64,000 bases of DNA from Paenibacillus silviterrae (GTDB lineage Bacteria; Bacillota; Bacilli; Paenibacillales; NBRC-103111), in contig NZ_JASKUT010000001.1 in assembly GCF_030167925.1 (NCBI RefSeq), positions 1,736,001 through 1,800,000 of the forward strand. Reading direction: 5' to 3'. Positions 1-64,000 of the stretch are shown one piece after another. The number at the start of each line of letters is the position of its first letter. The stretch's first letter is position 1. A program made the translations under genes and the position numbers. A model generated the notes under the pieces. The model saw only the letters and a program-made list of their open reading frames with translations. It was not told the DNA's origin and searched no databases.

Positions 1-1
1 T

Positions 2-91
2 CAGCCGGAGAATCCTGCACTGGAGCCGATCCGCTTGAAGCATGTCACCATTCTCGGCAAAGTCATCGGCCTCTTTAGAGATATTCATTAA
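2..91 (+). CDS. lexA: LexA repressor, C-terminal end (partial)
   Basis: Only the last 29 codons are in the window. The frame reads ...NPALEPIRLKHVTILGKVIG... and ends FRDIH before TAA. The ILGKVIGLFR ending is typical of the S24 peptidase-like C-terminal domain of LexA/DinR, the SOS repressor that cleaves itself when RecA is activated. The catalytic Ser and Lys lie upstream of the window. A strong terminator follows at once. The identification rests on a short tail, but this tail is well conserved in Bacilli. It matters here because a LexA-type operator occurs further along the window, at 37048-37059. Confidence 0.75.
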   Translation, partial: QPENPALEPIRLKHVTILGKVIGLFRDIH

Positions 92-98
92 ACATCGC

Positions 99-138
99 AA
101 ACGCTCCAATCTACTTCACGGTAGAAGGAGCGTTTTTT
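99..138 (+). terminator. Rho-independent terminator of lexA
   Basis: The arms AAACGCTCC and GGAGCGTTT, with an inner TCTAC/GTAGA stem and a TTCACG loop, are followed by a T run. The hairpin starts 8 bases after the lexA stop. Confidence 0.9.
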
Positions 139-386
139 ATTCGGCCATGTTTTGCCTGTACCGGGTCCGTGGCAACTGAAAGACTCTCCCGAAATCTGCA
201 ATAGTACAACTTTGAAGCCTTCAAAATGGTCACTTAAGACATATTTCTGCGAATAAGCACCAATATACAGGGTGAATTGCTATCAACGCCCTACTTCCCC
301 ATACATTTTTGCACAATCGCACAAATGCACCAATGCCCCCCTTTCGCAATCCATTTGTTGTGCATTTGCAGAAATCGGGCAAATAA
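139..386. other. Intergenic stretch without a recognisable gene
   Basis: About 250 bases between the convergent lexA and glnA terminators. No ORF with a ribosome binding site or recognisable product was seen. The only structure noticed is an 8-bp inverted repeat (AAATGCAC at 323-330 and GTGCATTT at 360-367) with a 29-base loop, too weak to name. Confidence 0.5.
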
Positions 387-426
387 GAAAAGACCCGGAT
401 GAGATCACAAAAGGATCTCCGGGTCT
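387..426 (-). terminator. Terminator of the glnRA operon
   Basis: On the minus strand AGACCCGGA pairs with TCCGGGTCT, with a GATCTC/GAGATC inner stem, and a TTTTCTTA tract follows. It lies 16 bases after the glnA stop. Confidence 0.9.
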
Positions 427-441
427 ATAGGCAAGACTAGC

Positions 442-1779
442 TTAATACAGAGTCAAATACTGCTCGCGTTCCCATGCGTGAACCTGCGTGCGGTAGATAT
501 CCCACTCGATTTCCTTCAGCTCAACGAAATGAGCCAGCGCATGATCGCCCAATGCATCGCAGATGACGTCATCGCGCAGCAGCTCGTCTATCGCTTGCTT
601 CAGATTCACCGGCAAGCTCGGAATCCCCTGCTCTTCGCGCTCTTCTTCCGTCATCACGTAGATGTTACGGTCGGTTGGAGGCGGCAGCTGGGTCTTGTTC
701 TTGATACCGTCGAGGCCCGCCTTCAGCATAACCGCCAGTGCCAAGTAAGGATTCGCTGCCGGATCCGGGTTACGCACTTCTACGCGTGTACTCACGCCGC
801 GGGATGCCGGAATCCGGATCATCGGGCTGCGATTGCTCGCTGACCATGCTACGTAGCAAGGTGCCTCATAGCCTGGCACCAAACGCTTATACGAGTTAAC
901 GGTAGGGTTCGTGATCGCAGCGAACGCGCGCGCGTGTTTCAAAATACCTGCCATATATTGTCTGGCCGTAGCGCTCAGACCCAGCTTGTCGCTCTCGTCA
1001 TAGAACGCGTTCTCGCTGCCGCGGAACAAAGACTGGTGACAGTGCATACCGGAGCCGTTCACACCGAACAATGGCTTTGGCATGAAAGTGGCATGCAGCC
1101 CATGCTGCCGGGCTACGGTTTTCACTACAAGCTTAAACGTTTGAATCTGGTCAGCGGCCTTCAAGGCATCCGCATATTTGAAATCGATTTCGTGCTGACC
1201 CGGAGCTACCTCATGGTGAGAAGCTTCGATTTCGAAGCCCATTTCTTCCAGTGTTAGAACGATCTCGCGGCGGCAATTCTCGCCAAGGTCTGTAGGAGCA
1301 AGATCGAAATAACCGCCTTGATCGTTCAGCTCCATGGTCGGGTTGCCCTTCTCATCGGTCTTGAACAGGAAAAATTCCGGCTCCGGACCTACGTTCATCG
1401 CGGTATAGCCCATCTCTTCGGCTTCCTTCAGCGCCGCCTTCAGAATGCCGCGAGGGTCTCCCGGGAACGGACGGCCGTCCGGCAAATAAACGTCACAAAT
1501 CAAACGGGCAACGCGATCTTCCGTAACCCAAGGGAACACAACCCAAGTATTCAAATCAGGGTATAAGTACATGTCGGACTCTTCAATACGAACGTAGCCT
1601 TCGATCGAGGAGCCGTCGAACATCATTTTGTTGTCGAGAGCCTTCTCCAGCTGACTTAACGGGATTTCCACGTTCTTGATGGTGCCCAGCAGGTCGGTAA
1701 ACTGCAAGCGAATAAATCTTACATTCTCTTCCTTGGCAATACGCAGAATATCTTCTTTCGTATACTTCTTGTCTGGCAC
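442..1779 (-). CDS. glnA: Type I glutamine synthetase
   Basis: Makes glutamine from glutamate, ammonia and ATP as a cytosolic dodecamer. At 445 residues it matches the Bacillus GSI-alpha enzyme (about 444). The DGSS motif of the N-terminal beta-grasp domain is at residues 55-58. Further on are the metal and substrate motifs [18 protein letters not shown] and [13 protein letters not shown], the last leading into the glutamate flap (GYEAP). No adenylylation-type Tyr insertion is seen, which fits the feedback-inhibited Gram-positive class. Translation starts at GTG, 10 bases after GGAGG. It is the second gene of a glnR-glnA operon. In Bacilli, feedback-inhibited GlnA also controls GlnR and TnrA DNA binding; that part is family knowledge. 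Confidence 0.97.
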
Positions 1780-1869
1780 TGGAATCTCTCCTCCTTAGAC
1801 TATGTACAAAGGTAACGGAGCACTTCAGGAGCCTGCCTGTGCCTGCCGCCCTCTGTACTCCGGTAAAAC

Positions 1870-2280
1870 CTACTTCTTGTAAAAGCGTGACATTTGTCCC
1901 TCAATCAAGGACACCTGACCCGGGCGTCTGGCCCCGAGCAGCTCTTGCTTCAGCATTCTACGCAGCTGCGTATCGCTTAATTCACGACGCTTCGATTCCG
2001 ATTGCTCCGTCAAAACCGTAGCTTCCTCGGAATCCTTGTTCACCGGCAGAAGCACCTGCTTGATCCCGGCAATATTGACGCCCTTCTCAATCAGATCCTT
2101 AATCTCCAGCAAGCGTTCCACATCGTTAAAGGAATATAAGCGCTGGTTGCCTCCCGTACGCGCCGGGATCACTAACTCATGCTGCTCGTAGTAACGTATT
2201 TGTCTGGCGGTCAAATCCGTCAGCTTCATGACGATGCCTATCGGAAAAAGCGCCATATTACGGCGTATCTCATCACTCAT
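1870..2280 (-). CDS. glnR: MerR-family nitrogen repressor GlnR
   Basis: DNA-binding repressor of the glnRA operon and other nitrogen genes. It has 136 residues, as in the family. The N-terminal winged helix-turn-helix includes MKLTDLTARQIRYYEQHELV (about residues 18-37), then the MerR beta-wing and an alpha-helical region. The C-terminal tail is the segment that in B. subtilis GlnR responds to feedback-inhibited glutamine synthetase. The ATG follows AGGAGT by about 9 bases. It is first in the operon, 90 bases upstream of glnA, and a promoter with GlnR-like half sites lies just upstream, so autorepression is the likely control. Confidence 0.95.
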   Translation of the reverse strand: MSDEIRRNMALFPIGIVMKLTDLTARQIRYYEQHELVIPARTGGNQRLYSFNDVERLLEIKDLIEKGVNIAGIKQVLLPVNKDSEEATVLTEQSESKRRELSDTQLRRMLKQELLGARRPGQVSLIEGQMSRFYKK

Positions 2281-2316
2281 GACTTATCACTCCTGTGCAG
2301 TCTGAACCTTACCCTT

Positions 2317-2345
2317 ATTGTAACCTTACAGGAAAAACATGTCAA
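2317..2345 (-). promoter_or_regulatory. SigA-type promoter of glnRA with GlnR-like half sites
   Basis: On the minus strand a perfect -35 TTGACA is followed, after exactly 17 bases, by the -10 TACAAT. Two imperfect GlnR/TnrA boxes (consensus TGTNA-N7-TNACA) overlap it. One covers the -35 at 2341-2357 on the plus strand (TGTCA-N7-TCAGG, 6 of 8 fixed bases). The other overlaps the -10 at 2319-2335 (6 of 8). The promoter is clear; the operator assignment is tentative. Confidence 0.8.
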
Positions 2346-2405
2346 GTCATGTCAGGTTTGTGCGAGATGTTTGCACATATAGGCTTTCATTTTCGAAAAC
2401 AAAAA

Positions 2406-3659
2406 CTACAAATTCAACAGTCCCCGATCCACCATGTTCTGGATGGCTGTAAGCACTCCGAGCTTACAGTGGGAGAACGTGAGCCCACCTTGCATGTAGG
2501 CGATATACGGCTCACGTATCGGCGCATCCGCAGACAGCTCCAGGCTTCCTCCCTGTATGAATGTGCCGGCGGCCATGATCACCGGATGCTCATAGCCCGG
2601 CATATCCCAAGGCTCAGGAACGACGTGCGAATCTACCGCAGCGGCCTGCTGAATTCCTTGGACGAATGCAATCAAATGCTCGGCGCCGGTAAACCGGATG
2701 GCCTGGATCAGATCCGTCCTCGGATCGTCCCAGCGCGGGTGCGTTACAAAGCCGATTTCCTCGAAGAGCGAGGCGGCGAAGACCGAGCCCTTCACTGCTT
2801 GTCCGACGAGGTGAGGGGCCAAGAACAAGCCTTGGTAAATCGCCCGCGTCGTGCCGAGCATAGCCCCGACCTCCCCGCCAATGCCGGGAGCCGTAAGCCG
2901 GTAGGAAGCCAGTTCGACGTATTTGCTTTTCCCCGCAACATAACCGCCGGTAGGTGCCAAGCCTCCGCCGGGATTCTTGATCAAGGAGCCGGCCATCAGA
3001 TCGACGCCAACCTCTGTCGGTTCCATTCGCTCCGTGAACTCACCGTAGCAGTTATCCAGGAAGACGATGACATCCGGCTTGATTTCTTTGACGAATCGCA
3101 CCATGTCACCGATCTGCTCTACGGTGAAGGACGGCCTCCACGAATAGCCGCGGGATCGCTGAATCCCGACCACTTTCGTGTTGGGGCCGATTCGCCGGGA
3201 CACCTCCTCGAAATTGACGGAGCCGTCTTCCAGCAGCTCCACCTCCCCGTAGCCGATCCCCCAGTCCTGAAGGGAACCTTTCCCGTCTCCGGGCTCGCCG
3301 ATCACTTTATGAAGCGTGTCGTACGGACGCCCGGTCATCATCAGCAGCTCGTCACCCGGCCGCAGTACACCGAACAGCGCCGTGCCGATCGTATGCGTCC
3401 CCGACACAAAATGCGGCCGCACTAGGGCGGCCTCAGCTCCAAACACATCCGCATACACGAGATCGAGCACCTCTCGCCCGCGATCGTTATATCCGTATCC
3501 GGTCGAGCCGGCAAAATGATAATCGCTTACCTTATGCTTCTGGAAGGCCTTGATGACCTTCCAGCTGTTATGGTCGACAACCCGGTCGATTTCCTGAAGC
3601 TTCCCCATAGCCTTCCGCTCAGCCTGCTCCATCAGGCTGAGCACCCGTTCGTTAAACAT
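2406..3659 (-). CDS. ynbB: YnbB-type PLP-dependent lyase-like protein (methionine gamma-lyase / 'aluminium resistance' family)
   Basis: A 417-residue fold-type I PLP enzyme of the family often labelled aluminium resistance or Met gamma-lyase. Features are RPHFVSGTHTI (about residues 81-91), the glycine-rich cofactor loop region, the Asp-containing FLDNCYGEF motif, and the likely PLP lysine in GSLIKNPGGGLAPTGGY. The substrate is not known for most members, so no reaction is claimed. The start ATG follows GGAG by 8 bases and overlaps the end of hflX by 8 bases, so the two are probably co-translated. The gene order hflX-ynbB-glnR-glnA is the same as in Bacillus subtilis. Confidence 0.9.
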   Translation of the reverse strand: MFNERVLSLMEQAERKAMGKLQEIDRVVDHNSWKVIKAFQKHKVSDYHFAGSTGYGYNDRGREVLDLVYADVFGAEAALVRPHFVSGTHTIGTALFGVLRPGDELLMMTGRPYDTLHKVIGEPGDGKGSLQDWGIGYGEVELLEDGSVNFEEVSRRIGPNTKVVGIQRSRGYSWRPSFTVEQIGDMVRFVKEIKPDVIVFLDNCYGEFTERMEPTEVGVDLMAGSLIKNPGGGLAPTGGYVAGKSKYVELASYRLTAPGIGGEVGAMLGTTRAIYQGLFLAPHLVGQAVKGSVFAASLFEEIGFVTHPRWDDPRTDLIQAIRFTGAEHLIAFVQGIQQAAAVDSHVVPEPWDMPGYEHPVIMAAGTFIQGGSLELSADAPIREPYIAYMQGGLTFSHCKLGVLTAIQNMVDRGLLNL

Positions 3660-4986
3660 GGTCCGTCGTCTCTCCTCCGCTTTCTCCCTGAAGCCGCTGC
3701 GCCATATCGTAAGCCGCCAGCATATAGCCGATCTTATCGAATTCCTTGTTGTTTACCCTTACCTTGAACAGCATATCGTCACCGTCCACATCGTTCTCCA
3801 GCACCTCGCCCACCCTGTACACAAGGGAGATCACATCGCCTTTGTCCGCCGGGATGCGGTATGTTATATCCCCGCCGGTAAGCTTGGCTTCGATCGCCTC
3901 CATCACCCGCGCAAGATCGTCTTCTTGATATGCGGATATACGCAAAAACTCGCCTTCTGTAGTCAGCAGCTCCCGTTGAGCCTGCGTGCACAAATCGAGC
4001 TTGTTAAAAATCGTAATCCGTTCCTTCCCGTGAGCGCCGAGCTCCTCCAAAACTTGATCCACTACTTGCATTTGGATCGCCATCATGGGAGAGGAGCTGT
4101 CCACGACATGAAGGATCAAGTCCGCCTCATTCGCCTCCTCCAGCGTGGCGCGGAAGGCAGCAACCAGATCATGCGGCAGGTTCTGGATAAAGCCGACCGT
4201 ATCCGTCAGCACAACCTCCTTGCCGCTTGGAAGCTTCAAGGCTCGGGAGGTCGGATCCAGCGTGGCGAACAGCTGGTTCTCTACATAGACATCCGCGTTG
4301 GTCATCTGACGGAGCATGGTGGATTTTCCCGCGTTCGTATAGCCGACCAGCGCGATTTGAAATACGCCCGTTTTCTTGCGCCGCTCTCTATGTAAATTGC
4401 GGTGGCGCACCACCTCCGACAGCTGGCGCTTCAGCTCGCTGATCCGGTCGCGGATATGCCGGCGGTCGGTCTCCAGCTTGGATTCCCCCGGTCCCCGCGT
4501 CCCGATGCCGCCCCCGAGCCGCGACAAGTTGCTGCCTTGACCGGACAGCCGCGGCAGCAAATAGCTGAGCTGTGCCAGCTCCACCTGAATGATCCCTTCC
4601 CGCGTTTTCGCCCGCTGTGCGAAAATGTCGAGGATCAGCTGCGTGCGGTCAATGATTTTGACATCCAGCGCTTCCTCCAGGTTGCGCACCTGAGCTCCGG
4701 ACAGCTCCTGATCGAAGATGGCCGTATTGGCCCCCTGCTCATCGATCCGCTGCTTCAGCTCCTGCACCTTCCCCTTGCCGATCAGCCAGCGGAAATCTTC
4801 TTTTTCCTTATTCTGGGTCATCGTCTCCAGCACCTCAACGCCTGCCGTTTCCGACAAGGCGATCAGCTCCTGCAGCGAGTATTCCGGATCATACTCATCC
4901 TGACGCTTCAGCTCCTGGGTAACCAGGCTGACGAGAATAGCCCGCGGCTTTATCAGCGTCGTTACATCATGTGTATTGGATCTCAT
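3652..4986 (-). CDS. hflX: Ribosome-associated GTPase HflX
   Basis: TRAFAC-class GTPase that binds the large ribosomal subunit and splits or rescues stalled ribosomes. The N-terminal HflX domain holds the glycine-rich segment LSRLGGGIGTRGPGESKLE, then a coiled-coil stretch. The G domain follows, with Walker A GYTNAGKST (about residues 215-223), G3 DTVGF and G4 NKLD. The start is uncertain. The ATG used here gives 444 residues and begins just before conserved sequence, but its GGAG is 14 bases away. An in-frame ATG 27 codons upstream (position 5067) would add a non-conserved leader. The gene is divergent from spoVK, as in Bacillus. Confidence 0.93.
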   Translation of the reverse strand: MRSNTHDVTTLIKPRAILVSLVTQELKRQDEYDPEYSLQELIALSETAGVEVLETMTQNKEKEDFRWLIGKGKVQELKQRIDEQGANTAIFDQELSGAQVRNLEEALDVKIIDRTQLILDIFAQRAKTREGIIQVELAQLSYLLPRLSGQGSNLSRLGGGIGTRGPGESKLETDRRHIRDRISELKRQLSEVVRHRNLHRERRKKTGVFQIALVGYTNAGKSTMLRQMTNADVYVENQLFATLDPTSRALKLPSGKEVVLTDTVGFIQNLPHDLVAAFRATLEEANEADLILHVVDSSSPMMAIQMQVVDQVLEELGAHGKERITIFNKLDLCTQAQRELLTTEGEFLRISAYQEDDLARVMEAIEAKLTGGDITYRIPADKGDVISLVYRVGEVLENDVDGDDMLFKVRVNNKEFDKIGYMLAAYDMAQRLQGESGGETTDHV

Positions 4987-5222
4987 GGATAACTTATCGT
5001 CTCCTTCTGCCTTCGTGCGGGCATGCGTTTCTTCCGCAGCCGCACCGCATGAGTTCTCATCACGCATAGCTACTGCCGACTTCCTGATTCAGGAAACGAC
5101 AATAGGAACGTTCACGTTCATTGTAAACGTCCCCTCTCTTAATTACAATGCACAGTTCATGTAGGATCCATTCTTTCCTGACGCCCGAATCCGAATTACT
5201 TGCGAAGGTTACGCAATTCAAG

Positions 5223-5252
5223 TCATGTTTCCCGAGAGGTGAGGCATAAAAA
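5223..5252 (+). promoter_or_regulatory. Candidate sigma-E-type promoter of spoVK
   Basis: TCATGTT (5223-5229) and CATAAAAA (5245-5252), 15 bases apart, resemble the mother-cell sigma-E consensus (-35 like TCATATT, -10 like CATACAAT). The site ends 25 bases before the spoVK ATG. B. subtilis spoVK is mother-cell expressed, which fits. Confidence 0.45.
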
Positions 5253-5277
5253 TATACATATCGGGGGTGGAGTGGAG

Positions 5278-6246
5278 ATGGATGAAGATACGCGTCAAAT
5301 AGTAACCCGGGACAGACAAATCAATGTTACCTTTAAGACAGCCACGGATCCGAAGCCCAAATCGAAAGAGAACCCGGTGGAATTGAAGCAGCATTTCGAG
5401 GCCTTCTCAGACATCTTCAAGGAGCTTGACGAAATGATCGGACTGGAGGAAGTCAAGGAGTTGGTTTTCCAGATATATGCAATGCTTCAAATAAAGCAAT
5501 TCCGGGTGGAAGCCGGCCTGCAGGCGGGCTCCCATGTATACCATATGATTTTTAAAGGCAATCCGGGAACCGGCAAAACCACCGTCGCAAGAATTATTGC
5601 AAAGCTGTTTAAGGCAATGGGAGTGCTTTCCAAGGGACACCTGATAGAGGTGGAGCGTGCGGATCTGGTCGGCGAATATATCGGCCATACGGCTCTGAAA
5701 ACCCGCGAGATGGTGAAGAAAGCTTTGGGCGGCATTTTATTTATCGATGAAGCCTACAGTCTGGCGCGCGGCGGGGAGAAGGATTTCGGCAAGGAGTGCA
5801 TCGACTGCCTGGTCAAGGCGATGGAGGATCACAAGAACGACTTCATACTTATATTGGCCGGCTATCCCGATGAGATAGACAATTTCCTGCTCACCAATCC
5901 CGGCTTGCCTTCCCGCTTTCCGATTCAAGTGGATTTCCCCGACTACACCGTAAGCCAGTTAATCAAGATCGCTGAGAAAATGGCAGCTGAGCGCGAGTAC
6001 ACCATACTCCCCGAATCCATTAAAAAGATCACCGAGCATCTGGCCGTCGTCAAGTATGGCGACCTCAATTTCAGCAATGCGCGATACGTCCGCAATCTGA
6101 TTGAGAAGGCCATTCGCTTCCAGGCCGTGCGGCTGCTCAGAAAGCGGTCCCTCAAACCTACGAAGCAAGACTTGATTAATTTGATTGCGGATGATTTCGT
6201 CATTCACGAGGAGCCTCAACAGCCGAAGCCGAATGTCATTTACTGA
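5278..6246 (+). CDS. spoVK: Stage V sporulation protein K (AAA+ ATPase, CbxX/CfxQ family)
   Basis: AAA+ ATPase needed for late spore maturation in Bacilli; its client is unknown. Walker A GNPGTGKT is at residues 94-101, Walker B GGILFIDEAY at 151-160, and a sensor-1/arginine-finger region follows (LILAGYPDEI, NPGLPSRF). The ATG chosen gives exactly 322 residues, the length of B. subtilis SpoVK, and follows a GGGGGTGGAGTGG purine tract. An upstream in-frame start at 5200 would add 26 residues with no likeness to the family. It stands alone, divergent from hflX, and ends at a two-way terminator. Confidence 0.93.
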   Translation: MDEDTRQIVTRDRQINVTFKTATDPKPKSKENPVELKQHFEAFSDIFKELDEMIGLEEVKELVFQIYAMLQIKQFRVEAGLQAGSHVYHMIFKGNPGTGKTTVARIIAKLFKAMGVLSKGHLIEVERADLVGEYIGHTALKTREMVKKALGGILFIDEAYSLARGGEKDFGKECIDCLVKAMEDHKNDFILILAGYPDEIDNFLLTNPGLPSRFPIQVDFPDYTVSQLIKIAEKMAAEREYTILPESIKKITEHLAVVKYGDLNFSNARYVRNLIEKAIRFQAVRLLRKRSLKPTKQDLINLIADDFVIHEEPQQPKPNVIY

Positions 6247-6260
6247 CTGGTCACAGCAAA

Positions 6261-6304
6261 AAAAAAGACAGGGGTGCATGGATAACGATACCTGCCCCTG
6301 TCTT
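6261..6304. terminator. Bidirectional terminator between spoVK and the HAD gene
   Basis: AGACAGGGG (6266-6274) and CCCCTGTCT (6295-6303) form the stem. A run of A on the left and a T-rich stretch on the right make it usable from both strands. Confidence 0.85.
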
Positions 6305-6319
6305 CTTTCCATTTTCCGA

Positions 6320-7000
6320 TTAAACGGCGTTCAGCGCCTTCGGCCGATCCTCCAGCGCACCGAGAACGTCATCCAAGCTCCGGTCGGCCATGGAGTCCAT
6401 CCTCAGATCATGAACCCCGAATGGCAATTGCGAGGTAACTTCATTCGGCACAATCACGCAATACATACCTGCCCTCTTGGCCGCAAGCGACCCGTTGGGC
6501 GAATCCTCGAAGGCAACGGCTGCTTCCGGCGGTACCCCCAGGCTCTCGAGAGCTTTCAAATACAAAGCGGGGTCCGGCTTCACCCGCTCTACGTCCTCCG
6601 AGGTGCGGATCACGTCGAAATACGACAACAGTCCATACTGCTCCAAGTACCCGGTCACCCAAGCCCGCTTGGAGCTGGAAGCCAATCCGATCCGAAGTCC
6701 AAGCTCCTTCGCCCGCTGCAGATACGTCCTTACTCCCGGCCTGACGTCGGCAGCTTGCATTTTCACATCATATTTGGCCTTACGAAGCAGCCGCAGCTGC
6801 TCTCTGTCAACCGGCCGCCCCAAACAGGTCTCAAGATGCCCATAAGGGTCGAACCCTCCTTGCGTGCCGATGCACGCGCCCCATACCTCCAGAGTCAATT
6901 CCGTTCCATGCTCCGTAAACAGCTCTTGAAACGAATGAAATTCCGGCGTCTCCGTATCGAGCACCAGTCCGTCAAAATCAAAAACGATCGCTTGAATCAT
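6320..7000 (-). CDS. HAD-superfamily hydrolase (beta-phosphoglucomutase-like, subfamily IA)
   Basis: Probable small-molecule phosphatase or phosphoglucomutase-like enzyme. The catalytic pair lies in VFDFDG (Asp8 and Asp10), motif II in ASSSKRAW, the motif III Lys in RVKPDP and motif IV acidic residues in FEDSPNG. The long insert between motifs I and II is a helical cap (C1 type). Its 226 residues resemble B. subtilis YhcW. The ATG follows GGGGAGG by 5 bases; an in-frame start 11 codons upstream lies inside the upstream terminator and is unlikely. The substrate cannot be told from sequence. Confidence 0.88.
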   Translation of the reverse strand: MIQAIVFDFDGLVLDTETPEFHSFQELFTEHGTELTLEVWGACIGTQGGFDPYGHLETCLGRPVDREQLRLLRKAKYDVKMQAADVRPGVRTYLQRAKELGLRIGLASSSKRAWVTGYLEQYGLLSYFDVIRTSEDVERVKPDPALYLKALESLGVPPEAAVAFEDSPNGSLAAKRAGMYCVIVPNEVTSQLPFGVHDLRMDSMADRSLDDVLGALEDRPKALNAV

Positions 7001-7015
7001 GGCTGCCTCCCCAGA

Positions 7016-7044
7016 AAAAGACCATGTCTTCAAGAGACACGGTC
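7016..7044 (-). terminator. Terminator after the PH-domain gene
   Basis: Minus-strand GACCGTGTCT pairs with AGACATGGTC and is followed by TTTTTCT. It separates the PH-domain gene from the downstream HAD gene. Confidence 0.8.
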
Positions 7045-7054
7045 CGGATGTACG

Positions 7055-7669
7055 TTATAAGTTCAAATACCGTTCGAAGACAGAGCCGAAATCCTTCACG
7101 TGATACTGCTTTCGGGTCTCGGTCAGCCAAGTAAAGGCGGCTTCGTTCAAGCCCTTGAACTGCTCCACCAGGTTGGCCTGCTCGTTTGAAACCCGGCTCA
7201 TGACGGTAGACGCCAAGTTCACGCTTTCCCGCGCATACTGCAGCATCGTGTCGTTATCGTGAGTCAGTTCGGAAATTTTCACCAACGCTTTATACAGATC
7301 CTTTAGCTCTTCAATATGCTTCTTATGTACGTCGATCGAGTAAGGAATCGATCCCATGGTGAATTTAATCTCCACATCCAGATCGACCGTACCGGCCGTC
7401 TCCAGCGATACATTCGAGATCCGATGCGTGCTGTAAGGATAACGCTGCAGCGTGCGCTTCTTGCTGACCGCGCTGGTACCGTCGAGATGGATCAAAGCCA
7501 GATTCGTAAAGCAGTATTCATCCGTCTTGGATTTGATCAAAAAATAAATTTTCTCCTGATCCTCATGCAGGACGTAATCGTCCGAGTCCACCTTGTCGTA
7601 ATTTTCCGGCTTAATGACCGCACCTACATCACTGAGGCCGAGCAAATCCGCCGCGACTTTACCGAACAT
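7055..7669 (-). CDS. yvbH: YvbH-like PH-domain protein
   Basis: 204 residues, the length of B. subtilis YvbH. The first 120 residues look like a bacterial pleckstrin-homology domain (beta-rich; includes IYFLIKSKTDEYCFTNLALI and the SKKRTLQRYPY patch). The remaining 80 form a helical YvbH-like oligomerisation region. Function is unknown; bacterial PH domains usually form homo-oligomeric rings. There is no signal peptide or membrane segment. It is a single gene with its own terminator. Confidence 0.8.
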   Translation of the reverse strand: MFGKVAADLLGLSDVGAVIKPENYDKVDSDDYVLHEDQEKIYFLIKSKTDEYCFTNLALIHLDGTSAVSKKRTLQRYPYSTHRISNVSLETAGTVDLDVEIKFTMGSIPYSIDVHKKHIEELKDLYKALVKISELTHDNDTMLQYARESVNLASTVMSRVSNEQANLVEQFKGLNEAAFTWLTETRKQYHVKDFGSVFERYLNL

Positions 7670-7723
7670 GCCATCATCCCTCTCTCCAGCTTAAATGGAC
7701 GTACAGCAATAGTATACTGCATT

Positions 7724-8005
7724 TCAGATTTCTGGAAAATAGAGCCACTTGAGCAATAAGTACACGCACAGCACATTGAGAATAAAAAGAAACGGTACGC
7801 CGACCGTAAACGATTCGTGCTTCGTCTTGTGCCGCCACAGCTGCATGCCGATCCATACCCCTGCAGCCCCTCCCGCAAGGGCAATGAAAAACAGCCTTTT
7901 TTCGGGGACTCGGCGATTTTTGCGCTTCGCCTTGCGCTTATCCGCTCCCATGATAAGAAGTCCGAAGAGATTGATCAACAGCAAATATAAAGCTATGACT
8001 TTCAT
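7724..8005 (-). CDS. DUF1294 small membrane protein (YsdA-like)
   Basis: 93 residues with three hydrophobic segments (about 3-20, 37-54 and 70-88) and the family signature MGADKRKAKRKNRRVPEKRLF after the first segment, followed by ALAGGAAGVWIGM and RHKTKHESF. Family function is unknown. The ATG at 8005 lies downstream of AAGGAGGGGG; the open frame extends further upstream but without membrane-protein character. It follows the potassium transporter gene by 23 bases and is probably co-transcribed with it. Confidence 0.85.
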   Translation of the reverse strand: MKVIALYLLLINLFGLLIMGADKRKAKRKNRRVPEKRLFFIALAGGAAGVWIGMQLWRHKTKHESFTVGVPFLFILNVLCVYLLLKWLYFPEI

Positions 8006-8028
8006 TGGATGGTGTCCCCCTCCTTCCT

Positions 8029-9390
8029 TTACCCGATAATCAGCTCTTCCTTCGGATAATGATATCGGTCCTTCGTCACCTTCGTGCGGAACAGGAACAG
8101 TAAGGACAAGATTCCAATACGGCCGATGAACATCAGCACGATAAGGATCATTTTGCCCGTGCCCGAAAGGCTGCCCGTAATTCCCGTGGAGAGACCGGAG
8201 GTACCGAAGGCGGAGCATACTTCAAAAATAATTTTGTTCAGCGAGAAATGCTGCCTTTCCACGGCATCGAGGAACATCGTAGCTCCGATAACGATCATAA
8301 CCGCAGTAGAGAACACGACAAAGCTCTTCGTAATGTCCTCCTGCCTTATCGTCCGTCGGAACACTCGAACATCCGTTCTCCCCACCGCATAGGTCGCTAA
8401 AGTGAGCATAATGACGGCGAGCGTGGTTGTCCTTATGCCCCCGCCTACACTCGACGGGCTGGCTCCGATGAACATCAGGATCGACAGCAGGAACTGGGTC
8501 GGTGTCGTGAATTCAGCCACATCCATGGTGGCCAAGCCGCCGCTTCGCGTAGAGATGGAGTTAAAAAGGGAGTAGAAGAGCTTCTCATGCCAAGACATAT
8601 TTTGAAAATAAACGCTGCTCTCTACAATCCAGATCCCGGTTGTGCCGAGGATTACGAGCAGAACGAAGGTCGTGACGGTCAGCTTGGTAAATAAGGAAAA
8701 TTTAAACTGCTTGTCGCGGCGCAGCAGCTTTTCCCTCACCTCAATCAGCACGGGAAAACCAATCGCTCCAAGCACCAGCAGCAGCATCGTTACCAGCTGC
8801 ACAAAATAATCGCCGGAGAAGGAATACATCGAGTTTCCGAACATATCGAGTCCCGCATTCGTATACGCCGAGATAGAATGAAATAATCCGTGATAATATG
8901 CTGTAATCCAATTGTCATAATAACCTGCCGCTATAAAATAAGTCCCGAACACAAGAGCGCCGCCAAGCTCAAAGATCAGGGCAAGCAGGAGAATGGTCCG
9001 CATCAGATGCACGAGCCCGGAAAGCTGCGTACGGTTTTGGTCGACCATGATCAGTCTGCGGTAAGATAATGAAATGTTTTGCCCTAGCAAAATCCAGATG
9101 AATGTGCCTAATGCCATAATGCCGATCCCGCCGAAATGGATCATTCCCATGATCATTACGATGCCGAAGTGGCTGAAGGTTTCCGATACATTGACGGTGG
9201 TTAGACCGGTAACACTAACGGCGCTTGTCGCTGTAAACAGTGCGTCGAACGCCTGAAGACGGACACCGGGCTGCTGGCTGATAGGGAGCATTAGCAGTCC
9301 TGTGGACACAATGACGGCAACTAAATACGAAAGAACAATGAATTGAGCGGGTGTAATTTGTTTGAACTTCTGAAAGAAAGGACGACGCAA
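8029..9390 (-). CDS. Potassium uptake protein, KtrB/KtrD-type membrane subunit
   Basis: TrkH/KtrB superfamily channel-like subunit carrying K+ (Na+-coupled in relatives) across the membrane. Four pore-loop repeats are visible: SAVSVTGLTTV, SAYTNAGLDMF, STRSGGLATMD and GTSGLSTGITG, each with the selectivity glycine. About eight to ten membrane helices surround them. The start is set at TTG 9390: GGAGG lies 8 bases upstream, while the in-frame TTG at 9417 would fall upstream of the transcription start predicted from a TATAAT at 9420-9425. No cytosolic KtrA/KtrC regulatory gene is adjacent, so its partner must be elsewhere. Confidence 0.9.
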   Translation of the reverse strand: MRRPFFQKFKQITPAQFIVLSYLVAVIVSTGLLMLPISQQPGVRLQAFDALFTATSAVSVTGLTTVNVSETFSHFGIVMIMGMIHFGGIGIMALGTFIWILLGQNISLSYRRLIMVDQNRTQLSGLVHLMRTILLLALIFELGGALVFGTYFIAAGYYDNWITAYYHGLFHSISAYTNAGLDMFGNSMYSFSGDYFVQLVTMLLLVLGAIGFPVLIEVREKLLRRDKQFKFSLFTKLTVTTFVLLVILGTTGIWIVESSVYFQNMSWHEKLFYSLFNSISTRSGGLATMDVAEFTTPTQFLLSILMFIGASPSSVGGGIRTTTLAVIMLTLATYAVGRTDVRVFRRTIRQEDITKSFVVFSTAVMIVIGATMFLDAVERQHFSLNKIIFEVCSAFGTSGLSTGITGSLSGTGKMILIVLMFIGRIGILSLLFLFRTKVTKDRYHYPKEELIIG

Positions 9391-9419
9391 TGGCTTAACC
9401 TCCGGTTGTTTATCCAATT

Positions 9420-9425
9420 ATTATA
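9420..9425 (-). promoter_or_regulatory. -10 element of the Ktr-type transporter gene
   Basis: Perfect TATAAT on the minus strand, about 30 bases upstream of the preferred TTG start. The matching -35 (TAGACT at 17 bases) is weak. No c-di-AMP (ydaO) riboswitch could be recognised in the short leader. Confidence 0.5.
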
Positions 9426-9549
9426 GGGAAAACTATCCGCCGAGTCTAGGCAAATCAAGGACGTCCGATTCTCACACACAAATTTTGGAGTGAAATGATG
9501 TGAATTCGGTCAAACTACGGTTTGCACAGTTGAATCCGGGAGGCTGCTT

Positions 9550-9975
9550 ATGCTTTGGCTAACGTATGCGATTTTATCTGCCGTTACGGCTGCGATGGTC
9601 AGTATTTTTGGTAAAATCGGGCTGGAATCCGTCGATTCCAACACGGCAACGGCGGTACGTGCCGCAATTATGTGTCTATTTATCCTCGGGGTCGTCGCTC
9701 TGCAAGGCAACCTCGGGAAAATTCCGGAGCTGATCGGCGATAGAAAGGCTCTGTTTTACGTGACGTTAAGCGGAATTGCCGGAGCGACCTCGTGGATATT
9801 TTATTTCCTTGCGATCAAATACGGCAAAGTATCCCAGGTCGCTCCCGTAGACAAGCTCAGCGTAGTGCTGACCACCATTGCGGCGATTCTATTTCTTGGG
9901 GAGAAGATCAGTCTGATGAACGGAATCGGGGTTTTTATGATTGCGGTGGGCGTCGTAATCGTCGCCTTGAGCTAA
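9550..9975 (+). CDS. EamA/DMT-family transporter, single-repeat form
   Basis: 141 residues with five hydrophobic segments, one EamA repeat rather than the usual two, so it probably works as a dimer. The sequence begins with a helix containing LSAVTAAMVSIFGKIGLE and ends ...GIGVFMIAVGVVIVALS. The conserved KYGKVSQVAPVDKLSVV segment is typical of small EamA proteins related to YdfC/RarD halves. Substrate unknown. The ATG follows GGGAGG by 6 bases. It is monocistronic and converges with the ArsB-type gene; a short ACGCA/TGCGT hairpin lies just after the stop. Confidence 0.85.
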   Translation: MLWLTYAILSAVTAAMVSIFGKIGLESVDSNTATAVRAAIMCLFILGVVALQGNLGKIPELIGDRKALFYVTLSGIAGATSWIFYFLAIKYGKVSQVAPVDKLSVVLTTIAAILFLGEKISLMNGIGVFMIAVGVVIVALS

Positions 9976-10000
9976 CGCATTTGCGTCAGCCCATGAACAT

Positions 10001-11296
10001 TTAGAAATGAATGACGGTAAGCCATACATACAATCCGATTAAAGTGATCAGCAGCGTAGGAACCGTGAGGGTCACTCCGATTTTGAAATAGTAGCCCCAG
10101 CCGATCTTTACATCCTTTCGGGAAAGCACATGAAGCCACAGTAAGGTGGCGAGCGACCCGATCGGCGTGATCTTCGGTCCGAGATCGGATCCGATGACAT
10201 TGGCGTAAATTAATGCCTCACGAACGGCCCCTTCCGTCTGCGTGCCTTGGATAGCAAGCGCATCGATCATCACCGTAGGCAGGTTATTCATAACGGAGGA
10301 CAAGATGGCGGCAAGAAACCCCATTCCAACGGAGGCCGCCAGCAGTCCATGATCGGCAACATACTGGATGACGGAGCCGAGCATGTCCGTTAAGCCGGCA
10401 TTCCGGAGACCGTAAACCACAACGTACATTCCGATGGAGAAGAAGACGATAGCCCAGGGCGCTTCCTTGATCAGCCGGGTCGTGTGAATTGCGGGACTTT
10501 TCCGAGCGGCTAAAAGAAAGCAAAGTGCCGCCACGCCTGCGATAATCGACACGGGAATCCCCATCCACTCGCTCAGGAAATAGGCCGCCAGCAGCACGAT
10601 GAGAATGACCCAGGAGAGCTGAAACAATCTCATGTCCTTGATAGCCTCGCTTGGCTTCTTTAAGGTGGAGACATCGTAGCTTTGTGGAATGCTTTTACGG
10701 AAATATAGATACAAAACTAGCAAACTGGCGCCGATAGAAAAGAAGTTCGGCACTACCATGCGGCTCGCATATTCCGCGAAACCGACCCCGAAATAATCCG
10801 CAGATACAATGTTGACCAAATTGCTGATGACAAGCGGCACGGAAGCCGTGTCCGCAATAAAACCGCTGGCCATAACAAATGGCAGGATCATCTTCTCCTG
10901 AAAGCTTAAGGCTCGAACCATAGCCAGAACGATCGGGGTCATAATAAGCGCAGCACCGTCGTTGGCGAACAAGCCGGAAACCGCCGCCCCCAGCAGGATG
11001 ATGTAGACGAACATCCGGGTTCCGTTGCCGCGCGCCAGCCGGGCCATATGCAAGGCCGACCATTCGAAAAATCCAATTTCATCGAGCACCAAGGAAATAA
11101 AAATAATGCCGACAAACGCCAGGGTGGCGTTCCATACGATTCCCGTAACGGCAGCAACATCGGACAAGGTGACTACACCAAACAATAACGCCAGAACGGC
11201 TCCCCCGGATGCGGACCATCCTATGCCCAGCCCTTTAGGCTGCCAAATGACCAGCACCAATGTAAGAAGAAAAATAATAATGGCTACATATGTCAT
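10001..11296 (-). CDS. ArsB/NhaD-superfamily efflux transporter (arsenite pump-like)
   Basis: Integral membrane protein of about 431 residues and 11-12 helices in the ion-transporter superfamily that includes ArsB. Motifs typical of ArsB proteins are [17 protein letters not shown] and [20 protein letters not shown]. The second half has the mirrored [10 protein letters not shown] and [19 protein letters not shown]. Export of arsenite/antimonite is the family function, but no arsR or arsC is adjacent, so the substrate is uncertain. The ATG at 11296 follows GGGAG by 6 bases; the open frame begins 10 codons earlier with a less well spaced AAGGA. It converges with the EamA gene. Confidence 0.85.
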
Positions 11297-11391
11297 GCTT
11301 TCTCCCAGCCTCTTCTCTATCATCATTCCTTATTGTTAAGTCGTTTCGACCATGGAATATCATAATGGAATCCTATTTTGATGTAAAGCGC

Positions 11392-11425
11392 AGAAAAAGA
11401 GCCAACGTCGCGGAACGTCGGCTCT
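11392..11425 (-). terminator. Terminator of the phoX-tatA-tatC cluster
   Basis: Minus-strand AGAGCC-GACGT...AACGT-GGCTCT hairpin followed by a TTTTT run, starting 4 bases after the tatC stop. Confidence 0.85.
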
Positions 11426-11428
11426 TGG

Positions 11429-12145
11429 TTAGGAGGAAGCAAGCTTTTTACGGTACACCATTTTGGAGATCGACACGCTAATTTCGTATAACAAGAACAG
11501 CGGTATAATCACGAGAATGTCGGACATCGGATCCGGCGGAGTGATTGTTATCGCCGTAACGGCCAAACCGAAGTAGGAAAGCTTTCGTGCTTTCGCCAGC
11601 CTCGCGGGAGTAAGAACGCCGATTTGGGTCAGGAACATTACGATCACCGGCATCTCAAAAAGCAAGCCGAAGGGCACCGTCATATTGATCATGAACGAAA
11701 AATATTTTTCCGCAGTGTACATCGTCTCGAAGTCCACCGCCAGCGTCTCCAAAAAGGTGTAAACCATCGGATAAATCACAAAGTACCCGAAGCATATGCC
11801 TGCAAGAAACAAGACCGCAAGCGCCGGGATAAACGACATGGTCGCCTTGTACTCCGACGGACGAAGCGCGGGCTTCACGAAGAGCCACGCCTGCCAGGCC
11901 AGCACAGGCATCGTCACCGCAACGGCGAATACGCCGGAAAGCATGAAGTATACCCAGATCACATCGGAAGGCGCCAGGATCGCAAGCTTGCCCTGCACAT
12001 CGCGGACGAGCCAGGTATACAGCTCCTTCACAAAGACGAAGCCGAGACAGAACGCGCTCAGAAAAGCGGTGAGCGTAATGATGATCCGCTTGCGCAGCTC
12101 CGTCAGGTGGGCTACGAAGGACACTTCTTGTTGAATTGGCATCAT
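11429..12145 (-). CDS. tatC: Sec-independent protein translocase subunit TatC
   Basis: Six-helix core of the twin-arginine translocase that recognises RR signal peptides. The N-terminal cytosolic stretch has HLTELRKRI (about residues 13-21), the conserved receptor site. The FVKPALRPSEYK loop and the FGLLFEMPVIVMFL and PDPMSDILVIIPLFLLYE helices are typical. At 238 residues it is of normal length. The predicted ribosome binding site is weak, suggesting coupling to tatA 24 bases upstream. With only TatA and TatC present this is the minimal Gram-positive system, and it lies next to a twin-arginine substrate gene. Confidence 0.95.
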   Translation of the reverse strand: MMPIQQEVSFVAHLTELRKRIIITLTAFLSAFCLGFVFVKELYTWLVRDVQGKLAILAPSDVIWVYFMLSGVFAVAVTMPVLAWQAWLFVKPALRPSEYKATMSFIPALAVLFLAGICFGYFVIYPMVYTFLETLAVDFETMYTAEKYFSFMINMTVPFGLLFEMPVIVMFLTQIGVLTPARLAKARKLSYFGLAVTAITITPPDPMSDILVIIPLFLLYEISVSISKMVYRKKLASS

Positions 12146-12169
12146 AACGGGACCGTCACAGCCTTTACC

Positions 12170-12400
12170 TTAATTTTTGTCAGCTGCCGCTGCAACGGTA
12201 GGCTTAAGCTCCTCGCCCTTCTTCTCTTCGCCCTTCTCTTCCTTATCGCCGTTCAGCAGCTCGCGGGTACCGTTCTTGAATTCACTTAAGGTGCGGCCGA
12301 AGGCACGACCCAGCTCCGGCAGCTTCGAGGGTCCGAAAATAATCAGTGCGATGATCAGGATTAGAATGAGTCCGCCGACTCCGATATTACCGAATGGCAT
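12170..12400 (-). CDS. tatA: Twin-arginine translocase subunit TatA
   Basis: 76 residues: a single N-terminal membrane helix ([21 protein letters not shown]), the [14 protein letters not shown] hinge and amphipathic helix, then a charged Glu/Lys tail. This is the pore-forming subunit; in Gram-positive TatAC systems it also does the work of TatB. AAAGGGG precedes the ATG by 8 bases. It lies between phoX and tatC in one direction, with a hairpin but no classical terminator in the 103-base gap to phoX. Confidence 0.95.
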
Positions 12401-12434
12401 GATGGTTTTCCCCTTTTATCGTCAGATGTGACGG

Positions 12435-12467
12435 AGCCGGCTCTATAGAATTGCTACAGAACCAGCC
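12435..12467 (-). other. Intercistronic RNA hairpin between phoX and tatA
   Basis: In the leftward transcript a 14-bp stem can form if G-U pairs are allowed, with no mismatch and a 5-base loop. The same arms on the plus strand contain mismatches, so the structure is specific to the phoX-tatA transcript. No T run follows. It may protect the phoX message or lower read-through into tatAC. Confidence 0.45.
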
Positions 12468-12503
12468 CCCGCTCTTGGTTTGCCTATATTCGTTGCAGAA
12501 GCT

Positions 12504-14177
12504 TTAGCCGAGCTTAAAGCCCTTGATCGCTACGACACCGCAGCGTGGAATTTTGTCGCCGTCACGATGAGGCCACAGGCTGGTAGGCTTGTTGACCTCC
12601 GTCGTGTTCTCCCCAGGATGCTGAACGGAAAGGAACAGCGTTTGCTCATTCGGTGTAAAGAACGGCCCCGTCAGCTCGGAATCGATAGGAGCCGAAGCGA
12701 ACTGCAAAGCGATGCCTTTGCTCGGACCGTGAGTAGGAATGACGAACAAACCGTTGTTTTTGAAGGGAGTGTGCACACCCTTATGCATGCTGCTGGTCGA
12801 AATATCCGTTACGACCCATAGGTTGCCGTTGGAATCGAAAGCAAGATTGTCCGGGGAGCTGAAGCCGGATTGCCGGCCGCCCGCAGCGAAAATTTCGAAA
12901 TCGAATTCCGTTGCGCCCAAATCGTTGTCCTTTTCAAAGATGCGTGTAATATGCCCGTGAATGTTGCCATGATTATCGTTATTCGTATGGCAAATGAATA
13001 CCGTGTTGTCAAACGGTGAAATTTCGATATCCTCCGGACGGTCCGTAGGCGTTCCTCCAAGAATTAAAGCCGCCTCATGGCAGTTGGTGACAACATCGCC
13101 TTGGTTTTGGAACTTCTTGAGCAGCTCCTCGCGAGTGCCTTTGACGCCGGTCGGTGCTTTGAAGCTTTCGTTAGCAAGTGCTTTGCTGACGGCTTCATAA
13201 GTCAAGGCAACCCATTTGCCGGACTTCAGGTTCGCCACGTAGAGCGTCCCTTCTGTCAGCAGATCTGCATTTTTACGGCCAAATTCCGCTACATACTTGT
13301 TCTTGGACACGAACTTGTATACGCAGGCATCCTTCTTGTCATCGCCCATGTACACCACAACGCGGTTATCCTTCGTAAGACCCATGCACGTATTCTCATG
13401 GTTGAAGCGACCCAGAGCCGTATGCTTCTTCAGGTAGCTTCCGTCGAACGGATCGATCTCGACAACCCATCCGTAATGAGTCAGCGGCAAGCCGGCAGCC
13501 GTTGCGGTCTCGCTGAAGTTTTCCTCACAGGAGAGGACAGTGTTCCACAGGGTGATACCGCCGGAGCAGTTGGCGAAGGTGCCCTGTGCCGTGGTTGCGT
13601 TGTTCAGTGCAGACGTTCCCGCAGCAGGACCTGTCAATTCGAATTTGGAAAAGCCGTTAATGCGGCGGGCATGCTTCGACTTCGTGTCCATTCTCCAAGT
13701 GCCCTTCTCGTCCTGAGCTACTTCGATAACGGACATGCCTTGGTAATACAAATCCTTTTCAACCTGCTCCTTGGTCATTTTCCCGTCCTTAACAGGACCT
13801 ACGGAGAACAGGTTCGTATATTCATGGTTATTCACCAGCAACCCATGGGAATTCGACCCGTCGATCGGGAAGAAGGCATTGTAATCGGAGCCGGTGCCGA
13901 AACGTTCGCCCGCTTCGTTAATAATGTCATCGAATGCGGCCACCACGTCGTAGGAATATCCTTTCGGAAGGATCAGCTGGTCTTCCTTGGACGCGGCGAT
14001 AGGTTCAAAATAACCGCTCACCTTATTTGTTTTGAAGCCAAACAAGTGGTCTGCCGTGGCGGATGCAGCCGAAGCTTTCCCATCCAATACGCCAAGTCCT
14101 GCAGAAGCTGCGGCAAGCGCTGCAGCGCCGGTACCGAGATAAGATAAAAACGTGCGGCGATCGATCTGTTTGTCCAT
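12504..14177 (-). CDS. PhoX-type alkaline phosphatase with twin-arginine signal (DUF839)
   Basis: Secreted phosphatase-like protein of the PhoX family, whose characterised members use Fe and Ca to release phosphate from organic monoesters. The twin-arginine signal is at the very N-terminus (IDRRTFLSYLGTGAAALAAA, ending in an AxA-type site near ASA). The body shows family motifs NNHEYTN, NCSGGITLWNTVLSCEEN and PDNLAFDSNGNLWVVTD. The start is the ATG at 14177, 12 bases after GGGGAG; the open frame begins 8 codons earlier without a binding site. It sits directly upstream of tatA-tatC and downstream of four PhoP-type hexamers, so phosphate-starvation control is likely. Confidence 0.9.
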   Translation of the reverse strand: MDKQIDRRTFLSYLGTGAAALAAASAGLGVLDGKASAASATADHLFGFKTNKVSGYFEPIAASKEDQLILPKGYSYDVVAAFDDIINEAGERFGTGSDYNAFFPIDGSNSHGLLVNNHEYTNLFSVGPVKDGKMTKEQVEKDLYYQGMSVIEVAQDEKGTWRMDTKSKHARRINGFSKFELTGPAAGTSALNNATTAQGTFANCSGGITLWNTVLSCEENFSETATAAGLPLTHYGWVVEIDPFDGSYLKKHTALGRFNHENTCMGLTKDNRVVVYMGDDKKDACVYKFVSKNKYVAEFGRKNADLLTEGTLYVANLKSGKWVALTYEAVSKALANESFKAPTGVKGTREELLKKFQNQGDVVTNCHEAALILGGTPTDRPEDIEISPFDNTVFICHTNNDNHGNIHGHITRIFEKDNDLGATEFDFEIFAAGGRQSGFSSPDNLAFDSNGNLWVVTDISTSSMHKGVHTPFKNNGLFVIPTHGPSKGIALQFASAPIDSELTGPFFTPNEQTLFLSVQHPGENTTEVNKPTSLWPHRDGDKIPRCGVVAIKGFKLG

Positions 14178-14228
14178 GGATTCGTACAACTCCCCATACA
14201 TTTGTTTGGTGTGATGTTGCTATAGACA

Positions 14229-14282
14229 AGCATAGTGGGTGAGTATCAAGCAAGTGTTAATTGCATATGAAGTATTTGTAAA
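14229..14282 (-). promoter_or_regulatory. PhoP box array and -10 of phoX
   Basis: On the minus strand four hexamers occur at an exact 11-bp period, each separated by 5 bases: TTTACA, TTCATA, TTAACA and TTGATA (plus-strand 14277-14282, 14266-14271, 14255-14260, 14244-14249). The PhoP consensus in Bacilli is TT(A/C/T)A(C/T)A; the first three fit fully and the fourth differs at one base. TATGCT (14229-14234), 9 bases further on, is a plausible -10 at the usual distance. Confidence 0.8.
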
Positions 14283-14330
14283 GATTGTTCAATCCTGCTA
14301 GCCACTGGTGCTGACTTGAGGCAGCCCGAC

Positions 14331-14364
14331 ACAAAGAAAAAAGCTCCTCTGAGCAGAGGAGCTT
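14331..14364 (-). terminator. Terminator of the beta-mannosidase gene
   Basis: Minus-strand AAGCTCCTCT/AGAGGAGCTT stem with a four-base loop, followed by TTTTTTCTTTG. It lies just after the stop codon. Confidence 0.9.
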
Positions 14365-14373
14365 GGAGCACAA

Positions 14374-16860
14374 CTAACAAACATAGGAATCGGCGAGACT
14401 GCGAAGCAGGAGCTCCCTGCGCAGCTGATCGGCCGAGGCCGGCGAAGAAAGATCGGACTTCATCAGCTCGATCCGCTTCGGTCTACCGGCGGACACATGG
14501 AAGAAATTATCGCTTAAGCGGGCGTCCAGCTGAGCAAAATCCAGCTCCACGAACAGGGCAAGCGACTCGGCATGAAGCGTAAGGATGAACCGATCCTCCG
14601 CTTCTTCGATGTCGCAGATTAGCTTTGGCTCCGGCGACAACCGGAAATGCTTCGGTCGAACGAAGAGTACCCAGCCTTCGCTCACTTCTTGCCCCCCTTG
14701 ATGAAGGGCGTATTCCAAATACAGCTCATCTTCCCGGCCTTGCACGCTTTCAGAGAAATCCAGATCTGCGACCGGCTGTGCCGACATCGCGCCTGACAAT
14801 ACATTCAGACTGCCTTCCTCCACGATGCGGCCCCCGGCCTCTCTCAGTTTCCATACGACCGTACCGGCTTCCTCGTTTAACGTATCGTTCGTCACGACCA
14901 GCTTCACTTGAGCCCCCGTTTCCTCCGCGGATAGGAGAAGCGGCGCATAGAACCGCTTGGCGGCATAATGCAGCGCCTTCCAGCGACCGTAGTAATCGAT
15001 GCTTGACCAAGAGGCTACCGGCCAGCAGTCGTTCAACTGCCAATACACGGAGCCCATGCAGCGGCCCCGGTTCCTCCGCCAGTGCTCAACCCCGTAGCGC
15101 ATCGCCTCCGCCTGCAGCAGCTGGGATACAAAGAGCAGGGATGAAAAGTCCTTCGGGTACAGGAAGTTTTCGCTGATCCCGAACAATATTTTTCCGTTGC
15201 CGCCGGCGTTCTTCTGATGGCTTTCCATCACCGGAGTGAAGATGTTGCGGTCGCCCGGCTCCGTAAAGGCAGCTACGGTCTTATGCGAAGGGAACGATTG
15301 AAAGCCGAATTCCGAGCAGAAGCGGAAGTAATGCTTCCGGTACTCCGTGAACGGCTTGCCCCCGTGCCATACTTCCCAATAATGGACATCCCCCCGGTCC
15401 GATGCGTTCGGATCATCGAAGCCGCCGCCGGAGGAAGGAGAGGCTTTCCAGTAGAACGTTTCGGGATCGTGTGCCTTGGTCACCTCGGGAATCAAAATTT
15501 CAAACTGCTTGATATAGTCGGTCCGCAGCTTCTCCCGTTTCGGGAACCCCCATGACATCCAGGCCCACTCCATCTCGTTATTTCCGCACCACAGACCAAG
15601 ACAAGCGTGATGACGAATCCGCCTTACATTATCGGCGACCTCGGCCTTGATTTCAGCCGTGAAGGCTTCGGTCATCTCGTACTCGGCACAAGCGAACAAA
15701 TGATCCTGCCACACAATCAATCCGTATTGATCGCACAGTTCGAAGAAATCATCATCCGGATAAAACCCGCCGCCCCAGACGCGAATACAGTTGAAATTCG
15801 CCTTCACGCAATCGCGGATCAGCTGCTCCGTACGCTTACGGCTCAGTCTTTCGTGAATATTATCCTCCGGGATATAGTTCGCTCCCATAGTGAAGATCGA
15901 GATGCCGTTGACTTCGAATTCGAAGGATTCCCCCCAGGCGTCGGGCTCCTGCCTCACCGTAAGCGTTCGCAAGCCTAGCTTATACGATTGCTCGTGAACG
16001 GCGGCTCCTTCGCTAATCAGCTGAAGCTTCAGCTCATACAAGGGCTGCTTGCCTAGCCCGTTAGGCCACCAAAGCTCCGGCTCGCTCACACTCAGCAGGA
16101 TCCGGTCCGGTGTCTCCCCTACGGTAAGCTCCGATGAGGCGGCAACTGTGCTGTCAGGTGCAAGAAGAACGGCATCCAGCTGCAGCTCGGTGCCCGTAAA
16201 GCGTTCTGTCTGTACCCGAACATCGAGTGTTACGGTGCCGTCTTCCGCATGCTTTTGTACGACATACACATCCTCAATGCGACCGACCTGGTGAGCTTCT
16301 ATGTAAATGTTTCGCCAAATGCCGCTGTCCGGCACCTTCGGACCCCAGTCCCAGCCGAACATATGATGCGCCTTTCGCAAATGCGGGTAGCCCTGAACCA
16401 CATAGTCGTCATTAGCCGCCCAGAGGTATCTCTCCTTTTGCATATTGACCACATAATTTACCGGTGAACGGAACGTCACCTGCAGCTTGTTACGGCCGGC
16501 GACCGCCAACCCCTTAAGATCCAAGCGGTACGTTCTATGCATATTCCACGTATGGGCAAGCTCCTTCCCGTTCAGGCGAAGCTCTGCAATCGTATCCAAG
16601 CCTTCGCAGACGAGCTCCAACCGTGCCGCCTCCAGCTGCGCGGCCTCCAGCTCAAACTCTCTCTCGTACTCATAATCCTTAAGGAAGATGTCGAACACCT
16701 CATACTGCCTGTCGCGGTAATACGGATCCTCTATCCTACCGGCCCTTAACAAATCGGACGCCACCGACCCGGGGACTTTGGCGGGAATCCATTCCTCATC
16801 ACCCACCGGACGCATACTCCAGGCTCCGTTAAGATCGATTGTTTGCCTCATTTCATTCAC
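14374..16860 (-). CDS. Beta-mannosidase, glycoside hydrolase family 2
   Basis: Cytosolic exo-enzyme (no signal peptide) that removes terminal beta-mannose from mannan-derived oligosaccharides. 828 residues in GH2 order: an N-terminal sugar-binding jelly roll (LNGAWSMRPVGDEEWIPAKVPGS), an Ig-like domain, a TIM barrel and C-terminal beta domains. Mannosidase-type motifs are FGWDWGPKVPDSGIWR and NFNCIRVWGGGFYPDDDF. The acid/base is Glu429 (GNNE) and the nucleophile Glu517 (FCSEFGFQS). The GTG start has AGGAGG 9 bases upstream; an ATG three codons later is also possible. A divergent AraC-type regulator shares the upstream region. Confidence 0.93.
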   Translation of the reverse strand: MNEMRQTIDLNGAWSMRPVGDEEWIPAKVPGSVASDLLRAGRIEDPYYRDRQYEVFDIFLKDYEYEREFELEAAQLEAARLELVCEGLDTIAELRLNGKELAHTWNMHRTYRLDLKGLAVAGRNKLQVTFRSPVNYVVNMQKERYLWAANDDYVVQGYPHLRKAHHMFGWDWGPKVPDSGIWRNIYIEAHQVGRIEDVYVVQKHAEDGTVTLDVRVQTERFTGTELQLDAVLLAPDSTVAASSELTVGETPDRILLSVSEPELWWPNGLGKQPLYELKLQLISEGAAVHEQSYKLGLRTLTVRQEPDAWGESFEFEVNGISIFTMGANYIPEDNIHERLSRKRTEQLIRDCVKANFNCIRVWGGGFYPDDDFFELCDQYGLIVWQDHLFACAEYEMTEAFTAEIKAEVADNVRRIRHHACLGLWCGNNEMEWAWMSWGFPKREKLRTDYIKQFEILIPEVTKAHDPETFYWKASPSSGGGFDDPNASDRGDVHYWEVWHGGKPFTEYRKHYFRFCSEFGFQSFPSHKTVAAFTEPGDRNIFTPVMESHQKNAGGNGKILFGISENFLYPKDFSSLLFVSQLLQAEAMRYGVEHWRRNRGRCMGSVYWQLNDCWPVASWSSIDYYGRWKALHYAAKRFYAPLLLSAEETGAQVKLVVTNDTLNEEAGTVVWKLREAGGRIVEEGSLNVLSGAMSAQPVADLDFSESVQGREDELYLEYALHQGGQEVSEGWVLFVRPKHFRLSPEPKLICDIEEAEDRFILTLHAESLALFVELDFAQLDARLSDNFFHVSAGRPKRIELMKSDLSSPASADQLRRELLLRSLADSYVC

Positions 16861-16902
16861 GCTCCCTTTCCTCCTATGCTAAAATAAGAGCGCGCACCAT
16901 TG

Positions 16903-16936
16903 ATCTCATTTCGTACACAATATATCTCATTTTGTA
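16903..16936. promoter_or_regulatory. Direct-repeat operator, probable AraC-type binding site
   Basis: ATCTCATTTCGTA (16903-16915) and ATCTCATTTTGTA (16924-16936) differ by one base and are exactly 21 bp apart, two helical turns. This is the geometry bound by AraC-family regulators. The pair lies between the divergent beta-mannosidase and AraC-type genes. Confidence 0.65.
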
Positions 16937-16950
16937 AAGGAAGTTGTCTC

Positions 16951-17844
16951 ATGACGTATCCGCAGACATTTGACGCCTCCATTTATCCCGTGCTGGGTTC
17001 TTCAACACCGCTCGTGGTAACTCGTAATGTCATACATCACCATTTTCCATCGCACCGGCATGATGTCATGGAGTTTTCTTTAGTGGTCGGTGGAGAAGGA
17101 ACCGAGTGGATCAACGGGATTCCCCATCGGATGATACCCGGTACGGCAACGTTCATCATGCCGTATCAATTCCATGAAATATCAAGCACCGGATCCGAAC
17201 CGCTTACCCTGCTGAATTGTATGTTCGGACTGGAGCTGCTGTTGTCTTCCCCTTCCTCCGAGCAGCGGCAGCTCGTAAGCGACCTCATGTCAACGGATTC
17301 TGCCGAGCCCTATGTTCTCAGCTTGTCGAAGACGGAGCGGCAGACGGTGGAGGTGCTTTTTACCGAGCTGCTTCGGGAGTTCGCAGGGACGAGCAAGTAT
17401 CGGCAATCCATGCTGAAGCTGAAGCTGACGGAGATTGTCATCCACCTGGAACGGTACAGATCAAGAACGGCACTTGGACAAAAGGGGAAATCCACCGCTC
17501 ATGATCCTCTCGCCCAGCGGCTCCTGGTGTATCTTCACCAAAGCTTCCGGGAAGAGCTGAGGCTGGAACAGCTGGCGGAGCAATTTCATGTGAGCCGGAC
17601 CTACCTCAGCACGATCCTTCGGCAAACGACAGGGAAAACCTTCGTCGAGCTGCTTCACGAGATCCGGCTGCGGCATGCCAGCTCTCTCTTGCTCTCGTCC
17701 GACCTCGCCATTGCCGATGTGACGATGGAAGCCGGCTTTCAATCCGTCAAAACGTTCCACCGGGTGTTCAAGCAGTACAAGGGCATGACGCCGAAGGCTT
17801 ACCGTGAAACCTTTCGGCATGGCGGAGCGGGGCAGCCCGGATGA
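16951..17844 (+). CDS. AraC-family transcriptional regulator (cupin sensor)
   Basis: 297 residues. The N-terminal cupin-like sensor (HHHFPSHRHDVMEFSLVVGGEG, then MIPGTATFIMPYQFHEI) probably binds a sugar. The C-terminal ~100 residues hold the double helix-turn-helix: LEQLAEQFHVSRTYLSTILRQ and IADVTMEAGFQSVKTFHRVFKQ, followed by GMTPKAYR. The start is the ATG with GGAAG 7 bases upstream; the open frame 17 codons earlier has none. Being divergent from the beta-mannosidase gene and beside a 21-bp direct repeat, it most likely controls that gene in response to manno-oligosaccharides. The inducer is inferred. Confidence 0.88.
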   Translation: MTYPQTFDASIYPVLGSSTPLVVTRNVIHHHFPSHRHDVMEFSLVVGGEGTEWINGIPHRMIPGTATFIMPYQFHEISSTGSEPLTLLNCMFGLELLLSSPSSEQRQLVSDLMSTDSAEPYVLSLSKTERQTVEVLFTELLREFAGTSKYRQSMLKLKLTEIVIHLERYRSRTALGQKGKSTAHDPLAQRLLVYLHQSFREELRLEQLAEQFHVSRTYLSTILRQTTGKTFVELLHEIRLRHASSLLLSSDLAIADVTMEAGFQSVKTFHRVFKQYKGMTPKAYRETFRHGGAGQPG

Positions 17845-17901
17845 TTTCCGGCCTGAAGTAGCATCCTAAAGGGGAAGTGGAAAATGAAGGAGGCAGCACA
17901 A

Positions 17902-18771
<870 letters not shown>

Positions 18772-18784
18772 ACGGATAGAAATA

Positions 18785-18831
18785 CAACACCCAAGCTTCA
18801 CGGGGTCTCCCGGGTCGCTTGGGTGTTGTTT
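18785..18831. terminator. Terminator between the SDR and YdcF-like genes
   Basis: CAACACCCAAGC (18785-18796) and GCTTGGGTGTTG (18817-18828) form a perfect 12-bp stem followed by TTTG. It serves the SDR gene and may also serve the convergent YdcF-like gene. Confidence 0.85.
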
Positions 18832-18833
18832 GC

Positions 18834-19523
18834 TTAGCTGGAAGGGCTGATGCCGAAGCTCAGCTGCAGCTTGTCCCACTGCCATTTCGTGAGCGCCAGC
18901 GTCTCCCTCCCCTTATGCCAGGCCATCATCAGCACCTTCGAATCCATAGGCGAGGCCGTCGGCCCCTGCATGCCGATGAACTTGGCGATATCCAGCGCCC
19001 GTACGGCATGATAGCGGTGCGTAATGATCACGGAGCTGGTCCAGCCCTTCTCCTCCATTAACTGCTGACTGAATAGTAAATTCTCATAAGTGCTGGTTGC
19101 TTTATTCTCCAAAACAATCGCAGCGGCAGGAATCCCTTGCTTGACCAAATAATTGCGCATCCCCTCCGCTTCCGTAAGCTTGGAGTCCCTGCGATCGTAG
19201 CCGCCGCTGACAATGATATGTCGAATCTTCTTCGTCTGATACAGCTCTACGGCCCGATCCAGCCGTTCCCGGAGCGCCGGGCTCGGCACCTCCTGCCAGA
19301 GCGCAGCCCCAAGGACAATGCCAACCTCCTTAGGCGCCGCCATCTCCTCCGGCAGCGCCCACATGCGCCAAAAAATCGAACCGACCCACACCACGCATAC
19401 GGCGGTTATCAGGAGTGCTGCGCGGAAGACCCGCTTAAAAAAACCGCCTGAGGACCTTTTGTTTCTCGCGATCCGTGTGCCTCGCTTGGTCCGCGGCGTT
19501 CGGCGCTTCATCATCGTGTTCAT
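18834..19523 (-). CDS. YdcF/SanA-like membrane protein (DUF218)
   Basis: 229 residues. A basic N-terminus (RRTPRTKRGTRIARNKR) precedes one membrane helix (about residues 32-52), so the DUF218 domain lies outside or is membrane-anchored. Domain motifs are VGIVLGAAL, IIVSGGYDRR, TEAEGMRNYL, NKATSTYENL and ITHRYHAVRA. The family is linked to envelope maintenance (SanA, YdcF, ElyC), with the exact activity unknown. The start ATG overlaps the stop of the upstream VOC gene in ATGA, so translation is probably coupled; this decides between two nearby ATGs. Confidence 0.87.
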   Translation of the reverse strand: MNTMMKRRTPRTKRGTRIARNKRSSGGFFKRVFRAALLITAVCVVWVGSIFWRMWALPEEMAAPKEVGIVLGAALWQEVPSPALRERLDRAVELYQTKKIRHIIVSGGYDRRDSKLTEAEGMRNYLVKQGIPAAAIVLENKATSTYENLLFSQQLMEEKGWTSSVIITHRYHAVRALDIAKFIGMQGPTASPMDSKVLMMAWHKGRETLALTKWQWDKLQLSFGISPSS

Positions 19524-19909
19524 ACCCATACCTTCATTCGGTCCGCGAGCGTGCCGGTGAACAGCTCCAGCTCCGTGCCGTCTGGATCGAGGAAATTGAC
19601 GCTGTCTCCCCCGCCCCGATGCAGCGGCCCCCTGACGATACTTACTTGGCTGGCCTTAAGCCTGGCGACCGCCTCCGGAAAATCCGCCGCGTCGATATGG
19701 AAGGCCACATGGTCGACACCCGTCCTCTGCTGATCGGAGCTCCCCTGCACCTTTTCGATCAAGCAGATCCATGCGTTCCCCCACTCCAGATAAGCATCCG
19801 TCCTCCCCAGATGAACCGGTCGCATGCCGAGAATACCCTGATAAAAATGAAGCGCCTGCTGCAGGCTCGATACGCGTATCGTCACATGATTAAACCCTGT
19901 CACCTTCAT
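19520..19909 (-). CDS. VOC-family protein resembling FosA/FosB fosfomycin thiol transferases
   Basis: 129 residues, one VOC unit pair. The metal ligands line up with FosA/FosB: His8 (FNHVT), His67 (VDHVAF) and Glu115 (TELELF). Thr10 matches the FosA catalytic Thr, and the tail TGTLADRM keeps an Arg (124) at the FosA Arg119 position. LDPDG and AYLEWGNAWICL are also FosA-like. However, Asn105 replaces the fosfomycin-contacting Tyr of FosA/FosB, and about ten C-terminal residues are missing. Fosfomycin resistance is therefore possible but unproven; another thiol conjugation or lyase role is as likely. AAGG precedes the ATG. The downstream gene is coupled by ATGA. Confidence 0.75.
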   Translation of the reverse strand: MKVTGFNHVTIRVSSLQQALHFYQGILGMRPVHLGRTDAYLEWGNAWICLIEKVQGSSDQQRTGVDHVAFHIDAADFPEAVARLKASQVSIVRGPLHRGGGDSVNFLDPDGTELELFTGTLADRMKVWV

Positions 19910-19915
19910 GGTATA

Positions 19916-20596
19916 TCACCTTCCTTCTTGCTGTGCATGGACAAGGAATTGCTCCACTTTATGAAATAATTGCTGTGCTTCCGGGTCCGTACATATCATA
20001 TGCTTCGATTGCTCCAGAAGGTAAAGCTCCCGCTCTCCCCGGATTCGCCGGTAGATGTAATGTGCGCTTCGCGGATGAACGATATGATCCTGCTTGCCTT
20101 GGACGATCAGCGTCGGAACGGTCACCCTGCGAAGCTCCTGCTGCTTCACGAGCCGGACCAGCTTCATGAACTGAACCGCCGCCTTGAAGGGGGTCCGCTT
20201 CACTCTGCCGAGCTGCTCCCAGTCCTTGATCCGGATACGATAAGCCATATCGCGTGCCAGTCGTACCGGACTGACATAAATCGCCGCAGCGCTCAGCAGC
20301 ACGAGGCGACGAACCGGATAACGATTCGCGAGATACATAGAGAGCAGGCCGCCCATGGAAAATCCGACCAGATCGATTTCGCCATACTCCCTCGTCAATC
20401 GCTCCGTCAGCTCGGCAGCACTGTCCAACCAGTGATGAAACGGAATCTTTCCGATGACACTGAATTCTTCGCCATGCCCCGGCAAGGTAGGGACATGGCA
20501 GACGTAACCCAGCCCTTCCAAGTGCTCTGCGAGCGGTAATACCTCGTAGGGCCCGCCCGTAAAGCCGTGAAGCAATAAACAATGACGCTCAGCCAT
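19916..20596 (-). CDS. Alpha/beta-hydrolase, Est30-type carboxylesterase
   Basis: Cytosolic serine esterase of 226 residues. The catalytic triad is visible: Ser80 in GFSMGG, Asp170 in QGKQDHIV and His199 in QSKHMI. The oxyanion region is LLHGFTGGP near residues 8-16. Length and motifs match the small Est30/YvaK carboxylesterases of Bacilli, which act on short-chain acyl esters; monoacylglycerol lipase activity is an alternative. It overlaps the end of the upstream ADP-ribosylglycohydrolase gene by 8 bases and is followed 6 bases later by the VOC gene, so these genes probably form one operon. Confidence 0.88.
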
Positions 20597-21542
20597 TCTC
20601 GTTGAAACCCCTCTCTAGCGATGCCTCATACAGCTGATCTGCCAACTCGAGCATGCGTACTCTCCTATGCAGCTTCTCACGCCAAGTCTCAGGGATCGCC
20701 TCATACCCATAATACGCGCCGGCAAGCTGTCCGTAGATGGCTCCCGTGGTGTCGGCGTCATCTCCCAGATTAACGGCGAGCAAGGCTCCCTCCTCGAAGG
20801 TAGCGCTGTGGTAAAATGCCCATAAGGCAGCCTCCAGCGACTCCACTACATAGCCGGTGCCGCGAATTTCGGGAGGCTGCTTTCTCTTGAAGGAGCCTAA
20901 CGCAACCTCCTCGATCTCAGGCACCAGAGGATGCTGCGTCCAGCCCCCTCCCGCAGGAGAATACTTGGCCGAAAGCAGCTGCTCCTTATCCTCGCCTGCG
21001 AGCGCACCGACCAGAAGACCGCCGAAATATCGGCAGCCATCCACTGCCAGCACCGAGCCATGCGTAGTCAGAGAGCTGTCCCCGGAACGGACGATAGCTT
21101 CTTGCGGCTGCTCAGCATAATACATCGGCACCGGAGCGAGCCGCATCAGCGAGCCGTTGCCGGCTGACATGCGATGCAGCGAGCCGCTGAAGGGAATCCC
21201 CGTCTGCTCGAAACGTTCCAGCGCTTGCCGTACCGTATTGCCGATGTCGAAGCAGACGCCGGTGCTGCTCAGGTATCCCTCGCGGTACCACCGGACATAT
21301 CGGCGCATCTGATCGAGAGGATGAAACATGCCGCACTTGAGCAGGCTCTCCGCCAGACAAAGCGCCATAGAGGTATCATCGGTCCACTCGCCCGGCTCTA
21401 AACCAAAGGGCCCCCCGCCTATCAGATCCGTAAGGGGCTCGAAGGTGCCCGGAGATTTGAATTCCAGCGTTGTGCCCAATGCGTCGCCTGCCGCTAACCC
21501 GAGCAAGCAGCCCCGGTAACGATTCCTTCTTTGTAGATCCAT
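20589..21542 (-). CDS. ADP-ribosylglycohydrolase (DraG/ARH family)
   Basis: 317-residue all-helical hydrolase with the two metal-binding motifs of the family: [17 protein letters not shown] near the N-terminus and [22 protein letters not shown] near the C-terminus. [14 protein letters not shown] opens the fold and [18 protein letters not shown] supplies further ligands. Such enzymes remove ADP-ribose from proteins, nucleic acids or small molecules; the target here is unknown. The ATG at 21542 has GGAG 8 bases upstream, while the ATG two codons before is too close. It is the first gene of a four-gene leftward run (esterase, VOC, YdcF). Confidence 0.9.
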
Positions 21543-21611
21543 GTCCATCTCTCCTTTGTTTGACGAAATTGAGCAGGATTTTGTTCCCTATGTACCGCTT
21601 AAAGCTGCTGA

Positions 21612-21637
21612 GAAAAAAACAGCGTGGAATCCACGCT
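21612..21637 (-). terminator. Terminator of the cyclophilin gene
   Basis: Minus-strand CAGCGTGGA/TCCACGCTG stem followed by TTTTTTT, 10 bases after the stop. Confidence 0.9.
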
Positions 21638-21646
21638 GCTTCGTCG

Positions 21647-22372
21647 TTACTTCTCTGTGATTTGTACGGATTGGATGGTCACCTTTTCCGTTGGTGTGCT
21701 CATTTCGCCTCGAGAGTTCTTCGATACCGGCGTTTCGGCGATTTTTTGGACTACATCCATGCCTTCCGTGATTTTCCCGAAAATCGTGTAGTTGGGATTG
21801 CTGTTCAAGCTTTTGCTGTCTTCACCCGTACAGATGAAGAACTGGCTTCCATTCGTATTCGGGCCGGCGTTCGCCATTGCGACAATGCCAGGCTCGTATT
21901 TGTAAGGCGTCTTCAGCTCATCCTCGAACCGGTAGCCCGGACCGCCACCGCCTGTGCCCGTCGGGTCGCCTGTCTGCACCATGAACGTCTTCATAATCCG
22001 GTGGAAGGTAACGTTATTATAGAAGCCTTCCTTCGACAGGAACACGAAGTTGTTCACTGTCTTCGGCGCTTCCTTCGCGAACAGCTCGATCGTGAACGTG
22101 CCTTTGTTCGTCGTTACCGTGGCGGTATATTTTTTGTTTTGATCAATCTTCATCTCCGGTGCCTTGGCCCACTGCTTTGCGGTTTGCGGCTCCTGATTGG
22201 CCGGTGCCGGCTGTGAGGCATTCGTCTGTCCGCCGGACGAAGTATTCCCCTGCTGGCCTGCGCCCGCCCCGCTATCCTGTGCAGGCTTCGTACCGCAGCC
22301 GGTCATCAGTGCAGAGAACAATGCAGCAATCGCTAGAATGTTGGTCGTCTTACGAATCATAGCAGCGTTCAT
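21647..22372 (-). CDS. Lipoprotein peptidyl-prolyl cis-trans isomerase (cyclophilin type)
   Basis: Extracellular lipid-anchored folding catalyst. A signal peptide ends in the lipobox LMTGC (Cys near residue 26), followed by a Gly/Ser/Gln-rich spacer of about 40 residues. The cyclophilin domain then shows VTFHRIMKTFMVQTGDPTGTG (catalytic Arg in FHR), YRFEDE, GIVAMANAGPNTNGSQFFI and ITEGMDVVQKI. 241 residues in total. The ATG at 22372 is preceded by CGGAGTG; a GTG directly before it is less likely. Monocistronic, with its own promoter and terminator. Confidence 0.9.
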   Translation of the reverse strand: MNAAMIRKTTNILAIAALFSALMTGCGTKPAQDSGAGAGQQGNTSSGGQTNASQPAPANQEPQTAKQWAKAPEMKIDQNKKYTATVTTNKGTFTIELFAKEAPKTVNNFVFLSKEGFYNNVTFHRIMKTFMVQTGDPTGTGGGGPGYRFEDELKTPYKYEPGIVAMANAGPNTNGSQFFICTGEDSKSLNSNPNYTIFGKITEGMDVVQKIAETPVSKNSRGEMSTPTEKVTIQSVQITEK

Positions 22373-22437
22373 CACTCCGAATTCATCTCCATCATGTCGT
22401 CATCTAAGGGAAGGGATAACCTTTCCAGCTACCCCTT

Positions 22438-22443
22438 ATTATA
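22438..22443 (-). promoter_or_regulatory. -10 element upstream of the cyclophilin gene
   Basis: Perfect TATAAT on the minus strand, about 65 bases upstream of the start. The hexamer 17 bases further upstream (TTCATT) is a poor -35. Confidence 0.5.
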
Positions 22444-22487
22444 CTACGAATATCCGAAAAAATGAAAATCGTCACTAACTTCCCGGC

Positions 22488-25175
22488 TTAACGCGTGCCG
22501 GCTGCCGGTAACGTGACCGGCTCCTTCTGCGTCGTCGTCGCACCGCCCGAGGTGCCGGAGGTTGCCGGCGGGGTCGTCGGCGTCGGCTTCGGTGCTCCGG
22601 TACCCGGAGCCGTTCCTGTGGTCGGAGCTGTCGTGCCGGTGCCTGTAGACGGCTGCGTCGTTGCCGGCGGCTGCGTACCGCCTGTGCCACCCGTGCCGCC
22701 TGTACCGGTCCCCGGGGCTGGCGTCGTACCTGTCCCCGGTGCAGTGCCCGTGCCTGTTCCGGCGCCTGTTCCGGTTCCAAGCTCCGTGCCCGGACGAGTC
22801 GTATTTCCGCCCGGTCCCGTACCTCCGGCTCCCGTACCGGTTCCGCCGTTAGCTCCGCCCGGCTGGGTGCCTCCGTTCGGATTCCCCTGCCCCGGCTGAC
22901 CTGTCTGACCCGGCACCTGAGGAGCTGCTCCCGCATCCGCAGGAATTTGAACCTCGGCGATATTCGATTTGGCTCCTGCGACATTGCTTTCTTGATTCAG
23001 CGGAACTACGACGAAGTGATAAGTAGCTCCAGGCTTCGTTGGTGTCATATCATTGACCTGCGTCGAAGCGGAGGTCATGAACGGCTCGGCAGGGAATTCC
23101 TTCTCCTGCGCTTCCTTGCGGAACAGCTGATACACGACCTTATCGCCGACAGGAGACCAACTGAGCACCATCGTTTTCTTCTCCTGGTTGTACTCCGCCT
23201 TCAAATCCCCTATGGTCTTCGGCGGTGCTCCAAGCTCCTCCACACCGTCCGGCTTCGTAAACTTGGTCGCCGGCCGTTTGGCCAGCGCCTTCTGCATCAC
23301 TTCCTTGAAGATGACGGCAGGACCGGCACTGGACATGGATACGTAATGCTTCGTATCTGTCTTGTCGAAGCCGAGCCATACGGCGGCGGTCCACTCCGGC
23401 GTATATCCGGCGAACCAGAGGTCGCGGTTGAACTTCTCAAGCCCCTTCAGATCCAGCTGCGTCGTACCCGTCTTGCCGGCTACCGGACGCTCGAACTTCG
23501 CTGCGGAGCCCGTACCGCCGTTCACAACGCCCTCCATCATTTGGGTCATGTACCAAGCTGTCTTGCTGCTCATCACCGACTTGCGCTCCGGCTTGGCGGA
23601 AGCAACCACAGAGCCTTGATCGTCTTCAATCTTAAGGATGGAGAAGGCCGTATTCATAAATCCGTTATTCGGGAACGCACTGTACGCCTGCGCCATCTGC
23701 AGCGGGGTAACCCCTCTGGTCAAGCCGCCGAGGGCGATGGCGAGATTCCGGTCCTTCTGCGGATCCAGCTCGATGCCCATCTTCTTGACGAAATTAACAC
23801 CAGTCATCGGACCGATCTCGTTCAGAGTCCATACCGCAGCCGAGTTCACCGAGCGCTTGATCGCGTCGAACATATCGACCTCGCCCTTATACACGCCGTC
23901 GTAGTTACGCGGCGAATAATTGCCGTAAGACATCTCCTCGTCCTTCAGTCTGGAATAAGGAGTGAATTTGCCCGACTCCAGCGCCGGCGCAAATACGACC
24001 AGCGGCTTGAAGGAGGAGCCCGGCTGACGCGCAGCTCTCGGATCCGCCGCCCGGTTCAAGCCTCTCGGGACATAGTCCCGGCCGCCGACCATCGCGACAA
24101 TCCCGCCGTCCTTATTATTGACGATCACCATGGAGCCCTGCATCTTCTGCTCGGGACCCGGCTTCTGGAAAAACTTATCCTGCGCGAACGTTTGCTCCAT
24201 AATCTTCTGAGCATTGGCATCCATGGTCGTGTAAATCTTATAGCCGCTTCGAAGCAGAGCATCCTCTTCGATGCCATAACGCTCTTGTGCTTCATCTACC
24301 ACATAATCGAGAAAGGCCTGATAGTCCTTCTTATCCGTGCTTGGAAGGGGCGTGTAGTCTACGGCAGCCGCCTCGTTTTTCTCCGCTTCCGTAATATATC
24401 CCTGGTCATACATCAGCTTTAGGACAACGGCACGCCGCTCCTTTGATTTCTCCGGATTGGCGATCGGATTGTAAGTGCTCGGCGCCTTCGGCATCGCTGC
24501 CAGCGTAGCGATTTGCCACAGCTCCAGCTTCTTCAGATCGGACACGCCGAAGTATTTTTTCGACGCCGCTTTCACACCGTACGCCTTTTGTCCGAAGAAA
24601 ATCCGGTTTAAATATTTTTCCAAAATTTCGTCCTTCGAGAACTCCTGCTCCAGCGCTACTGCAATCGACATTTCCGTTGCTTTGCGGAAGAAGGTTTTGT
24701 CCGCATTCAGGAAGACGTTTTTCGCCAGCTGCTGGGTGATCGTGCTTCCCCCCTCCACCATGCTTCGGGCTACGACGTCCTTGACGAGCGCGCGCCCGAT
24801 CCCGAAGAAGTCGACGCCGGCATGCTCGCCGAAGCGCTTATCCTCCGTAGCGATGAACGCCTGCTTCATCCGATCCGGAATCTCGGCGCTCGTGACGACC
24901 TCCCGGTTCTCACGGTACAGCACGGCGACCTCGTTGTTGTTCACGTCGTAGACGTGAGAGGCTTCATCCATATCCAGCTTATCGATGTTTTCCTTAAGAA
25001 TTTTATGACCGTTGATGATGACAAAAATATACACACCCATTGCGCACACGGCAGCCATCACGGCAGCGACGAACGTCCAGCCGAACAGCTTGGCTGCGCT
25101 AAAACCTTTTTTCTTCTTTTTTTTCGGTTGTGCCGGTTTTTTGGCCGGCGTTTTTTTCCCCGGTTGTTCCGTCAT
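22488..25175 (-). CDS. ponA: Class A penicillin-binding protein (PBP1A-like)
   Basis: Bifunctional cell-wall synthase: a GT51 glycosyltransferase plus a transpeptidase. A Lys-rich cytosolic N-terminus (KKPAQPKKKKKKG) precedes one membrane helix. GT51 motifs are IATEDKRFGEHAGVD, GGSTITQQLAKN and KYLNRIFFG. Transpeptidase motifs are SSFK in PGSSFKP, SVN in RSVNSA and KTG in AGKTGTT. A fibronectin-III-like domain follows (DLKAEY...), as in B. subtilis PonA. The last 140 residues or so are a Gly/Thr/Pro-rich low-complexity tail. The ATG at 25175 follows AAGGAG; the open frame 22 codons upstream is judged an extension. 895 residues. Confidence 0.92.
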   Translation of the reverse strand: MTEQPGKKTPAKKPAQPKKKKKKGFSAAKLFGWTFVAAVMAAVCAMGVYIFVIINGHKILKENIDKLDMDEASHVYDVNNNEVAVLYRENREVVTSAEIPDRMKQAFIATEDKRFGEHAGVDFFGIGRALVKDVVARSMVEGGSTITQQLAKNVFLNADKTFFRKATEMSIAVALEQEFSKDEILEKYLNRIFFGQKAYGVKAASKKYFGVSDLKKLELWQIATLAAMPKAPSTYNPIANPEKSKERRAVVLKLMYDQGYITEAEKNEAAAVDYTPLPSTDKKDYQAFLDYVVDEAQERYGIEEDALLRSGYKIYTTMDANAQKIMEQTFAQDKFFQKPGPEQKMQGSMVIVNNKDGGIVAMVGGRDYVPRGLNRAADPRAARQPGSSFKPLVVFAPALESGKFTPYSRLKDEEMSYGNYSPRNYDGVYKGEVDMFDAIKRSVNSAAVWTLNEIGPMTGVNFVKKMGIELDPQKDRNLAIALGGLTRGVTPLQMAQAYSAFPNNGFMNTAFSILKIEDDQGSVVASAKPERKSVMSSKTAWYMTQMMEGVVNGGTGSAAKFERPVAGKTGTTQLDLKGLEKFNRDLWFAGYTPEWTAAVWLGFDKTDTKHYVSMSSAGPAVIFKEVMQKALAKRPATKFTKPDGVEELGAPPKTIGDLKAEYNQEKKTMVLSWSPVGDKVVYQLFRKEAQEKEFPAEPFMTSASTQVNDMTPTKPGATYHFVVVPLNQESNVAGAKSNIAEVQIPADAGAAPQVPGQTGQPGQGNPNGGTQPGGANGGTGTGAGGTGPGGNTTRPGTELGTGTGAGTGTGTAPGTGTTPAPGTGTGGTGGTGGTQPPATTQPSTGTGTTAPTTGTAPGTGAPKPTPTTPPATSGTSGGATTTQKEPVTLPAAGTR

Positions 25176-25235
25176 GGAGCTCCCTCTCCTTACATCTGTC
25201 TTCTTCAGGGTGCTTACCCCTGATTTCTGTGGGTT

Positions 25236-25273
25236 AAACAAAGAACAACCCTAGATGGCTAAGGTTGCTCTTT
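25236..25273 (-). terminator. Terminator after hfq
   Basis: Minus-strand AAAGAGCAACC/GGTTGTTCTTT stem (one G-U) followed by a T-rich GTTTAAC stretch. It separates the hfq operon from ponA. Confidence 0.65.
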
Positions 25274-25362
25274 AGGGATTGTATTGAATTAGACGATAGG
25301 ACAGAACAAAAAGTTGCTTGCGGCCTGAGCCCAATCGATCTGCCGTTAACGGACGAGCTGCA

Positions 25363-25599
25363 TTACTCCGCGCTTTCCTGAGGCATTAAGGAAACGGCAC
25401 GCTGCGGTGTGAAGGTGGAAATCGCGTGCTTGTACACCATCTGCTGACGGCCTTCGCTGTCAATGATGATCGTGAAGTTATCGAATGCCCGAATGACGCC
25501 GCGGATTTGAAACCCATTGGTCAAATAAACGGTTACGGGAATACTATCCTTGCGAAGCTGGTTCAAAAAAGTGTCCTGAATATTAATCGACTTGTTCAT
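25363..25599 (-). CDS. hfq: RNA chaperone Hfq
   Basis: 78-residue Sm-like protein that forms a hexameric ring binding small RNAs and A-rich mRNA sites. The Sm1 motif includes [23 protein letters not shown], and Sm2 the canonical YKHAISTF (about residues 56-63). The Gln in [11 protein letters not shown] forms the proximal RNA site. The gene follows miaA by 21 bases, the conserved arrangement, and is probably the last gene of the mutS-mutL-miaA transcript. AGGGGG precedes the ATG. The short C-terminus is normal for Firmicutes. Confidence 0.96.
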
Positions 25600-25620
25600 G
25601 AATGGGCCCCCTCCAAATAG

Positions 25621-26604
25621 TTAACGGTCATAGGTCAGCTTTCCAGCTATTATAGCATGGATCTGCTGCAAATGGGCAGAAAAATTTGCCAAATCGCTCA
25701 CATCTACCCAGTAGATATCCTTCATGTGACGGAACCAAGAAAGCTGCCGCTTGGCGAACCTTCTCGTATCCCGCTTCAGCAGCTCGACCGCTTCCTCCAA
25801 TGTACAGCGTCCTTCGAGGTATGTAATGATTTCCTTGTAGCCGAGTCCCTGCATAGAGATCAGCTCCTTACCGTACCCCTGCTCCAGAAGCCGGCGAACC
25901 TCATCGACCAGCCCTTGCTCCAGCATCAGATCGATGCGTTCTTCAATACGTTTATATAGTAAAGCTCTATCCATTGTCAACCCGACGATACACAATTCGT
26001 AAGGCGATTCCTTTTTCTGTACCCTCAGTCGATCGGACAACCGTTCCCCGGTCAAGTGGAAAATTTCCAGCGCACGAATGATTCGCCGCCTGTCGTTCGG
26101 ATGCAGCCGGGAGGCTGTTTCCGGGTCGACCTCCCGAAGTCGTTCATGAAGCGCTTCGTCTCCATGTTCCGTTGCATACGCTTCTTGTGCCGCGCGATAA
26201 GCTTCATCGGAGCCGGCCTCACTGAACTGAAAGTTGTAGCAGACCGATTCCACGTAGAGGCCGGTCCCGCCCACGATAAAGGGCAAGCGGCCGCGATGAT
26301 GGATCTCTTCGATAATCTCGCGGGCCCTCTCTTGAAACTCCGCGACCGAGAAAGGATGGTCCGGTTCGTGGATATCAATGAGATGATGCGGCACCGTCGC
26401 CAGCTCCTCCGGGCTGGCCTTGGCTGTCCCAATGTCCATGCCGCGATATACCTGCATGGAATCCCCCGAGATAATCTCGGCATGAAGGTCCTGAGCCAAG
26501 GCGAGACTGAGCTTCGTCTTGCCGACCGCCGTCGGACCTACCAGAACGAGCAAGCGCGGCTTGTTCTGCTCCTGCGGGCCGGCATAGGCTGCTTCCGTTA
26601 ACAT
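25621..26604 (-). CDS. miaA: tRNA dimethylallyltransferase MiaA
   Basis: Adds an isopentenyl group to A37 of tRNAs that read UNN codons. 327 residues. The P-loop LVGPTAVGKTKL is at about 20-31. DSMQVYRGMDIGTAKAS, the substrate-binding core, follows, then IHEPDHPFSVAEF and GGTGLYVESV. LQGLGYKEI-like (here MQGLGYKEIITYLEG) and TRRFAKRQLSWFRH complete the family set. Its start overlaps the end of the upstream methyltransferase gene by 7 bases, and hfq follows closely. All key motifs are intact. Confidence 0.96.
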   Translation of the reverse strand: MLTEAAYAGPQEQNKPRLLVLVGPTAVGKTKLSLALAQDLHAEIISGDSMQVYRGMDIGTAKASPEELATVPHHLIDIHEPDHPFSVAEFQERAREIIEEIHHRGRLPFIVGGTGLYVESVCYNFQFSEAGSDEAYRAAQEAYATEHGDEALHERLREVDPETASRLHPNDRRRIIRALEIFHLTGERLSDRLRVQKKESPYELCIVGLTMDRALLYKRIEERIDLMLEQGLVDEVRRLLEQGYGKELISMQGLGYKEIITYLEGRCTLEEAVELLKRDTRRFAKRQLSWFRHMKDIYWVDVSDLANFSAHLQQIHAIIAGKLTYDR

Positions 26605-27371
26605 CTGATCACTCCATAAGCTAGTTTCGAGCCGGAGCGCTGCACCTCCGTGAACCCAAGCCGCTCGAATTCCTCGCTGTCACGGTGCTCCTTGAGCACA
26701 ACGGCCTTCGTCGCCACGCGAACGGCTTCCCGGATGGCTTCTGAGGATAGCGCCCGCTCATCGGCAATGCCCCGGATGGCACGGATCGAGGCCGATTCCG
26801 TGATCGGCTTCCGGAACATCGGATCGAAGTAGACGAATTCTGCGGATTGATCCGGTTGACGCAGCAGGAACGGCAAATGATCCTCATGCAGCACCTGAAT
26901 GCGGCGCATCGCCTCATTCAGCCCGGGCACATCGGATTCGTACGTCTGCAGCCCCTGCTTCAGCAGAAATCCGGGCATACGAGCGCTCTCCAGCGCGGTT
27001 ACCTTGCCATCGTTGCCCGCAGCGAAGGAGAAAACGATCGCATCGGAGCCAAGCCCTGCCGTGCAGTCGATCACGCGGTCCCCCGGCCGGATGCCGGCAA
27101 GCTCCAGAAGCGGATCGTTCTCGCCGTTGTTCAGGCGCTTGATACGCACAGCTGCCGTGCTGGGATGAAAGAACAGCGGCTGCCGCTGTTCATGATGATA
27201 CTCGATTCGCTCCTTGGACACAAGGAGGATGTCCTCGTCACCGAACCGGCGCCGCAGCATCGCGAACGTCATCTGACGCCTCGCCACCGCCCGGCCGCCC
27301 AGCTCCCGGGCCAAACGTTGTGCCTCCGCGAGCTGCTCCGGGTTCGGATCATAGGAGGTCGTTACTAACAT
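26598..27371 (-). CDS. Class I SAM-dependent methyltransferase, RsmJ/YpiP-like
   Basis: 257 residues with a Rossmann methyltransferase core: motif I DRVIDCTAGLGSDAIVFSF (about 98-116), an acidic motif II end (TALESARMP) and motif IV VYFDPMFRK. This belongs to the SAM_MT family around RsmJ (16S rRNA m2G1516 in Enterobacteria) and B. subtilis YpiP; the RNA target here is not known. Its ATG shares the A of the mutL stop (TAATG), and its 3' end overlaps miaA by 7 bases, so it is tightly embedded in the mutL-miaA-hfq operon. Confidence 0.85.
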   Translation of the reverse strand: MLVTTSYDPNPEQLAEAQRLARELGGRAVARRQMTFAMLRRRFGDEDILLVSKERIEYHHEQRQPLFFHPSTAAVRIKRLNNGENDPLLELAGIRPGDRVIDCTAGLGSDAIVFSFAAGNDGKVTALESARMPGFLLKQGLQTYESDVPGLNEAMRRIQVLHEDHLPFLLRQPDQSAEFVYFDPMFRKPITESASIRAIRGIADERALSSEAIREAVRVATKAVVLKEHRDSEEFERLGFTEVQRSGSKLAYGVIRC

Positions 27372-29302
27372 TACATCACCCTTTTGAACATTTTCTCCAG
27401 CTCATAGGTAGAAAAGCTGACGACGATCGGTCTGCCGTGCGGACACGTATAAGGATTGCGGCAGCCGGCAAGCCGGTCGAGCAGCGCTTCTATTTCAAGA
27501 TGACTCAAGTTTTGATTGGCCTTAATCGACGCCTTGCAGGAGCACATGATCGCCGCTTTCTCGCGAAGCTTGCCCACATCGACCTGCTTCTTCTCTTGGA
27601 GCAGCCATTCGATCATCTCCTCGACGATGGCCTGCTCCTCCCCCTGCGGGAACCAATGCGGGTAAGCCCGCACCAGGAACGAGCTGCCGCCGAAGGGCTC
27701 TAAATACAGCCCCGCATGCTCAAGCTGAGGCAGCTTGTCCGACAGCCGGGCGGCTTCGATAGAGGTGAACTCCAGTGTAATCGGAACGAGCAGCTCCTGG
27801 CTCGCCTCTACGGGCTTGCCGAACAGCTCGTAATAATGCTCGTAGTTGATCCGCTCATGCGCGGCATGCTGATCGACCAGGAACAATCCCTCTTCGTTCT
27901 GGGCGACGATATACGTTCCGTGCATCTGCCCGATCGGATACAGCTTCGGGAACGCCGGCAGCGCAGGCGGCTCCGGCGCGGCGGACGGCGGTGTCAGCGA
28001 GCGCAGCAGCGCCTCAGCTGCGGCCGCGCTCTCGCGGGCGCCAGGCGCGGGCCGCTGCGTCGCAGCTGCCTCGCGGCGGGCCGCCTGCGCAGGCTCGCCG
28101 CGCCGCGAGGCGTCGCTCCAAGCGCCGCGCTCCGCCGAAGGCGGCTCCGGCAGCGGTGCAGCCGCATAGCTAGCCGCTGTCTCGCGCGCCGTATAGCCGC
28201 TCGTGCCCGCACCGGCGCCTGTGCCGCTCGCCGGCTCGGCAGCCGGCCGGCTCAGCTCGAGCTGCTCCTGCACGACCGCCTCGCGAACCGGCTTCGCCCC
28301 CGCCGGGATCAGCCGCTGGCGACCCAGCACCTCTCGCACCTGCTGCTCGAGGAAGTGCATCAGCTCGGCTTCCTTGCTGAAGCGAACCTCCAGCTTCGCC
28401 GGATGCACATTCACATCGACCAGCGTAGGGTCCATCTGGATATGCACCGCGCCCAGCGGGAAGCGATTGATCGGCAGCAGCGTGTGATAGCCCTGCAGCA
28501 TCGCTTGAATGAGCAGGAAGTTGCGGATGTAGCGCCCGTTGACGACTGTGCTCAGTCCGTTACGATTGGCACGCGTCATCTCCGGCTTCGCAATATAGCC
28601 GTCGATCTTATAATCCAAAGATTCCCCGCGGATCGGAAGCATCGTTTTGGCCACAGCCGTGCCGTACACCGCTGCAATTACCTGCAGCAAGTCGCCATTA
28701 CCCAGCGTCTGGATCAGCGTATGCCCGTTGTGCTTCAGCGTGAAGGCGATCCCCGGATGAGCCAATGCCAGACGGTAGATGTAATCCGTGACATGACCGA
28801 GCTCCGTCTGGATGGTCTTCATATACTTTAACCTTGCCGGCGTGTTATAAAACAGCTCACGTACCGCAATATCCGTTCCGCGCGGCGCAGCCGTTTCTTC
28901 CTTGACCTTTACGCTGCCGCCTTCGATCACAAAACGCGTCCCGAGTCCGGTCGTATCCGGACTGGTAACGCACTCTACCTTCGCTACCGCGGCGATACTG
29001 GGCAGAGCCTCCCCGCGAAAGCCGAGCGTGCGGATAGCGAACAGATCCTGCGCGCTGATGATTTTGCTTGTCGCATGACGGAAAAAGGCCCTCTCGCAAT
29101 CCACGCTGTCCATCCCCGAGCCGTTGTCCGCTACGCGGATCAGCTGGAGGCCGCCTTCCTCGATCGTCACATCGATCCGGGTACCGCCTGCGTCCACCGC
29201 ATTCTCGACCAGCTCTTTGACAACGGAGGAGGGCCGTTCGACAACCTCCCCCGCGGCAATCTGGTTGGCAATATGCTCATCCAAAATGTTAATTTTACCC
29301 AT
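27371..29302 (-). CDS. mutL: DNA mismatch repair protein MutL
   Basis: GHKL ATPase and nicking endonuclease of mismatch repair. The N-terminal ATPase has AAGEVVERPSSVVKELVENAVDAG, DNGSGM and TLGFRGEAL. A variable Ala/Pro/Glu-rich linker spans about residues 345-450. The C-terminal endonuclease motif DQHAAHERINYE fits DQHA-X2-E-X4-E, and CSCKASIKA and CPHGRP supply the other metal ligands, so this is the nicking type used in methylation-independent repair. 643 residues. It lies 5 bases after the S41 protease gene, which in turn separates it from mutS. Confidence 0.97.
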   Translation of the reverse strand: MGKINILDEHIANQIAAGEVVERPSSVVKELVENAVDAGGTRIDVTIEEGGLQLIRVADNGSGMDSVDCERAFFRHATSKIISAQDLFAIRTLGFRGEALPSIAAVAKVECVTSPDTTGLGTRFVIEGGSVKVKEETAAPRGTDIAVRELFYNTPARLKYMKTIQTELGHVTDYIYRLALAHPGIAFTLKHNGHTLIQTLGNGDLLQVIAAVYGTAVAKTMLPIRGESLDYKIDGYIAKPEMTRANRNGLSTVVNGRYIRNFLLIQAMLQGYHTLLPINRFPLGAVHIQMDPTLVDVNVHPAKLEVRFSKEAELMHFLEQQVREVLGRQRLIPAGAKPVREAVVQEQLELSRPAAEPASGTGAGAGTSGYTARETAASYAAAPLPEPPSAERGAWSDASRRGEPAQAARREAAATQRPAPGARESAAAAEALLRSLTPPSAAPEPPALPAFPKLYPIGQMHGTYIVAQNEEGLFLVDQHAAHERINYEHYYELFGKPVEASQELLVPITLEFTSIEAARLSDKLPQLEHAGLYLEPFGGSSFLVRAYPHWFPQGEEQAIVEEMIEWLLQEKKQVDVGKLREKAAIMCSCKASIKANQNLSHLEIEALLDRLAGCRNPYTCPHGRPIVVSFSTYELEKMFKRVM

Positions 29303-29307
29303 AACGC

Positions 29308-30759
29308 CTACTCCTTAGACGTGCTGAATTTCACCGTAGAGCCTTCTTCGCTCCAATGAAACGAAGGGAATGCCTCCGCAAAGCGGCGGACGTCGATGAA
29401 GCTTGTACCCTCCCGCAGAATCCAATCCTCCCCGGACGGAGAGTAGCGAAGAGTTCCGTCCGCCGTGGCAATCTCCACAGCACTGCGCTCTTGATCCCAT
29501 GATACTTTGCCGCCCAGAACGGCAGCCAATACTCGCGACGGAACATAAATGCCACCCTGCTCACGAAGTACCGGGAACCAGTCATTCACCTTCACACCAT
29601 TCATGTATACATTCTCACGGGTTTTCGACACTTCCAAACGAGGAACGCCCGCCATCCGCAGTGCCGTAATCATTTGCGGAACACTGCCCTCTATCTCTTG
29701 ATCCGGCTGGAGACCGACCTTGTTCACCTTTCGCAGGTTCGGCGTTAAATATTCCTCCACCGTTACCTTCAGGGCACCGCCGGATTTCAAATCAAATACC
29801 GTCTGCACGCTGCCTTTTCCATAGGTCTTTTTTCCGATTACGGTAGCGGCGTGATAATCCTGCAGAGCACCGGTCAGCACCTCCGAAGCGCTCGCGCTAT
29901 ACTCATTCACCAGGAAAAACACTGGAAACGGCTGCTTCTGTCCATTGCTGAACTCAACCTTTTCGTCGATATTGTCCCGGTCGCGGGTATGGATCAGGAC
30001 CCCCTTCTCCACGAACAGCTTGGCCATTTGAACAGCGGTATCCAGCAGCCCGCCGCCGTTATTGCGAAGATCAACAATTAAACCGGTCAGCCCGCTGCCC
30101 TTGCTTTTCAGCTCCTTAAGATGCTGCTCCATCAGCTCATCCGCGTCGCTGGAAAACGTAGAAACGCTCAAGTAACCTACACCAGGCGCGAACCAGCCGC
30201 TTGAAACGGGAGGAATATGGATCTGCTTTCTCGTCAGCTGCAGCTTCAGCTCCTGACCGTTCCTTAGAACGGTTACGTTCACCTTCGTATTCTCCGGTCC
30301 GAGAATCAGCCTCATCGCTTCCTCCGTCGTTTTACCCACAAGCGACTGGTCCTCCACGCGAACAATGATATCCCCGGATTTCATCCCTGCCTTAAGAGCC
30401 GGAGAGTCCTCAAACAAGTCCTCTATATATATACCCGCAGGGTCTTCACTAATCCTAACCCCGATGCCGACATAGTTGTTCTCCACCGAGTTTTCAAAGC
30501 TCCTCAGCTCTTCCGGAGTAAAATATTGCGTGTAGGGGTCATCCAAAGCTTGAATCATTTCTTCAATGCTTTTCCCTGCCAATACATTGGCAGCCGGTGC
30601 GCTCACATGCGCTTGCTCCAGAAGCAGCTTGACCTCATTCATACGATCCGTGTTGGCATCCGCAGCCCATAGGGCCATCGGTGAGGACAATAGCAGCGAA
30701 GCGGATAAGAGCATAGCGGCGGAACGGCGCCATAGGGTGCGGTTGGTTAGCTTTTTCAT
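29308..30759 (-). CDS. S41-family C-terminal processing protease with copper-amine-oxidase-like tail
   Basis: Secreted or membrane-linked serine protease. A signal peptide (LWRRSAAMLLSASLLLSSPMALWAAD) is followed by a PDZ domain (VGIGVRISEDPAGIYIEDLFEDSPA...). The S41 core has the catalytic Ser in NEYSASASEVL and Lys in GKKTYGKGSVQ. From about residue 400 a copper-amine-oxidase N-domain-like stalk (YMNGVKVNDWFPVLREQGG, YVPSRVLAAVLGG) is appended; such repeats are common in Paenibacillus secreted proteins. The start is the ATG 9 bases after AAAAGG. Its place between mutS and mutL is unusual; a functional link to repair is not implied. Confidence 0.9.
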   Translation of the reverse strand: MKKLTNRTLWRRSAAMLLSASLLLSSPMALWAADANTDRMNEVKLLLEQAHVSAPAANVLAGKSIEEMIQALDDPYTQYFTPEELRSFENSVENNYVGIGVRISEDPAGIYIEDLFEDSPALKAGMKSGDIIVRVEDQSLVGKTTEEAMRLILGPENTKVNVTVLRNGQELKLQLTRKQIHIPPVSSGWFAPGVGYLSVSTFSSDADELMEQHLKELKSKGSGLTGLIVDLRNNGGGLLDTAVQMAKLFVEKGVLIHTRDRDNIDEKVEFSNGQKQPFPVFFLVNEYSASASEVLTGALQDYHAATVIGKKTYGKGSVQTVFDLKSGGALKVTVEEYLTPNLRKVNKVGLQPDQEIEGSVPQMITALRMAGVPRLEVSKTRENVYMNGVKVNDWFPVLREQGGIYVPSRVLAAVLGGKVSWDQERSAVEIATADGTLRYSPSGEDWILREGTSFIDVRRFAEAFPSFHWSEEGSTVKFSTSKE

Positions 30760-30782
30760 ACGGATCATCCTTTTCTTTCTTT

Positions 30783-33434
30783 TTAAGGCAGCATTTTTTT
30801 GATGTCGTGCAAAAAGTTCATCGCCATCATCGGTGTCATATTCATCAGGTCTGCCGAGCGCAGCTGGTCCAGAAGCTGCTCCGTTTTCGCGTCGGGCTTT
30901 TTCCTGTTCTTCTCGTGGATCGTCGGAGAAGGCTGTTCTTCCGTAAACAAGCTGAGCTGCTCTACCGGGCCCTTCGTTTCCGGCTCCGGCTTCGGCTCTG
31001 CAGCCACCGCATTCTCCGCTGCCGCCAGCTTGAGCTCGCTTCGCGTCTCGAAGGCGCCGAGCAGCTCATAGGAACGGTCGATGATACTGCCGGGCAGACC
31101 CGCTATCTGAGCGCAATAGATGCCGTAGCTTGTGCTGGCCGCGCCGCGAATCAGCTTCCGCAGGAAGGTGACCTGCTGGCCGCTCTCCTTTACCGCCATG
31201 CAGTAATTGCGAAGGCCGGACAAGCTCTCCTCGAGATGCGCCAATTCGTGAAAATGCGTCGAGACCAGCGTCTTGCACCCGACGTGATCGTGCAAATATT
31301 CGATGACCGCCTGTGCGATCGCCATACCCTCGCCGGTCGAGGTGCCGCGTCCCAGCTCGTCGATAATGACCAGGCTGTTTGTCGTGGCCTTTTCCGTCAT
31401 CACCTGGATGTCCATCATCTCGACCATGAATGTGCTTTGGCCGCCGATCAAGTCATCCGCGGCGCCGATGCGCGTAAAAATGCGATCGATCACCGGCATT
31501 CTCGCTCTCTTGGCGGGCACGAAGCAGCCGATTTGAGCCATGAGGCACAAAATCGCTACCTGTCTCATATAGGTGCTCTTCCCGGCCATGTTCGGACCGG
31601 TAATCAGCAGCATAGTGCCCTCATCCGCCGAAATGCGCGTATCGTTGGAGATAAATACCCCATCCTCCAATACCGCTTCTACGACCGGGTGGCGTCCTTC
31701 TTCTATCAACAGCTCGTAGAAGTCGCCTACCTCGGGCCGAACGAACCGGTTCGACGCGCTCACCTGCGCCAGCGATTGGTATACATCCGCGGTAGCGATC
31801 AGCTCGGCGAGCTGCTGCAATCGGGAAATATGCTGCGTCAGCTTGTCCCTCAGCGCCGCAAACAGCTCATATTCGAGATCCACCATGCTCTCCTGAGCGT
31901 CGAGAATGAGCGCCTCCTTCTCCTTCAGCTCCGGCGTGACGAAGCGCTCCGCATTCGCCAAGGTTTGCTTACGCTCATAACGCCCCTCCTCCAGAGAGGA
32001 AAGATTCGCCTTGCTCACCTCGATAAAATAACCGAACACCTTATTGAAGCCGATTTTCAGCGACTTGATGCCGGTCCGCTCGCGCTCCTGACGCTCGAGC
32101 TCGGCAAGCCACTGCTTGCCGTTCGTGCTCGCCTCGCGCAGCTGGTCAAGCCGCTCGCTGCAGCCCTCGCGGATCATGCCGCCGTCCCGTACGGAGACGG
32201 GCGGCTCGTCCACGATGGTGCTCTCGATCCACTCGAGCAGGTCCCGGCACGGGTCGATCCGTGCCGCCAGCCTGGAGAGCGTCTGCGAGCCGCTCTCTTC
32301 AAGCAGCTGCCGCAGCAGCGGTACCTGCTGCAGCGACTGCTTCAGCGCGACCAGGTCGCGGGCATTGGCGCTGCCGTAGGCAATGCGCCCCGTAAGCCGC
32401 TCCAGGTCGTACACCTCGCGCAGCGCTTGCTTCAGCTCCTCGCGCACGATCAGCTGGTTGTACAGCCGCTCCACGGCTTCAAGCCGATCTTGAATGAAGC
32501 CGGTGTTCATCAGCGGCTTCTCGATCCAGCGGCGAAGCAGCCGTCCGCCCATGGCCGTCACCGTTTTATCCAGCAGCCACAGCAGCGAGCCCTTCTTCGA
32601 ACGGTCGCGGACCGTCTCCACGAGCTCCAAATTCCGCCGTGTGAACGGGTCCATAATCATAAACTGGCTCGGCTCGTATACACGGATATGCTTGATATGG
32701 GACAGCGAGCGCTTCTGTGTTTCCTGCAGGTAACCCATCAAGACCGCTACCGTTTCACGACCTCCTGCGGGCAGCTTGACCAGCTCGGAGTTGTTGAAGT
32801 GGTCCTCCGGAGAGAAGCCACCCTCCTGCACCATTTCCCTATGCGTCATGACTGTGGTTTTCAGCCAAGCAGCCGTCCCGCTGCGAATTTGCTCGAGCAA
32901 GGAAGCATGGCCGAGCAGCTCGGACGGACTATATACGTTCAGCTCGTCCAGCAGCAGCTCGAAGGAGCCGTCCAGACGAGTAACGTACATTTCTCCTGTG
33001 GAAATGTCGCACGCTGCTAAGCCGTAGGCGCCGTCCTTCGTGGTAACGGCTGCGATATAGTTATTGCTTGTCTCGCTTAACGATCGGGAATCCATTACGG
33101 TCCCCGGAGTAACGATGCGCACGATCTCGCGGCGCACGACGCCCTTCGCTTCCGAAGGGTCTTCCACCTGCTCGCAAATCGCAACTTTATATCCTTTTTC
33201 TACTAGGCGGGCTATGTAATTTTCAGCGGAATGATAGGGAACGCCGCACATCGGAATGCGCTCATCCCCGCCGGCGCCGCGTCCGGTCAGCGTAATTTCC
33301 AGCTCGCGCGAAGCCTGCACCGCATCTTCGAAAAACATTTCATAGAAATCGCCGAGGCGAAAAAATAAAAACGCGTCAGGCACCTCCGCCTTCACGGCGA
33401 GGTACTGCTCGATCATCGGCGTATATTGTGCCAT
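30783..33434 (-). CDS. mutS: DNA mismatch repair protein MutS
   Basis: Mismatch-recognising ATPase. The N-terminal mismatch-binding motif is FFRLGDFYEMF (Phe-x-Glu wedge in the DFYEMF segment, about residues 22-28). The ABC-type ATPase near residue 610 has Walker A ITGPNMAGKSTYMRQ, the DDLIGGQSTFMVEM signature, Walker B LVIIDELGRGTSTGEG and STHFHEL. The C-terminal part has a charged linker and helix-turn-helix region. The ATG chosen gives 883 residues and follows TTGGAGG by 11 bases; an in-frame start 17 codons upstream is not supported. It heads the mutS / S41 protease / mutL run. Confidence 0.97.
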   Translation of the reverse strand: MAQYTPMIEQYLAVKAEVPDAFLFFRLGDFYEMFFEDAVQASRELEITLTGRGAGGDERIPMCGVPYHSAENYIARLVEKGYKVAICEQVEDPSEAKGVVRREIVRIVTPGTVMDSRSLSETSNNYIAAVTTKDGAYGLAACDISTGEMYVTRLDGSFELLLDELNVYSPSELLGHASLLEQIRSGTAAWLKTTVMTHREMVQEGGFSPEDHFNNSELVKLPAGGRETVAVLMGYLQETQKRSLSHIKHIRVYEPSQFMIMDPFTRRNLELVETVRDRSKKGSLLWLLDKTVTAMGGRLLRRWIEKPLMNTGFIQDRLEAVERLYNQLIVREELKQALREVYDLERLTGRIAYGSANARDLVALKQSLQQVPLLRQLLEESGSQTLSRLAARIDPCRDLLEWIESTIVDEPPVSVRDGGMIREGCSERLDQLREASTNGKQWLAELERQERERTGIKSLKIGFNKVFGYFIEVSKANLSSLEEGRYERKQTLANAERFVTPELKEKEALILDAQESMVDLEYELFAALRDKLTQHISRLQQLAELIATADVYQSLAQVSASNRFVRPEVGDFYELLIEEGRHPVVEAVLEDGVFISNDTRISADEGTMLLITGPNMAGKSTYMRQVAILCLMAQIGCFVPAKRARMPVIDRIFTRIGAADDLIGGQSTFMVEMMDIQVMTEKATTNSLVIIDELGRGTSTGEGMAIAQAVIEYLHDHVGCKTLVSTHFHELAHLEESLSGLRNYCMAVKESGQQVTFLRKLIRGAASTSYGIYCAQIAGLPGSIIDRSYELLGAFETRSELKLAAAENAVAAEPKPEPETKGPVEQLSLFTEEQPSPTIHEKNRKKPDAKTEQLLDQLRSADLMNMTPMMAMNFLHDIKKMLP

Positions 33435-33547
33435 ACCCGTTTCATCCTCCAAGATTCGTGCTATCCGCCCGCATGACTGGAACACCAGTTCCCGATTCTG
33501 CGGGCGTCTCTTTCATTATAGCACGAATTGATAGAGTGCACTCGTTT

Positions 33548-34978
33548 TTACCGATAGGGTGAGATTTTCCATTTGGGCCGGATATCCTGCTGCTCATCCC
33601 AAGCGCGCATTTGCAGCATCATCCGCCGAAGCGGTAGCAGATAAGCTTCCAGCTCCGCATAGCCCTTCAGCCTCTCCAGATCCCGCCAGAGCGAAACAAT
33701 GAGAGGACGAATCCGCTGCTTATCGCCTCTATAATAAGCCTTTTGCACCTCAGGGTCGGTGAGGGGTCTGAGCTTCAGCTCGCGATAGTGCTGAGCCGTC
33801 AGCTTAGCCAAAGCCAGTACGCCCTTCGCTACCGTAGGTGACACTAGCCAGCTCGGAAGGACACGGTATTCGAAGCCGCCGTGGCGCTGCCTGCGAAAAT
33901 CGCCCAAAAAGCCGTAAGCCGGCTTGCGCCGCGTCGTCGTCGCGTCCTCTAGCAGCGTCATCGGAAGCGCAACGTAATTGTCAAGCACCCTTAAGAGCGA
34001 GCAGTTCAGGCTGACTCCGCTAAAATGAATATGCCCCCCCAAAGGCAAACCCCGCACCGGCATGCCGCCGGCAATCCATATCAGCCCTTTATCCGTGATC
34101 CGCCTTGCCGCCAGCTGCATCGTTTTGTGCAGATTGCCCACCAGCTGTTTTACATCCGTGCTGGGCCGAGGTCGCAGCTCGGCGAGCGGATAAATTTTGC
34201 GGCGGCTTCGCAGGACGATGGAATCACAGCCGAACGCTCCCTCCTTAGGGGCATACTGCGAGGCGAAGGTGATCTTGCCCCTGGTATCCCTGAGCAGAAA
34301 CTCCGGATCCGCGCCCAGCATGACCTCTCCAGGCTCTCCTCGCCGCGCTTCCTCCTCCGCTAACTCACGATCCAGCTGCGCCATGGCCGCTGCGAACAGC
34401 TCCGCCAATCTTGGCGTGAGCCGGGGAATCGCCTCCACTTCCAATATGGCTGCACCGGCTCCAGGCCGAATGCCGATATGAACTACGCCATAATCGAGCC
34501 CCAAGGCATAAATGGCCTTGACCGCTTCTTTTACCGCCCGCATGGTATGGTAATTGGTTTGCTCCAATCCGATTTCCGAGAACTCCTTACTCCCTTTATT
34601 CGAAGCTGTAACCCCTTTGGGAGCCTTGCCGGCGTAAAACACTTGATTTCTTCTATAAAACAGCGTCAGCGCTTTTAAATGAAACACCGGAACCAAATAC
34701 TCATGCGACCACCGATTCTCGCCGGGCTCCTCCCAGGAAGGCTCCATGCCGTGCAGCGTCAATATTTCCTTCACCCGCTGCCGATTGCCTGCAAGCAGTA
34801 TGCTCTTGATCGGTTGAAGTACGCCATCGTCCCCGCGGTCCGGATGATAGGCGCCCCAATGAATGAGAAGCCAGTCCCTCTCATTCCCCTCCGGGGCCTT
34901 CGTCCCGTGCGGGATCGTTAATTTTTGAAGCAGCTGCTGAGCCGCCGGCTCGCCGGAATGCAGCAGATAAGCACGCAT
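33548..34978 (-). CDS. Putative amidoligase (COOH-NH2 ligase type 2) with ATP-grasp-like N-terminal half
   Basis: 476 residues in two parts. Residues 1 to ~220 resemble a reduced ATP-grasp module: SHEYLVPVFHLKALTLFYR, then GLDYGVVHIGIRPGAGA and the LEVEAIPRL ending, where the usual metal-binding Asn is Glu. Residues ~225-476 match the glutamine-synthetase-fold amidoligases first noted in phage phiEco32-type proteins: LGADPEFLL, PLGGHIHFSG and GGFEYRVLPSWL. Such enzymes form amide bonds between a carboxylate and an amine; the substrate is unknown. The strong AAAGGAGGT site fixes the start. It lies between mutS and cotE, genes adjacent in Bacillus, so a peptide-tagging or spore-coat role is only a guess. 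Confidence 0.82.
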   Translation of the reverse strand: MRAYLLHSGEPAAQQLLQKLTIPHGTKAPEGNERDWLLIHWGAYHPDRGDDGVLQPIKSILLAGNRQRVKEILTLHGMEPSWEEPGENRWSHEYLVPVFHLKALTLFYRRNQVFYAGKAPKGVTASNKGSKEFSEIGLEQTNYHTMRAVKEAVKAIYALGLDYGVVHIGIRPGAGAAILEVEAIPRLTPRLAELFAAAMAQLDRELAEEEARRGEPGEVMLGADPEFLLRDTRGKITFASQYAPKEGAFGCDSIVLRSRRKIYPLAELRPRPSTDVKQLVGNLHKTMQLAARRITDKGLIWIAGGMPVRGLPLGGHIHFSGVSLNCSLLRVLDNYVALPMTLLEDATTTRRKPAYGFLGDFRRQRHGGFEYRVLPSWLVSPTVAKGVLALAKLTAQHYRELKLRPLTDPEVQKAYYRGDKQRIRPLIVSLWRDLERLKGYAELEAYLLPLRRMMLQMRAWDEQQDIRPKWKISPYR

Positions 34979-35033
34979 ACAGACACCTCCTTTCTTGCGG
35001 CGTTTGCCTATTTTTACCTATTAACCTTCCGAC

Positions 35034-35059
35034 AACAAAAAAGAGGGCTAACGCCCTCT
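35034..35059 (-). terminator. Terminator of cotE
   Basis: Minus-strand AGAGGGC/GCCCTCT stem with a four-base loop, followed by TTTTTTGTTG. Confidence 0.85.
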
Positions 35060-35117
35060 GCCGAAATCTGCTGCTGCGGCATATACTGCTAACAAACAAC
35101 AGATACCGTGGCCTAAC

Positions 35118-35684
35118 TTAATTCACGTCGTCGTCAAGCAAATCCGGATCGAGATCCTCGAAGTCACCCTCATCGGCATCGTCGAAATCGATCCCTTTGT
35201 CCTCCAGGTCGTCACCGCCGTAAGGGGATACGACGACATATACCTTCGTCTCAGCGATCATTTCCACCTTGTACTCACGCTCTACGCGAATGAGCACGCT
35301 GTCTCCCGTAGAGGAAATGCTGGCTTCTACGCAATTTGGCTCTTGAGTGGATACCGCAGACACCTCAGCGGTTGTCGGCTTATGCTTCTTATCAAGATAA
35401 GTAAGCGGAACGACCTCTACATAAGAAATCGTTTCTTTCGCAACATCCGTTTTGGTATTTCTGTCATAGGAATACCAAATGTTGATGTCGTAAGTACCCA
35501 CCACCTCTACATGGTCCCCCGACTTCACCGCATCATATTGGTTGTTGATAATCCAAGCACCCAAAATACTCGTCGGAGCATGAGGCGGAGTGACCGAGTT
35601 GGTTACCTGAGAAAATTTGCGTCCTTTGCCGCAGACAGCCTTCGTATAGATCTCTCTGACTTGCAGGTCTTTATCTAATGACAT
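35118..35684 (-). CDS. cotE: Outer spore coat morphogenetic protein CotE
   Basis: Directs assembly of the outer spore coat in the mother cell. The conserved opening is VREIYTKAVCGKGRKFSQ, then SILGAWIINNQYDA, YDINIWYSYDRNTKT and VEREYKVEMIAETKVYV. The C-terminal ~30 residues are a run of Asp/Glu (DLEDKGIDFDDADEGDF...), as in the family. The ATG at 35684 follows GGAGGAGG; the open frame 10 codons upstream is a non-conserved extension. 188 residues against 181 in B. subtilis. It sits upstream of the amidoligase and mutS but has its own terminator. Confidence 0.95.
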   Translation of the reverse strand: MSLDKDLQVREIYTKAVCGKGRKFSQVTNSVTPPHAPTSILGAWIINNQYDAVKSGDHVEVVGTYDINIWYSYDRNTKTDVAKETISYVEVVPLTYLDKKHKPTTAEVSAVSTQEPNCVEASISSTGDSVLIRVEREYKVEMIAETKVYVVVSPYGGDDLEDKGIDFDDADEGDFEDLDPDLLDDDVN

Positions 35685-35763
35685 CCTTTCTACCTCCTCC
35701 ATACAATCATTCATTACATGTGTATGCAGGACATTCGTCTAGGGTGACAAAAACTTTTACATT

Positions 35764-36726
35764 TTATATCGTTTCTTTTGAAAATTTCTTTTTTTCTCGT
35801 TTGGCGATAGATAAATAATGCTTCAATTCCATCAACAGCTGCAGCAGTGCCGAACGTACCTCGAACTCCTCCCGTGTGGCCGGAAGCGCCGTTTGCTTGA
35901 ACCTGCTCTCCAATTGGAGCAGCAGCTGTTCGGCTCTGCCTGTGTAATAATCCACGAATACGTCCTTCGAAAGCTCCTCAAAAACATTCGCCAACAGCTC
36001 TCCGTGCGAAAGCGTCTGATAGACCTGAGCGACCAAAGGAATCATCCGGTCGACCGATTCCATTTGCTGTTTGCGCATACTTATGTAGGTAGACCAGGAA
36101 TCGGTTTCCCCGAACCACAGCGTGTTTTCGTTTGAACGTTGGGCGGCTTTCCAACCGTCCTCCAAAAGGTCATGTGCGAGCAGCAGCTCGTTTCCGTCCC
36201 AGATGTGCGCCGTATTCCTTAGATGTCCCGCAATCTCCGTGAAAATTCGTGAAAAGCAGTATTCCAACCGCTCCTTCAGCCCGGCGAGACGCTTGTCCTC
36301 CTTAGGCATATAGCTAATATTAATCAGCGTTGCCGTACCGAGACCTACCAGGAGCAGGCAAACCTCATTCAGGATCAGATGAGGATCCACGCTTTCCGCG
36401 GCGAACAGATGAAACATGACTACCGAGCCGGTAACCGCGCCCTCCCTTAACTCCAAACGACTCAGGATGGGAAATAAAATTAGAAGAAAGAGCCCGATGA
36501 CCCACACCTGAAACCCGAACACGTAAAATAATAATGCGGCTATCAGCAAGCCTAGAATTGAAGCCGCTAAGCGCTGAAGCGAGGTGCGTAAGCCTCTTCG
36601 TTTCGTCACGTCCACACCCAGGATTGCCAGGAGACCGGAGGAGAGCGGCGAATGAAGACCCAATGCTTGTGAAATGAGAATGGATATAACGACAGCCAGT
36701 GCCGTTTTGATGACTCGGAAGCCCAT
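35764..36726 (-). CDS. YqjA-like aromatic acid exporter family membrane protein
   Basis: 320 residues. The first ~140 form four or more membrane helices (VIKTALAVVISILISQALGL, LLIAALLFYVFGFQVWVIGLFLLILF, ILNEVCLLLVGLGTATLINI) and belong to the ArAE_1 (DUF939) family. The rest is a soluble helical cytosolic domain. Length and layout match B. subtilis YqjA. The substrate is not known; family members export aromatic carboxylates in other bacteria. The ATG at 36726 follows AAGGGGG by 6 bases, and the longer open frame upstream (to 36858) has no membrane character. Confidence 0.85.
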   Translation of the reverse strand: MGFRVIKTALAVVISILISQALGLHSPLSSGLLAILGVDVTKRRGLRTSLQRLAASILGLLIAALLFYVFGFQVWVIGLFLLILFPILSRLELREGAVTGSVVMFHLFAAESVDPHLILNEVCLLLVGLGTATLINISYMPKEDKRLAGLKERLEYCFSRIFTEIAGHLRNTAHIWDGNELLLAHDLLEDGWKAAQRSNENTLWFGETDSWSTYISMRKQQMESVDRMIPLVAQVYQTLSHGELLANVFEELSKDVFVDYYTGRAEQLLLQLESRFKQTALPATREEFEVRSALLQLLMELKHYLSIAKREKKKFSKETI

Positions 36727-36858
36727 AGATGTCCCCCTTGCTGAGGCAAGTACGTAAAATAAGGTAAGTATATTGTACCTATTGTAATCAGAATTGCTTC
36801 TTAACGCTATAGTTTGTGGAGTATGTTGCTCTATCGTCCTGCCTTCCTTTTTAACCAC

Positions 36859-36877
36859 TATCCCCTTTGATCAGGAA
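36859..36877 (+). repeat. Locus-specific motif, copy A (forward)
   Basis: TATCCCCTTTGATCAGGAA. Outermost left copy of a motif found four times around the transposase-like gene at 37108-37998. The region 36727-37107 holds no other gene. Downstream of this copy, CAGGAAGA and TCTTCCTG, and TATCCCC and GGGGATA, form two overlapping inverted repeats. Confidence 0.7.
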
Positions 36878-36988
36878 GATTAGCCGGGGGGATATGCCGA
36901 AAGTTGCCCGTCTTCCTGCTGTTTACTGCACGGCCTGTCAGTTATCTTGTGGGTATTTCATTACAACTCAGTATTCCGTGAAGGGGTC

Positions 36989-37007
36989 TATCCCCTCTAT
37001 TCAGGAA
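36989..37007 (+). repeat. Locus-specific motif, copy B (forward)
   Basis: TATCCCCTCTATTCAGGAA, 16 of 19 identical to copy A and 130 bp from it. It forms the right arm of a stem-loop (ATTCC/GGAAT, TGAA/TTCA, GGGG/CCCC; 36973-37008) that ends about 30 bases upstream of the promoter. Confidence 0.7.
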
Positions 37008-37038
37008 TGAAAAATATTTTGAATTTGGAACATTTCTC

Positions 37039-37067
37039 TTGTAATAGGAACATATGTTCTGTATAAT
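37039..37067 (+). promoter_or_regulatory. SigA-type promoter with LexA (SOS) box in the spacer
   Basis: -35 TTGTAA (37039-37044), exactly 17 bases, -10 TATAAT (37062-37067). The spacer holds the perfect 12-bp palindrome GAACATATGTTC (37048-37059), which matches the Gram-positive LexA/DinR operator core GAAC-N4-GTTC. LexA bound here would block the promoter. The start codon of the transposase-like gene is 41 bases downstream. Confidence 0.8.
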
Positions 37068-37107
37068 ATAAGTTAATTGAAACATTAGCAACGGGAGCGG
37101 ATTCGAT

Positions 37108-37998
37108 ATGAAGCAAGAGCAAACCGAAAACCTTCAGCAGCTTCTTGAACATTTTGAAAATACGACTTCCAGCTCGGAGCTTTTATTTCAGCTCAAATGG
37201 CCCGGGGGGTTCGTCTGTCCCCGCTGCGATCATCGATACGCTTATACCATCTCCACCAGAAAGCATCCGCTCTTTGAATGCGCACACTGCAAATATCAAG
37301 CCTCCCTTACCGTAAATACGATTTTTGAAGGCAGTTCAACGGACTTATCCAAATGGTTTGTTGCTTTATATTTATTTTCGACCGATGAAGGTACTACCGC
37401 CGTTCGACTTCAGCGTACTATTCATGTTACTTACAAGACAGCTTGGTTAATGCTTCACAAAATACGTTTTGCTGCAGGCCATAAGGATGCTCAACAACTA
37501 TTGTCCGGTGTTGTGCGTATAGGCGCTGCCTTCTATGGGCGTTCGTTCCATTCTTCCTACGAAGGACATCCCGAGGAGCACCCTATTCTCATCGGAAGCG
37601 GCACTTCATCACAATCTCCTCATGAGCCTGGCTATATCAAAATGCGGGTAGTATCCAAAGAACATATGCATCACCGCAGAATTCTCCGTTCAGGCACTCA
37701 CGCCTTTTTGAAAAAAGAAGTCGCTCCCGCTACAGAGGAAATTCGTACGGTCACCGAGCGCTACAGCGAGCACCGATTTGTCCATCTGATCAAACACGTC
37801 CTTCACGCAAGCAAGTGGATCAACCGAACCTTTCATGGTCTCGGGCGCAAGCATCTGCAAGCTTATTTAAACGAGTTCTGCTATCGCCTTAACTTCGAGA
37901 ACACTTCAACTCAAGAGGAAAGCCTGATGAGTAATTTGCTGCGCTTATGCTTTCATTCCCCTAGGATTACCTATGCTTGCCTGACAAAGCGAAGCTAG
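37108..37998 (+). CDS. IS1595-type transposase-like protein lacking catalytic residues
   Basis: 296 residues, intact frame, clear RBS (GGGAG, 10 bases). The N-terminal zinc ribbon is complete (Cys37-x2-Cys40, Cys58-x2-Cys61), followed by the helical segment VTYKTAWLMLHKIR of IS1595/ISXO2 transposases and the C-terminal signature TFHGLGRKHLQAYLNEFCYRLN. But the catalytic positions are changed. The usual V-E-V-D-E-T-Y reads V-R-I-G-A-A-F (Asp to Gly139), T-D-G reads R-S-G (Asp to Ser195), and the S-N-x-K segment reads as H-A-S-K-W (Asn to His233). It cannot be an ordinary active transposase. An SOS-type promoter and flanking repeats suggest a kept, DNA-binding role; this is inferred. Confidence 0.82.
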   Translation: MKQEQTENLQQLLEHFENTTSSSELLFQLKWPGGFVCPRCDHRYAYTISTRKHPLFECAHCKYQASLTVNTIFEGSSTDLSKWFVALYLFSTDEGTTAVRLQRTIHVTYKTAWLMLHKIRFAAGHKDAQQLLSGVVRIGAAFYGRSFHSSYEGHPEEHPILIGSGTSSQSPHEPGYIKMRVVSKEHMHHRRILRSGTHAFLKKEVAPATEEIRTVTERYSEHRFVHLIKHVLHASKWINRTFHGLGRKHLQAYLNEFCYRLNFENTSTQEESLMSNLLRLCFHSPRITYACLTKRS

Positions 37999-38168
37999 AG
38001 GTTATCCTCTCTGCCATGCCATCGCGTGATTGGTCTAGAGATAGTTTCCTCATTCACCTAAACATCATTTTATGGTAAGAAGCTTTTGTTGTTTCCATCC
38101 TTCGCACAGCAGCGATCATTCCTGAACAATGGGGATGAGACCCATTCACCGTCGTCTTAGCTAAACGT

Positions 38169-38188
38169 TTCCCTGAAGCAAAGGGATA
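38169..38188 (-). repeat. Locus-specific motif, copy D (inverted, diverged)
   Basis: Minus strand reads TATCCCTTTGCTTCAGGGAA, the same motif with one base missing in the C run and two added in the right half. It is the weakest of the four copies. Confidence 0.45.
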
Positions 38189-38272
38189 ATAAGACAGACT
38201 TCCGAGAGTCCAGTAGGTGGGGGTTTGGGGCCAACAGCAGCAAAAAAGCAACCCAGTCTGCGGTCATATTCT

Positions 38273-38291
38273 ATCCTGATAAAAGGGGATA
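38273..38291 (-). repeat. Locus-specific motif, copy C (inverted)
   Basis: Minus strand reads TATCCCCTTTTATCAGGAT, 17 of 19 identical to copy A, in opposite orientation. It lies inside a larger hairpin whose outer arms are CGGTCAT (38261-38267) and ATGACCG (38292-38298). Confidence 0.7.
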
Positions 38292-38349
38292 ATGACCGGA
38301 AGGGAAGCTCAGACCCACAAAGCTTTCGTGCCATCCATTTCTTTACATA

Positions 38350-38372
38350 CAAAAAGGCCTCCAATGAGGCCT
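38350..38372 (-). terminator. Terminator of the fad operon
   Basis: Minus-strand AGGCCTC/GAGGCCT stem, ATTG loop, then TTTTTGT. It lies 17 bases after the SCP2 gene stop. Confidence 0.9.
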
Positions 38373-38389
38373 GCAAATCAGCTCACAGC

Positions 38390-38713
38390 TTACCTTTTAT
38401 ACTGCTTTAGCACCTCCTGAAGCTTCATGGCAAGGCTTAAATTACCGCCGATTTTGAGCGAACCGGATAGGAAGGCTTTCATTGCGTTAAGCTCGTTGTT
38501 TAGCAGCTTCATAAGATTGGCCGTCGTCAAGGTCAAAGTGCAATCCGCCAAATACGGCGTGCCCTCCATCACTTCCACTGTGCCCGATCGAAAACGTACC
38601 TGTAATATTTCCGCATCCAGCTCCAGCTGGTAAACGGACTGCAGCGGACGAATCGGATCGGGATTCTCATTCATTCGATCGGCAAGCTGCTGTAATCGCT
38701 CCTTCACGTCCAT
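38390..38713 (-). CDS. SCP2 sterol-carrier-domain protein
   Basis: 107 residues, a stand-alone SCP2 domain (VYQLELDAEILQVRFRSGTVEV, DCTLTLTTANLMKLLNNELNAMKAFLSGSLKIGGNLSLAMKL). Such domains bind acyl-CoA or other lipids in a hydrophobic tunnel. It is the last gene of the leftward fatty-acid degradation operon, 3 bases after the thioesterase gene, so handling of acyl-CoA intermediates is the likely role. No membrane segment or signal peptide. Confidence 0.85.
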   Translation of the reverse strand: MDVKERLQQLADRMNENPDPIRPLQSVYQLELDAEILQVRFRSGTVEVMEGTPYLADCTLTLTTANLMKLLNNELNAMKAFLSGSLKIGGNLSLAMKLQEVLKQYKR

Positions 38714-38716
38714 CTT

Positions 38717-39142
38717 CTACACTCCCTTCTGAGGTGGGATCACCCGAAATGTACCCGTACCGAACGCACAACGCTTCCCTTCTTCGTCATACACAAAGCC
38801 TTGCGCCGTGATGAGCTTGCGGGAGCTGTGAATGAGCCCGGCCGTCACCTTCAAGGCTCCTTTGTCCGCAGGGGCCAAGTAGTGGATGTTGAGGTTGGTT
38901 GTCACTACTCGATCTTCAGGCCTCGCAATCATTGCGGCAAGACCCATAGTAGAGTCGAGCAATGCGGCATGCACGCCTCCATGCAATATCCCCAAGTGAT
39001 TCAGGTGATGCTTTCGAAGCTCCACCCGGATGATGATTTCCTCGGGGGATACGGTTACAATCTCAGCCCCGATATGCTCCCAAAACGTTCCTTGGGCCGA
39101 TTTTTTTAATTTCTGGAGAAAATCGGAATTTACACTTTCCAT
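38717..39142 (-). CDS. PaaI-type hotdog-fold acyl-CoA thioesterase
   Basis: 141 residues in the chosen frame. The PaaI signature is HLGILHGGVHAALLDSTMGLA, holding the helix N-terminus and acidic catalytic residue (Asp in LLDST), and VTTNLNIHYLAPADKGALKV follows. Such enzymes release CoA from acyl- or aryl-CoA; here, in a beta-oxidation operon, freeing CoA from stalled acyl-CoA is the natural reading. The ATG at 39142 lies 9 bases after GGAGG; two earlier in-frame starts are worse placed. Confidence 0.87.
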   Translation of the reverse strand: MESVNSDFLQKLKKSAQGTFWEHIGAEIVTVSPEEIIIRVELRKHHLNHLGILHGGVHAALLDSTMGLAAMIARPEDRVVTTNLNIHYLAPADKGALKVTAGLIHSSRKLITAQGFVYDEEGKRCAFGTGTFRVIPPQKGV

Positions 39143-39196
39143 AAGCATGGTCCTCCAGGATTCGTTTGCCCTATCCAATCCTAACCGTTCCGTTTG

Positions 39197-40870
39197 TTAT
39201 TCCTGCTGCTCGGTTTCCTCCTCCAGCAGCTTTCTGCGCAGGATCTTGCCAACGATCGTCTTCGGAAGACTTTCCCGGAATTCAAATAGCTTTGGCACCT
39301 TGTAGGCGGCCAATCTATCCTTGCACCAGGCCTGTAGCTCGGCGCCGTCGGCTTCCGAACCTTTTTTCAATACAATGTAGGCTTTGACGGTTTCCCCTCG
39401 ATACGGGTCGGCTACTCCCGCCACCACCGCTTCAACGACATCAGGGTGCTCATACAGCACCTCTTCCACTTCTCTAGGATAGATGTTATAGCCTCCTGCT
39501 ATGATGAGGTCCTTCCGCCGATCCAGGATGTAGAAGAAGCCCTCTTCGTCCATTCGCGCCATGTCGCCGGTATAAAGCCAGCCGTCCTTTAGCACCTTGG
39601 CGGTTTCCTCCGGCCGCTTCCAGTACCCCTTCATGATCTGGGGTCCGCGCACCGTCAGCTCTCCGATCTCGCCAACCGGCAGCTCCTTTCCCGTCTCGAT
39701 GTCGACGACACGGCACTCCGTATCCGGGAAGGGAATCCCGATGGAGCCGACCTTTCGTTTTTCCCAAATGTTGTTCGCATGAGTTACGGGAGAAGCTTCG
39801 GTCAGTCCATACCCTTCAATAAGCTTCCCTCCAGTTGCCTTCTCAAAGGACTCCTGCACCTCATAGGGAAGCGAAGCCGCACCGCTGATGCAAAAATCGA
39901 TGGACGACAAATCGAATTGCTTAATCTTAGGGTGCTGGAGCAGGGAAATGTACATGGTCGGAGCACCGGGGAAGATGGTGGGCTGCTCCTGATGAATCGC
40001 CTCAAGCACTTGAGTAGGCTCGAACCGAGGAATGAGCAGCAGGGTTCCGGCCAAGTACACGGATTGATTCAAGAGCACCGTTAAGCCGAACACATGGAAA
40101 AAAGGGAGCGCCGCCAAGTATCGTTCATAAGCAACCTGGGACCGATAGGCCCATAAGCGGCTTTGGATGGTATTCGCTATCAGATTATAGTGAGTCAGCA
40201 TGACACCCTTAGCTACACCTGTGGTTCCTCCTGTATATTGAATAAGGGCCAGATCTTGCTCCGCATTGACTACAGCTAGAGTCGGTGTTGTGTCAGCCTG
40301 ATGCAGCAGCTTCATAAAGGACAGCACCTGTTCACTGTACAAAACCTTTCGTTTCAGGCCGTCCTTTTTGGCTTTGATCGGATAGAGGATGTTTTTCGGA
40401 AATGGGAGGTAATCTTTGATGGAGGTAACGACCGTATATTGGACTCCGGTTGCAGGGACCGCTTTCATGACCCGGCTAAACAAAATGTCCAGAGTAACGA
40501 GCAGCTTTGCTCCGGAGTCATTAAGCTGATATTCCAGCTCGCGCGGCATATATAAGGGATTAGTCATTACAACGATGCCGCCCATGAGCAAGGTGCCGAA
40601 ATAAGCGATAACGGCCTGGGGACAATTGGGCAGCATGATCGCGACCCTGTCCCCTTGGCGAAGGCCCAATCGGGTTAATGCATTGGCAAATCGATAGGCT
40701 GCGTTCAGCAGCTGGCGATACGTAATGTTTTTGCCTAAGAAATGGAGTGCGGTATGACCCGGGTATAAGGAAGAGGTCTGAATAAGAAAAGATGCCAAAT
40801 TATGCTTCGGGTATGGGTAGGTCGCAGGCACTTCGACTGGGTAATGTCGTAGCCATGGCTTGGTTGACAT
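39197..40870 (-). CDS. lcfA: Long-chain fatty-acid-CoA ligase
   Basis: Activates fatty acids to acyl-CoA with ATP, at the inner membrane face. 557 residues, ANL superfamily. The P-loop-like A3 motif YTGGTTGVAKGVMLTH, A5 motif GYGLTEASPV, A7 WLYTGDMARMDEEG, A8 DRRKDLIIAGGYNIYPREVEE and the A10 Lys in PKTIVGKILRR are all present. The GTG three codons upstream abuts the AAGGGG site, so the ATG 8 bases after it is used. It follows fadE by 33 bases in the same operon. In B. subtilis the lcfA operon is under FadR, which fits the local fadR. Confidence 0.95.
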   Translation of the reverse strand: MSTKPWLRHYPVEVPATYPYPKHNLASFLIQTSSLYPGHTALHFLGKNITYRQLLNAAYRFANALTRLGLRQGDRVAIMLPNCPQAVIAYFGTLLMGGIVVMTNPLYMPRELEYQLNDSGAKLLVTLDILFSRVMKAVPATGVQYTVVTSIKDYLPFPKNILYPIKAKKDGLKRKVLYSEQVLSFMKLLHQADTTPTLAVVNAEQDLALIQYTGGTTGVAKGVMLTHYNLIANTIQSRLWAYRSQVAYERYLAALPFFHVFGLTVLLNQSVYLAGTLLLIPRFEPTQVLEAIHQEQPTIFPGAPTMYISLLQHPKIKQFDLSSIDFCISGAASLPYEVQESFEKATGGKLIEGYGLTEASPVTHANNIWEKRKVGSIGIPFPDTECRVVDIETGKELPVGEIGELTVRGPQIMKGYWKRPEETAKVLKDGWLYTGDMARMDEEGFFYILDRRKDLIIAGGYNIYPREVEEVLYEHPDVVEAVVAGVADPYRGETVKAYIVLKKGSEADGAELQAWCKDRLAAYKVPKLFEFRESLPKTIVGKILRRKLLEEETEQQE

Positions 40871-40903
40871 ATCTACCACCCCTTATGATGTTCATGCTGA
40901 TAA

Positions 40904-42673
40904 TCACACGGTATATTGCTCTGTTTCAATGACACGTGCGGCAATTCTTCGTTTCAAAGAAAGGGTATTTACCGGGGATTTGCGTGCGAGCTTCTTCAGA
41001 ATGGAGAGCTGCGTTCGCAGCATATCTCCTTCCTCCATCGCCGCCAAAGATTCCTTCGCCAGCCCTTCGATACGGTCAAACGTCTCCTGAACGAACACGA
41101 TCGTCATCTCGATCGCATTACGGGACTTCTCCTCCCCGCGCTTGTCGATCAGCTTCTTCGTGCGAAGCAGCGCGCTTTCCATCGCATAGACACCGATCAT
41201 CATATCAGCTAAATGACTTAGCAGCTCCTGTTCCTGCTCCAGCTTCAGCTGATATTTTTGGACGGCTTGTGCGCCGATCATCAGGAATATTTTTTTGGCC
41301 ATCCCTATCAGATGGGCTTCTTGCTCCAGAGCACCCTCGAATCCTTGGGCCGGAACAAGCGACAAGAGATCGGACTGAAGCGCCATAGCCTTCTGCATCA
41401 GCGGCAGCTCTCCTTTCATGGCCCGCTTGATGAGCGTCCCAGGGATCAGCAGCCGGTTGATTTCATTCGTCCCTTCGAAAATGCGATTGATTCTGGAGTC
41501 GCGATAGATTCGTTCGATACGGTACTCCTGGATAAAACCGTAGCCTCCGTGAATCTGCACGCCTTCGTCCGCTACAAAATCGAGCGTTTCCGACCCAAAC
41601 ACTTTGTTGATGGAGCATTCCAACGCATATTCGGCAATCGCCTTGGCGGATTGGGTTCCGACATTCGGGCTGGCATAATCGACCTCTGCCAATCCTTCCT
41701 CGAACAATCCGGCTGTACGGTACACCATGCTCTCCAGCACGTAGGTGCGAAGGTTCATTTCAGCCAGCTTTTTGCCGATCAGGGGGAAGGAGGAGATTTT
41801 TCGTCCGAATTGGGTTCTCTGATTCGCATACACCGCAGAGTAGCCGATCGAATCCTTGGCTGCCCCGAGACAACCTGCCGCGAGCTTGAAGCGCCCTATG
41901 TTCAGGATGTTAAAGGCGATCAGGTGGCCCTTGCCAACCTCCCACAGCAGATTGCCGACAGGCACCTTCACATCCTCGAGAATGAGCGGGCGGGTGGAAG
42001 AGCCCTTGATGCCCATCTTCTTCTCCTCCGGTCCGACACTCACGCCTTCCATGGTCCGCTCCACAATAAAGGTGCTGAAATCCGTCCCATTCACCTTGGC
42101 ATATACGATGAACACGTCGGCAAAGCCCGCATTCGTGATGTACTGCTTGGTGCCGTTCAATATATAGTATTCACCATCCTCGGATAAGGTGGCAGTTGTT
42201 TTGGCTCCAAGCGCATCCGATCCGGAAGAAGGCTCCGTCAGGCAGTATGCGGCAATCTTCTCCCCTGTAGCAAGCTGAGGCAGGTATTTGTTCTTCTGCG
42301 CCTCCGAGCCGAAGTATACGATCGGAAGGGTGCCGATACCTACATGCGCTCCTATGGACAGTGCGAAAGAGGAAGCTTTGGTGAGCTTTTCTCCTATGAG
42401 GGTGGAGCTGATTTTGTCCAGGCCGATTCCTCCGTACGCTTCCGGGACATCCGCTCCCAGCAGTCCAAGCTCCCCTGCTTTGCGCAGCAGTGTAACGGTA
42501 AGCTCGTAGTTCAGCTTCTCGAGCTCCTCGTCATGCGGAGCTACATCGCCGGCCACAAAGTCCTCCGTCGTTTGGGCGATCATTCGATGCTCTTCGGTAA
42601 AATCCTCCGGGGTCACGATCCGGTTATGATCGATATCGTCGATAATAAAGCTTCCGCCGATGGTTTTCTCCAT
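40904..42673 (-). CDS. fadE: Acyl-CoA dehydrogenase
   Basis: FAD enzyme of the first beta-oxidation step; passes electrons to EtfBA. 589 residues, close to B. subtilis FadE/YusJ (594). Motifs: YCLTEPSSGSDALGAKT (FAD binding), NIGRFKLAAGCLGAAKDS and RTQFGRKISSFPLIG. The catalytic Glu region is YRDSRINRIFEGTNEINRLLI. The extra C-terminal helical domain (~170 residues) is typical of this longer group. The ATG at 42673 is preceded by GGGAGAG; an ATG 8 codons upstream is possible. Same-strand neighbours lie within 40 bases. Confidence 0.94.
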   Translation of the reverse strand: MEKTIGGSFIIDDIDHNRIVTPEDFTEEHRMIAQTTEDFVAGDVAPHDEELEKLNYELTVTLLRKAGELGLLGADVPEAYGGIGLDKISSTLIGEKLTKASSFALSIGAHVGIGTLPIVYFGSEAQKNKYLPQLATGEKIAAYCLTEPSSGSDALGAKTTATLSEDGEYYILNGTKQYITNAGFADVFIVYAKVNGTDFSTFIVERTMEGVSVGPEEKKMGIKGSSTRPLILEDVKVPVGNLLWEVGKGHLIAFNILNIGRFKLAAGCLGAAKDSIGYSAVYANQRTQFGRKISSFPLIGKKLAEMNLRTYVLESMVYRTAGLFEEGLAEVDYASPNVGTQSAKAIAEYALECSINKVFGSETLDFVADEGVQIHGGYGFIQEYRIERIYRDSRINRIFEGTNEINRLLIPGTLIKRAMKGELPLMQKAMALQSDLLSLVPAQGFEGALEQEAHLIGMAKKIFLMIGAQAVQKYQLKLEQEQELLSHLADMMIGVYAMESALLRTKKLIDKRGEEKSRNAIEMTIVFVQETFDRIEGLAKESLAAMEEGDMLRTQLSILKKLARKSPVNTLSLKRRIAARVIETEQYTV

Positions 42674-42699
42674 TCGCTCATCTCTCCCTTGCTCCAAGT

Positions 42700-43881
42700 T
42701 TACGGATGCACCTCAAATACCCCTGCTGCCCCCATTCCGCCTCCGATGCACATCGAGACGACTCCGATGCCGCCTCCCCGCCTCCGCAGCTCATGCAGCA
42801 GCGTCGCTGTAAGCTTCGTTCCCGTGCAGCCCAGCGGATGACCGAGCGCAATGGCGCCCCCGTTCACATTCACCTTCTCCTCATCCAGCTTCAGCTCGCG
42901 GATGACCTGCAGGCATTGGGAAGCGAATGCCTCGTTAATCTCAAACAAATCCACGTCGTTTATCGTAAGACCGGCCATTCGCAGCGCCTTGGGTATCGCT
43001 TCAATCGGACCAACGCCCATAATTTCCGGCTCCACCCCGGTTAAGGCAAACGCTCGGAAAGTCGCTATCGGCCGCAGGCCGAGCGCCTCCGCGCGCTCTT
43101 TGCTCATGAGAACGGCGGCTGCCGCACCGTCGCTCATCTGCGATGCGTTGCCGGCGGTAACGGTGCCTCCCAGCTTGAAGGCAGGTTTCAGCTTCGCAAG
43201 CACCTCCGTCGTCGTATCAGCCCTGACGCCTTCGTCCGTATCGAAAAGGAACGACTTGGCCAGGACCTTACTGCCTTCTTCCACCTGCTTCCACTCGACC
43301 TGGAGGGGCACGATTTCGTCCTTAAATTTACCCTCGCGCAGCGCTGCTGCCGCTTTTTCGTGGGAGCGAGCGGCGAAACGGTCCTGCTCCTCCCGGCTCA
43401 CCCCGAAGCGCTCCGCCACATGCTCCGCAGTATGCCCCATGCCGATATATACCTCCGGCATCCGCTCCACAATCCTCGGATTCGGCGACAGCTTGAATCC
43501 GGTCATCGGCACGTGGCTCATGCTCTCCACCCCGCCGGCGATGACCACATCCGCTGCTCCCAGCATGATCCGTTCCGCCGCGAAGGCGATCGACTGGAGG
43601 CCGGATGAGCAGAACCGGTTGACGATGAGTGCCGGCACCGTCACCGGGAAGCCCGCATACAAGGACATGATGCGGGCAAAATTCAAGCCCTGCTCGCCTT
43701 CCGGCATGGCGCAGCCGATGATGATGTCCTCCACATCCTCCTTGCGCAGACCCGGCGTCCGCTCCACCACCGCCTCGAGGACCGCCTTGCCCATATCCTC
43801 CGCTCTCGTTTGGGCCAGGCTGCCCTTCTTGGCCTTGCCGACCGCCGTACGGGCAATCGATACGATGACAGCTTCTCTCAT
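42700..43881 (-). CDS. fadA: Acetyl-CoA acyltransferase (thiolase)
   Basis: Final thiolytic step of beta-oxidation, releasing acetyl-CoA. 393 residues after choosing the ATG that begins REAVIVSIART, 8-9 bases after GAGGTG; the open frame runs 32 codons further upstream into the end of fadN. The nucleophilic Cys is in NRFCSSGLQSIA (near residue 90). The thiolase signatures NVNGGAIALGHPLGCTGTK (His) and GVVSMCIGGGMGAA (second Cys) are intact. It matches B. subtilis FadA/YusK in length and operon position after FadN. Confidence 0.95.
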   Translation of the reverse strand: MREAVIVSIARTAVGKAKKGSLAQTRAEDMGKAVLEAVVERTPGLRKEDVEDIIIGCAMPEGEQGLNFARIMSLYAGFPVTVPALIVNRFCSSGLQSIAFAAERIMLGAADVVIAGGVESMSHVPMTGFKLSPNPRIVERMPEVYIGMGHTAEHVAERFGVSREEQDRFAARSHEKAAAALREGKFKDEIVPLQVEWKQVEEGSKVLAKSFLFDTDEGVRADTTTEVLAKLKPAFKLGGTVTAGNASQMSDGAAAAVLMSKERAEALGLRPIATFRAFALTGVEPEIMGVGPIEAIPKALRMAGLTINDVDLFEINEAFASQCLQVIRELKLDEEKVNVNGGAIALGHPLGCTGTKLTATLLHELRRRGGGIGVVSMCIGGGMGAAGVFEVHP

Positions 43882-43907
43882 TGGCTTTTTCACCTCTTCC
43901 GAGTTCA

Positions 43908-46304
43908 TTAGTTGCGAAGCGCTTTGCCCTTGGACAGCATGTGCTGCATCCGCTGCTGCGTCTTGGGCTCGCCGCACAGGCTCAGGAACGCCTCCCGCTC
44001 CAAATCGAGCAGGTACTGCTCCGTCACAAGCGACCCTGCGGGCACATCTCCACCGGCAAGCACATGCGCCAGCTTCGACGCGATCTTCACATCGTGCTCG
44101 CTGATATAACCGCTCTCTCTCATCGCGAAGGCGCCAAGCTTCAGTATTGCCTTGCCCTCGGCCCCGGCCACGCGAATTCGCTCCTCGGGAATCGGCTCGT
44201 AGCCGCTCTTCGCGAGCGCCAGGACGGACTTCTTCGCCTCGTGGATCAAATGCTCCTGATTGACCACGATACGGTCCGTCGGCTTTAACAGCCCGATACG
44301 CTGCGCATCATGTCCGCTGGTCGATACCTTCGCCATGCCGATCGTCTCGAACGCCTGATTCAGGTACGGCTGCAGCTCTGCCTCCGGATGCGAGGCCATG
44401 CGGCTTACCCGCAGCGCCATCTCCTTGCTGCCCCCTCCCGCAGGAATCAAGCCGACGCCGACCTCGACCAGTCCGTAATAGGTTTCCGCAGAGGCTACGA
44501 CCTGATCTGCAGGCATGCATACCTCCACACCGCCTCCCAATGTCATGCGATGCGGCGCCGCCACGACCGGCTTCTCGAATTTCTTGAGCCGGTACATGGT
44601 GTTCTGAAACAGCCGGATAATGCCGTCGATTTCATCCCATTCCTCATCCTGCGCCTCCATCAGCAGGATCATCAGATTAGCGCCGACACAAAAGTTTCGT
44701 CCTTGATTGGCGATCACCAGACCCTCGTAATTGCGGCGCACCTCCTCCATGCTTTTCTGTATCATCATCAGGATATCCGCACCGATCGCATTGTTCGGTG
44801 AATGAAATTCCAGACAGGCTACACCATCCCCGATATCGATTAAGCTCGCGCCGCTGTTCGACAGAATGACCTTGTTCTGCTGCTTCAGCCGTTTCAGTGA
44901 AATTTCCTCCGGCGGCGTATCCAGCTGCACATATCGGCCTCCCGCCATATAAAACGGCGCGCCGTCCCGCTCCCGATAGAAAGAGGTATTTCCCTCCGCA
45001 ATCCATTCCTTTACCCACGCCGGTATGGGTAGCCCATCCGCTTCCATGCGCTCCGCCGTACGGACAAGACCAAGGGCGTCCCACGTCTCGAACGGGCCGA
45101 GCTCCCAGTTAAAGCCCCATTTCATGGCATCGTCGATGTCACGAATGGAATCGGCGATTTCACCGAATTTGGCGGCGGAATAAACGAGAACCTTGCTCAG
45201 GATGCGCCACGCCAGCTCCGAAAACCAATCCTGGCCTTCGATCAGTGCCTTCGTCTTAGCCTTTGCTCCCTTCGCCAGCTTAGCAGCCTCCAAAGAGGCG
45301 GAAGCCGGCTTTTTTTGCGGAACATAATCCATGGTCTTTAGATCCAAAGACAGGATCACGCTGGCGCCGCCTTCTCCCTTTTGCTTCAAGTAAAAGCCTT
45401 GGCCGGACTTCTCGCCTAACCAGCCGCGTTCCACCATCGTCCTAAGCATGTCGGGAACGGCAAATACCGCCTTCTCCGCTTCATCCTGTACATTACCGTA
45501 CACGTTATTGGCTACATGAACGAAAATATCGAGCCCTACCAAATCCAAGGTTCGGAAGGTGGCACTCTTCGGCCGGCCCAGCGCCGGTCCCGTCACTGCG
45601 TCCACCTCTTCCACGGTATAGCCTTGCTCCACCATCTCCTGCAGGGTAACGAGCAGACCGTAGGTGCCGATCCGGTTGGCGATGAAGTTCGGTGTATCCT
45701 TGGCGGTTACGACGCCTTTGCCAAGTCGCTTTTCGCAAAATCTGCGCATTCCTTCCACTATGCTGGGATCCGTCCGTTGTCCGGGGATGACCTCGAGCAG
45801 CTTCATGTAACGAGGCGGATTAAAGAAGTGAGTGCCCAAGAAGTGGGACTGCATAGCATCGCTAAGGTGGGAAGACATCGCGTTGATGGAAATGCCCGAT
45901 GTATTCGAGCTCACAACCGTGCCCGGCTTCCAATGCACCTCGATCCGGCTCAACAGCTCCCGCTTCACTTCCAGCTGCTCCACGATCACCTCGATCACCC
46001 AATCCACCTCGGCAATTTGCGGCAGATGATCCTCCAAATTTCCCGGCGTGATCCTGTCGGCGAAGGCATCGTCATACAGCGGTGCGGGCTTCAACTTCTT
46101 CAGGCGGCCGATCGCCTGTGCCGCAAGGCGATTGCGGACGGCAGGGTGCTCCAGCGTGAGTCCTTTCGCCTTCTCCTCCGAAGTGAGCGACTCCGGTACG
46201 ATATCCAGCAAAAGGCAAGGAATGCCAACGTTAGCCAAGTGGGCGGCAATGCCGGACCCCATCACTCCGGAGCCGATGACGGCTGCTTTACGGATTTCTC
46301 TCAT
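43908..46304 (-). CDS. fadN: 3-hydroxyacyl-CoA dehydrogenase / enoyl-CoA hydratase fusion (FadN)
   Basis: Two beta-oxidation steps in one chain of 798 residues. The N-terminal NAD-binding domain starts AAVIGSGVMGSGIAAHLANVG. HFFNPPRYMKLLEVIPG contains the catalytic His, and DTPNFIANRIGTYG follows. The crotonase-like half (from about residue 500) has ACLEFHSPNNAIG, NQGRNFCVGANLMILL and the RMTLGGGVEVCM region. Domain order is dehydrogenase then hydratase, the reverse of the Enterobacterial FadB and as in B. subtilis FadN/YusL. The ATG chosen follows GGAGG by 10 bases; the open frame extends 28 codons upstream. Confidence 0.95.
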   Translation of the reverse strand: MREIRKAAVIGSGVMGSGIAAHLANVGIPCLLLDIVPESLTSEEKAKGLTLEHPAVRNRLAAQAIGRLKKLKPAPLYDDAFADRITPGNLEDHLPQIAEVDWVIEVIVEQLEVKRELLSRIEVHWKPGTVVSSNTSGISINAMSSHLSDAMQSHFLGTHFFNPPRYMKLLEVIPGQRTDPSIVEGMRRFCEKRLGKGVVTAKDTPNFIANRIGTYGLLVTLQEMVEQGYTVEEVDAVTGPALGRPKSATFRTLDLVGLDIFVHVANNVYGNVQDEAEKAVFAVPDMLRTMVERGWLGEKSGQGFYLKQKGEGGASVILSLDLKTMDYVPQKKPASASLEAAKLAKGAKAKTKALIEGQDWFSELAWRILSKVLVYSAAKFGEIADSIRDIDDAMKWGFNWELGPFETWDALGLVRTAERMEADGLPIPAWVKEWIAEGNTSFYRERDGAPFYMAGGRYVQLDTPPEEISLKRLKQQNKVILSNSGASLIDIGDGVACLEFHSPNNAIGADILMMIQKSMEEVRRNYEGLVIANQGRNFCVGANLMILLMEAQDEEWDEIDGIIRLFQNTMYRLKKFEKPVVAAPHRMTLGGGVEVCMPADQVVASAETYYGLVEVGVGLIPAGGGSKEMALRVSRMASHPEAELQPYLNQAFETIGMAKVSTSGHDAQRIGLLKPTDRIVVNQEHLIHEAKKSVLALAKSGYEPIPEERIRVAGAEGKAILKLGAFAMRESGYISEHDVKIASKLAHVLAGGDVPAGSLVTEQYLLDLEREAFLSLCGEPKTQQRMQHMLSKGKALRN

Positions 46305-46344
46305 GACGCAAATCCCTCCATATGTTATAGGAATGAGTGCTGCG

Positions 46345-48480
46345 CTAGTTAACCGTTCCGAATATGGATTGCTCGAGCAGCTCTGCAATGTCTCGTGCCT
46401 TTACCTCATTCTCCACTTCCTTCAGCTTGGTGCCGTCCTCCAGCATGGTCAGACAATAAGGACATGCGCTGCTGATGACGGTCGGCTTCACTTCCAGCGC
46501 CTGTTCGGTCCTTGCGAGATTGACCCGCTTGCCTGACGTTTCCTCCATCCACATCATTCCGCCTCCGGCGCCGCAGCACATCCCGTTCTCACGGGAGCGT
46601 TCCAGCTCTACCAGCTCCACGCCGGGGATAGCTCTGAGCACCTCGCGCGGTTGTTCGTACACTCCGTTATAGCGGCCTAGGTAGCATGAGTCGTGATAAG
46701 TGATGCGCTCCCTAACTTCATGCCGGGGCTTCAGCCGTCCGTTTCGTACCAGCTCTGAGAGCAGCTCGGAATGATGCAAAACCTCAACCCCTGCCATCCC
46801 AAAGTCAGGATATTCATTCTTCAGCGTATTGTAGGTATGCGGGCAAGCCGTAACAATTCTGCGAACGCCATACTTTACGAAGGATGCGATATTGTCCGCG
46901 CAGAGCTGCTGGAACAGCATTTCGTTGCCCATACGCCGTGGGGTATCGCCGGAATTACGCTCCTCATTGCCCAAGACGGCGAAGGAAACGCCGGCCTCAT
47001 GCAGCAGCCTGACGAGCGCCCGGGATACCTTGCGGCTTCGCAGATCATAGGAGCCCATGGAGCCTACAAAAAACAAATACTCAAAGTCCGGCCGCTCCTT
47101 TACCGTGGGCACCGGGATCCCCTCCATATCCGCCGTCCACTTGCTTCGGTCGTTGCGGCTTATCCCCCAAGGGTTGCCCTGCCGCTCGATGTTTTGCATC
47201 GCTCGCTGTCCTTCGTGGGGCATGCTTCCCTGCATCAGCACCAGATGCCTGCGCAGGTCGATGATTTTATCCACATGCTCGTTGCCTACCGGACATTGGT
47301 CCTCACAATTGCGGCACGTCGTGCAGGACCAAATTTCCTCCTCCGTCATCACGTCTCCGATCAGCTCCGTTTCCGTAGCCGGCTTTTCCTGCTGCATCGT
47401 CCAGGAGTGCTGCTGCCACTGCAGCGTCGGTCGTATATCGGTGTTCCCTAATGCAGAGTCCCAGTTCAGCGCCTTGGGGATCATGACATGCGCACCGGCA
47501 CCCCCAAATACAGCTTCCGGCACCCAAGGGGATTTGGAAGTGACGGCGGCCCCCTTTTCCACCAAGTGATCTCTCAGCTTGACGATCAGATGCATGGGTG
47601 ACAGCACTTTGCCTGTATTCGAGGCGGGACACACATTCGTACAGCGGCCGCATTCGACGCAGGCGTAGAAATCCAGCATTTGCTTTTGCGTAAAGTCCTC
47701 GATCCTGCCTACACCGAACGATTCGGCTTCCTCATTCTCAAGATCAAGCTTCTGAAGACGGCCGGCCGGTTCATCTCTTCGTAACCAAAGGTTGACAGGT
47801 GCCGTGATGATGTGAAAATGCTTCGATTGGGGAACGTACACTAGGAAGGACAGGAGAATGAGCAGGTGAAGCCACCAGAAGATATAAAAGGCAGCTTGCG
47901 CCGCTTGAGCGGATAGTTCGGGAAGTGCGGATGCGATGAGGGAGGAAATCGGTGCGTATTCACTGGGAGGGTGTGCAAGCCATATGCGTTCAAAGGCGAG
48001 TGAGAAGAGAACGGACAGCATTAGGGAAAAAATAAACCAAACCACCAGGCTCGGCTTCCAGCCGCGCTTTAATCGGGGAAGCTTCTCCACGTACCTGCGG
48101 AAAACGGCGTACCCCATGGCGGCCAGCACTAGCAGCACTGTGATCTCCTGAAGCAGGCTGAACCCGTCGTACCAAGGAATCGGCAGCGGCAGCCCCATAC
48201 TCAAGCCCTTGTAGATCAAATCCAGTGCTCCGAGCTGCAGCAGGATGAAGCCGTAAAAAATGATGATATGCATGATCCCGCTGCGCCAATCCTTCAACAG
48301 CCTCGTCTGCCCGAATACTTCAGTTAGGTAAGCACCGAGCTTCTCCCGGATTTGCCGTCTAAAATCGACAGGCTGGCCCAGCTTCATGTATTGGTACCGA
48401 TGGGAAACGGCTTTGTAAAATAAATACACGCCATATCCGCTCACGCCCAAAAACAAGATTAGGTTCACCGTCTGCCACAT
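46345..48480 (-). CDS. fadF: Membrane iron-sulfur oxidoreductase (FadF-like)
   Basis: Probable quinone-linked acceptor of electrons from the ETF. 711 residues. The N-terminal ~240 hold five or six membrane helices (nitrate-reductase-gamma-like). A ferredoxin domain follows with two 4Fe-4S motifs, CVECGRCTNVCP and CTTCRNCEDQCP, then two CCG domains, the second with ENGMCCGAGGGMMW, as in heterodisulfide reductase subunit D. B. subtilis FadF (YwjF, 705) has the same design. It is first in the leftward operon and faces fadR across the FadR operator. AAGGA precedes the ATG by 11 bases. Confidence 0.92.
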   Translation of the reverse strand: MWQTVNLILFLGVSGYGVYLFYKAVSHRYQYMKLGQPVDFRRQIREKLGAYLTEVFGQTRLLKDWRSGIMHIIIFYGFILLQLGALDLIYKGLSMGLPLPIPWYDGFSLLQEITVLLVLAAMGYAVFRRYVEKLPRLKRGWKPSLVVWFIFSLMLSVLFSLAFERIWLAHPPSEYAPISSLIASALPELSAQAAQAAFYIFWWLHLLILLSFLVYVPQSKHFHIITAPVNLWLRRDEPAGRLQKLDLENEEAESFGVGRIEDFTQKQMLDFYACVECGRCTNVCPASNTGKVLSPMHLIVKLRDHLVEKGAAVTSKSPWVPEAVFGGAGAHVMIPKALNWDSALGNTDIRPTLQWQQHSWTMQQEKPATETELIGDVMTEEEIWSCTTCRNCEDQCPVGNEHVDKIIDLRRHLVLMQGSMPHEGQRAMQNIERQGNPWGISRNDRSKWTADMEGIPVPTVKERPDFEYLFFVGSMGSYDLRSRKVSRALVRLLHEAGVSFAVLGNEERNSGDTPRRMGNEMLFQQLCADNIASFVKYGVRRIVTACPHTYNTLKNEYPDFGMAGVEVLHHSELLSELVRNGRLKPRHEVRERITYHDSCYLGRYNGVYEQPREVLRAIPGVELVELERSRENGMCCGAGGGMMWMEETSGKRVNLARTEQALEVKPTVISSACPYCLTMLEDGTKLKEVENEVKARDIAELLEQSIFGTVN

Positions 48481-48588
48481 GCTCTCATCCGTCCTTTCGG
48501 TTGATGTCGGTATGTTGCGGCGTTGAAGCGTATTCACTTGGAAGCGGTTTTATGTTTCCCCTTTGTAACAGTGTATGTGCGAAAGTCG

Positions 48589-48617
48589 TTGACAATATGC
48601 AACTTTTTTCTTACGAT
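48589..48617 (+). promoter_or_regulatory. SigA-type promoter of fadR-etfBA
   Basis: -35 TTGACA (48589-48594), 17 bases, -10 TACGAT (48612-48617), ending 61 bases before the fadR start codon. The FadR operator lies just downstream of the expected transcription start. Confidence 0.75.
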
Positions 48618-48628
48618 AGAGAAAAAAA

Positions 48629-48646
48629 TGAATGATCATTCATTCA
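48629..48646. promoter_or_regulatory. FadR operator
   Basis: TGAATGATCATTCATTCA matches the B. subtilis FadR consensus TGAATGANTAMTCATTCA at 16 of 18 positions. It sits between the divergent fadF and fadR genes, positioned to block the fadR promoter and possibly the fadF promoter until acyl-CoA is bound. Confidence 0.85.
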
Positions 48647-48678
48647 GTTATTCCGAATCATACCATCCGAGGTGCCGA

Positions 48679-49263
48679 ATGACAAGTAAGAAAAAGGAAA
48701 AATATCAGCTGATCGTCGACGCAGCCTTGAAGGTGATCGCGGAGCACGGCTATCATAACGCCCAGGTCTCCCGCATTGCCAAAGAAGCCGGCGTCGCGGA
48801 CGGGACGATCTACCTTTATTTTAAGAACAAAGAAGATATTCTGATCTCCGTCTTCCGGGAAAAGCTCGGCGAGCTGATCGGCCGCTTCCACAACAGCATC
48901 AGCGAGTCCCCTACCGCGGAGGAAGCGATTCGGCGGATGTGCCGAATTCACTATTCGGAGCTCGAGAATAACGTCCCCTTAGCCTATGTTACCCAGATTG
49001 AACTGAGGCAAAGCAACCTGGAGCTGCGTCACGCTATAGGCGATGTGGTAAAAACGTACATTCATCTCATTGAGCAGGTGCTGCGAAGAGGCGTAGAGGA
49101 AGGCTCGTTCCGACCTGATCTCGACGTGAAGCTGACACGGCTGCTGCTATTCGGCGCCATGGACGAGGCTGTCACCTCCTGGCTGATTTCCGGGAGGAAA
49201 TACTCGCTGTCGGATCAGATCGAAGGTACGGTGGAATTTTTTCTGAGAGGTCTGAAAGCGTAG
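48679..49263 (+). CDS. fadR: TetR-family fatty-acid degradation regulator FadR
   Basis: 194 residues, exactly the length of B. subtilis FadR (YsiA). The N-terminal HTH is ALKVIAEHGYHNAQVSRIAKEAGVADGTIYLYFKNKEDIL (residues ~14-53). The C-terminal helical domain would bind long-chain acyl-CoA and release the DNA. The start is the ATG 6 bases after GAGGTG; the open frame extends 52 codons upstream across the promoter and operator and cannot be coding there. It is first in a rightward fadR-etfB-etfA unit and divergent from the fad operon. Confidence 0.93.
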   Translation: MTSKKKEKYQLIVDAALKVIAEHGYHNAQVSRIAKEAGVADGTIYLYFKNKEDILISVFREKLGELIGRFHNSISESPTAEEAIRRMCRIHYSELENNVPLAYVTQIELRQSNLELRHAIGDVVKTYIHLIEQVLRRGVEEGSFRPDLDVKLTRLLLFGAMDEAVTSWLISGRKYSLSDQIEGTVEFFLRGLKA

Positions 49264-49300
49264 GTTCCCGATATGTATGTAGGGAGAGGAGCGATGCCAA

Positions 49301-50071
49301 ATGAACATTTATGTGCTCATGAAGCAAACGTTTGATACTGAGGAAAAAGTGATTCTCCTGGACGGCGCTGTCTCCGAAGACGGCGTGAAATTCGTCATCA
49401 ACCCGTATGACGAATACGCGGTGGAGGAAGCCATCCGTGTCAAGGAGCAGCACGGCGGCAAAGTAACTGTCGTGTCCGTCGGACCGGAACGCACCGCGGA
49501 GGCGCTCCGCACGGCGCTGGCCATGGGAGCCGATGAGGCCGTGCTCATCACGGATGAACGGCTCAGCGCCGATGAGTACGCGGTAGCAAAGGTGCTGGCC
49601 GCTTACTTGTCGCAGCAGGGCGGGTCGGATCTGGTGCTCGGCGGCAGCTTTTCCGTCGATCACGGCGCCGGTCAGGTCGCCATCCGTACGGCCCACCTGC
49701 TCGGCATTCCCCATGTCGCCTCCGTCACAAAGCTCGATATTGACGGCAATACGGCGACGGTCGAGCGGGATGCCGAAGGCGACACCGAGACGCTTGAGGT
49801 GACTCTCCCTGCCCTCTTCACCGCTCAACAAGGCTTGAACGATCCCCGCTATCCATCGCTGCCGGGCATTATGAAGGCGAAGAGAAAACCGTTCCACCGT
49901 CTCTCCCTTGACGACCTCAGTCTAACCGAAGCAGATATTGCCCCTCGAACCCGACAATGCACCCTCTCCCTTCCACCCGCCCGCAAAGCCGGTCAGCTGC
50001 TGCAGGGCGAGCCGAAGCACCAGGCCGCAACGCTCGTTCAGTTACTCCGCACGGAAGCGAAAGTACTGTAA
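49301..50071 (+). CDS. etfB: Electron transfer flavoprotein, beta subunit
   Basis: Binds AMP and, with EtfA, carries electrons from acyl-CoA dehydrogenase. 256 residues; NPYDEYAVEEAIRVKE (about 36-51), VTVVSVGPERTAEALRTALAMGADEAVLI, the SFSVDHGAGQVAIRTAHLLGIPHV helix-loop and the C-terminal LPGIMKAKRKPF recognition loop are all present. GGGAGAGGAG precedes the ATG by 9-10 bases. It lies between fadR and etfA, with 16 bases to etfA. Confidence 0.95.
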   Translation: MNIYVLMKQTFDTEEKVILLDGAVSEDGVKFVINPYDEYAVEEAIRVKEQHGGKVTVVSVGPERTAEALRTALAMGADEAVLITDERLSADEYAVAKVLAAYLSQQGGSDLVLGGSFSVDHGAGQVAIRTAHLLGIPHVASVTKLDIDGNTATVERDAEGDTETLEVTLPALFTAQQGLNDPRYPSLPGIMKAKRKPFHRLSLDDLSLTEADIAPRTRQCTLSLPPARKAGQLLQGEPKHQAATLVQLLRTEAKVL

Positions 50072-50087
50072 AGGAGGATTCCATCGC

Positions 50088-51089
50088 ATGAGCCCATCGT
50101 ATTGGATCGTTGCAGAAGCCCGGGGCGGCAAGCTGCGCCAGGTCACGCTGGAAATTATCCAGGCGGCGCGAGCGGCCAAGGAGGACGGTGACCGCATAGA
50201 GGCCATCCTGATCGGTCATCAGCTCGCCAGCCTGGTGGAAGAGCTTCAGAGCTATGGTTTGGATCGAATCTATGCAGCGGATGCTGAATCGCTCGCGCAC
50301 TACAATCCGGAAACGTATTACCCGGTCATCGCGAGCCTGCTGGCTGGTGCGTCGGAGCCGCCTCGCGCCGTCTTCTTCCCGCACACGGCGACCGGTCGAG
50401 ACCTTGCGCCGAAGGTAGCCGCACAGCTCGGAGCAGGCCAAATTTCCGACGTCATTGCGCTGGAGAAGTCCGCCGACAGCGGAGAGCTGCTGTTTACGCG
50501 CCCGCTGTACGCCGGCAAAGCCTTCGAGCAGAAGGCGTTCCTGCCGGATGCGCGGCCGATGGTCGTTACCTTCCGGCCGAACAATCTTCCCGCGGCGGAA
50601 GCGGCCGCAGAAGGCAGTGCATCGGCTGATGTAGTGAACATCGCCGTAGCTCCCTCCCCCGACCTCCGAACCGTGGTCAAGGATGTGGTGCGCAAAGCCT
50701 CCGGCAAGGTCGATCTCACCGAGGCGAGAATCGTCGTCTCCGGCGGCCGCGGTGTCAAGAGCGCAGACGGCTTCCAGGTGCTGGACCGGCTGGCCGAGGT
50801 GCTGGGAGCGGCGGTCGGCGCCTCCCGCGGCGCCTGCGACGCCGGGTACTGCGACTACGCGCTGCAGATCGGGCAGACCGGCAAGGTCGTTACGCCGGAG
50901 GTGTATATCGCCTGCGGCATCAGCGGCGCGATCCAGCATCTGGCCGGGATGAGCCAGTCCCGCATCATCATCGCCATCAATAAGGACCCCGAGGCGCCGA
51001 TCTTCAAGCTCGCCGATTACGGGATTGTCGGGGACTTGTTCGAGATCGTTCCGCTACTGACGGAGGAATTCAGGAAAGCGCTTAGCTGA
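50088..51089 (+). CDS. etfA: Electron transfer flavoprotein, alpha subunit
   Basis: FAD-binding partner of EtfB. 333 residues. The C-terminal FAD domain shows RIVVSGGRGVKSADGFQVLDRLAEVLGAAVGASRGACDAG, the QIGQTGKVVTPEVYIACGISGAIQHLAGM signature and IIAINKDPEAPIF. The start is the ATG 10 bases after AAAGGAGG; the open frame runs 50 codons further back over etfB. Last gene of the rightward unit, passing electrons on to the membrane protein FadF. Confidence 0.95.
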   Translation: MSPSYWIVAEARGGKLRQVTLEIIQAARAAKEDGDRIEAILIGHQLASLVEELQSYGLDRIYAADAESLAHYNPETYYPVIASLLAGASEPPRAVFFPHTATGRDLAPKVAAQLGAGQISDVIALEKSADSGELLFTRPLYAGKAFEQKAFLPDARPMVVTFRPNNLPAAEAAAEGSASADVVNIAVAPSPDLRTVVKDVVRKASGKVDLTEARIVVSGGRGVKSADGFQVLDRLAEVLGAAVGASRGACDAGYCDYALQIGQTGKVVTPEVYIACGISGAIQHLAGMSQSRIIIAINKDPEAPIFKLADYGIVGDLFEIVPLLTEEFRKALS

Positions 51090-51163
51090 CGAACCGATTC
51101 CATATCGCCTCCTGCTTCGGTATTCGTTATAATGAATCTACTGAAGTGTTGGAGGTTTTTCTC

Positions 51164-51775
51164 ATGAGCAAACTCGTTTTCTTTCTAGGCCCGGCCGGGG
51201 CGGGCAAAACCACACTGGCCAAAGCGGTAGCGGCGAAGCGGCACGCCGGCTTCTTCGATATGGATACGCTGCTTAGACCTGCCGCTGTAGCACTGATGAC
51301 CCAAGCGGGACTTGATCCGGATGACAGGGATTCGCAGCAATATAAAATCCGGTGCCGTGACGTGGGCTACCGGATCACGATGGACGCGGCTCTCGAGAAT
51401 CTGCAGCTCGGGAACGATGCCTTTGTCGTTGGCCCCTTCACAAAGGAAACCTCGGACCCTGACTGGCTGCGGCAAGAGCTCGCCCGAATCGCAGACACGG
51501 CTTCCGAAGCAGTGGAGGTAAAGGTCGTGTACGTGTACTTGAAGGACATCGACCTATACAGGCTTCGAATACAGGAGCGCGGTCTGTCTATCGACGCATG
51601 GAAGCTGGAGCATTGGGAGGAGTTCAGCCAATCGCTCGCCGTGCGAACCATTGCTTGGCCGCTTCCGGTCGATGCGATCCTCTACTACGATAATGCCGTG
51701 CGGTTGTCGGACGTAGTGACGGCGAGCATTGAAAGGTTTATTTACGGGGAAACACGGGAAAATACAGCTCAATAA
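51164..51775 (+). CDS. P-loop NTPase/kinase (shikimate/gluconate-kinase-like)
   Basis: 203 residues of the adenylate-kinase-like P-loop fold. Walker A is GPAGAGKTT (about residues 9-17), with an acidic residue pair in FFDMDTLLRP and a mid-chain VVGPFTKETSDPDW. Mid-to-C-terminal KVVYVYLKDIDLYRLRIQERG resembles the lid/LID-Arg region of small-molecule kinases. The substrate is unknown. The start is the ATG 8 bases after TTGGAGG; an upstream in-frame start is not supported. It stands alone and ends at a terminator. Confidence 0.78.
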   Translation: MSKLVFFLGPAGAGKTTLAKAVAAKRHAGFFDMDTLLRPAAVALMTQAGLDPDDRDSQQYKIRCRDVGYRITMDAALENLQLGNDAFVVGPFTKETSDPDWLRQELARIADTASEAVEVKVVYVYLKDIDLYRLRIQERGLSIDAWKLEHWEEFSQSLAVRTIAWPLPVDAILYYDNAVRLSDVVTASIERFIYGETRENTAQ

Positions 51776-51780
51776 ACAGC

Positions 51781-51822
51781 AAAAGGGGCTTAACCCATAA
51801 GCGGGTCAGCCCCTTCCTTTTC
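51781..51822. terminator. Bidirectional terminator
   Basis: AAGGGGCT (51783-51790) pairs with AGCCCCTT (51808-51815), with inner ACCC/GGGT. A T-rich stretch follows on the right and A-rich sequence precedes it, serving the kinase and the converging small gene. Confidence 0.8.
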
Positions 51823-51823
51823 C

Positions 51824-52093
51824 TTACGAACTGATCGTAAAGTGATTGACCGAACGAAGGAATCTTCTTTCGTTATGCTTGTCCTTCCGAACGGTAGCCT
51901 CCGTATCCGAATAGCTGATCATGACGCCGGGGCCGTAAATTTTCTCATTGTTCCGGGCATATACGATAATAGGCGTTTGGTTGCGGATCGCATCTTCGAA
52001 CTGTTTATCGGTCGTTAATTTTTCCAAGGAAATCGGTCCCTTCAGTAAAGAATGAAAGCCGCATCGGCTATAGGTCACCCTTAATAATGCCAT
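51824..52093 (-). CDS. Hypothetical 89-residue protein
   Basis: Not recognised. After the ATG chosen (GGGAAG 5-6 bases upstream) the sequence begins MALLRVTYSRCGFHSLL. It has no signal peptide or membrane helix; the middle TPIIVYARNNEKIYGPGVMISYSDTEA looks like a small beta-rich fold, and the end RKDKHNERRFLRSVNHFTI is basic. A good ribosome binding site, terminator and coherent composition argue that it is real. It is separated by about 70 bases from the upstream DUF2207 gene on the same strand. Confidence 0.6.
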   Translation of the reverse strand: MALLRVTYSRCGFHSLLKGPISLEKLTTDKQFEDAIRNQTPIIVYARNNEKIYGPGVMISYSDTEATVRKDKHNERRFLRSVNHFTISS

Positions 52094-52165
52094 GCTTTCT
52101 TCCCGAATGCAAATCCGTTGCAAAAAGCCCTCCATGCCGTATGACAAAGAGGGCTAATAAGCCGG

Positions 52166-54136
52166 CTAATCGGCCCCGGTTCCTCCGCCGTCCCCTGAGC
52201 CGCTATCACTCGAGCCCCCGCTGGAGCCGGAGTCGCCGGATCCGCTTCCCCCCGTGGAGCTGCCTGCAGCCTTGGCCGGAGCAAGCTCTGCCATCGTGCT
52301 CTGCAAATATACCACTCCCTGCATTACGCCCGGCTGCAGCCATATGGAATTCGTGCTTACTCCCGCTTCCTTCATTCGCTGCAGCACCTTCCGCACATAG
52401 GGCATTCCTGCCTCCAGTAGCACTGCGTAATGCGCAAGCCTTTCCCAGCGATCAACGTCGACATCTGCGTAGGGAGCCCCCTTCTTCAGCTGCATTCGCC
52501 AAGCAAGAATCGAGCTCCGGTACGCCGCAGCTTCGCGCGACATGGCAGTTCGGGGAAGGATAGGTATGAGAATGATCGATAAGATGGCGATCATCAAATA
52601 TCCAGCGGTATATGTATCCTCAGCGAGCTGAGCCGCAATGAAGAAGCCGAAGACATAATACCCAATGAAATATCGCTTCTTCTCCGCCTTCCAAACGGCG
52701 ATCAGCAGTCCGAGGCACAGCAAACCGAAGGCGATCCACCAATCGGACCAAGGCGCTGCATCCATTATGTACAGGGTGAGGATTAACATCACATGGAAAA
52801 TCATCGTTCCGATAAGAAACGGTTTACGCAGCCGGTTCTCTTGAAAGAAAGCGTCCAATCCTTGCTGCTCCTTCTCCTTCTCCGCCCATTCCTCGAACCT
52901 CCTGCGAAATCCGCTCATGCGATTGCGGTAATGATGAACCCGCTTCTGCTTGCTCCGTTCCGTCTTCGTAGGTCCCGCCGCGGAATCCATCGAGAAGCTG
53001 CGTCCTTCCTCACTTTTGGCCCGAAACAACCATCGAAGCAGCAGCCTGTCGGATTCCTTGCCCTGCAAGGACGCAGCATTCCCCGGATAAAGAAATCGCA
53101 GCACCCGATGAGGAGCCCCGGTTTCCGCACGAAGCCGATTTTCCGCCTCGGTCTCCGATACGTGTAGCATGCCCCTTTGTATCATGGAAAATAATCCCGC
53201 CACATAATCTCCCGGCTTAAGCCGCCCCTTGCGATACAGGTATACAACCCAGAAGGGCTCCGCTTCTTCAAGCTCCTCGAATGATTTCTTATGCTGGCTC
53301 CAACGTGCAGTCCATTGCGGCAGACGAAAACCGTACCACAGGATTAGCAGGGCTGCGATGAGCAGTACAATAATCAACAGTCTCTTCCCTGCGGGCAGCA
53401 GCTGGTCCCGATTCGCGACCCGTTCCGCCTGATTTTTCTCTGATTCCAGAATCCGCTCAACATCCATAGCTTTGCTTTTCGTCGGCGACTCCGCCAGCGC
53501 ATCCGCCGGAAACAGGATACGCAGCTCGGCATCCCCGAATTCGGATAACCTTTCATTCTCGTACCGGACGGCGCCGTTCTTCCATTGAACCGTCCCACCT
53601 GTCCTGTCGTGCAAAAACGCATGCACATTTCCGTCTCCTGCCGGCTTAGGCAGCGTCAGCTCCATTCGGACCTTGTGCAAATCCGTTTCATTGTTATTGA
53701 AAAATTTCCAGAGCAGCTCGCCCGTCTTCACATATTTGGAAGCGGCCTGATCCACCCGGTATCGGTAGTATACCTGTTTCGTTTCATCCTTGGAGGGAAA
53801 ATCCACGTAAAACGTATCGTTGCCCGAATCGAAACGAGTCTGCAGCTGCTTTAACCCCTCGTGAGAGAACGTTCCCAGCTTCCCCCCTAACGGAGGTACA
53901 TACGCCTCGAAAAATTCCACTCCATTATGCTCACCCAGCTCCACGGCGCGCTTCGTATGCTCATATGTGCCGGAGAAGGAGTAGGTAAACAGCTCCTCTA
54001 CATAGAGATCCCCGTCGGGCAGCACCGCAGCCTTCACGCTTACTTCATCAATCGAATAGTCCCGCTCACCTTCTTCACAGCCTGCCACAATCCAAAGTAC
54101 GAATAACAGAAAAAGGGCAGCCCCTTTTTTCATCAT
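52166..54136 (-). CDS. DUF2207 membrane lipoprotein-like protein
   Basis: 656 residues. The signal peptide ends in a lipobox-like VAGC (Cys20). An extracellular DUF2207 domain follows (YSIDEVSVKAAVLPDGDLYVEELFTYSF..., to ~240), then a membrane helix near 250-268 (LLIIVLLIAALLILWYGF), a cytosolic or membrane-proximal module, and further helix pairs around 450-535. The C-terminus is a Gly/Ser/Asp run like many DUF2207 proteins. Function is unknown. Two adjacent ATGs open the gene after AGGTGAATC. The next gene downstream is the small hypothetical one. Confidence 0.85.
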   Translation of the reverse strand: MMKKGAALFLLFVLWIVAGCEEGERDYSIDEVSVKAAVLPDGDLYVEELFTYSFSGTYEHTKRAVELGEHNGVEFFEAYVPPLGGKLGTFSHEGLKQLQTRFDSGNDTFYVDFPSKDETKQVYYRYRVDQAASKYVKTGELLWKFFNNNETDLHKVRMELTLPKPAGDGNVHAFLHDRTGGTVQWKNGAVRYENERLSEFGDAELRILFPADALAESPTKSKAMDVERILESEKNQAERVANRDQLLPAGKRLLIIVLLIAALLILWYGFRLPQWTARWSQHKKSFEELEEAEPFWVVYLYRKGRLKPGDYVAGLFSMIQRGMLHVSETEAENRLRAETGAPHRVLRFLYPGNAASLQGKESDRLLLRWLFRAKSEEGRSFSMDSAAGPTKTERSKQKRVHHYRNRMSGFRRRFEEWAEKEKEQQGLDAFFQENRLRKPFLIGTMIFHVMLILTLYIMDAAPWSDWWIAFGLLCLGLLIAVWKAEKKRYFIGYYVFGFFIAAQLAEDTYTAGYLMIAILSIILIPILPRTAMSREAAAYRSSILAWRMQLKKGAPYADVDVDRWERLAHYAVLLEAGMPYVRKVLQRMKEAGVSTNSIWLQPGVMQGVVYLQSTMAELAPAKAAGSSTGGSGSGDSGSSGGSSDSGSGDGGGTGAD

Positions 54137-54202
54137 GATTCACCTGCCTTCCGATAATGATCCCAATCCTTTTATTAACCCATGGAAAAAGTGATGAAAC
54201 AT

Positions 54203-54254
54203 AAAAAACACCCTATCCCCTTCCATCAAACGATGGACACTCCAGGGACGGGTG
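54203..54254 (-). terminator. Terminator of the ABC transporter operon
   Basis: Minus-strand nested stems CACCC/GGGTG, CCCT/AGGG and TCCATC/GATGGA around a GTTT loop, followed by TTTTTT, 13 bases after the permease stop. Confidence 0.8.
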
Positions 54255-54266
54255 AAGGCTATCCGG

Positions 54267-55130
54267 CTAATTGTTACTTACCAGCTTGCTCTCAAGGTAA
54301 GCCACCGCTTGGTACATCAAGGCTGCGGCAATGGCGATAATGAACAAGCTGCCGATGACCAGCGTAAAGTTAAACACCTGGAAACCGTAGATGATCAGGT
54401 AGCCGAGTCCTTGCTTCGATACAAGAAATTCCCCCACGATCACGCCTACCCAAGAAAGTCCGACATTTACCTTTAAGGTGGAAACGATGGTCGGATAGGA
54501 GGCCGGCAGCACCGCTTTGCGGAAAACGGTGGAGCGGTCCCCGCCGAATATGCGAATGACCTTGATATAGTTCGGATCGACCTCACGGAAGCTGTTGTAC
54601 ACGACCAGGATCGTGATGATCACCGTAAGGGATAACGTGGTGGCGATGATAGATAACACGCCGGGTCCCAATGCCACGATAAAGAGTGGTCCGAGCGCCA
54701 CCTTCGGGAGGCTGTTCAGCACGACGATATAAGGATCGAGCACGCGGGAGAGAAACGGGGAAAACCAGATCAGCGCCGCTACGGCCGTTCCCAGCAGTGT
54801 CCCTAGCAGGAAGCCGACAACGGTTTCCCACAGCGTAACCTGAACGTGAATCAGCAGCGTATTATCGTTCAGCTTCGTCCACAGCAGCCCGAGCACCCGC
54901 GTCGGCGAGCTGAAAAGCAGTCCGTCGATCCATTTCAACCGGGCCGCCACTTCCCATAGGGAGAAGAACGCAATGAGAACGAAGAGCTGGGTTGTGCGAA
55001 CATAAAGCGTTTGGATGCGCTCCCTGCTCCGATACTTGCGCAGCACCTCGTTTGTCAGCTGCTCCGACGACCCGCCGCCGGCGGCCACGCTTCCTTCTAA
55101 TTCCAGCACCTTCGTTCGAGGCTTCATCAT
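54267..55130 (-). CDS. ABC transporter permease (SsuC/ThiX-type)
   Basis: 287 residues, six membrane helices after an N-terminal cytosolic stretch of ~45. The BPD_transp_1 loop EAA-like motif is seen in DPNYIKVIRIFGGDRSTVFRKAVLPASYPTI, followed by LKVNVGLSWVGVIVGEFLVSKQGLGYLI. It forms the channel for a substrate delivered by the NMT1-type binding protein encoded upstream: nitrate, sulfonate, taurine or a pyrimidine precursor. Its start overlaps the ATPase stop in ATGA (4 bases), so translation is coupled. Confidence 0.92.
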   Translation of the reverse strand: MMKPRTKVLELEGSVAAGGGSSEQLTNEVLRKYRSRERIQTLYVRTTQLFVLIAFFSLWEVAARLKWIDGLLFSSPTRVLGLLWTKLNDNTLLIHVQVTLWETVVGFLLGTLLGTAVAALIWFSPFLSRVLDPYIVVLNSLPKVALGPLFIVALGPGVLSIIATTLSLTVIITILVVYNSFREVDPNYIKVIRIFGGDRSTVFRKAVLPASYPTIVSTLKVNVGLSWVGVIVGEFLVSKQGLGYLIIYGFQVFNFTLVIGSLFIIAIAAALMYQAVAYLESKLVSNN

Positions 55131-55915
55131 ATCTCGGCTCCTCCCTTCGCATCCATCTGTTCAAACTGCCCCCACAGCTGCCGGAACAGCTGATGAAAGC
55201 CCTCCGCCTCCCTTGCAGCGAGCGGAGGCGTCTCCCGGATCGCCTCCGGAACGTCTACTACGGTCCGAATTCGTCCCGGCCGCGGCTCCAGCACCACCAC
55301 CCGATCGCTCATCGCCAGCGCCTCCGAAATATCGTGCGTCACCAGAATCGCCGTTTTGCCTCGGGAGCGCAATGTCTCCGCAACCAGCTCCTCCAGCTGA
55401 AGCTTCGTCTGGTAATCGAGAGCGGAGAACGGCTCATCCAGCAGCAGAAGCTCCGGCTCCGTAGCCAGTGTCCGCACCAGGGCTACCCGCTGCCGCATCC
55501 CGCCGGAGAGCTGCTGCGGATACTTGCCCGCAACATCCGCAAGCCCCATCTCCGCCAGAAGCTCCATGGCGTACGCTTTGGTCTGCGCGTTCAGCTTGCC
55601 CATCAGCTCCAACCCGATCAGCGCGTTCTCACCGATCGTTCGCCACGGGAACAAATAGTCCTGCTGCAGCATATAGCCTACCTTTGCCGAGGGCTTTTGA
55701 ATCACCTCGCCCGCCACCTTAATCGTACCGGCTGACGGAAGCAGCAGCCCGCTGATGAGCGACAGCAGGGTCGTTTTTCCGCAGCCGCTCGGGCCGATCA
55801 GGCTGACAAATTCGCCATGCCTCACCTGGAGCTGGATTTGCTCCAAGGCGAGTGTCGCTCCCCTTTTCCCAACATACACGTGAGAAACGTGATCCAGCTC
55901 AACCGCATGCACCAT
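55127..55915 (-). CDS. ABC transporter ATP-binding protein (SsuB/ThiZ-type)
   Basis: 262 residues. Walker A GPSGCGKTT (about 42-50), Q-loop MLQQDYLFPW, signature LSGGMRQRVALVRTLA, Walker B LLLLDEPFSALD and switch His in VTHDISEALAMSDR are complete. Closest in design to nitrate/sulfonate/bicarbonate importers. AGGAGT precedes the ATG by 9 bases. Middle gene of the binding protein-ATPase-permease operon. Confidence 0.94.
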   Translation of the reverse strand: MVHAVELDHVSHVYVGKRGATLALEQIQLQVRHGEFVSLIGPSGCGKTTLLSLISGLLLPSAGTIKVAGEVIQKPSAKVGYMLQQDYLFPWRTIGENALIGLELMGKLNAQTKAYAMELLAEMGLADVAGKYPQQLSGGMRQRVALVRTLATEPELLLLDEPFSALDYQTKLQLEELVAETLRSRGKTAILVTHDISEALAMSDRVVVLEPRPGRIRTVVDVPEAIRETPPLAAREAEGFHQLFRQLWGQFEQMDAKGGAEI

Positions 55916-55963
55916 ATCGCTCTCACTCCTTTATCTTGAATTTCCGAAGGCCTTGACGCGAAT

Positions 55964-55992
55964 GGGGCGCCCCGCTCTCACGACAGCACCCC
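55964..55992 (-). other. Intercistronic hairpin after the binding-protein gene
   Basis: Minus-strand GGGGTGC and GCGCCCC can pair (one G-U) without a T run. Hairpins here are common in importer operons, where they hold back exonucleases and raise the level of the binding-protein message. Confidence 0.35.
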
Positions 55993-56011
55993 ACAACGCA
56001 TCCCATGCGGT

Positions 56012-57040
56012 TTATTTCACCGTTTGCTTTGCCTTCTCGGCAAACTGGTTGTTTACCAGTGTCTTATGGTCCACCTTGGACTTCAGCTCGCCTGCAGCCT
56101 CCATGACATTTTGCAGGTTGTTCCACTCCTGCTCATCGACAATACCGTCCGTAGCGAAGGAGCCTTGATCCTTGTAGCGTTTCACCACGCCCTTGATGAT
56201 CTCCTTATCGGTGTCGGTAAAATAGGAGGCTATCGCTTCGGTAATCTCATCGACACTCGCGCTCTGCACCCAGTTTTGAGCCTTCTGCACCGCGTTCGTG
56301 AACTTTTGCACCGTTGCCGCATTTTTGTCCATGTAGCTTTTCTTCGCCATGAATACGGTATAAGGCAGCTTGCCGCTCTCAACCCCGAAGGAAGCAATCA
56401 CGTAGCCCTTGCCCTGCTTCTCAAACATCGTCGCCTGCGGCTCGAACAGCTGCACGTACTCCCCTGTGCCCGAAGCGAAAGCCGTTGGAATATTGGCGAA
56501 ATCGACGTTCTGAATCAAATTCAAATCCTTCTGCGGATTGATGCCGTATTTTTTCAGCGTGAATTCGCCGGCCATTTGCGGCATACCGCCTTTACGCTGA
56601 CCAAGGAAGGTACTGCCCTTCAGCTGGTTCCAGTCGAACTTCCCCTGGATCGGCTTACGCGCTACGAGGAACGTACCGTCCGTCTGTGTCAGCTGCGCAA
56701 AGTTGATGACGGGATCGTCACTTCCCTGCTGATGTACATAGATGGACGTCTCCGAGCCGACCAGCGCGACATCAATGCCGCCCGATAGCAGGGTCGTCAT
56801 CGTTTTGTCCCCGCCGAAGGTAGTGGTCAGCTCGACGTCGAGCCCTTCTTCCTTGAAAAATCCTTTGCTGATGGCCACATACTGAGGTGTATAGAAAATG
56901 GAGCGTGTCACCTCGCCGATTCGTACTTTGGTCGATTCTTGTCCTGAATTGCCTGTTCCGCAGCCGGTCAACACTACAGCAGCCGTTACAATGGCCGCTA
57001 CCGCCCCGGTGAACCACCGTCCAGCCCTTTTGTTGTTCAT
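56012..57040 (-). CDS. ABC transporter substrate-binding lipoprotein (NMT1/SsuA-like)
   Basis: 342 residues. The signal peptide ends in the lipobox VVLTGC (Cys near 27). The mature part opens KVRIGEVTRSIFYTPQYVAISKGFFKEEGLDVEL, the standard NMT1/ThiY/SsuA start, with TTLLSGGIDVALVGSE next. Ligand class is not certain: sulfonates, nitrate-like anions or thiamin pyrimidine precursors are all handled by this group, and no riboswitch was seen upstream to settle it. The ATG follows GGAGG by 7-8 bases; the open frame 29 codons upstream is an extension. First gene of the operon, divergent from the serpin gene. Confidence 0.9.
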   Translation of the reverse strand: MNNKRAGRWFTGAVAAIVTAAVVLTGCGTGNSGQESTKVRIGEVTRSIFYTPQYVAISKGFFKEEGLDVELTTTFGGDKTMTTLLSGGIDVALVGSETSIYVHQQGSDDPVINFAQLTQTDGTFLVARKPIQGKFDWNQLKGSTFLGQRKGGMPQMAGEFTLKKYGINPQKDLNLIQNVDFANIPTAFASGTGEYVQLFEPQATMFEKQGKGYVIASFGVESGKLPYTVFMAKKSYMDKNAATVQKFTNAVQKAQNWVQSASVDEITEAIASYFTDTDKEIIKGVVKRYKDQGSFATDGIVDEQEWNNLQNVMEAAGELKSKVDHKTLVNNQFAEKAKQTVK

Positions 57041-57179
57041 GGCAAGCCCTCCATGCGTTTGTAAGATTGTGGGATATCTTATGCACGCGCCCAGAAAAAG
57101 GTGCAAGGTGCGGCGAATCGGCAACATAAGAGACTAAGGTTTCGTTAGGAAGGTAAATAAAGTTCGAGGGGGAATCTTC

Positions 57180-58421
57180 ATGCGGATAAGAAATACAGGC
57201 GCCGTCCTCGCCTTCGTGCTGCTGGCCGCTTGCACCAGCCCGTTCTCCAAACCGGCCGTATCCTATAAGGAAAGGCAGCTGCTCGCTTCCGCGCTCGAGC
57301 CGCCTATTGTGCAAGCTTCCAACAGCTTCGGGCTGCGCCTTCATAAGCAGCTGTCCGAATCGAAGCCGGAGACCAATGTGATCCTCTCCCCCGTCAGTCT
57401 TTCTACAGCGATGGCGATGACTTATAACGGCAGCGAGGGCGAGACTAAGGCTGCGATGGCCACCTTCCTCGGCTGGCAGGATCTTCCGCTGGAACAGTTG
57501 AACGGAGGATACAAGAAGCTGGAGGCGCTTCTCCGGGAGCCCGGCTCAAGGGTGAAGCTGAACACGGCGAACTCGCTGTGGCTGAACAATAAGTGGAAGT
57601 TTCACGACAGCTTTCTCGACACGGTTCGAAGCAGCTACGAGGCGGAAGTGCGGAGCCTTGATTTACAGGGGAAGAACGCTGTCGGAACGATCAATGGCTG
57701 GGTGAACAAGAAAACCAACCATCGCATCCCTTCTCTTCTGACGAATCCGCTTCCGCCGGAAGCGGTTATGGTGCTGGTGAATGCGATCTCCTTCCAGGGA
57801 GGCTGGAAGCATGAATTCGATCCTTCGCTGACGAGAGAAGGTGTGTTCAAGCTGGCGGGGGGAGGCGAGAAGAAGGTACCCCTGATGTCGCTCGGACAGC
57901 AGCTGGAATACTTGGAAACCGATGAAGCGGAGGCGGTACGCCTGCCTTATGGGGACGGTCAAATGGCGATGCTGCTCATCGTTCCTAAAGAGGGGGTAAG
58001 ATTAGACGCGGTTCAAGCGAAGCTGCGGCAGGACCCGACGCCATGGCAGCAGCGTTATCCCGCGATTCCCGGAGATTTGCGTCTGCCGAAGTTTAAGGCG
58101 GAGTACGGGGCCGAGCTTCGAGAGGAGCTGGAAGCCATGGGCATGAAGCTGCCTTTTGACCGGACAAAGGCCGATTTCTCCGCCATGGCTCCATCGCCTC
58201 CGAATTTGTTCATCGGACAGATTGTGCATAAGACCTTCCTGGAGGTAAACGAGAAAGGAACCGAGGCCGCCGCGGCAACCGCCGTGCTCATGGAGGCGGG
58301 AAGCGCCCCTCCGAAGCAGCGGTTCTCGCTGACTGTCGACCGCCCGTTCTTCTTCGCGATCGAGGATCGGCAGACCGGAGCCTGGCTGTTCATGGGCTCG
58401 ATCTACGAGCCGATGCCATGA
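57180..58421 (+). CDS. Serpin-family protease inhibitor, predicted lipoprotein
   Basis: 413 residues. A short signal ends LLAAC (Cys18), so the serpin is probably lipid-anchored outside the cell. Serpin hallmarks: NVILSPVSLSTAMAMTYNGSEGET, LNTANSLWL, NAISFQGGWKHEFD, VHKTFLEVNEKGTEAAAATA (hinge) and DRPFFFAIEDRQTGAWLFMGSI. Aligned on alpha1-antitrypsin (GTEAA hinge to the S-x-P-P downstream), the scissile bond falls at Gly-Ser (EAG|SAPP). The small-residue hinge indicates an inhibitory, loop-inserting serpin. AGGGGG lies 7 bases before the ATG. Bacterial serpins block host, grazer or self proteases; the target here is unknown. Confidence 0.93.
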   Translation: MRIRNTGAVLAFVLLAACTSPFSKPAVSYKERQLLASALEPPIVQASNSFGLRLHKQLSESKPETNVILSPVSLSTAMAMTYNGSEGETKAAMATFLGWQDLPLEQLNGGYKKLEALLREPGSRVKLNTANSLWLNNKWKFHDSFLDTVRSSYEAEVRSLDLQGKNAVGTINGWVNKKTNHRIPSLLTNPLPPEAVMVLVNAISFQGGWKHEFDPSLTREGVFKLAGGGEKKVPLMSLGQQLEYLETDEAEAVRLPYGDGQMAMLLIVPKEGVRLDAVQAKLRQDPTPWQQRYPAIPGDLRLPKFKAEYGAELREELEAMGMKLPFDRTKADFSAMAPSPPNLFIGQIVHKTFLEVNEKGTEAAAATAVLMEAGSAPPKQRFSLTVDRPFFFAIEDRQTGAWLFMGSIYEPMP

Positions 58422-58428
58422 TCCAAAA

Positions 58429-58482
58429 GCCCCTTCCAGCCGGAGGGAAAACCCTCGGGCCGGAAGGGGCGATTTCTTTTTT
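58429..58482. terminator. Terminator between the serpin and M32 genes
   Basis: GCCCCTTCC (58429-58437) and GGAAGGGGC (58462-58470) with an inner GAGGG/CCCTC stem, then a TTTCTTTTTT tract on the plus strand and TTTTGG on the minus strand, so it can stop both converging genes. Confidence 0.88.
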
Positions 58483-59998
58483 ATAGCTTATAAATGTCCG
58501 CATATTTCTTCTTCAGATACTCTACCAGGTAATCCGGGTTCAGCTCTTCTCCCGTCACCCGTTTCACGATCTCGTTCGGCGTCTGCGCCTTACCGTATCG
58601 ATAAATTTGCTCGGTCAGCCACTCCTTGATCGGAATGAGATTGCCCTCTTCGACCAAAGCGTCGATATTCAGTGACTTCTCCATGGTCCGCGTGAATTGC
58701 GCCGCATACATATTGCCTAGCGCATACGATGGGAAATACCCGAACGCACCGCCGGACCAATGCACATCCTGCAATACGCCTTCGCCGTTATTCGACGGCA
58801 CGACGCCCAAGTATTCCTGGTACTTGGCATTCCATACCTCCGGCAGATCGGCCACCTTCACCTCGCCGCTGAACAGCGCCTTCTCGATCTCATAACGAAC
58901 CATGATGTGCAGGTTATAGGTAAGCTCGTCAGCCTCAATCCGAATTAAGGACGGCTTCACCTCGTTCGTCGCCCGGTAGAAATCCTCCACGGCCACCTGA
59001 TCGAATTGGCCCGGGTAGTTCTTCTGAAGATCGCCGTAATAACGTCTCCAGAATGGACGGCTGCGGCCGATCACATTTTCCCAGAAGCGGGATTGGGACT
59101 CGTGGATTCCCATAGAGGTGCCTGTGCAGAGCGGTGTTCCAAGCAGCTCCTTGGAGATATTCTGTTCATACAGCGCATGGCCGCCTTCATGGATCGTACC
59201 GAACAACGCACTGTTCACATCATCCGTCAGATAGCGGGTTGTGATGCGAACATCTCCCGGGTTCAGGCCGGTCGCGAACGGATGCACCGTCTCGTCCAAC
59301 CGTCCCGCTTCGAAATCATAGCCCATTTGCTCCAATATGTATAAGCTGAATTTCTTTTGCTTTTCCTTCTCGAATGTTTGTCTCAGGAAGTCCGTTTTCG
59401 GAGCATGAGGCGATGCCTGAATGGCCGCAAGCAGCGGAACCACCTGTTCTCTCAGTGCGCCGAATACTTGATCCAGCTTTTGCACGGTCATCCCCGGCTC
59501 ATACATATCGAGAAGCGTATTGTATTTATGCCCTTCATAGCCCCACAGCTCAATGAATTCCAGATTGGTCTGTACGATCCGCTCCAGATAAGGCTGAAAC
59601 ATCGCATAATCCGCTGCATGCTTCGCCTCTTCCCACACGGATTCCGCCTGGGAGGTCAAAACGACATACTCCTGATATTTGGCCGGAGGAATTTTTTTGC
59701 TGCGATCGTAATCCTTCTTGCACTCGCGAACGATGCGGCGATCCAGATCGCTTAAACGCTCATTGGCTTCAGGTGTGATAAAATAATCCAGATACGCTCC
59801 CATTTCATCGGATACCGACATCCGGAACAGCTCGCCGGAGAGGACGCCCACGGTTTCCGAGCGGGATTCCAGGCCTTTCTTCGGGGCGCCCGTCCGCATA
59901 TCCCAATAAATGAGTCCGACGGCTTCCTCGTAGCTTTTCATTTTCTTCAAATAGTCCCGAAATGCAGCGAGCTTGGTTTCATGGGTTTCAGTGGTCAA
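58481..59998 (-). CDS. Metallo-carboxypeptidase, family M32
   Basis: Removes C-terminal residues from peptides in the cytosol. 505 residues, all-helical gluzincin-like fold. The zinc site is HEGGH (His270-Glu271 and His274), with the downstream family motifs GIHESQSRFWEN (third ligand Glu region), LIRIEADELTYNLHIM and VHWSGGAFGYFPSYALGNMYAAQ. Matches Thermus carboxypeptidase Taq and B. subtilis YpwA (501). The start is TTG (AAGGGG ~10 bases upstream); the nearby ATG is out of frame. Confidence 0.94.
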   Translation of the reverse strand: MTTETHETKLAAFRDYLKKMKSYEEAVGLIYWDMRTGAPKKGLESRSETVGVLSGELFRMSVSDEMGAYLDYFITPEANERLSDLDRRIVRECKKDYDRSKKIPPAKYQEYVVLTSQAESVWEEAKHAADYAMFQPYLERIVQTNLEFIELWGYEGHKYNTLLDMYEPGMTVQKLDQVFGALREQVVPLLAAIQASPHAPKTDFLRQTFEKEKQKKFSLYILEQMGYDFEAGRLDETVHPFATGLNPGDVRITTRYLTDDVNSALFGTIHEGGHALYEQNISKELLGTPLCTGTSMGIHESQSRFWENVIGRSRPFWRRYYGDLQKNYPGQFDQVAVEDFYRATNEVKPSLIRIEADELTYNLHIMVRYEIEKALFSGEVKVADLPEVWNAKYQEYLGVVPSNNGEGVLQDVHWSGGAFGYFPSYALGNMYAAQFTRTMEKSLNIDALVEEGNLIPIKEWLTEQIYRYGKAQTPNEIVKRVTGEELNPDYLVEYLKKKYADIYKL

Positions 59999-60102
59999 CG
60001 GTCATTCCCCTTTCCTCAATTTCCTTACCTCTTGATCATACTTTCTCTTGAAATGAGAAGCAAATCCGGCTACAGTAATAATAGACAAAGGAGTGGTTGA
60101 AG

Positions 60103-60444
60103 ATGAGAATCAATTTCACAGAGCAAGCGGCTGCACGAATCAGCGGCTTCCTGAGTCTTACCGAGAGCGGCGTGCTGAAGCTCGCTTACGATTCGGAGGG
60201 CTGCGGCTGCGCGGTCAGCGGCGTACCTACCTTATGGCTGGTCGACGAGCCCGGACCGAATGATTTTCGCTTGGAGAATGAGGAATTCGAGCTTTGGATG
60301 GATCGCAAGCATGAGGTGTTCTTCGAGGAGCTCATGACGGTGGACCTGCAGCCGAACGGCATTGCCTTCGTGCTGAAGAGCACCGGCCAAATCTATACGG
60401 CCAGCATGAGGCTGATTGACAAGCGCAGCCATGTAACGGCATAG
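60103..60444 (+). CDS. HesB-like iron-sulfur family protein (YqkB-like)
   Basis: 113 residues of the HesB/IscA-like (PF01521) fold. The core LKLAYDSEGCGCAVSGVPTLWLVD keeps two cysteines (CGC, about residues 31-33) but lacks the full three-Cys set of true A-type Fe-S carriers, as in Bacillus YqkB. Function is therefore uncertain. The ATG at 60103 follows GGAG by 9 bases; a TTG two codons earlier also opens the frame. Monocistronic, ahead of the carbonic anhydrase gene. Confidence 0.85.
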   Translation: MRINFTEQAAARISGFLSLTESGVLKLAYDSEGCGCAVSGVPTLWLVDEPGPNDFRLENEEFELWMDRKHEVFFEELMTVDLQPNGIAFVLKSTGQIYTASMRLIDKRSHVTA

Positions 60445-60513
60445 CTTGATCATATAAGAAATAAAAGAGAAATCAAGGATCAGGAATATTCACTAGGAGA
60501 GGGCGTGCTAGTT

Positions 60514-61077
60514 ATGTCTTTATTAAATGAAATTATCCAGCACAACGAGCAATTTGTGGAGACGAAGCAATACGAGGAGTTTATTACAACGAAATTTCCT
60601 GACAAACGAATGGTTATCGTCACTTGTATGGATACCCGTCTCACAGAGCTGCTGCCGCGGGCAATGAACCTGCGCAACGGCGACGCGAAGATCATCAAGA
60701 ACGCCGGAGCGCTCGTCACTCACCCTTTCGGCTCTATCATGCGGAGCATCATTGTCGCTGTGTACGAGCTGGGGGCGCAAGAGGTTTTCGTCGTAGGGCA
60801 CTATGAATGCGGTATGACGGGAATGGAGCCTAAGCAGGTGCTTGAAAAAGCGCAAAGCCGCGGCGTATCCCCCGAAATGATCGATACGCTGAAGAGCGCC
60901 GGGGTCGATCTGAATAAGTTTCTCACCGGCTTCGATTACGTCCATGACGGCGTCGTAAGCAGTGTGCAGATGATTCGTAAGCACCCTCTGCTGCCTAAGA
61001 ATCTCCCGGTCCACGGCATGATTATCCATCCGGAAACAGGCCGCTTGGACTTAATTGATAATGGGTATGAAGTGTAA
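60514..61077 (+). CDS. Beta-class carbonic anhydrase
   Basis: Interconverts CO2 and bicarbonate. 187 residues. The zinc site is complete: Cys38 with the Asp40-Arg42 dyad in CMDTRL, then His96-x2-Cys99 in VGHYECGM. Short and of the YtiB/YvdA type found in Bacilli. The ATG used begins the conserved SLLNEI segment, 10 bases after GAGGG; a GTG three codons upstream, 5 bases after GGAG, is an alternative. The IS relic begins 12 bases after the stop. Confidence 0.92.
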   Translation: MSLLNEIIQHNEQFVETKQYEEFITTKFPDKRMVIVTCMDTRLTELLPRAMNLRNGDAKIIKNAGALVTHPFGSIMRSIIVAVYELGAQEVFVVGHYECGMTGMEPKQVLEKAQSRGVSPEMIDTLKSAGVDLNKFLTGFDYVHDGVVSSVQMIRKHPLLPKNLPVHGMIIHPETGRLDLIDNGYEV

Positions 61078-61089
61078 TCCTTGAAGTAA

Positions 61090-61488
61090 GGGGGTGTCCC
61101 ATAAGTAGAAATTCTACTTGGGGAACACCCCGTTTGCTTTTGTGGAACTAAATTTCGCTTGAAATAGTGGAAGGATGAGCCTTTCCCCCCGAATTTGGAG
61201 CTCCTTTGGCTCCCACTGCCGCTTTCTTGAGTAAATTATGGGCAAGACTAAGCAGACCTACCTCGATGTTGACTTTAGGCCTACGGAATCCTCGATTCCC
61301 CTTTACTTGGCCAAAGACGCTTTCGACCTCGAACATTTTTCGCTACTTCAGCGTGAGTTTTGGATTGCCGTCATTTCCATAAAATCTAATCTATTGACGG
61401 CGACCAAGTGTTTGAGCTTAGGCTGAAGGTATTTTCCCACGACCAACGATAAGATGGTCATATTTTCACGGACTTATGGGACAGCCCC
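61090..61488 (-). mobile_element. Internally deleted IS1182-family relic (MITE-like)
   Basis: Bounded by inverted repeats GGGGGTGTCCCATAAGT (61090-61106) and, on the minus strand, GGGGCTGTCCCATAAGT (61472-61488), 16 of 17 identical. At 399 bp it is far shorter than a full IS1182 element (about 1.5-2 kb). Inside is only the 3' end of a transposase on the minus strand, interrupted by a stop. No clear target-site duplication was found. The right end abuts the stop codon of the GH127 gene. Confidence 0.85.
61148..61378 (-). pseudogene. IS1182-type transposase C-terminal fragment
   Basis: Reads GNDGNPKLTLK, then a TAG where relatives have Tyr, then RKMFEVESVFGQVKGNRGFRRPK and VEVGLLSLAHNLLKK-like sequence (here NIEVGLLSLAHNLLKK), the hallmark C-terminal end of IS1182/IS5-group transposases. 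The rest of the gene is missing and the remaining part carries a nonsense change, so it is dead. Confidence 0.82.
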
Positions 61489-61493
61489 TTTTT

Positions 61494-63446
61494 TTACATG
61501 CAGCTGCGGATCCACACCGTCATTTCCCCCGGCTGCCGGTTGCCCCATAGGTAATAGGGCACCGCTTTCAGAGTTATCGGCTCCGATGCCGACAGCCTCG
61601 CAGCCGGACGGTAGGCTGCCTCATCTTCCTGCCAGGAGGATAGCTCCCCTGCGAAGCCCTTCGCTGTAATGACAACCGCCCCGCCCAGCATTTCCGGCTC
61701 GAACGAGGCCTGCAAATCCTCCCTCAGATCAATGCATATATTCGAAAGCAGAGCTCCATTGTCCGCTTCCTCCAGACAATACACGAGCGGACCCCGTTCG
61801 ATGGCCGCCTTGCCTGCATTGGCCCGGATCTCCGGACGGGACTCGATGAACTGCGGCACCAGGGCCGGCATCCATTCCACGATATCCCCGGCTGCCCATC
61901 TCCTGGTCACAACGGCGTAGCCCGCCTCCGTGTCGTAGGATATGGCGGCTCCATTAACTAGCAGCTCCGCTTGCCCATTGCACCAGGAAGGAACTCGCAG
62001 GGCGAGAGTGAAGGCATCGTCCGGCACAGCCGTCATCTCGAACCTTGCGTAGCCTTCCCAAGGAAGCCGGGAATGCTGTTCCAGCTCCACTTGGCCCGCC
62101 GCCAGCTGAAGCTTCGCGGAGCTTCCGATGAATAGATGTGTATACACCTTGTTCTCGTCCTTGGACGCCGTGTAAATATAGTCGTTCAAGGAGGTCAGCA
62201 GCCGGGCTACATTCGGCGGACAGCAGGAGCAGCCGAACCACTTCTGTCTTACCGGCTTGACGTGCCTCTTCCCCGGATTATGCAGAGAAGCCTGCGGCCA
62301 AACCTCCAGGGGATTCACATAGAAGTAATGCTTGCCGTCCTGCGACATGCTTCCCAGGACATTATTGTACAGGGCCCGCTCCATCACATCGGCGTAATCG
62401 CTCTTGGCTTCCAGCTCCAGCATACGTCTGGCGAAGAAAATCAAGCCGATGGAAGCGCACGTCTCGGCATAAACCGTATCGTTCGGAAGATCATAGTCGA
62501 AAGAGAAGGCTTCTCCGTGATGGGTTGACCCGATGCCGCCTGTGATATACATCTGCTTCCGGGTCATATTGTTCCATAGGCGACGACAAGCCTCTGCCAG
62601 CTCCTTGTCACCTGTTAATCCGGCGAGATCCGCCATCGCTGTATACATATACACAGCCCGCACGGCATGCCCTACGGCCACCTCCTGCTCGCGAACGGGC
62701 AGATGCGCCTGATTATAGGCCAGGCTCTGGGCAGACGGTATCGGCACCGCCTTCTTGGCCCAATGGCTGTACCCGCCTCGCCGCTTGCACTCCTCGATGA
62801 AAAAATGCGGCTCCCGCCCGCGCTCATCAATAAAAAACTGCGCCAGCTCCAAGTATCTCCGCTCCCTTGTCACCCGGTACAGCTTGACCAGCGCCAATTC
62901 GATCTCCTGATGTCCGTCATACCCCCGGATTTGACCCGGCTCCTTGCCAAATACGGTATCGATATGGTCCGCAAGCTTGCATACGACCTCAAGCAGCCGT
63001 CGTTTCCCCGTAGCCTCGTAATAAGCGACCGCTGCCTCTATCATATGGCCGGCACAGTACAGCTCGTGCGCTTCGTGCAGATTCGTCCACGCATTGTCTT
63101 TTTCCTTTATTGTAAAATACGTGTTCAAATAGCCGTTTTCTTGCTGGGCTTTGGCGATCAACTCAATGACGCCGTCAGCGATGTCTTCCAGCTCGGGGTC
63201 CGGATGGGCAGCCAGCGAGTAACCGACCGCCTCAAGCCATTTGGCCACGTCGCTGTCCTGAAAGACCATTCCCCCGAATTCCCCCTCCTCCAGGCCGGCG
63301 GCAATTCGAAAATTTCGAATCGCGTAGCTCGGCTCCGCATCGGGGATCCGGTCATTGAGCGCCTCCCATTGATAAGGTAGAACCGCTTTGCGAACCAGCT
63401 CGGCATAGGAATTCCAAAACGGATCCCGAATATGTACCTGCCTCAT
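61494..63446 (-). CDS. Glycoside hydrolase family 127 (beta-L-arabinofuranosidase type)
   Basis: 650 residues, (alpha/alpha)6 barrel plus beta domains, no signal peptide, so it acts on imported oligosaccharides. The Cys-Zn active site lines up with Bifidobacterium HypBA1: Glu328 and Cys330 in ETCAS, and Cys408-Cys409 in WFGCSCCPPN. TGGIGSTHHGEAF, NPLEVWPQ and ERGPLVYCLE are further family motifs. It would release beta-L-arabinofuranose from plant glycans such as hydroxyproline-rich glycoproteins. The ATG at 63446 follows GGAGG by 8 bases. The last codons and stop run into the IS relic. A divergent AraC-type gene lies upstream. Confidence 0.92.
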   Translation of the reverse strand: MRQVHIRDPFWNSYAELVRKAVLPYQWEALNDRIPDAEPSYAIRNFRIAAGLEEGEFGGMVFQDSDVAKWLEAVGYSLAAHPDPELEDIADGVIELIAKAQQENGYLNTYFTIKEKDNAWTNLHEAHELYCAGHMIEAAVAYYEATGKRRLLEVVCKLADHIDTVFGKEPGQIRGYDGHQEIELALVKLYRVTRERRYLELAQFFIDERGREPHFFIEECKRRGGYSHWAKKAVPIPSAQSLAYNQAHLPVREQEVAVGHAVRAVYMYTAMADLAGLTGDKELAEACRRLWNNMTRKQMYITGGIGSTHHGEAFSFDYDLPNDTVYAETCASIGLIFFARRMLELEAKSDYADVMERALYNNVLGSMSQDGKHYFYVNPLEVWPQASLHNPGKRHVKPVRQKWFGCSCCPPNVARLLTSLNDYIYTASKDENKVYTHLFIGSSAKLQLAAGQVELEQHSRLPWEGYARFEMTAVPDDAFTLALRVPSWCNGQAELLVNGAAISYDTEAGYAVVTRRWAAGDIVEWMPALVPQFIESRPEIRANAGKAAIERGPLVYCLEEADNGALLSNICIDLREDLQASFEPEMLGGAVVITAKGFAGELSSWQEDEAAYRPAARLSASEPITLKAVPYYLWGNRQPGEMTVWIRSCM

Positions 63447-63579
63447 TTCCCGTCCCTCCATTTATATACTATTTGAATATTACACTTCTTCAGTTTATTC
63501 TGGAATGGAAAGCTGCACTACGAATAAATCGAACCCATTTTTTATAAAATATCACACTGCTTTCGGGAGGCTTATATTT

Positions 63580-64000
63580 GTGACTGAAACCGGCATCATC
63601 TCGTTGGAGCTCCCCCCGCTTCCCTATTACATAACAACCGGTCATACGACACTGCAGCCGGGGGAGCAGCATCCGAACCGCAGGAATATCGGAATTTTTG
63701 ACCTGCTGTGGGTAACGCAGGGAACGCTTTTTATGGGGGAAGAGGATCTACAATGGGAGGTAGCCGCCGGCCAAACGCTGCTGCTGCTTCCCGAACCGTA
63801 TCATTATGCGGTCAAGCCTTGTGATACGGAGACTCGCTTTTATTGGATTCATTTTGACTATAGCGGGAGGTGGGAGCATTCGGTCGAAAGCGGGGGAGGT
63901 CTCCCCTATCCCATACGGCACGCTTGGAAAAATCCGTATTCGCTGCGATTGAAGCAGTACGCCTCACCGTTCGAATTCCCGCTGGCGGAGCGGCACCTGC
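63580..64000 (+). CDS. AraC-family regulator, N-terminal sensor (partial, runs off the window)
   Basis: Open to the end of the window. The GTG start lies 9 bases after GGGAGG. About 140 codons are visible: TETGIISLELPPLPYYITTGHTT, then NIGIFDLLWVTQGTLFMGEEDLQWEVAAGQTLLLLPEPYHYA and TRFYWIHFDYSG, the cupin-like ligand pocket of AraC-family sugar regulators. The DNA-binding domain would lie beyond the edge. Being divergent from the GH127 gene, it probably controls it. Confidence 0.8.
   Translation, partial: MTETGIISLELPPLPYYITTGHTTLQPGEQHPNRRNIGIFDLLWVTQGTLFMGEEDLQWEVAAGQTLLLLPEPYHYAVKPCDTETRFYWIHFDYSGRWEHSVESGGGLPYPIRHAWKNPYSLRLKQYASPFEFPLAERHL

Follow-up and report, generated by a model that had tools for sequence, protein, structure and literature searches.

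The IS1595 family is defined as insertion sequences of the D-D-N type, and GAAC-N4-GTTY is the Gram-positive LexA box. Among described systems, REPtrons combine a tnpA-REP (RAYT) gene with REP/BIME repeats (Corneloup et al., 2021, PMC8266576); that paper describes TnpA-REP as a tyrosine enzyme of the HUH type, mostly present in single copy, whose substrates for cutting are single-stranded REPs. LexA-controlled transposases are described for ISCR1, ISCR2, and ISCR8, and the consulted part of the source also names IS10, with Tn5 as a disputed case (PMC13393415). No prior report of an IS1595/LexA/repeat system such as the present one was found among the listed matches in the open-licence literature; by term search, the available text of PMC3733652 and PMC12306157 did not name Paenibacillus, and that of PMC3733652 did not name IS1595.

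The window, which is the whole 64-kb stretch of DNA analyzed here, belongs to a 7.4-Mb genome. It carries a gene for a nuclease-dead IS1595-type protein, preceded by a LexA-type operator and bordered by inverted repeats (Table 1). A sequence-only reading of the window had described a promoter at 37039–37067, with TTGTAA and TATAAT 17 bases apart and a palindrome filling the spacer. The coordinates agreed: the spacer (37045–37061) comprised 17 bases, 12 of which were the palindrome GAACATATGTTC. The bare string GAACN4GTTC was weak evidence, since it occurred three times in the window against 0.98 expected and nine of 100 shuffles reached three. At 33480–33491, GAACACCAGTTC overlapped the GTG at 33485 that is listed as the start of an ORF resembling mutS (named by eye); it may be a chance match, or it may be an operator, the true start possibly lying elsewhere. 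A Rfam search of 36700–38400 found no structured-RNA family.

Table 1. Features of the studied locus (positions in the window)
Feature	Position	Strand	Evidence
REP-like repeat copy 1, CTATCCC-N6-TCAG	36858–36874	+	0 mismatches
REP-like repeat copy 2	36988–37004	+	0 mismatches
−35 element TTGTAA	37039–37044	+	read from sequence
LexA-type operator GAACATATGTTC	37048–37059	+	sequence; conserved in homologues; same type before lexA
−10 element TATAAT	37062–37067	+	17 bases from −35
Gene for nuclease-dead IS1595-type protein, 296 aa (ATG at 37108)	37108–37998	+	Pfam, alignment
Zinc ribbon, residues 24–64	37177–37299	+	C37, C40, C58, C61 invariant in 66 rows
Helical, probably DNA-binding region, residues 80–129 (VTYKTAW.ML.KIR)	37345–37494	+	alignment, model
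RNase H-like core without catalytic acids, residues 131–270	37498–37917	+	G139, T214 at D positions
REP-like repeat copy 3, degenerate	38119–38137	−	2 mismatches
REP-like repeat copy 4	38173–38189	−	motif match
REP-like repeat copy 5	38276–38292	−	motif match

The operator was conserved upstream of homologous genes. Two sets of homologous loci were used, one of 80 loci (80 of 478 relatives, among the matches listed) and one of 90 loci (window included); they share genomes, for example at L010 and L234, and thus their counts are not independent. A box was defined as GAACN4GTTY or RAACN4GTTC within 250 bp upstream. It was present at 76 of the 80 loci and at 79 of the 90, and the counts dropped to 0–3 in both sets when the half-sites were set 1–3 or 5–9 bases apart instead of four. 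Elsewhere in the loci of the 80-locus set, 27 of 1574 windows held a box. Among the first 50 homologous loci (the window's own locus counted), 37 had a box within 150 bp upstream, against background rates of 0.8% in 5000 shuffles and 1.3% in 836 other windows of the loci. Short proteins of at most 180 aa (L016 and L055; L236, L242, and L263) were excluded from the alignments, and their promoters were still counted. The sequence-only reading had proposed operator conservation in homologues as a check, and this conservation, confined to gap 4, places the operator beyond chance; it is decisive for the reality of the box. Many homologues were preceded by paired boxes ~22–32 bp apart, and the window gene had one box. 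No tandem box pairs at one fixed spacing were found in its own genome.

The lexA gene of the source genome begins ~0.5 kb before the start of the window (G000:C1:1735471; LexA_DNA_bind, 100.9 bits) and 37 kb from the studied gene. Four boxes were found upstream of it, AAACATTTGTTC, GAACAAATGTTT, GAACTCATGTTT, and GAACTCCGGTTC, and GAACAAATGTTT recurred letter for letter upstream of homologues. The window box matches this type, as the earlier assignment to a Gram-positive LexA-type operator had proposed. From the operator, we infer that LexA binds there and that DNA damage induces the window gene. The region upstream of lexA (G000:C1:1735368–1735665), with several boxes, is common to a divergent 132-aa ORF, which we take to resemble yneA. 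A second, short LexA-like DNA-binding domain (47 bits) was encoded at L061 on a 44-kb contig (G000:C3:18842–21964), with GAACAACGTTC (gap 3) upstream; this protein is possibly a mobile element's own repressor.

The protein matched the IS1595 zinc ribbon PF12760 (E 3.5e-12, 46.5 bits; cut-off 25.4). The DDE domain PF12762 was matched by its last third only (profile positions 99–153), with 27 bits, at the cut-off. This domain was full length in L295 and L303, and four scanned non-intact proteins showed its C-terminal part or nothing. The window protein had neither a full DDE domain nor the catalytic D-D-(N/E/H), as G139 and T214 occupied the D positions; the sequence-only reading of a catalytically changed IS1595-type gene was therefore correct. 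Among 64 non-intact rows, compared with two D-D-N rows, N was the commonest residue in the column of the first catalytic D (12% acidic), and I was the commonest in that of the second (0% acidic). Over residues 128–255 of the same 64 rows, column 168 was the sole mostly acidic one, and it was missing in the intact rows. In the 80-locus set, 72 rows had no D at the first catalytic position (three unaligned rows among these), six had D at the first position and not at the second, and two were D-D-N; 78 of the 80 loci were thus classed as non-intact for the repeat counts.

The zinc ribbon, the helical region, and the C-terminal helices were the best conserved parts, and the core was the least conserved. 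The mean frequency of the top residue was 0.70 for residues 30–75, 0.64 for 76–130, 0.62 for 231–262, and 0.38 for 131–230. The catalytic residues have thus been lost and the protein has been kept. An AlphaFold2 model (pLDDT 92.2, pTM 0.89) aligned by its core with transposases and retroviral integrases (VIA-align: Hermes Z 8.8, ISCth4 8.3, integrases ~7), and the best Foldseek match had an E value of 3.5e-3. These modest scores for a model indicate a common fold only, and no solved structure was credibly related by sequence. No HUH family was found among the Pfam matches of the protein up to E 1. Residues 16–140 matched phrog_25593 (unknown function; E 7.8e-27), so relatives of the DNA-binding half occur in some phage set. 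A role as a defence system was also considered and rejected, as two proteins gave no match to the PADLOC models.

The flanking inverted repeats, which the sequence-only reading had missed, are the larger finding. In the window, YTATCCC-N6-TCAG gave seven matches against 1.32 expected, and none of 100 shuffles gave as many; outside the flanks of the gene there were just two matches, each with three mismatches. The surroundings of copies 1 and 5 could pair through 34-nt arms with 76% complementarity. The same arrangement was found throughout the order, at the non-intact loci (78 and 78 in the two overlapping sets). Within 1 kb upstream, YTATCCC-N5-YTCAG occurred 52 and 46 times on the plus strand and once and never on the minus strand; within 1 kb downstream, it was never found on the plus strand in either set and occurred 75 and 37 times on the minus strand. 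The totals over 156 non-intact loci were therefore 98 plus and one minus upstream, and 0 plus and 112 minus downstream. The counts of 98 and 112 belonged to a spacer of five bases before YTCAG, and eight other spacers gave 0–1. A looser pattern in 72 rows gave 56 plus and 0 minus upstream, and 0 plus and 61 minus downstream.

The strict repeat was present on at least one side at 61 of 78 and 46 of 78 non-intact loci. Among the 49 loci without it, 24 were examined, of which 17 had a diverged inverted repeat, such as GTTTTAACAATATCCCCTT in Cohnella, and seven had no inverted repeat at that threshold. No strict repeat was found within 1 kb of the 14 intact loci. The intact element L092 ended in GATTATCCAGTTTGCTCAGG, which contained TTATCCAGTTTGCTCAG, a sequence differing from the motif by a single base; a transposon-end origin of the repeats is therefore probable. 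The flanking repeat took clade-specific forms at L112, L114, L118, L119, L254, L262, L304, and L311; that suggests that protein and repeat change together. The gene pair downstream of the window element (named by eye) is kept in the genus with 55–65% protein identity. Stretches from 11 relatives, taken with 1.5-kb flanks, showed neither an empty site of the window element nor any homologue of the gene upstream of it; the corresponding stretch of the window does not extend to that gene.

The repeats were also dispersed through several genomes. Motif copies numbered 156 in G053, 145 in G054, and 137 in G060, with 0 copies of a reversed-pattern control, and 31, 28, and 24 in G071, G089, and G086 (control 0, 1, and 1). 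Genomes without a homologue at E 1e-10 held 2 (G001), 3 (G013), 4 (G085), 0 (G093), and 1 (G096), with 1, 2, 2, 1, and 1 in the control. The source genome had 37 copies, at its three gene copies and at gene-less places, and one control match. The gene carriers G027 and G052 had few copies (21 and 26; control 2 and 1), and many of these are possibly chance matches. In G053, 18 of 20 sites lay outside kept ORFs of at least 100 aa, and the other two were overlapped by short ORFs.

The dispersed repeats occurred as singles, inverted doublets, and arrays. The gene-less doublet L221 consisted of 17 bp, a 22-bp loop, and the inverted 17 bp, and it could fold as a hairpin (z −10.8); other doublets could fold less strongly (z −4.4 to −2.4). 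A hairpin with compensating changes in single G053 repeats, suspected by eye, was unsupported, as the three that were folded gave z values of 0.10, 0.32, and −1.81. Tandem arrays had units of 46 bp (L096) or, by eye, ~80 bp (L220). A further gene-less cluster in the source genome (L214, G000:C1:2892283–2893867) contained an additional direct repeat and two motif copies 268 bp apart with similar surroundings. Among the first 50 listed of the 156 sites in G053, 46 had the majority orientation of their contig, and none of 100,000 simulations reached this value. At the listed sites L155–L174 of this genome, 13/13 were plus on contig C5 and 10/10 minus on C7. The bias was weak in P. oralis (54 sites), not evident in G052, and mixed in G060; a replication-linked orientation was thus rejected as a general rule and is a lead only, being strong in G053 alone.

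Here, we propose, with a probability of about 60%, that the gene is the resident copy of a chromosomal family derived from an IS1595-type insertion sequence, whose LexA-repressed, nuclease-dead protein is predicted to bind and bridge repeats of transposon-end origin upon damage. The conserved operator, the loss of catalytic residues, purifying selection, the single clade, and the flanking and dispersed repeats are established; we infer LexA repression, repeat binding, bridging, and any benefit to the host. Such a family would have arisen, most simply once, from the insertion sequence. LexA would repress the promoter, and DNA damage would open it, judging from the operator. The zinc ribbon and the helical DNA-binding region are kept in the protein, as is the RNase H-like shape of its core, and, having no catalytic residues, it should bind DNA without cutting. 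Its likely binding sites would be the YTATCCC-N6-TCAG repeats around the gene and, in several genomes, elsewhere. Made after damage, it may attach to such sites and bring them together by pairing or bridging, which might mark or fold chromosomal sites and perhaps limit its own promoter.

Synteny between species speaks for a resident gene. Both flanks were common to the orthologues L241/L242, L246/L251, L289/L301, L304/L311, and L312/L313, and L280/L290 shared synteny on one side only. Several observations count against the proposal: 12 of 24 same-genus genomes had no match, making the gene dispensable; many loci had no strict repeat; G027 and G052 had few copies despite carrying the gene; and six rows still had the first catalytic D. 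Cargo of phages was rejected as an explanation, as two phage records matched, with 24 and 27% identity; so was cargo of plasmids, for which all 261 records were below 60% identity and the 15 listed had 27–35%.

A different explanation, doubtful in our view, is that the element is still mobile: the dead protein would bind the ends, cutting would be supplied in trans, and SOS bursts would copy the gene with its repeats. In G060, G054, P. macerans, P. oralis, and C. silvisoli, units ~84–95% alike occupied separate sites. Such recent multiplication speaks for movement, for a mobile rather than a tame element; there were 16 matches in G060. The repeat arrays differ in copy number, the repeat resembles an IS1595 end, and intact IS1595 relatives are both LexA-boxed and mobile. 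In G038, three intact copies were 97.7–98.6% alike from approximately −90 or −103 to approximately +30 and hardly beyond, and all three (L085, L087, and L088) had inverted ends TTTGAATATCAAG with perfect 8-bp direct repeats outside, as recognized by eye. These three near-identical copies are plain mobile elements. The spread of solo repeats requires some enzyme, and this counts against a tame family. However, no DDE_Tnp_IS1595 match (E ≤0.001) started before profile position 68 in G000, G053, G054, or G060, so these four genomes showed no IS1595 nuclease of their own by which the repeats could be moved; full 1–153 matches were found in G038 and G010, which hold intact copies. In addition, in P. 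macerans and P. oralis the repeats do not mark the limits of the homologous unit, no target duplication was recognized by eye at the gene-less doublets, and the search for an empty site, described above, found none.

The sequence-only reading had suggested new recruitment: a transposase-derived gene would have acquired a LexA operator of the host and so entered the damage response, instead of being under ordinary transposon control. The conserved operator over the promoter, purifying selection without catalysis, the chromosomal location with some syntenic orthologues, and the low identity of plasmid and phage matches (all <60%, the best listed 24–35%) are all consistent with it. However, all 14 catalytically intact (D-D-N) loci in both sets also carried LexA boxes (13 when the identical pair L091/L295 is counted once; several are near-identical copies). 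Among 18 intact-type rows from other Bacilli families, many of them fragments, 11 had a box. That suggests that one Bacilli clade of IS1595 elements is under SOS control. In a tree of 75 chosen rows with a single long outgroup, one branch (97/94; 96% of 200 bootstrap trees) set the 56 non-intact proteins apart, so catalysis need have been lost only once. Among seven rows from other families in this tree, L348, L349, L350, L352, and L353 had a box, and L354 (which contains stops) and L358 (distant) had none. Since boxes lie on both sides of the dead-clade branch, the operator is most simply older than the loss of catalysis. SOS control was probably inherited, because intact D-D-N relatives, some of them true insertion sequences, carry boxes; most likely, LexA control arrived as part of the transposon and outlasted its catalytic activity. 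New recruitment is thus improbable, its account of the operator's origin being already contradicted.

Decay was even less probable. Here, the loci would be remnants of insertion sequences with MITE-like leftovers and no present function, which would suit the interrupted or truncated copies (L016, L055, L236, L242, and L263) and the patchy presence of the gene (43 of 99 genomes, own included). However, dN/dS was 0.07–0.29 in all 21 non-intact pairs with finite values (25 hand-picked pairs, of which three were intact and one dead pair had no finite value; a few dS were saturated), and the non-intact proteins are under purifying selection. The operator is kept in nearly all loci, the dead proteins form one clade spread deeply within the order, and the repeats differ by clade; decay is very unlikely. 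It is scarcely credible that the GAAC-N4-GTTY palindromes are sites of the transposase-like protein itself and not of LexA: they are often doubled and are shared by intact and dead members, but some are letter-identical to boxes before lexA, e.g., GAACAAATGTTT, the window box sits between −35 and −10, and the element ends are a different sequence.

Beyond the proposed resident family, we speculated, very tentatively, that Bacilli hold a second, independent REP system. An IS1595 transposon would have lost its nuclease a single time and retained the SOS promoter, giving a damage-inducible DNA-bridging protein; the multiplied former ends, strongly oriented along contigs in one genome (46 of the 50 listed sites), might act as landmarks by which the chromosome is folded, marked, or held in repair. 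If true, a like arrangement built on an unrelated, nuclease-dead fold would mean that the partnership of repeat and transposase evolved more than once. In such a system, the binding of repeats would stand apart from their cutting, and mitomycin C would provide a simple inducible handle on what the repeats do for the chromosome.

Compared with IS1595 elements, the family shares the zinc ribbon, the helical DNA-binding region, the RNase H-like fold, and the C-terminal KHLQ.YLDEF helix, and with close intact members it shares the LexA-boxed promoter. However, D-D-N is gone, and the ends are replaced by one to ten YTATCCC-N6-TCAG copies a side. Inverted repeats are present in the window with several copies a side, and the 8-bp duplication was seen only in intact relatives. 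With regard to MITEs, gene-less inverted doublets were found, and no duplication was recognized by eye. As in the ISCR elements, the transposase promoter is under LexA, here predicted from the operator; the ISCR case concerns a CTGT-N8-ACAG operator and rolling-circle enzymes in E. coli (PMC13393415), whereas here, in Bacilli, a GAAC-N4-GTTY box goes with members of an IS1595 clade and with the dead proteins descended from it.

The closest likeness was to the REPtron, as far as the consulted sections describe it (PMC8266576). In both, a transposase-derived gene with partly vertical inheritance is bordered by short inverted repeats, the repeat differs by clade, and repeats lie scattered in intergenic DNA, alone, in inverted doublets, or in tandem arrays. 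Such dispersed, mostly intergenic repeats were found here, more weakly in the source genome and doubtfully in G027 and G052. Unlike the REPtron, this family has an RNase H-fold protein without catalytic residues instead of an HUH Y1 nuclease, is multicopy in part of the genomes, carries a LexA box, and lacks a GTAG tag. On this comparison, the system looks as if it works like a REPtron, yet it is not a member, because it lacks both the HUH enzyme by which REPtrons are defined and their usual single-copy state.
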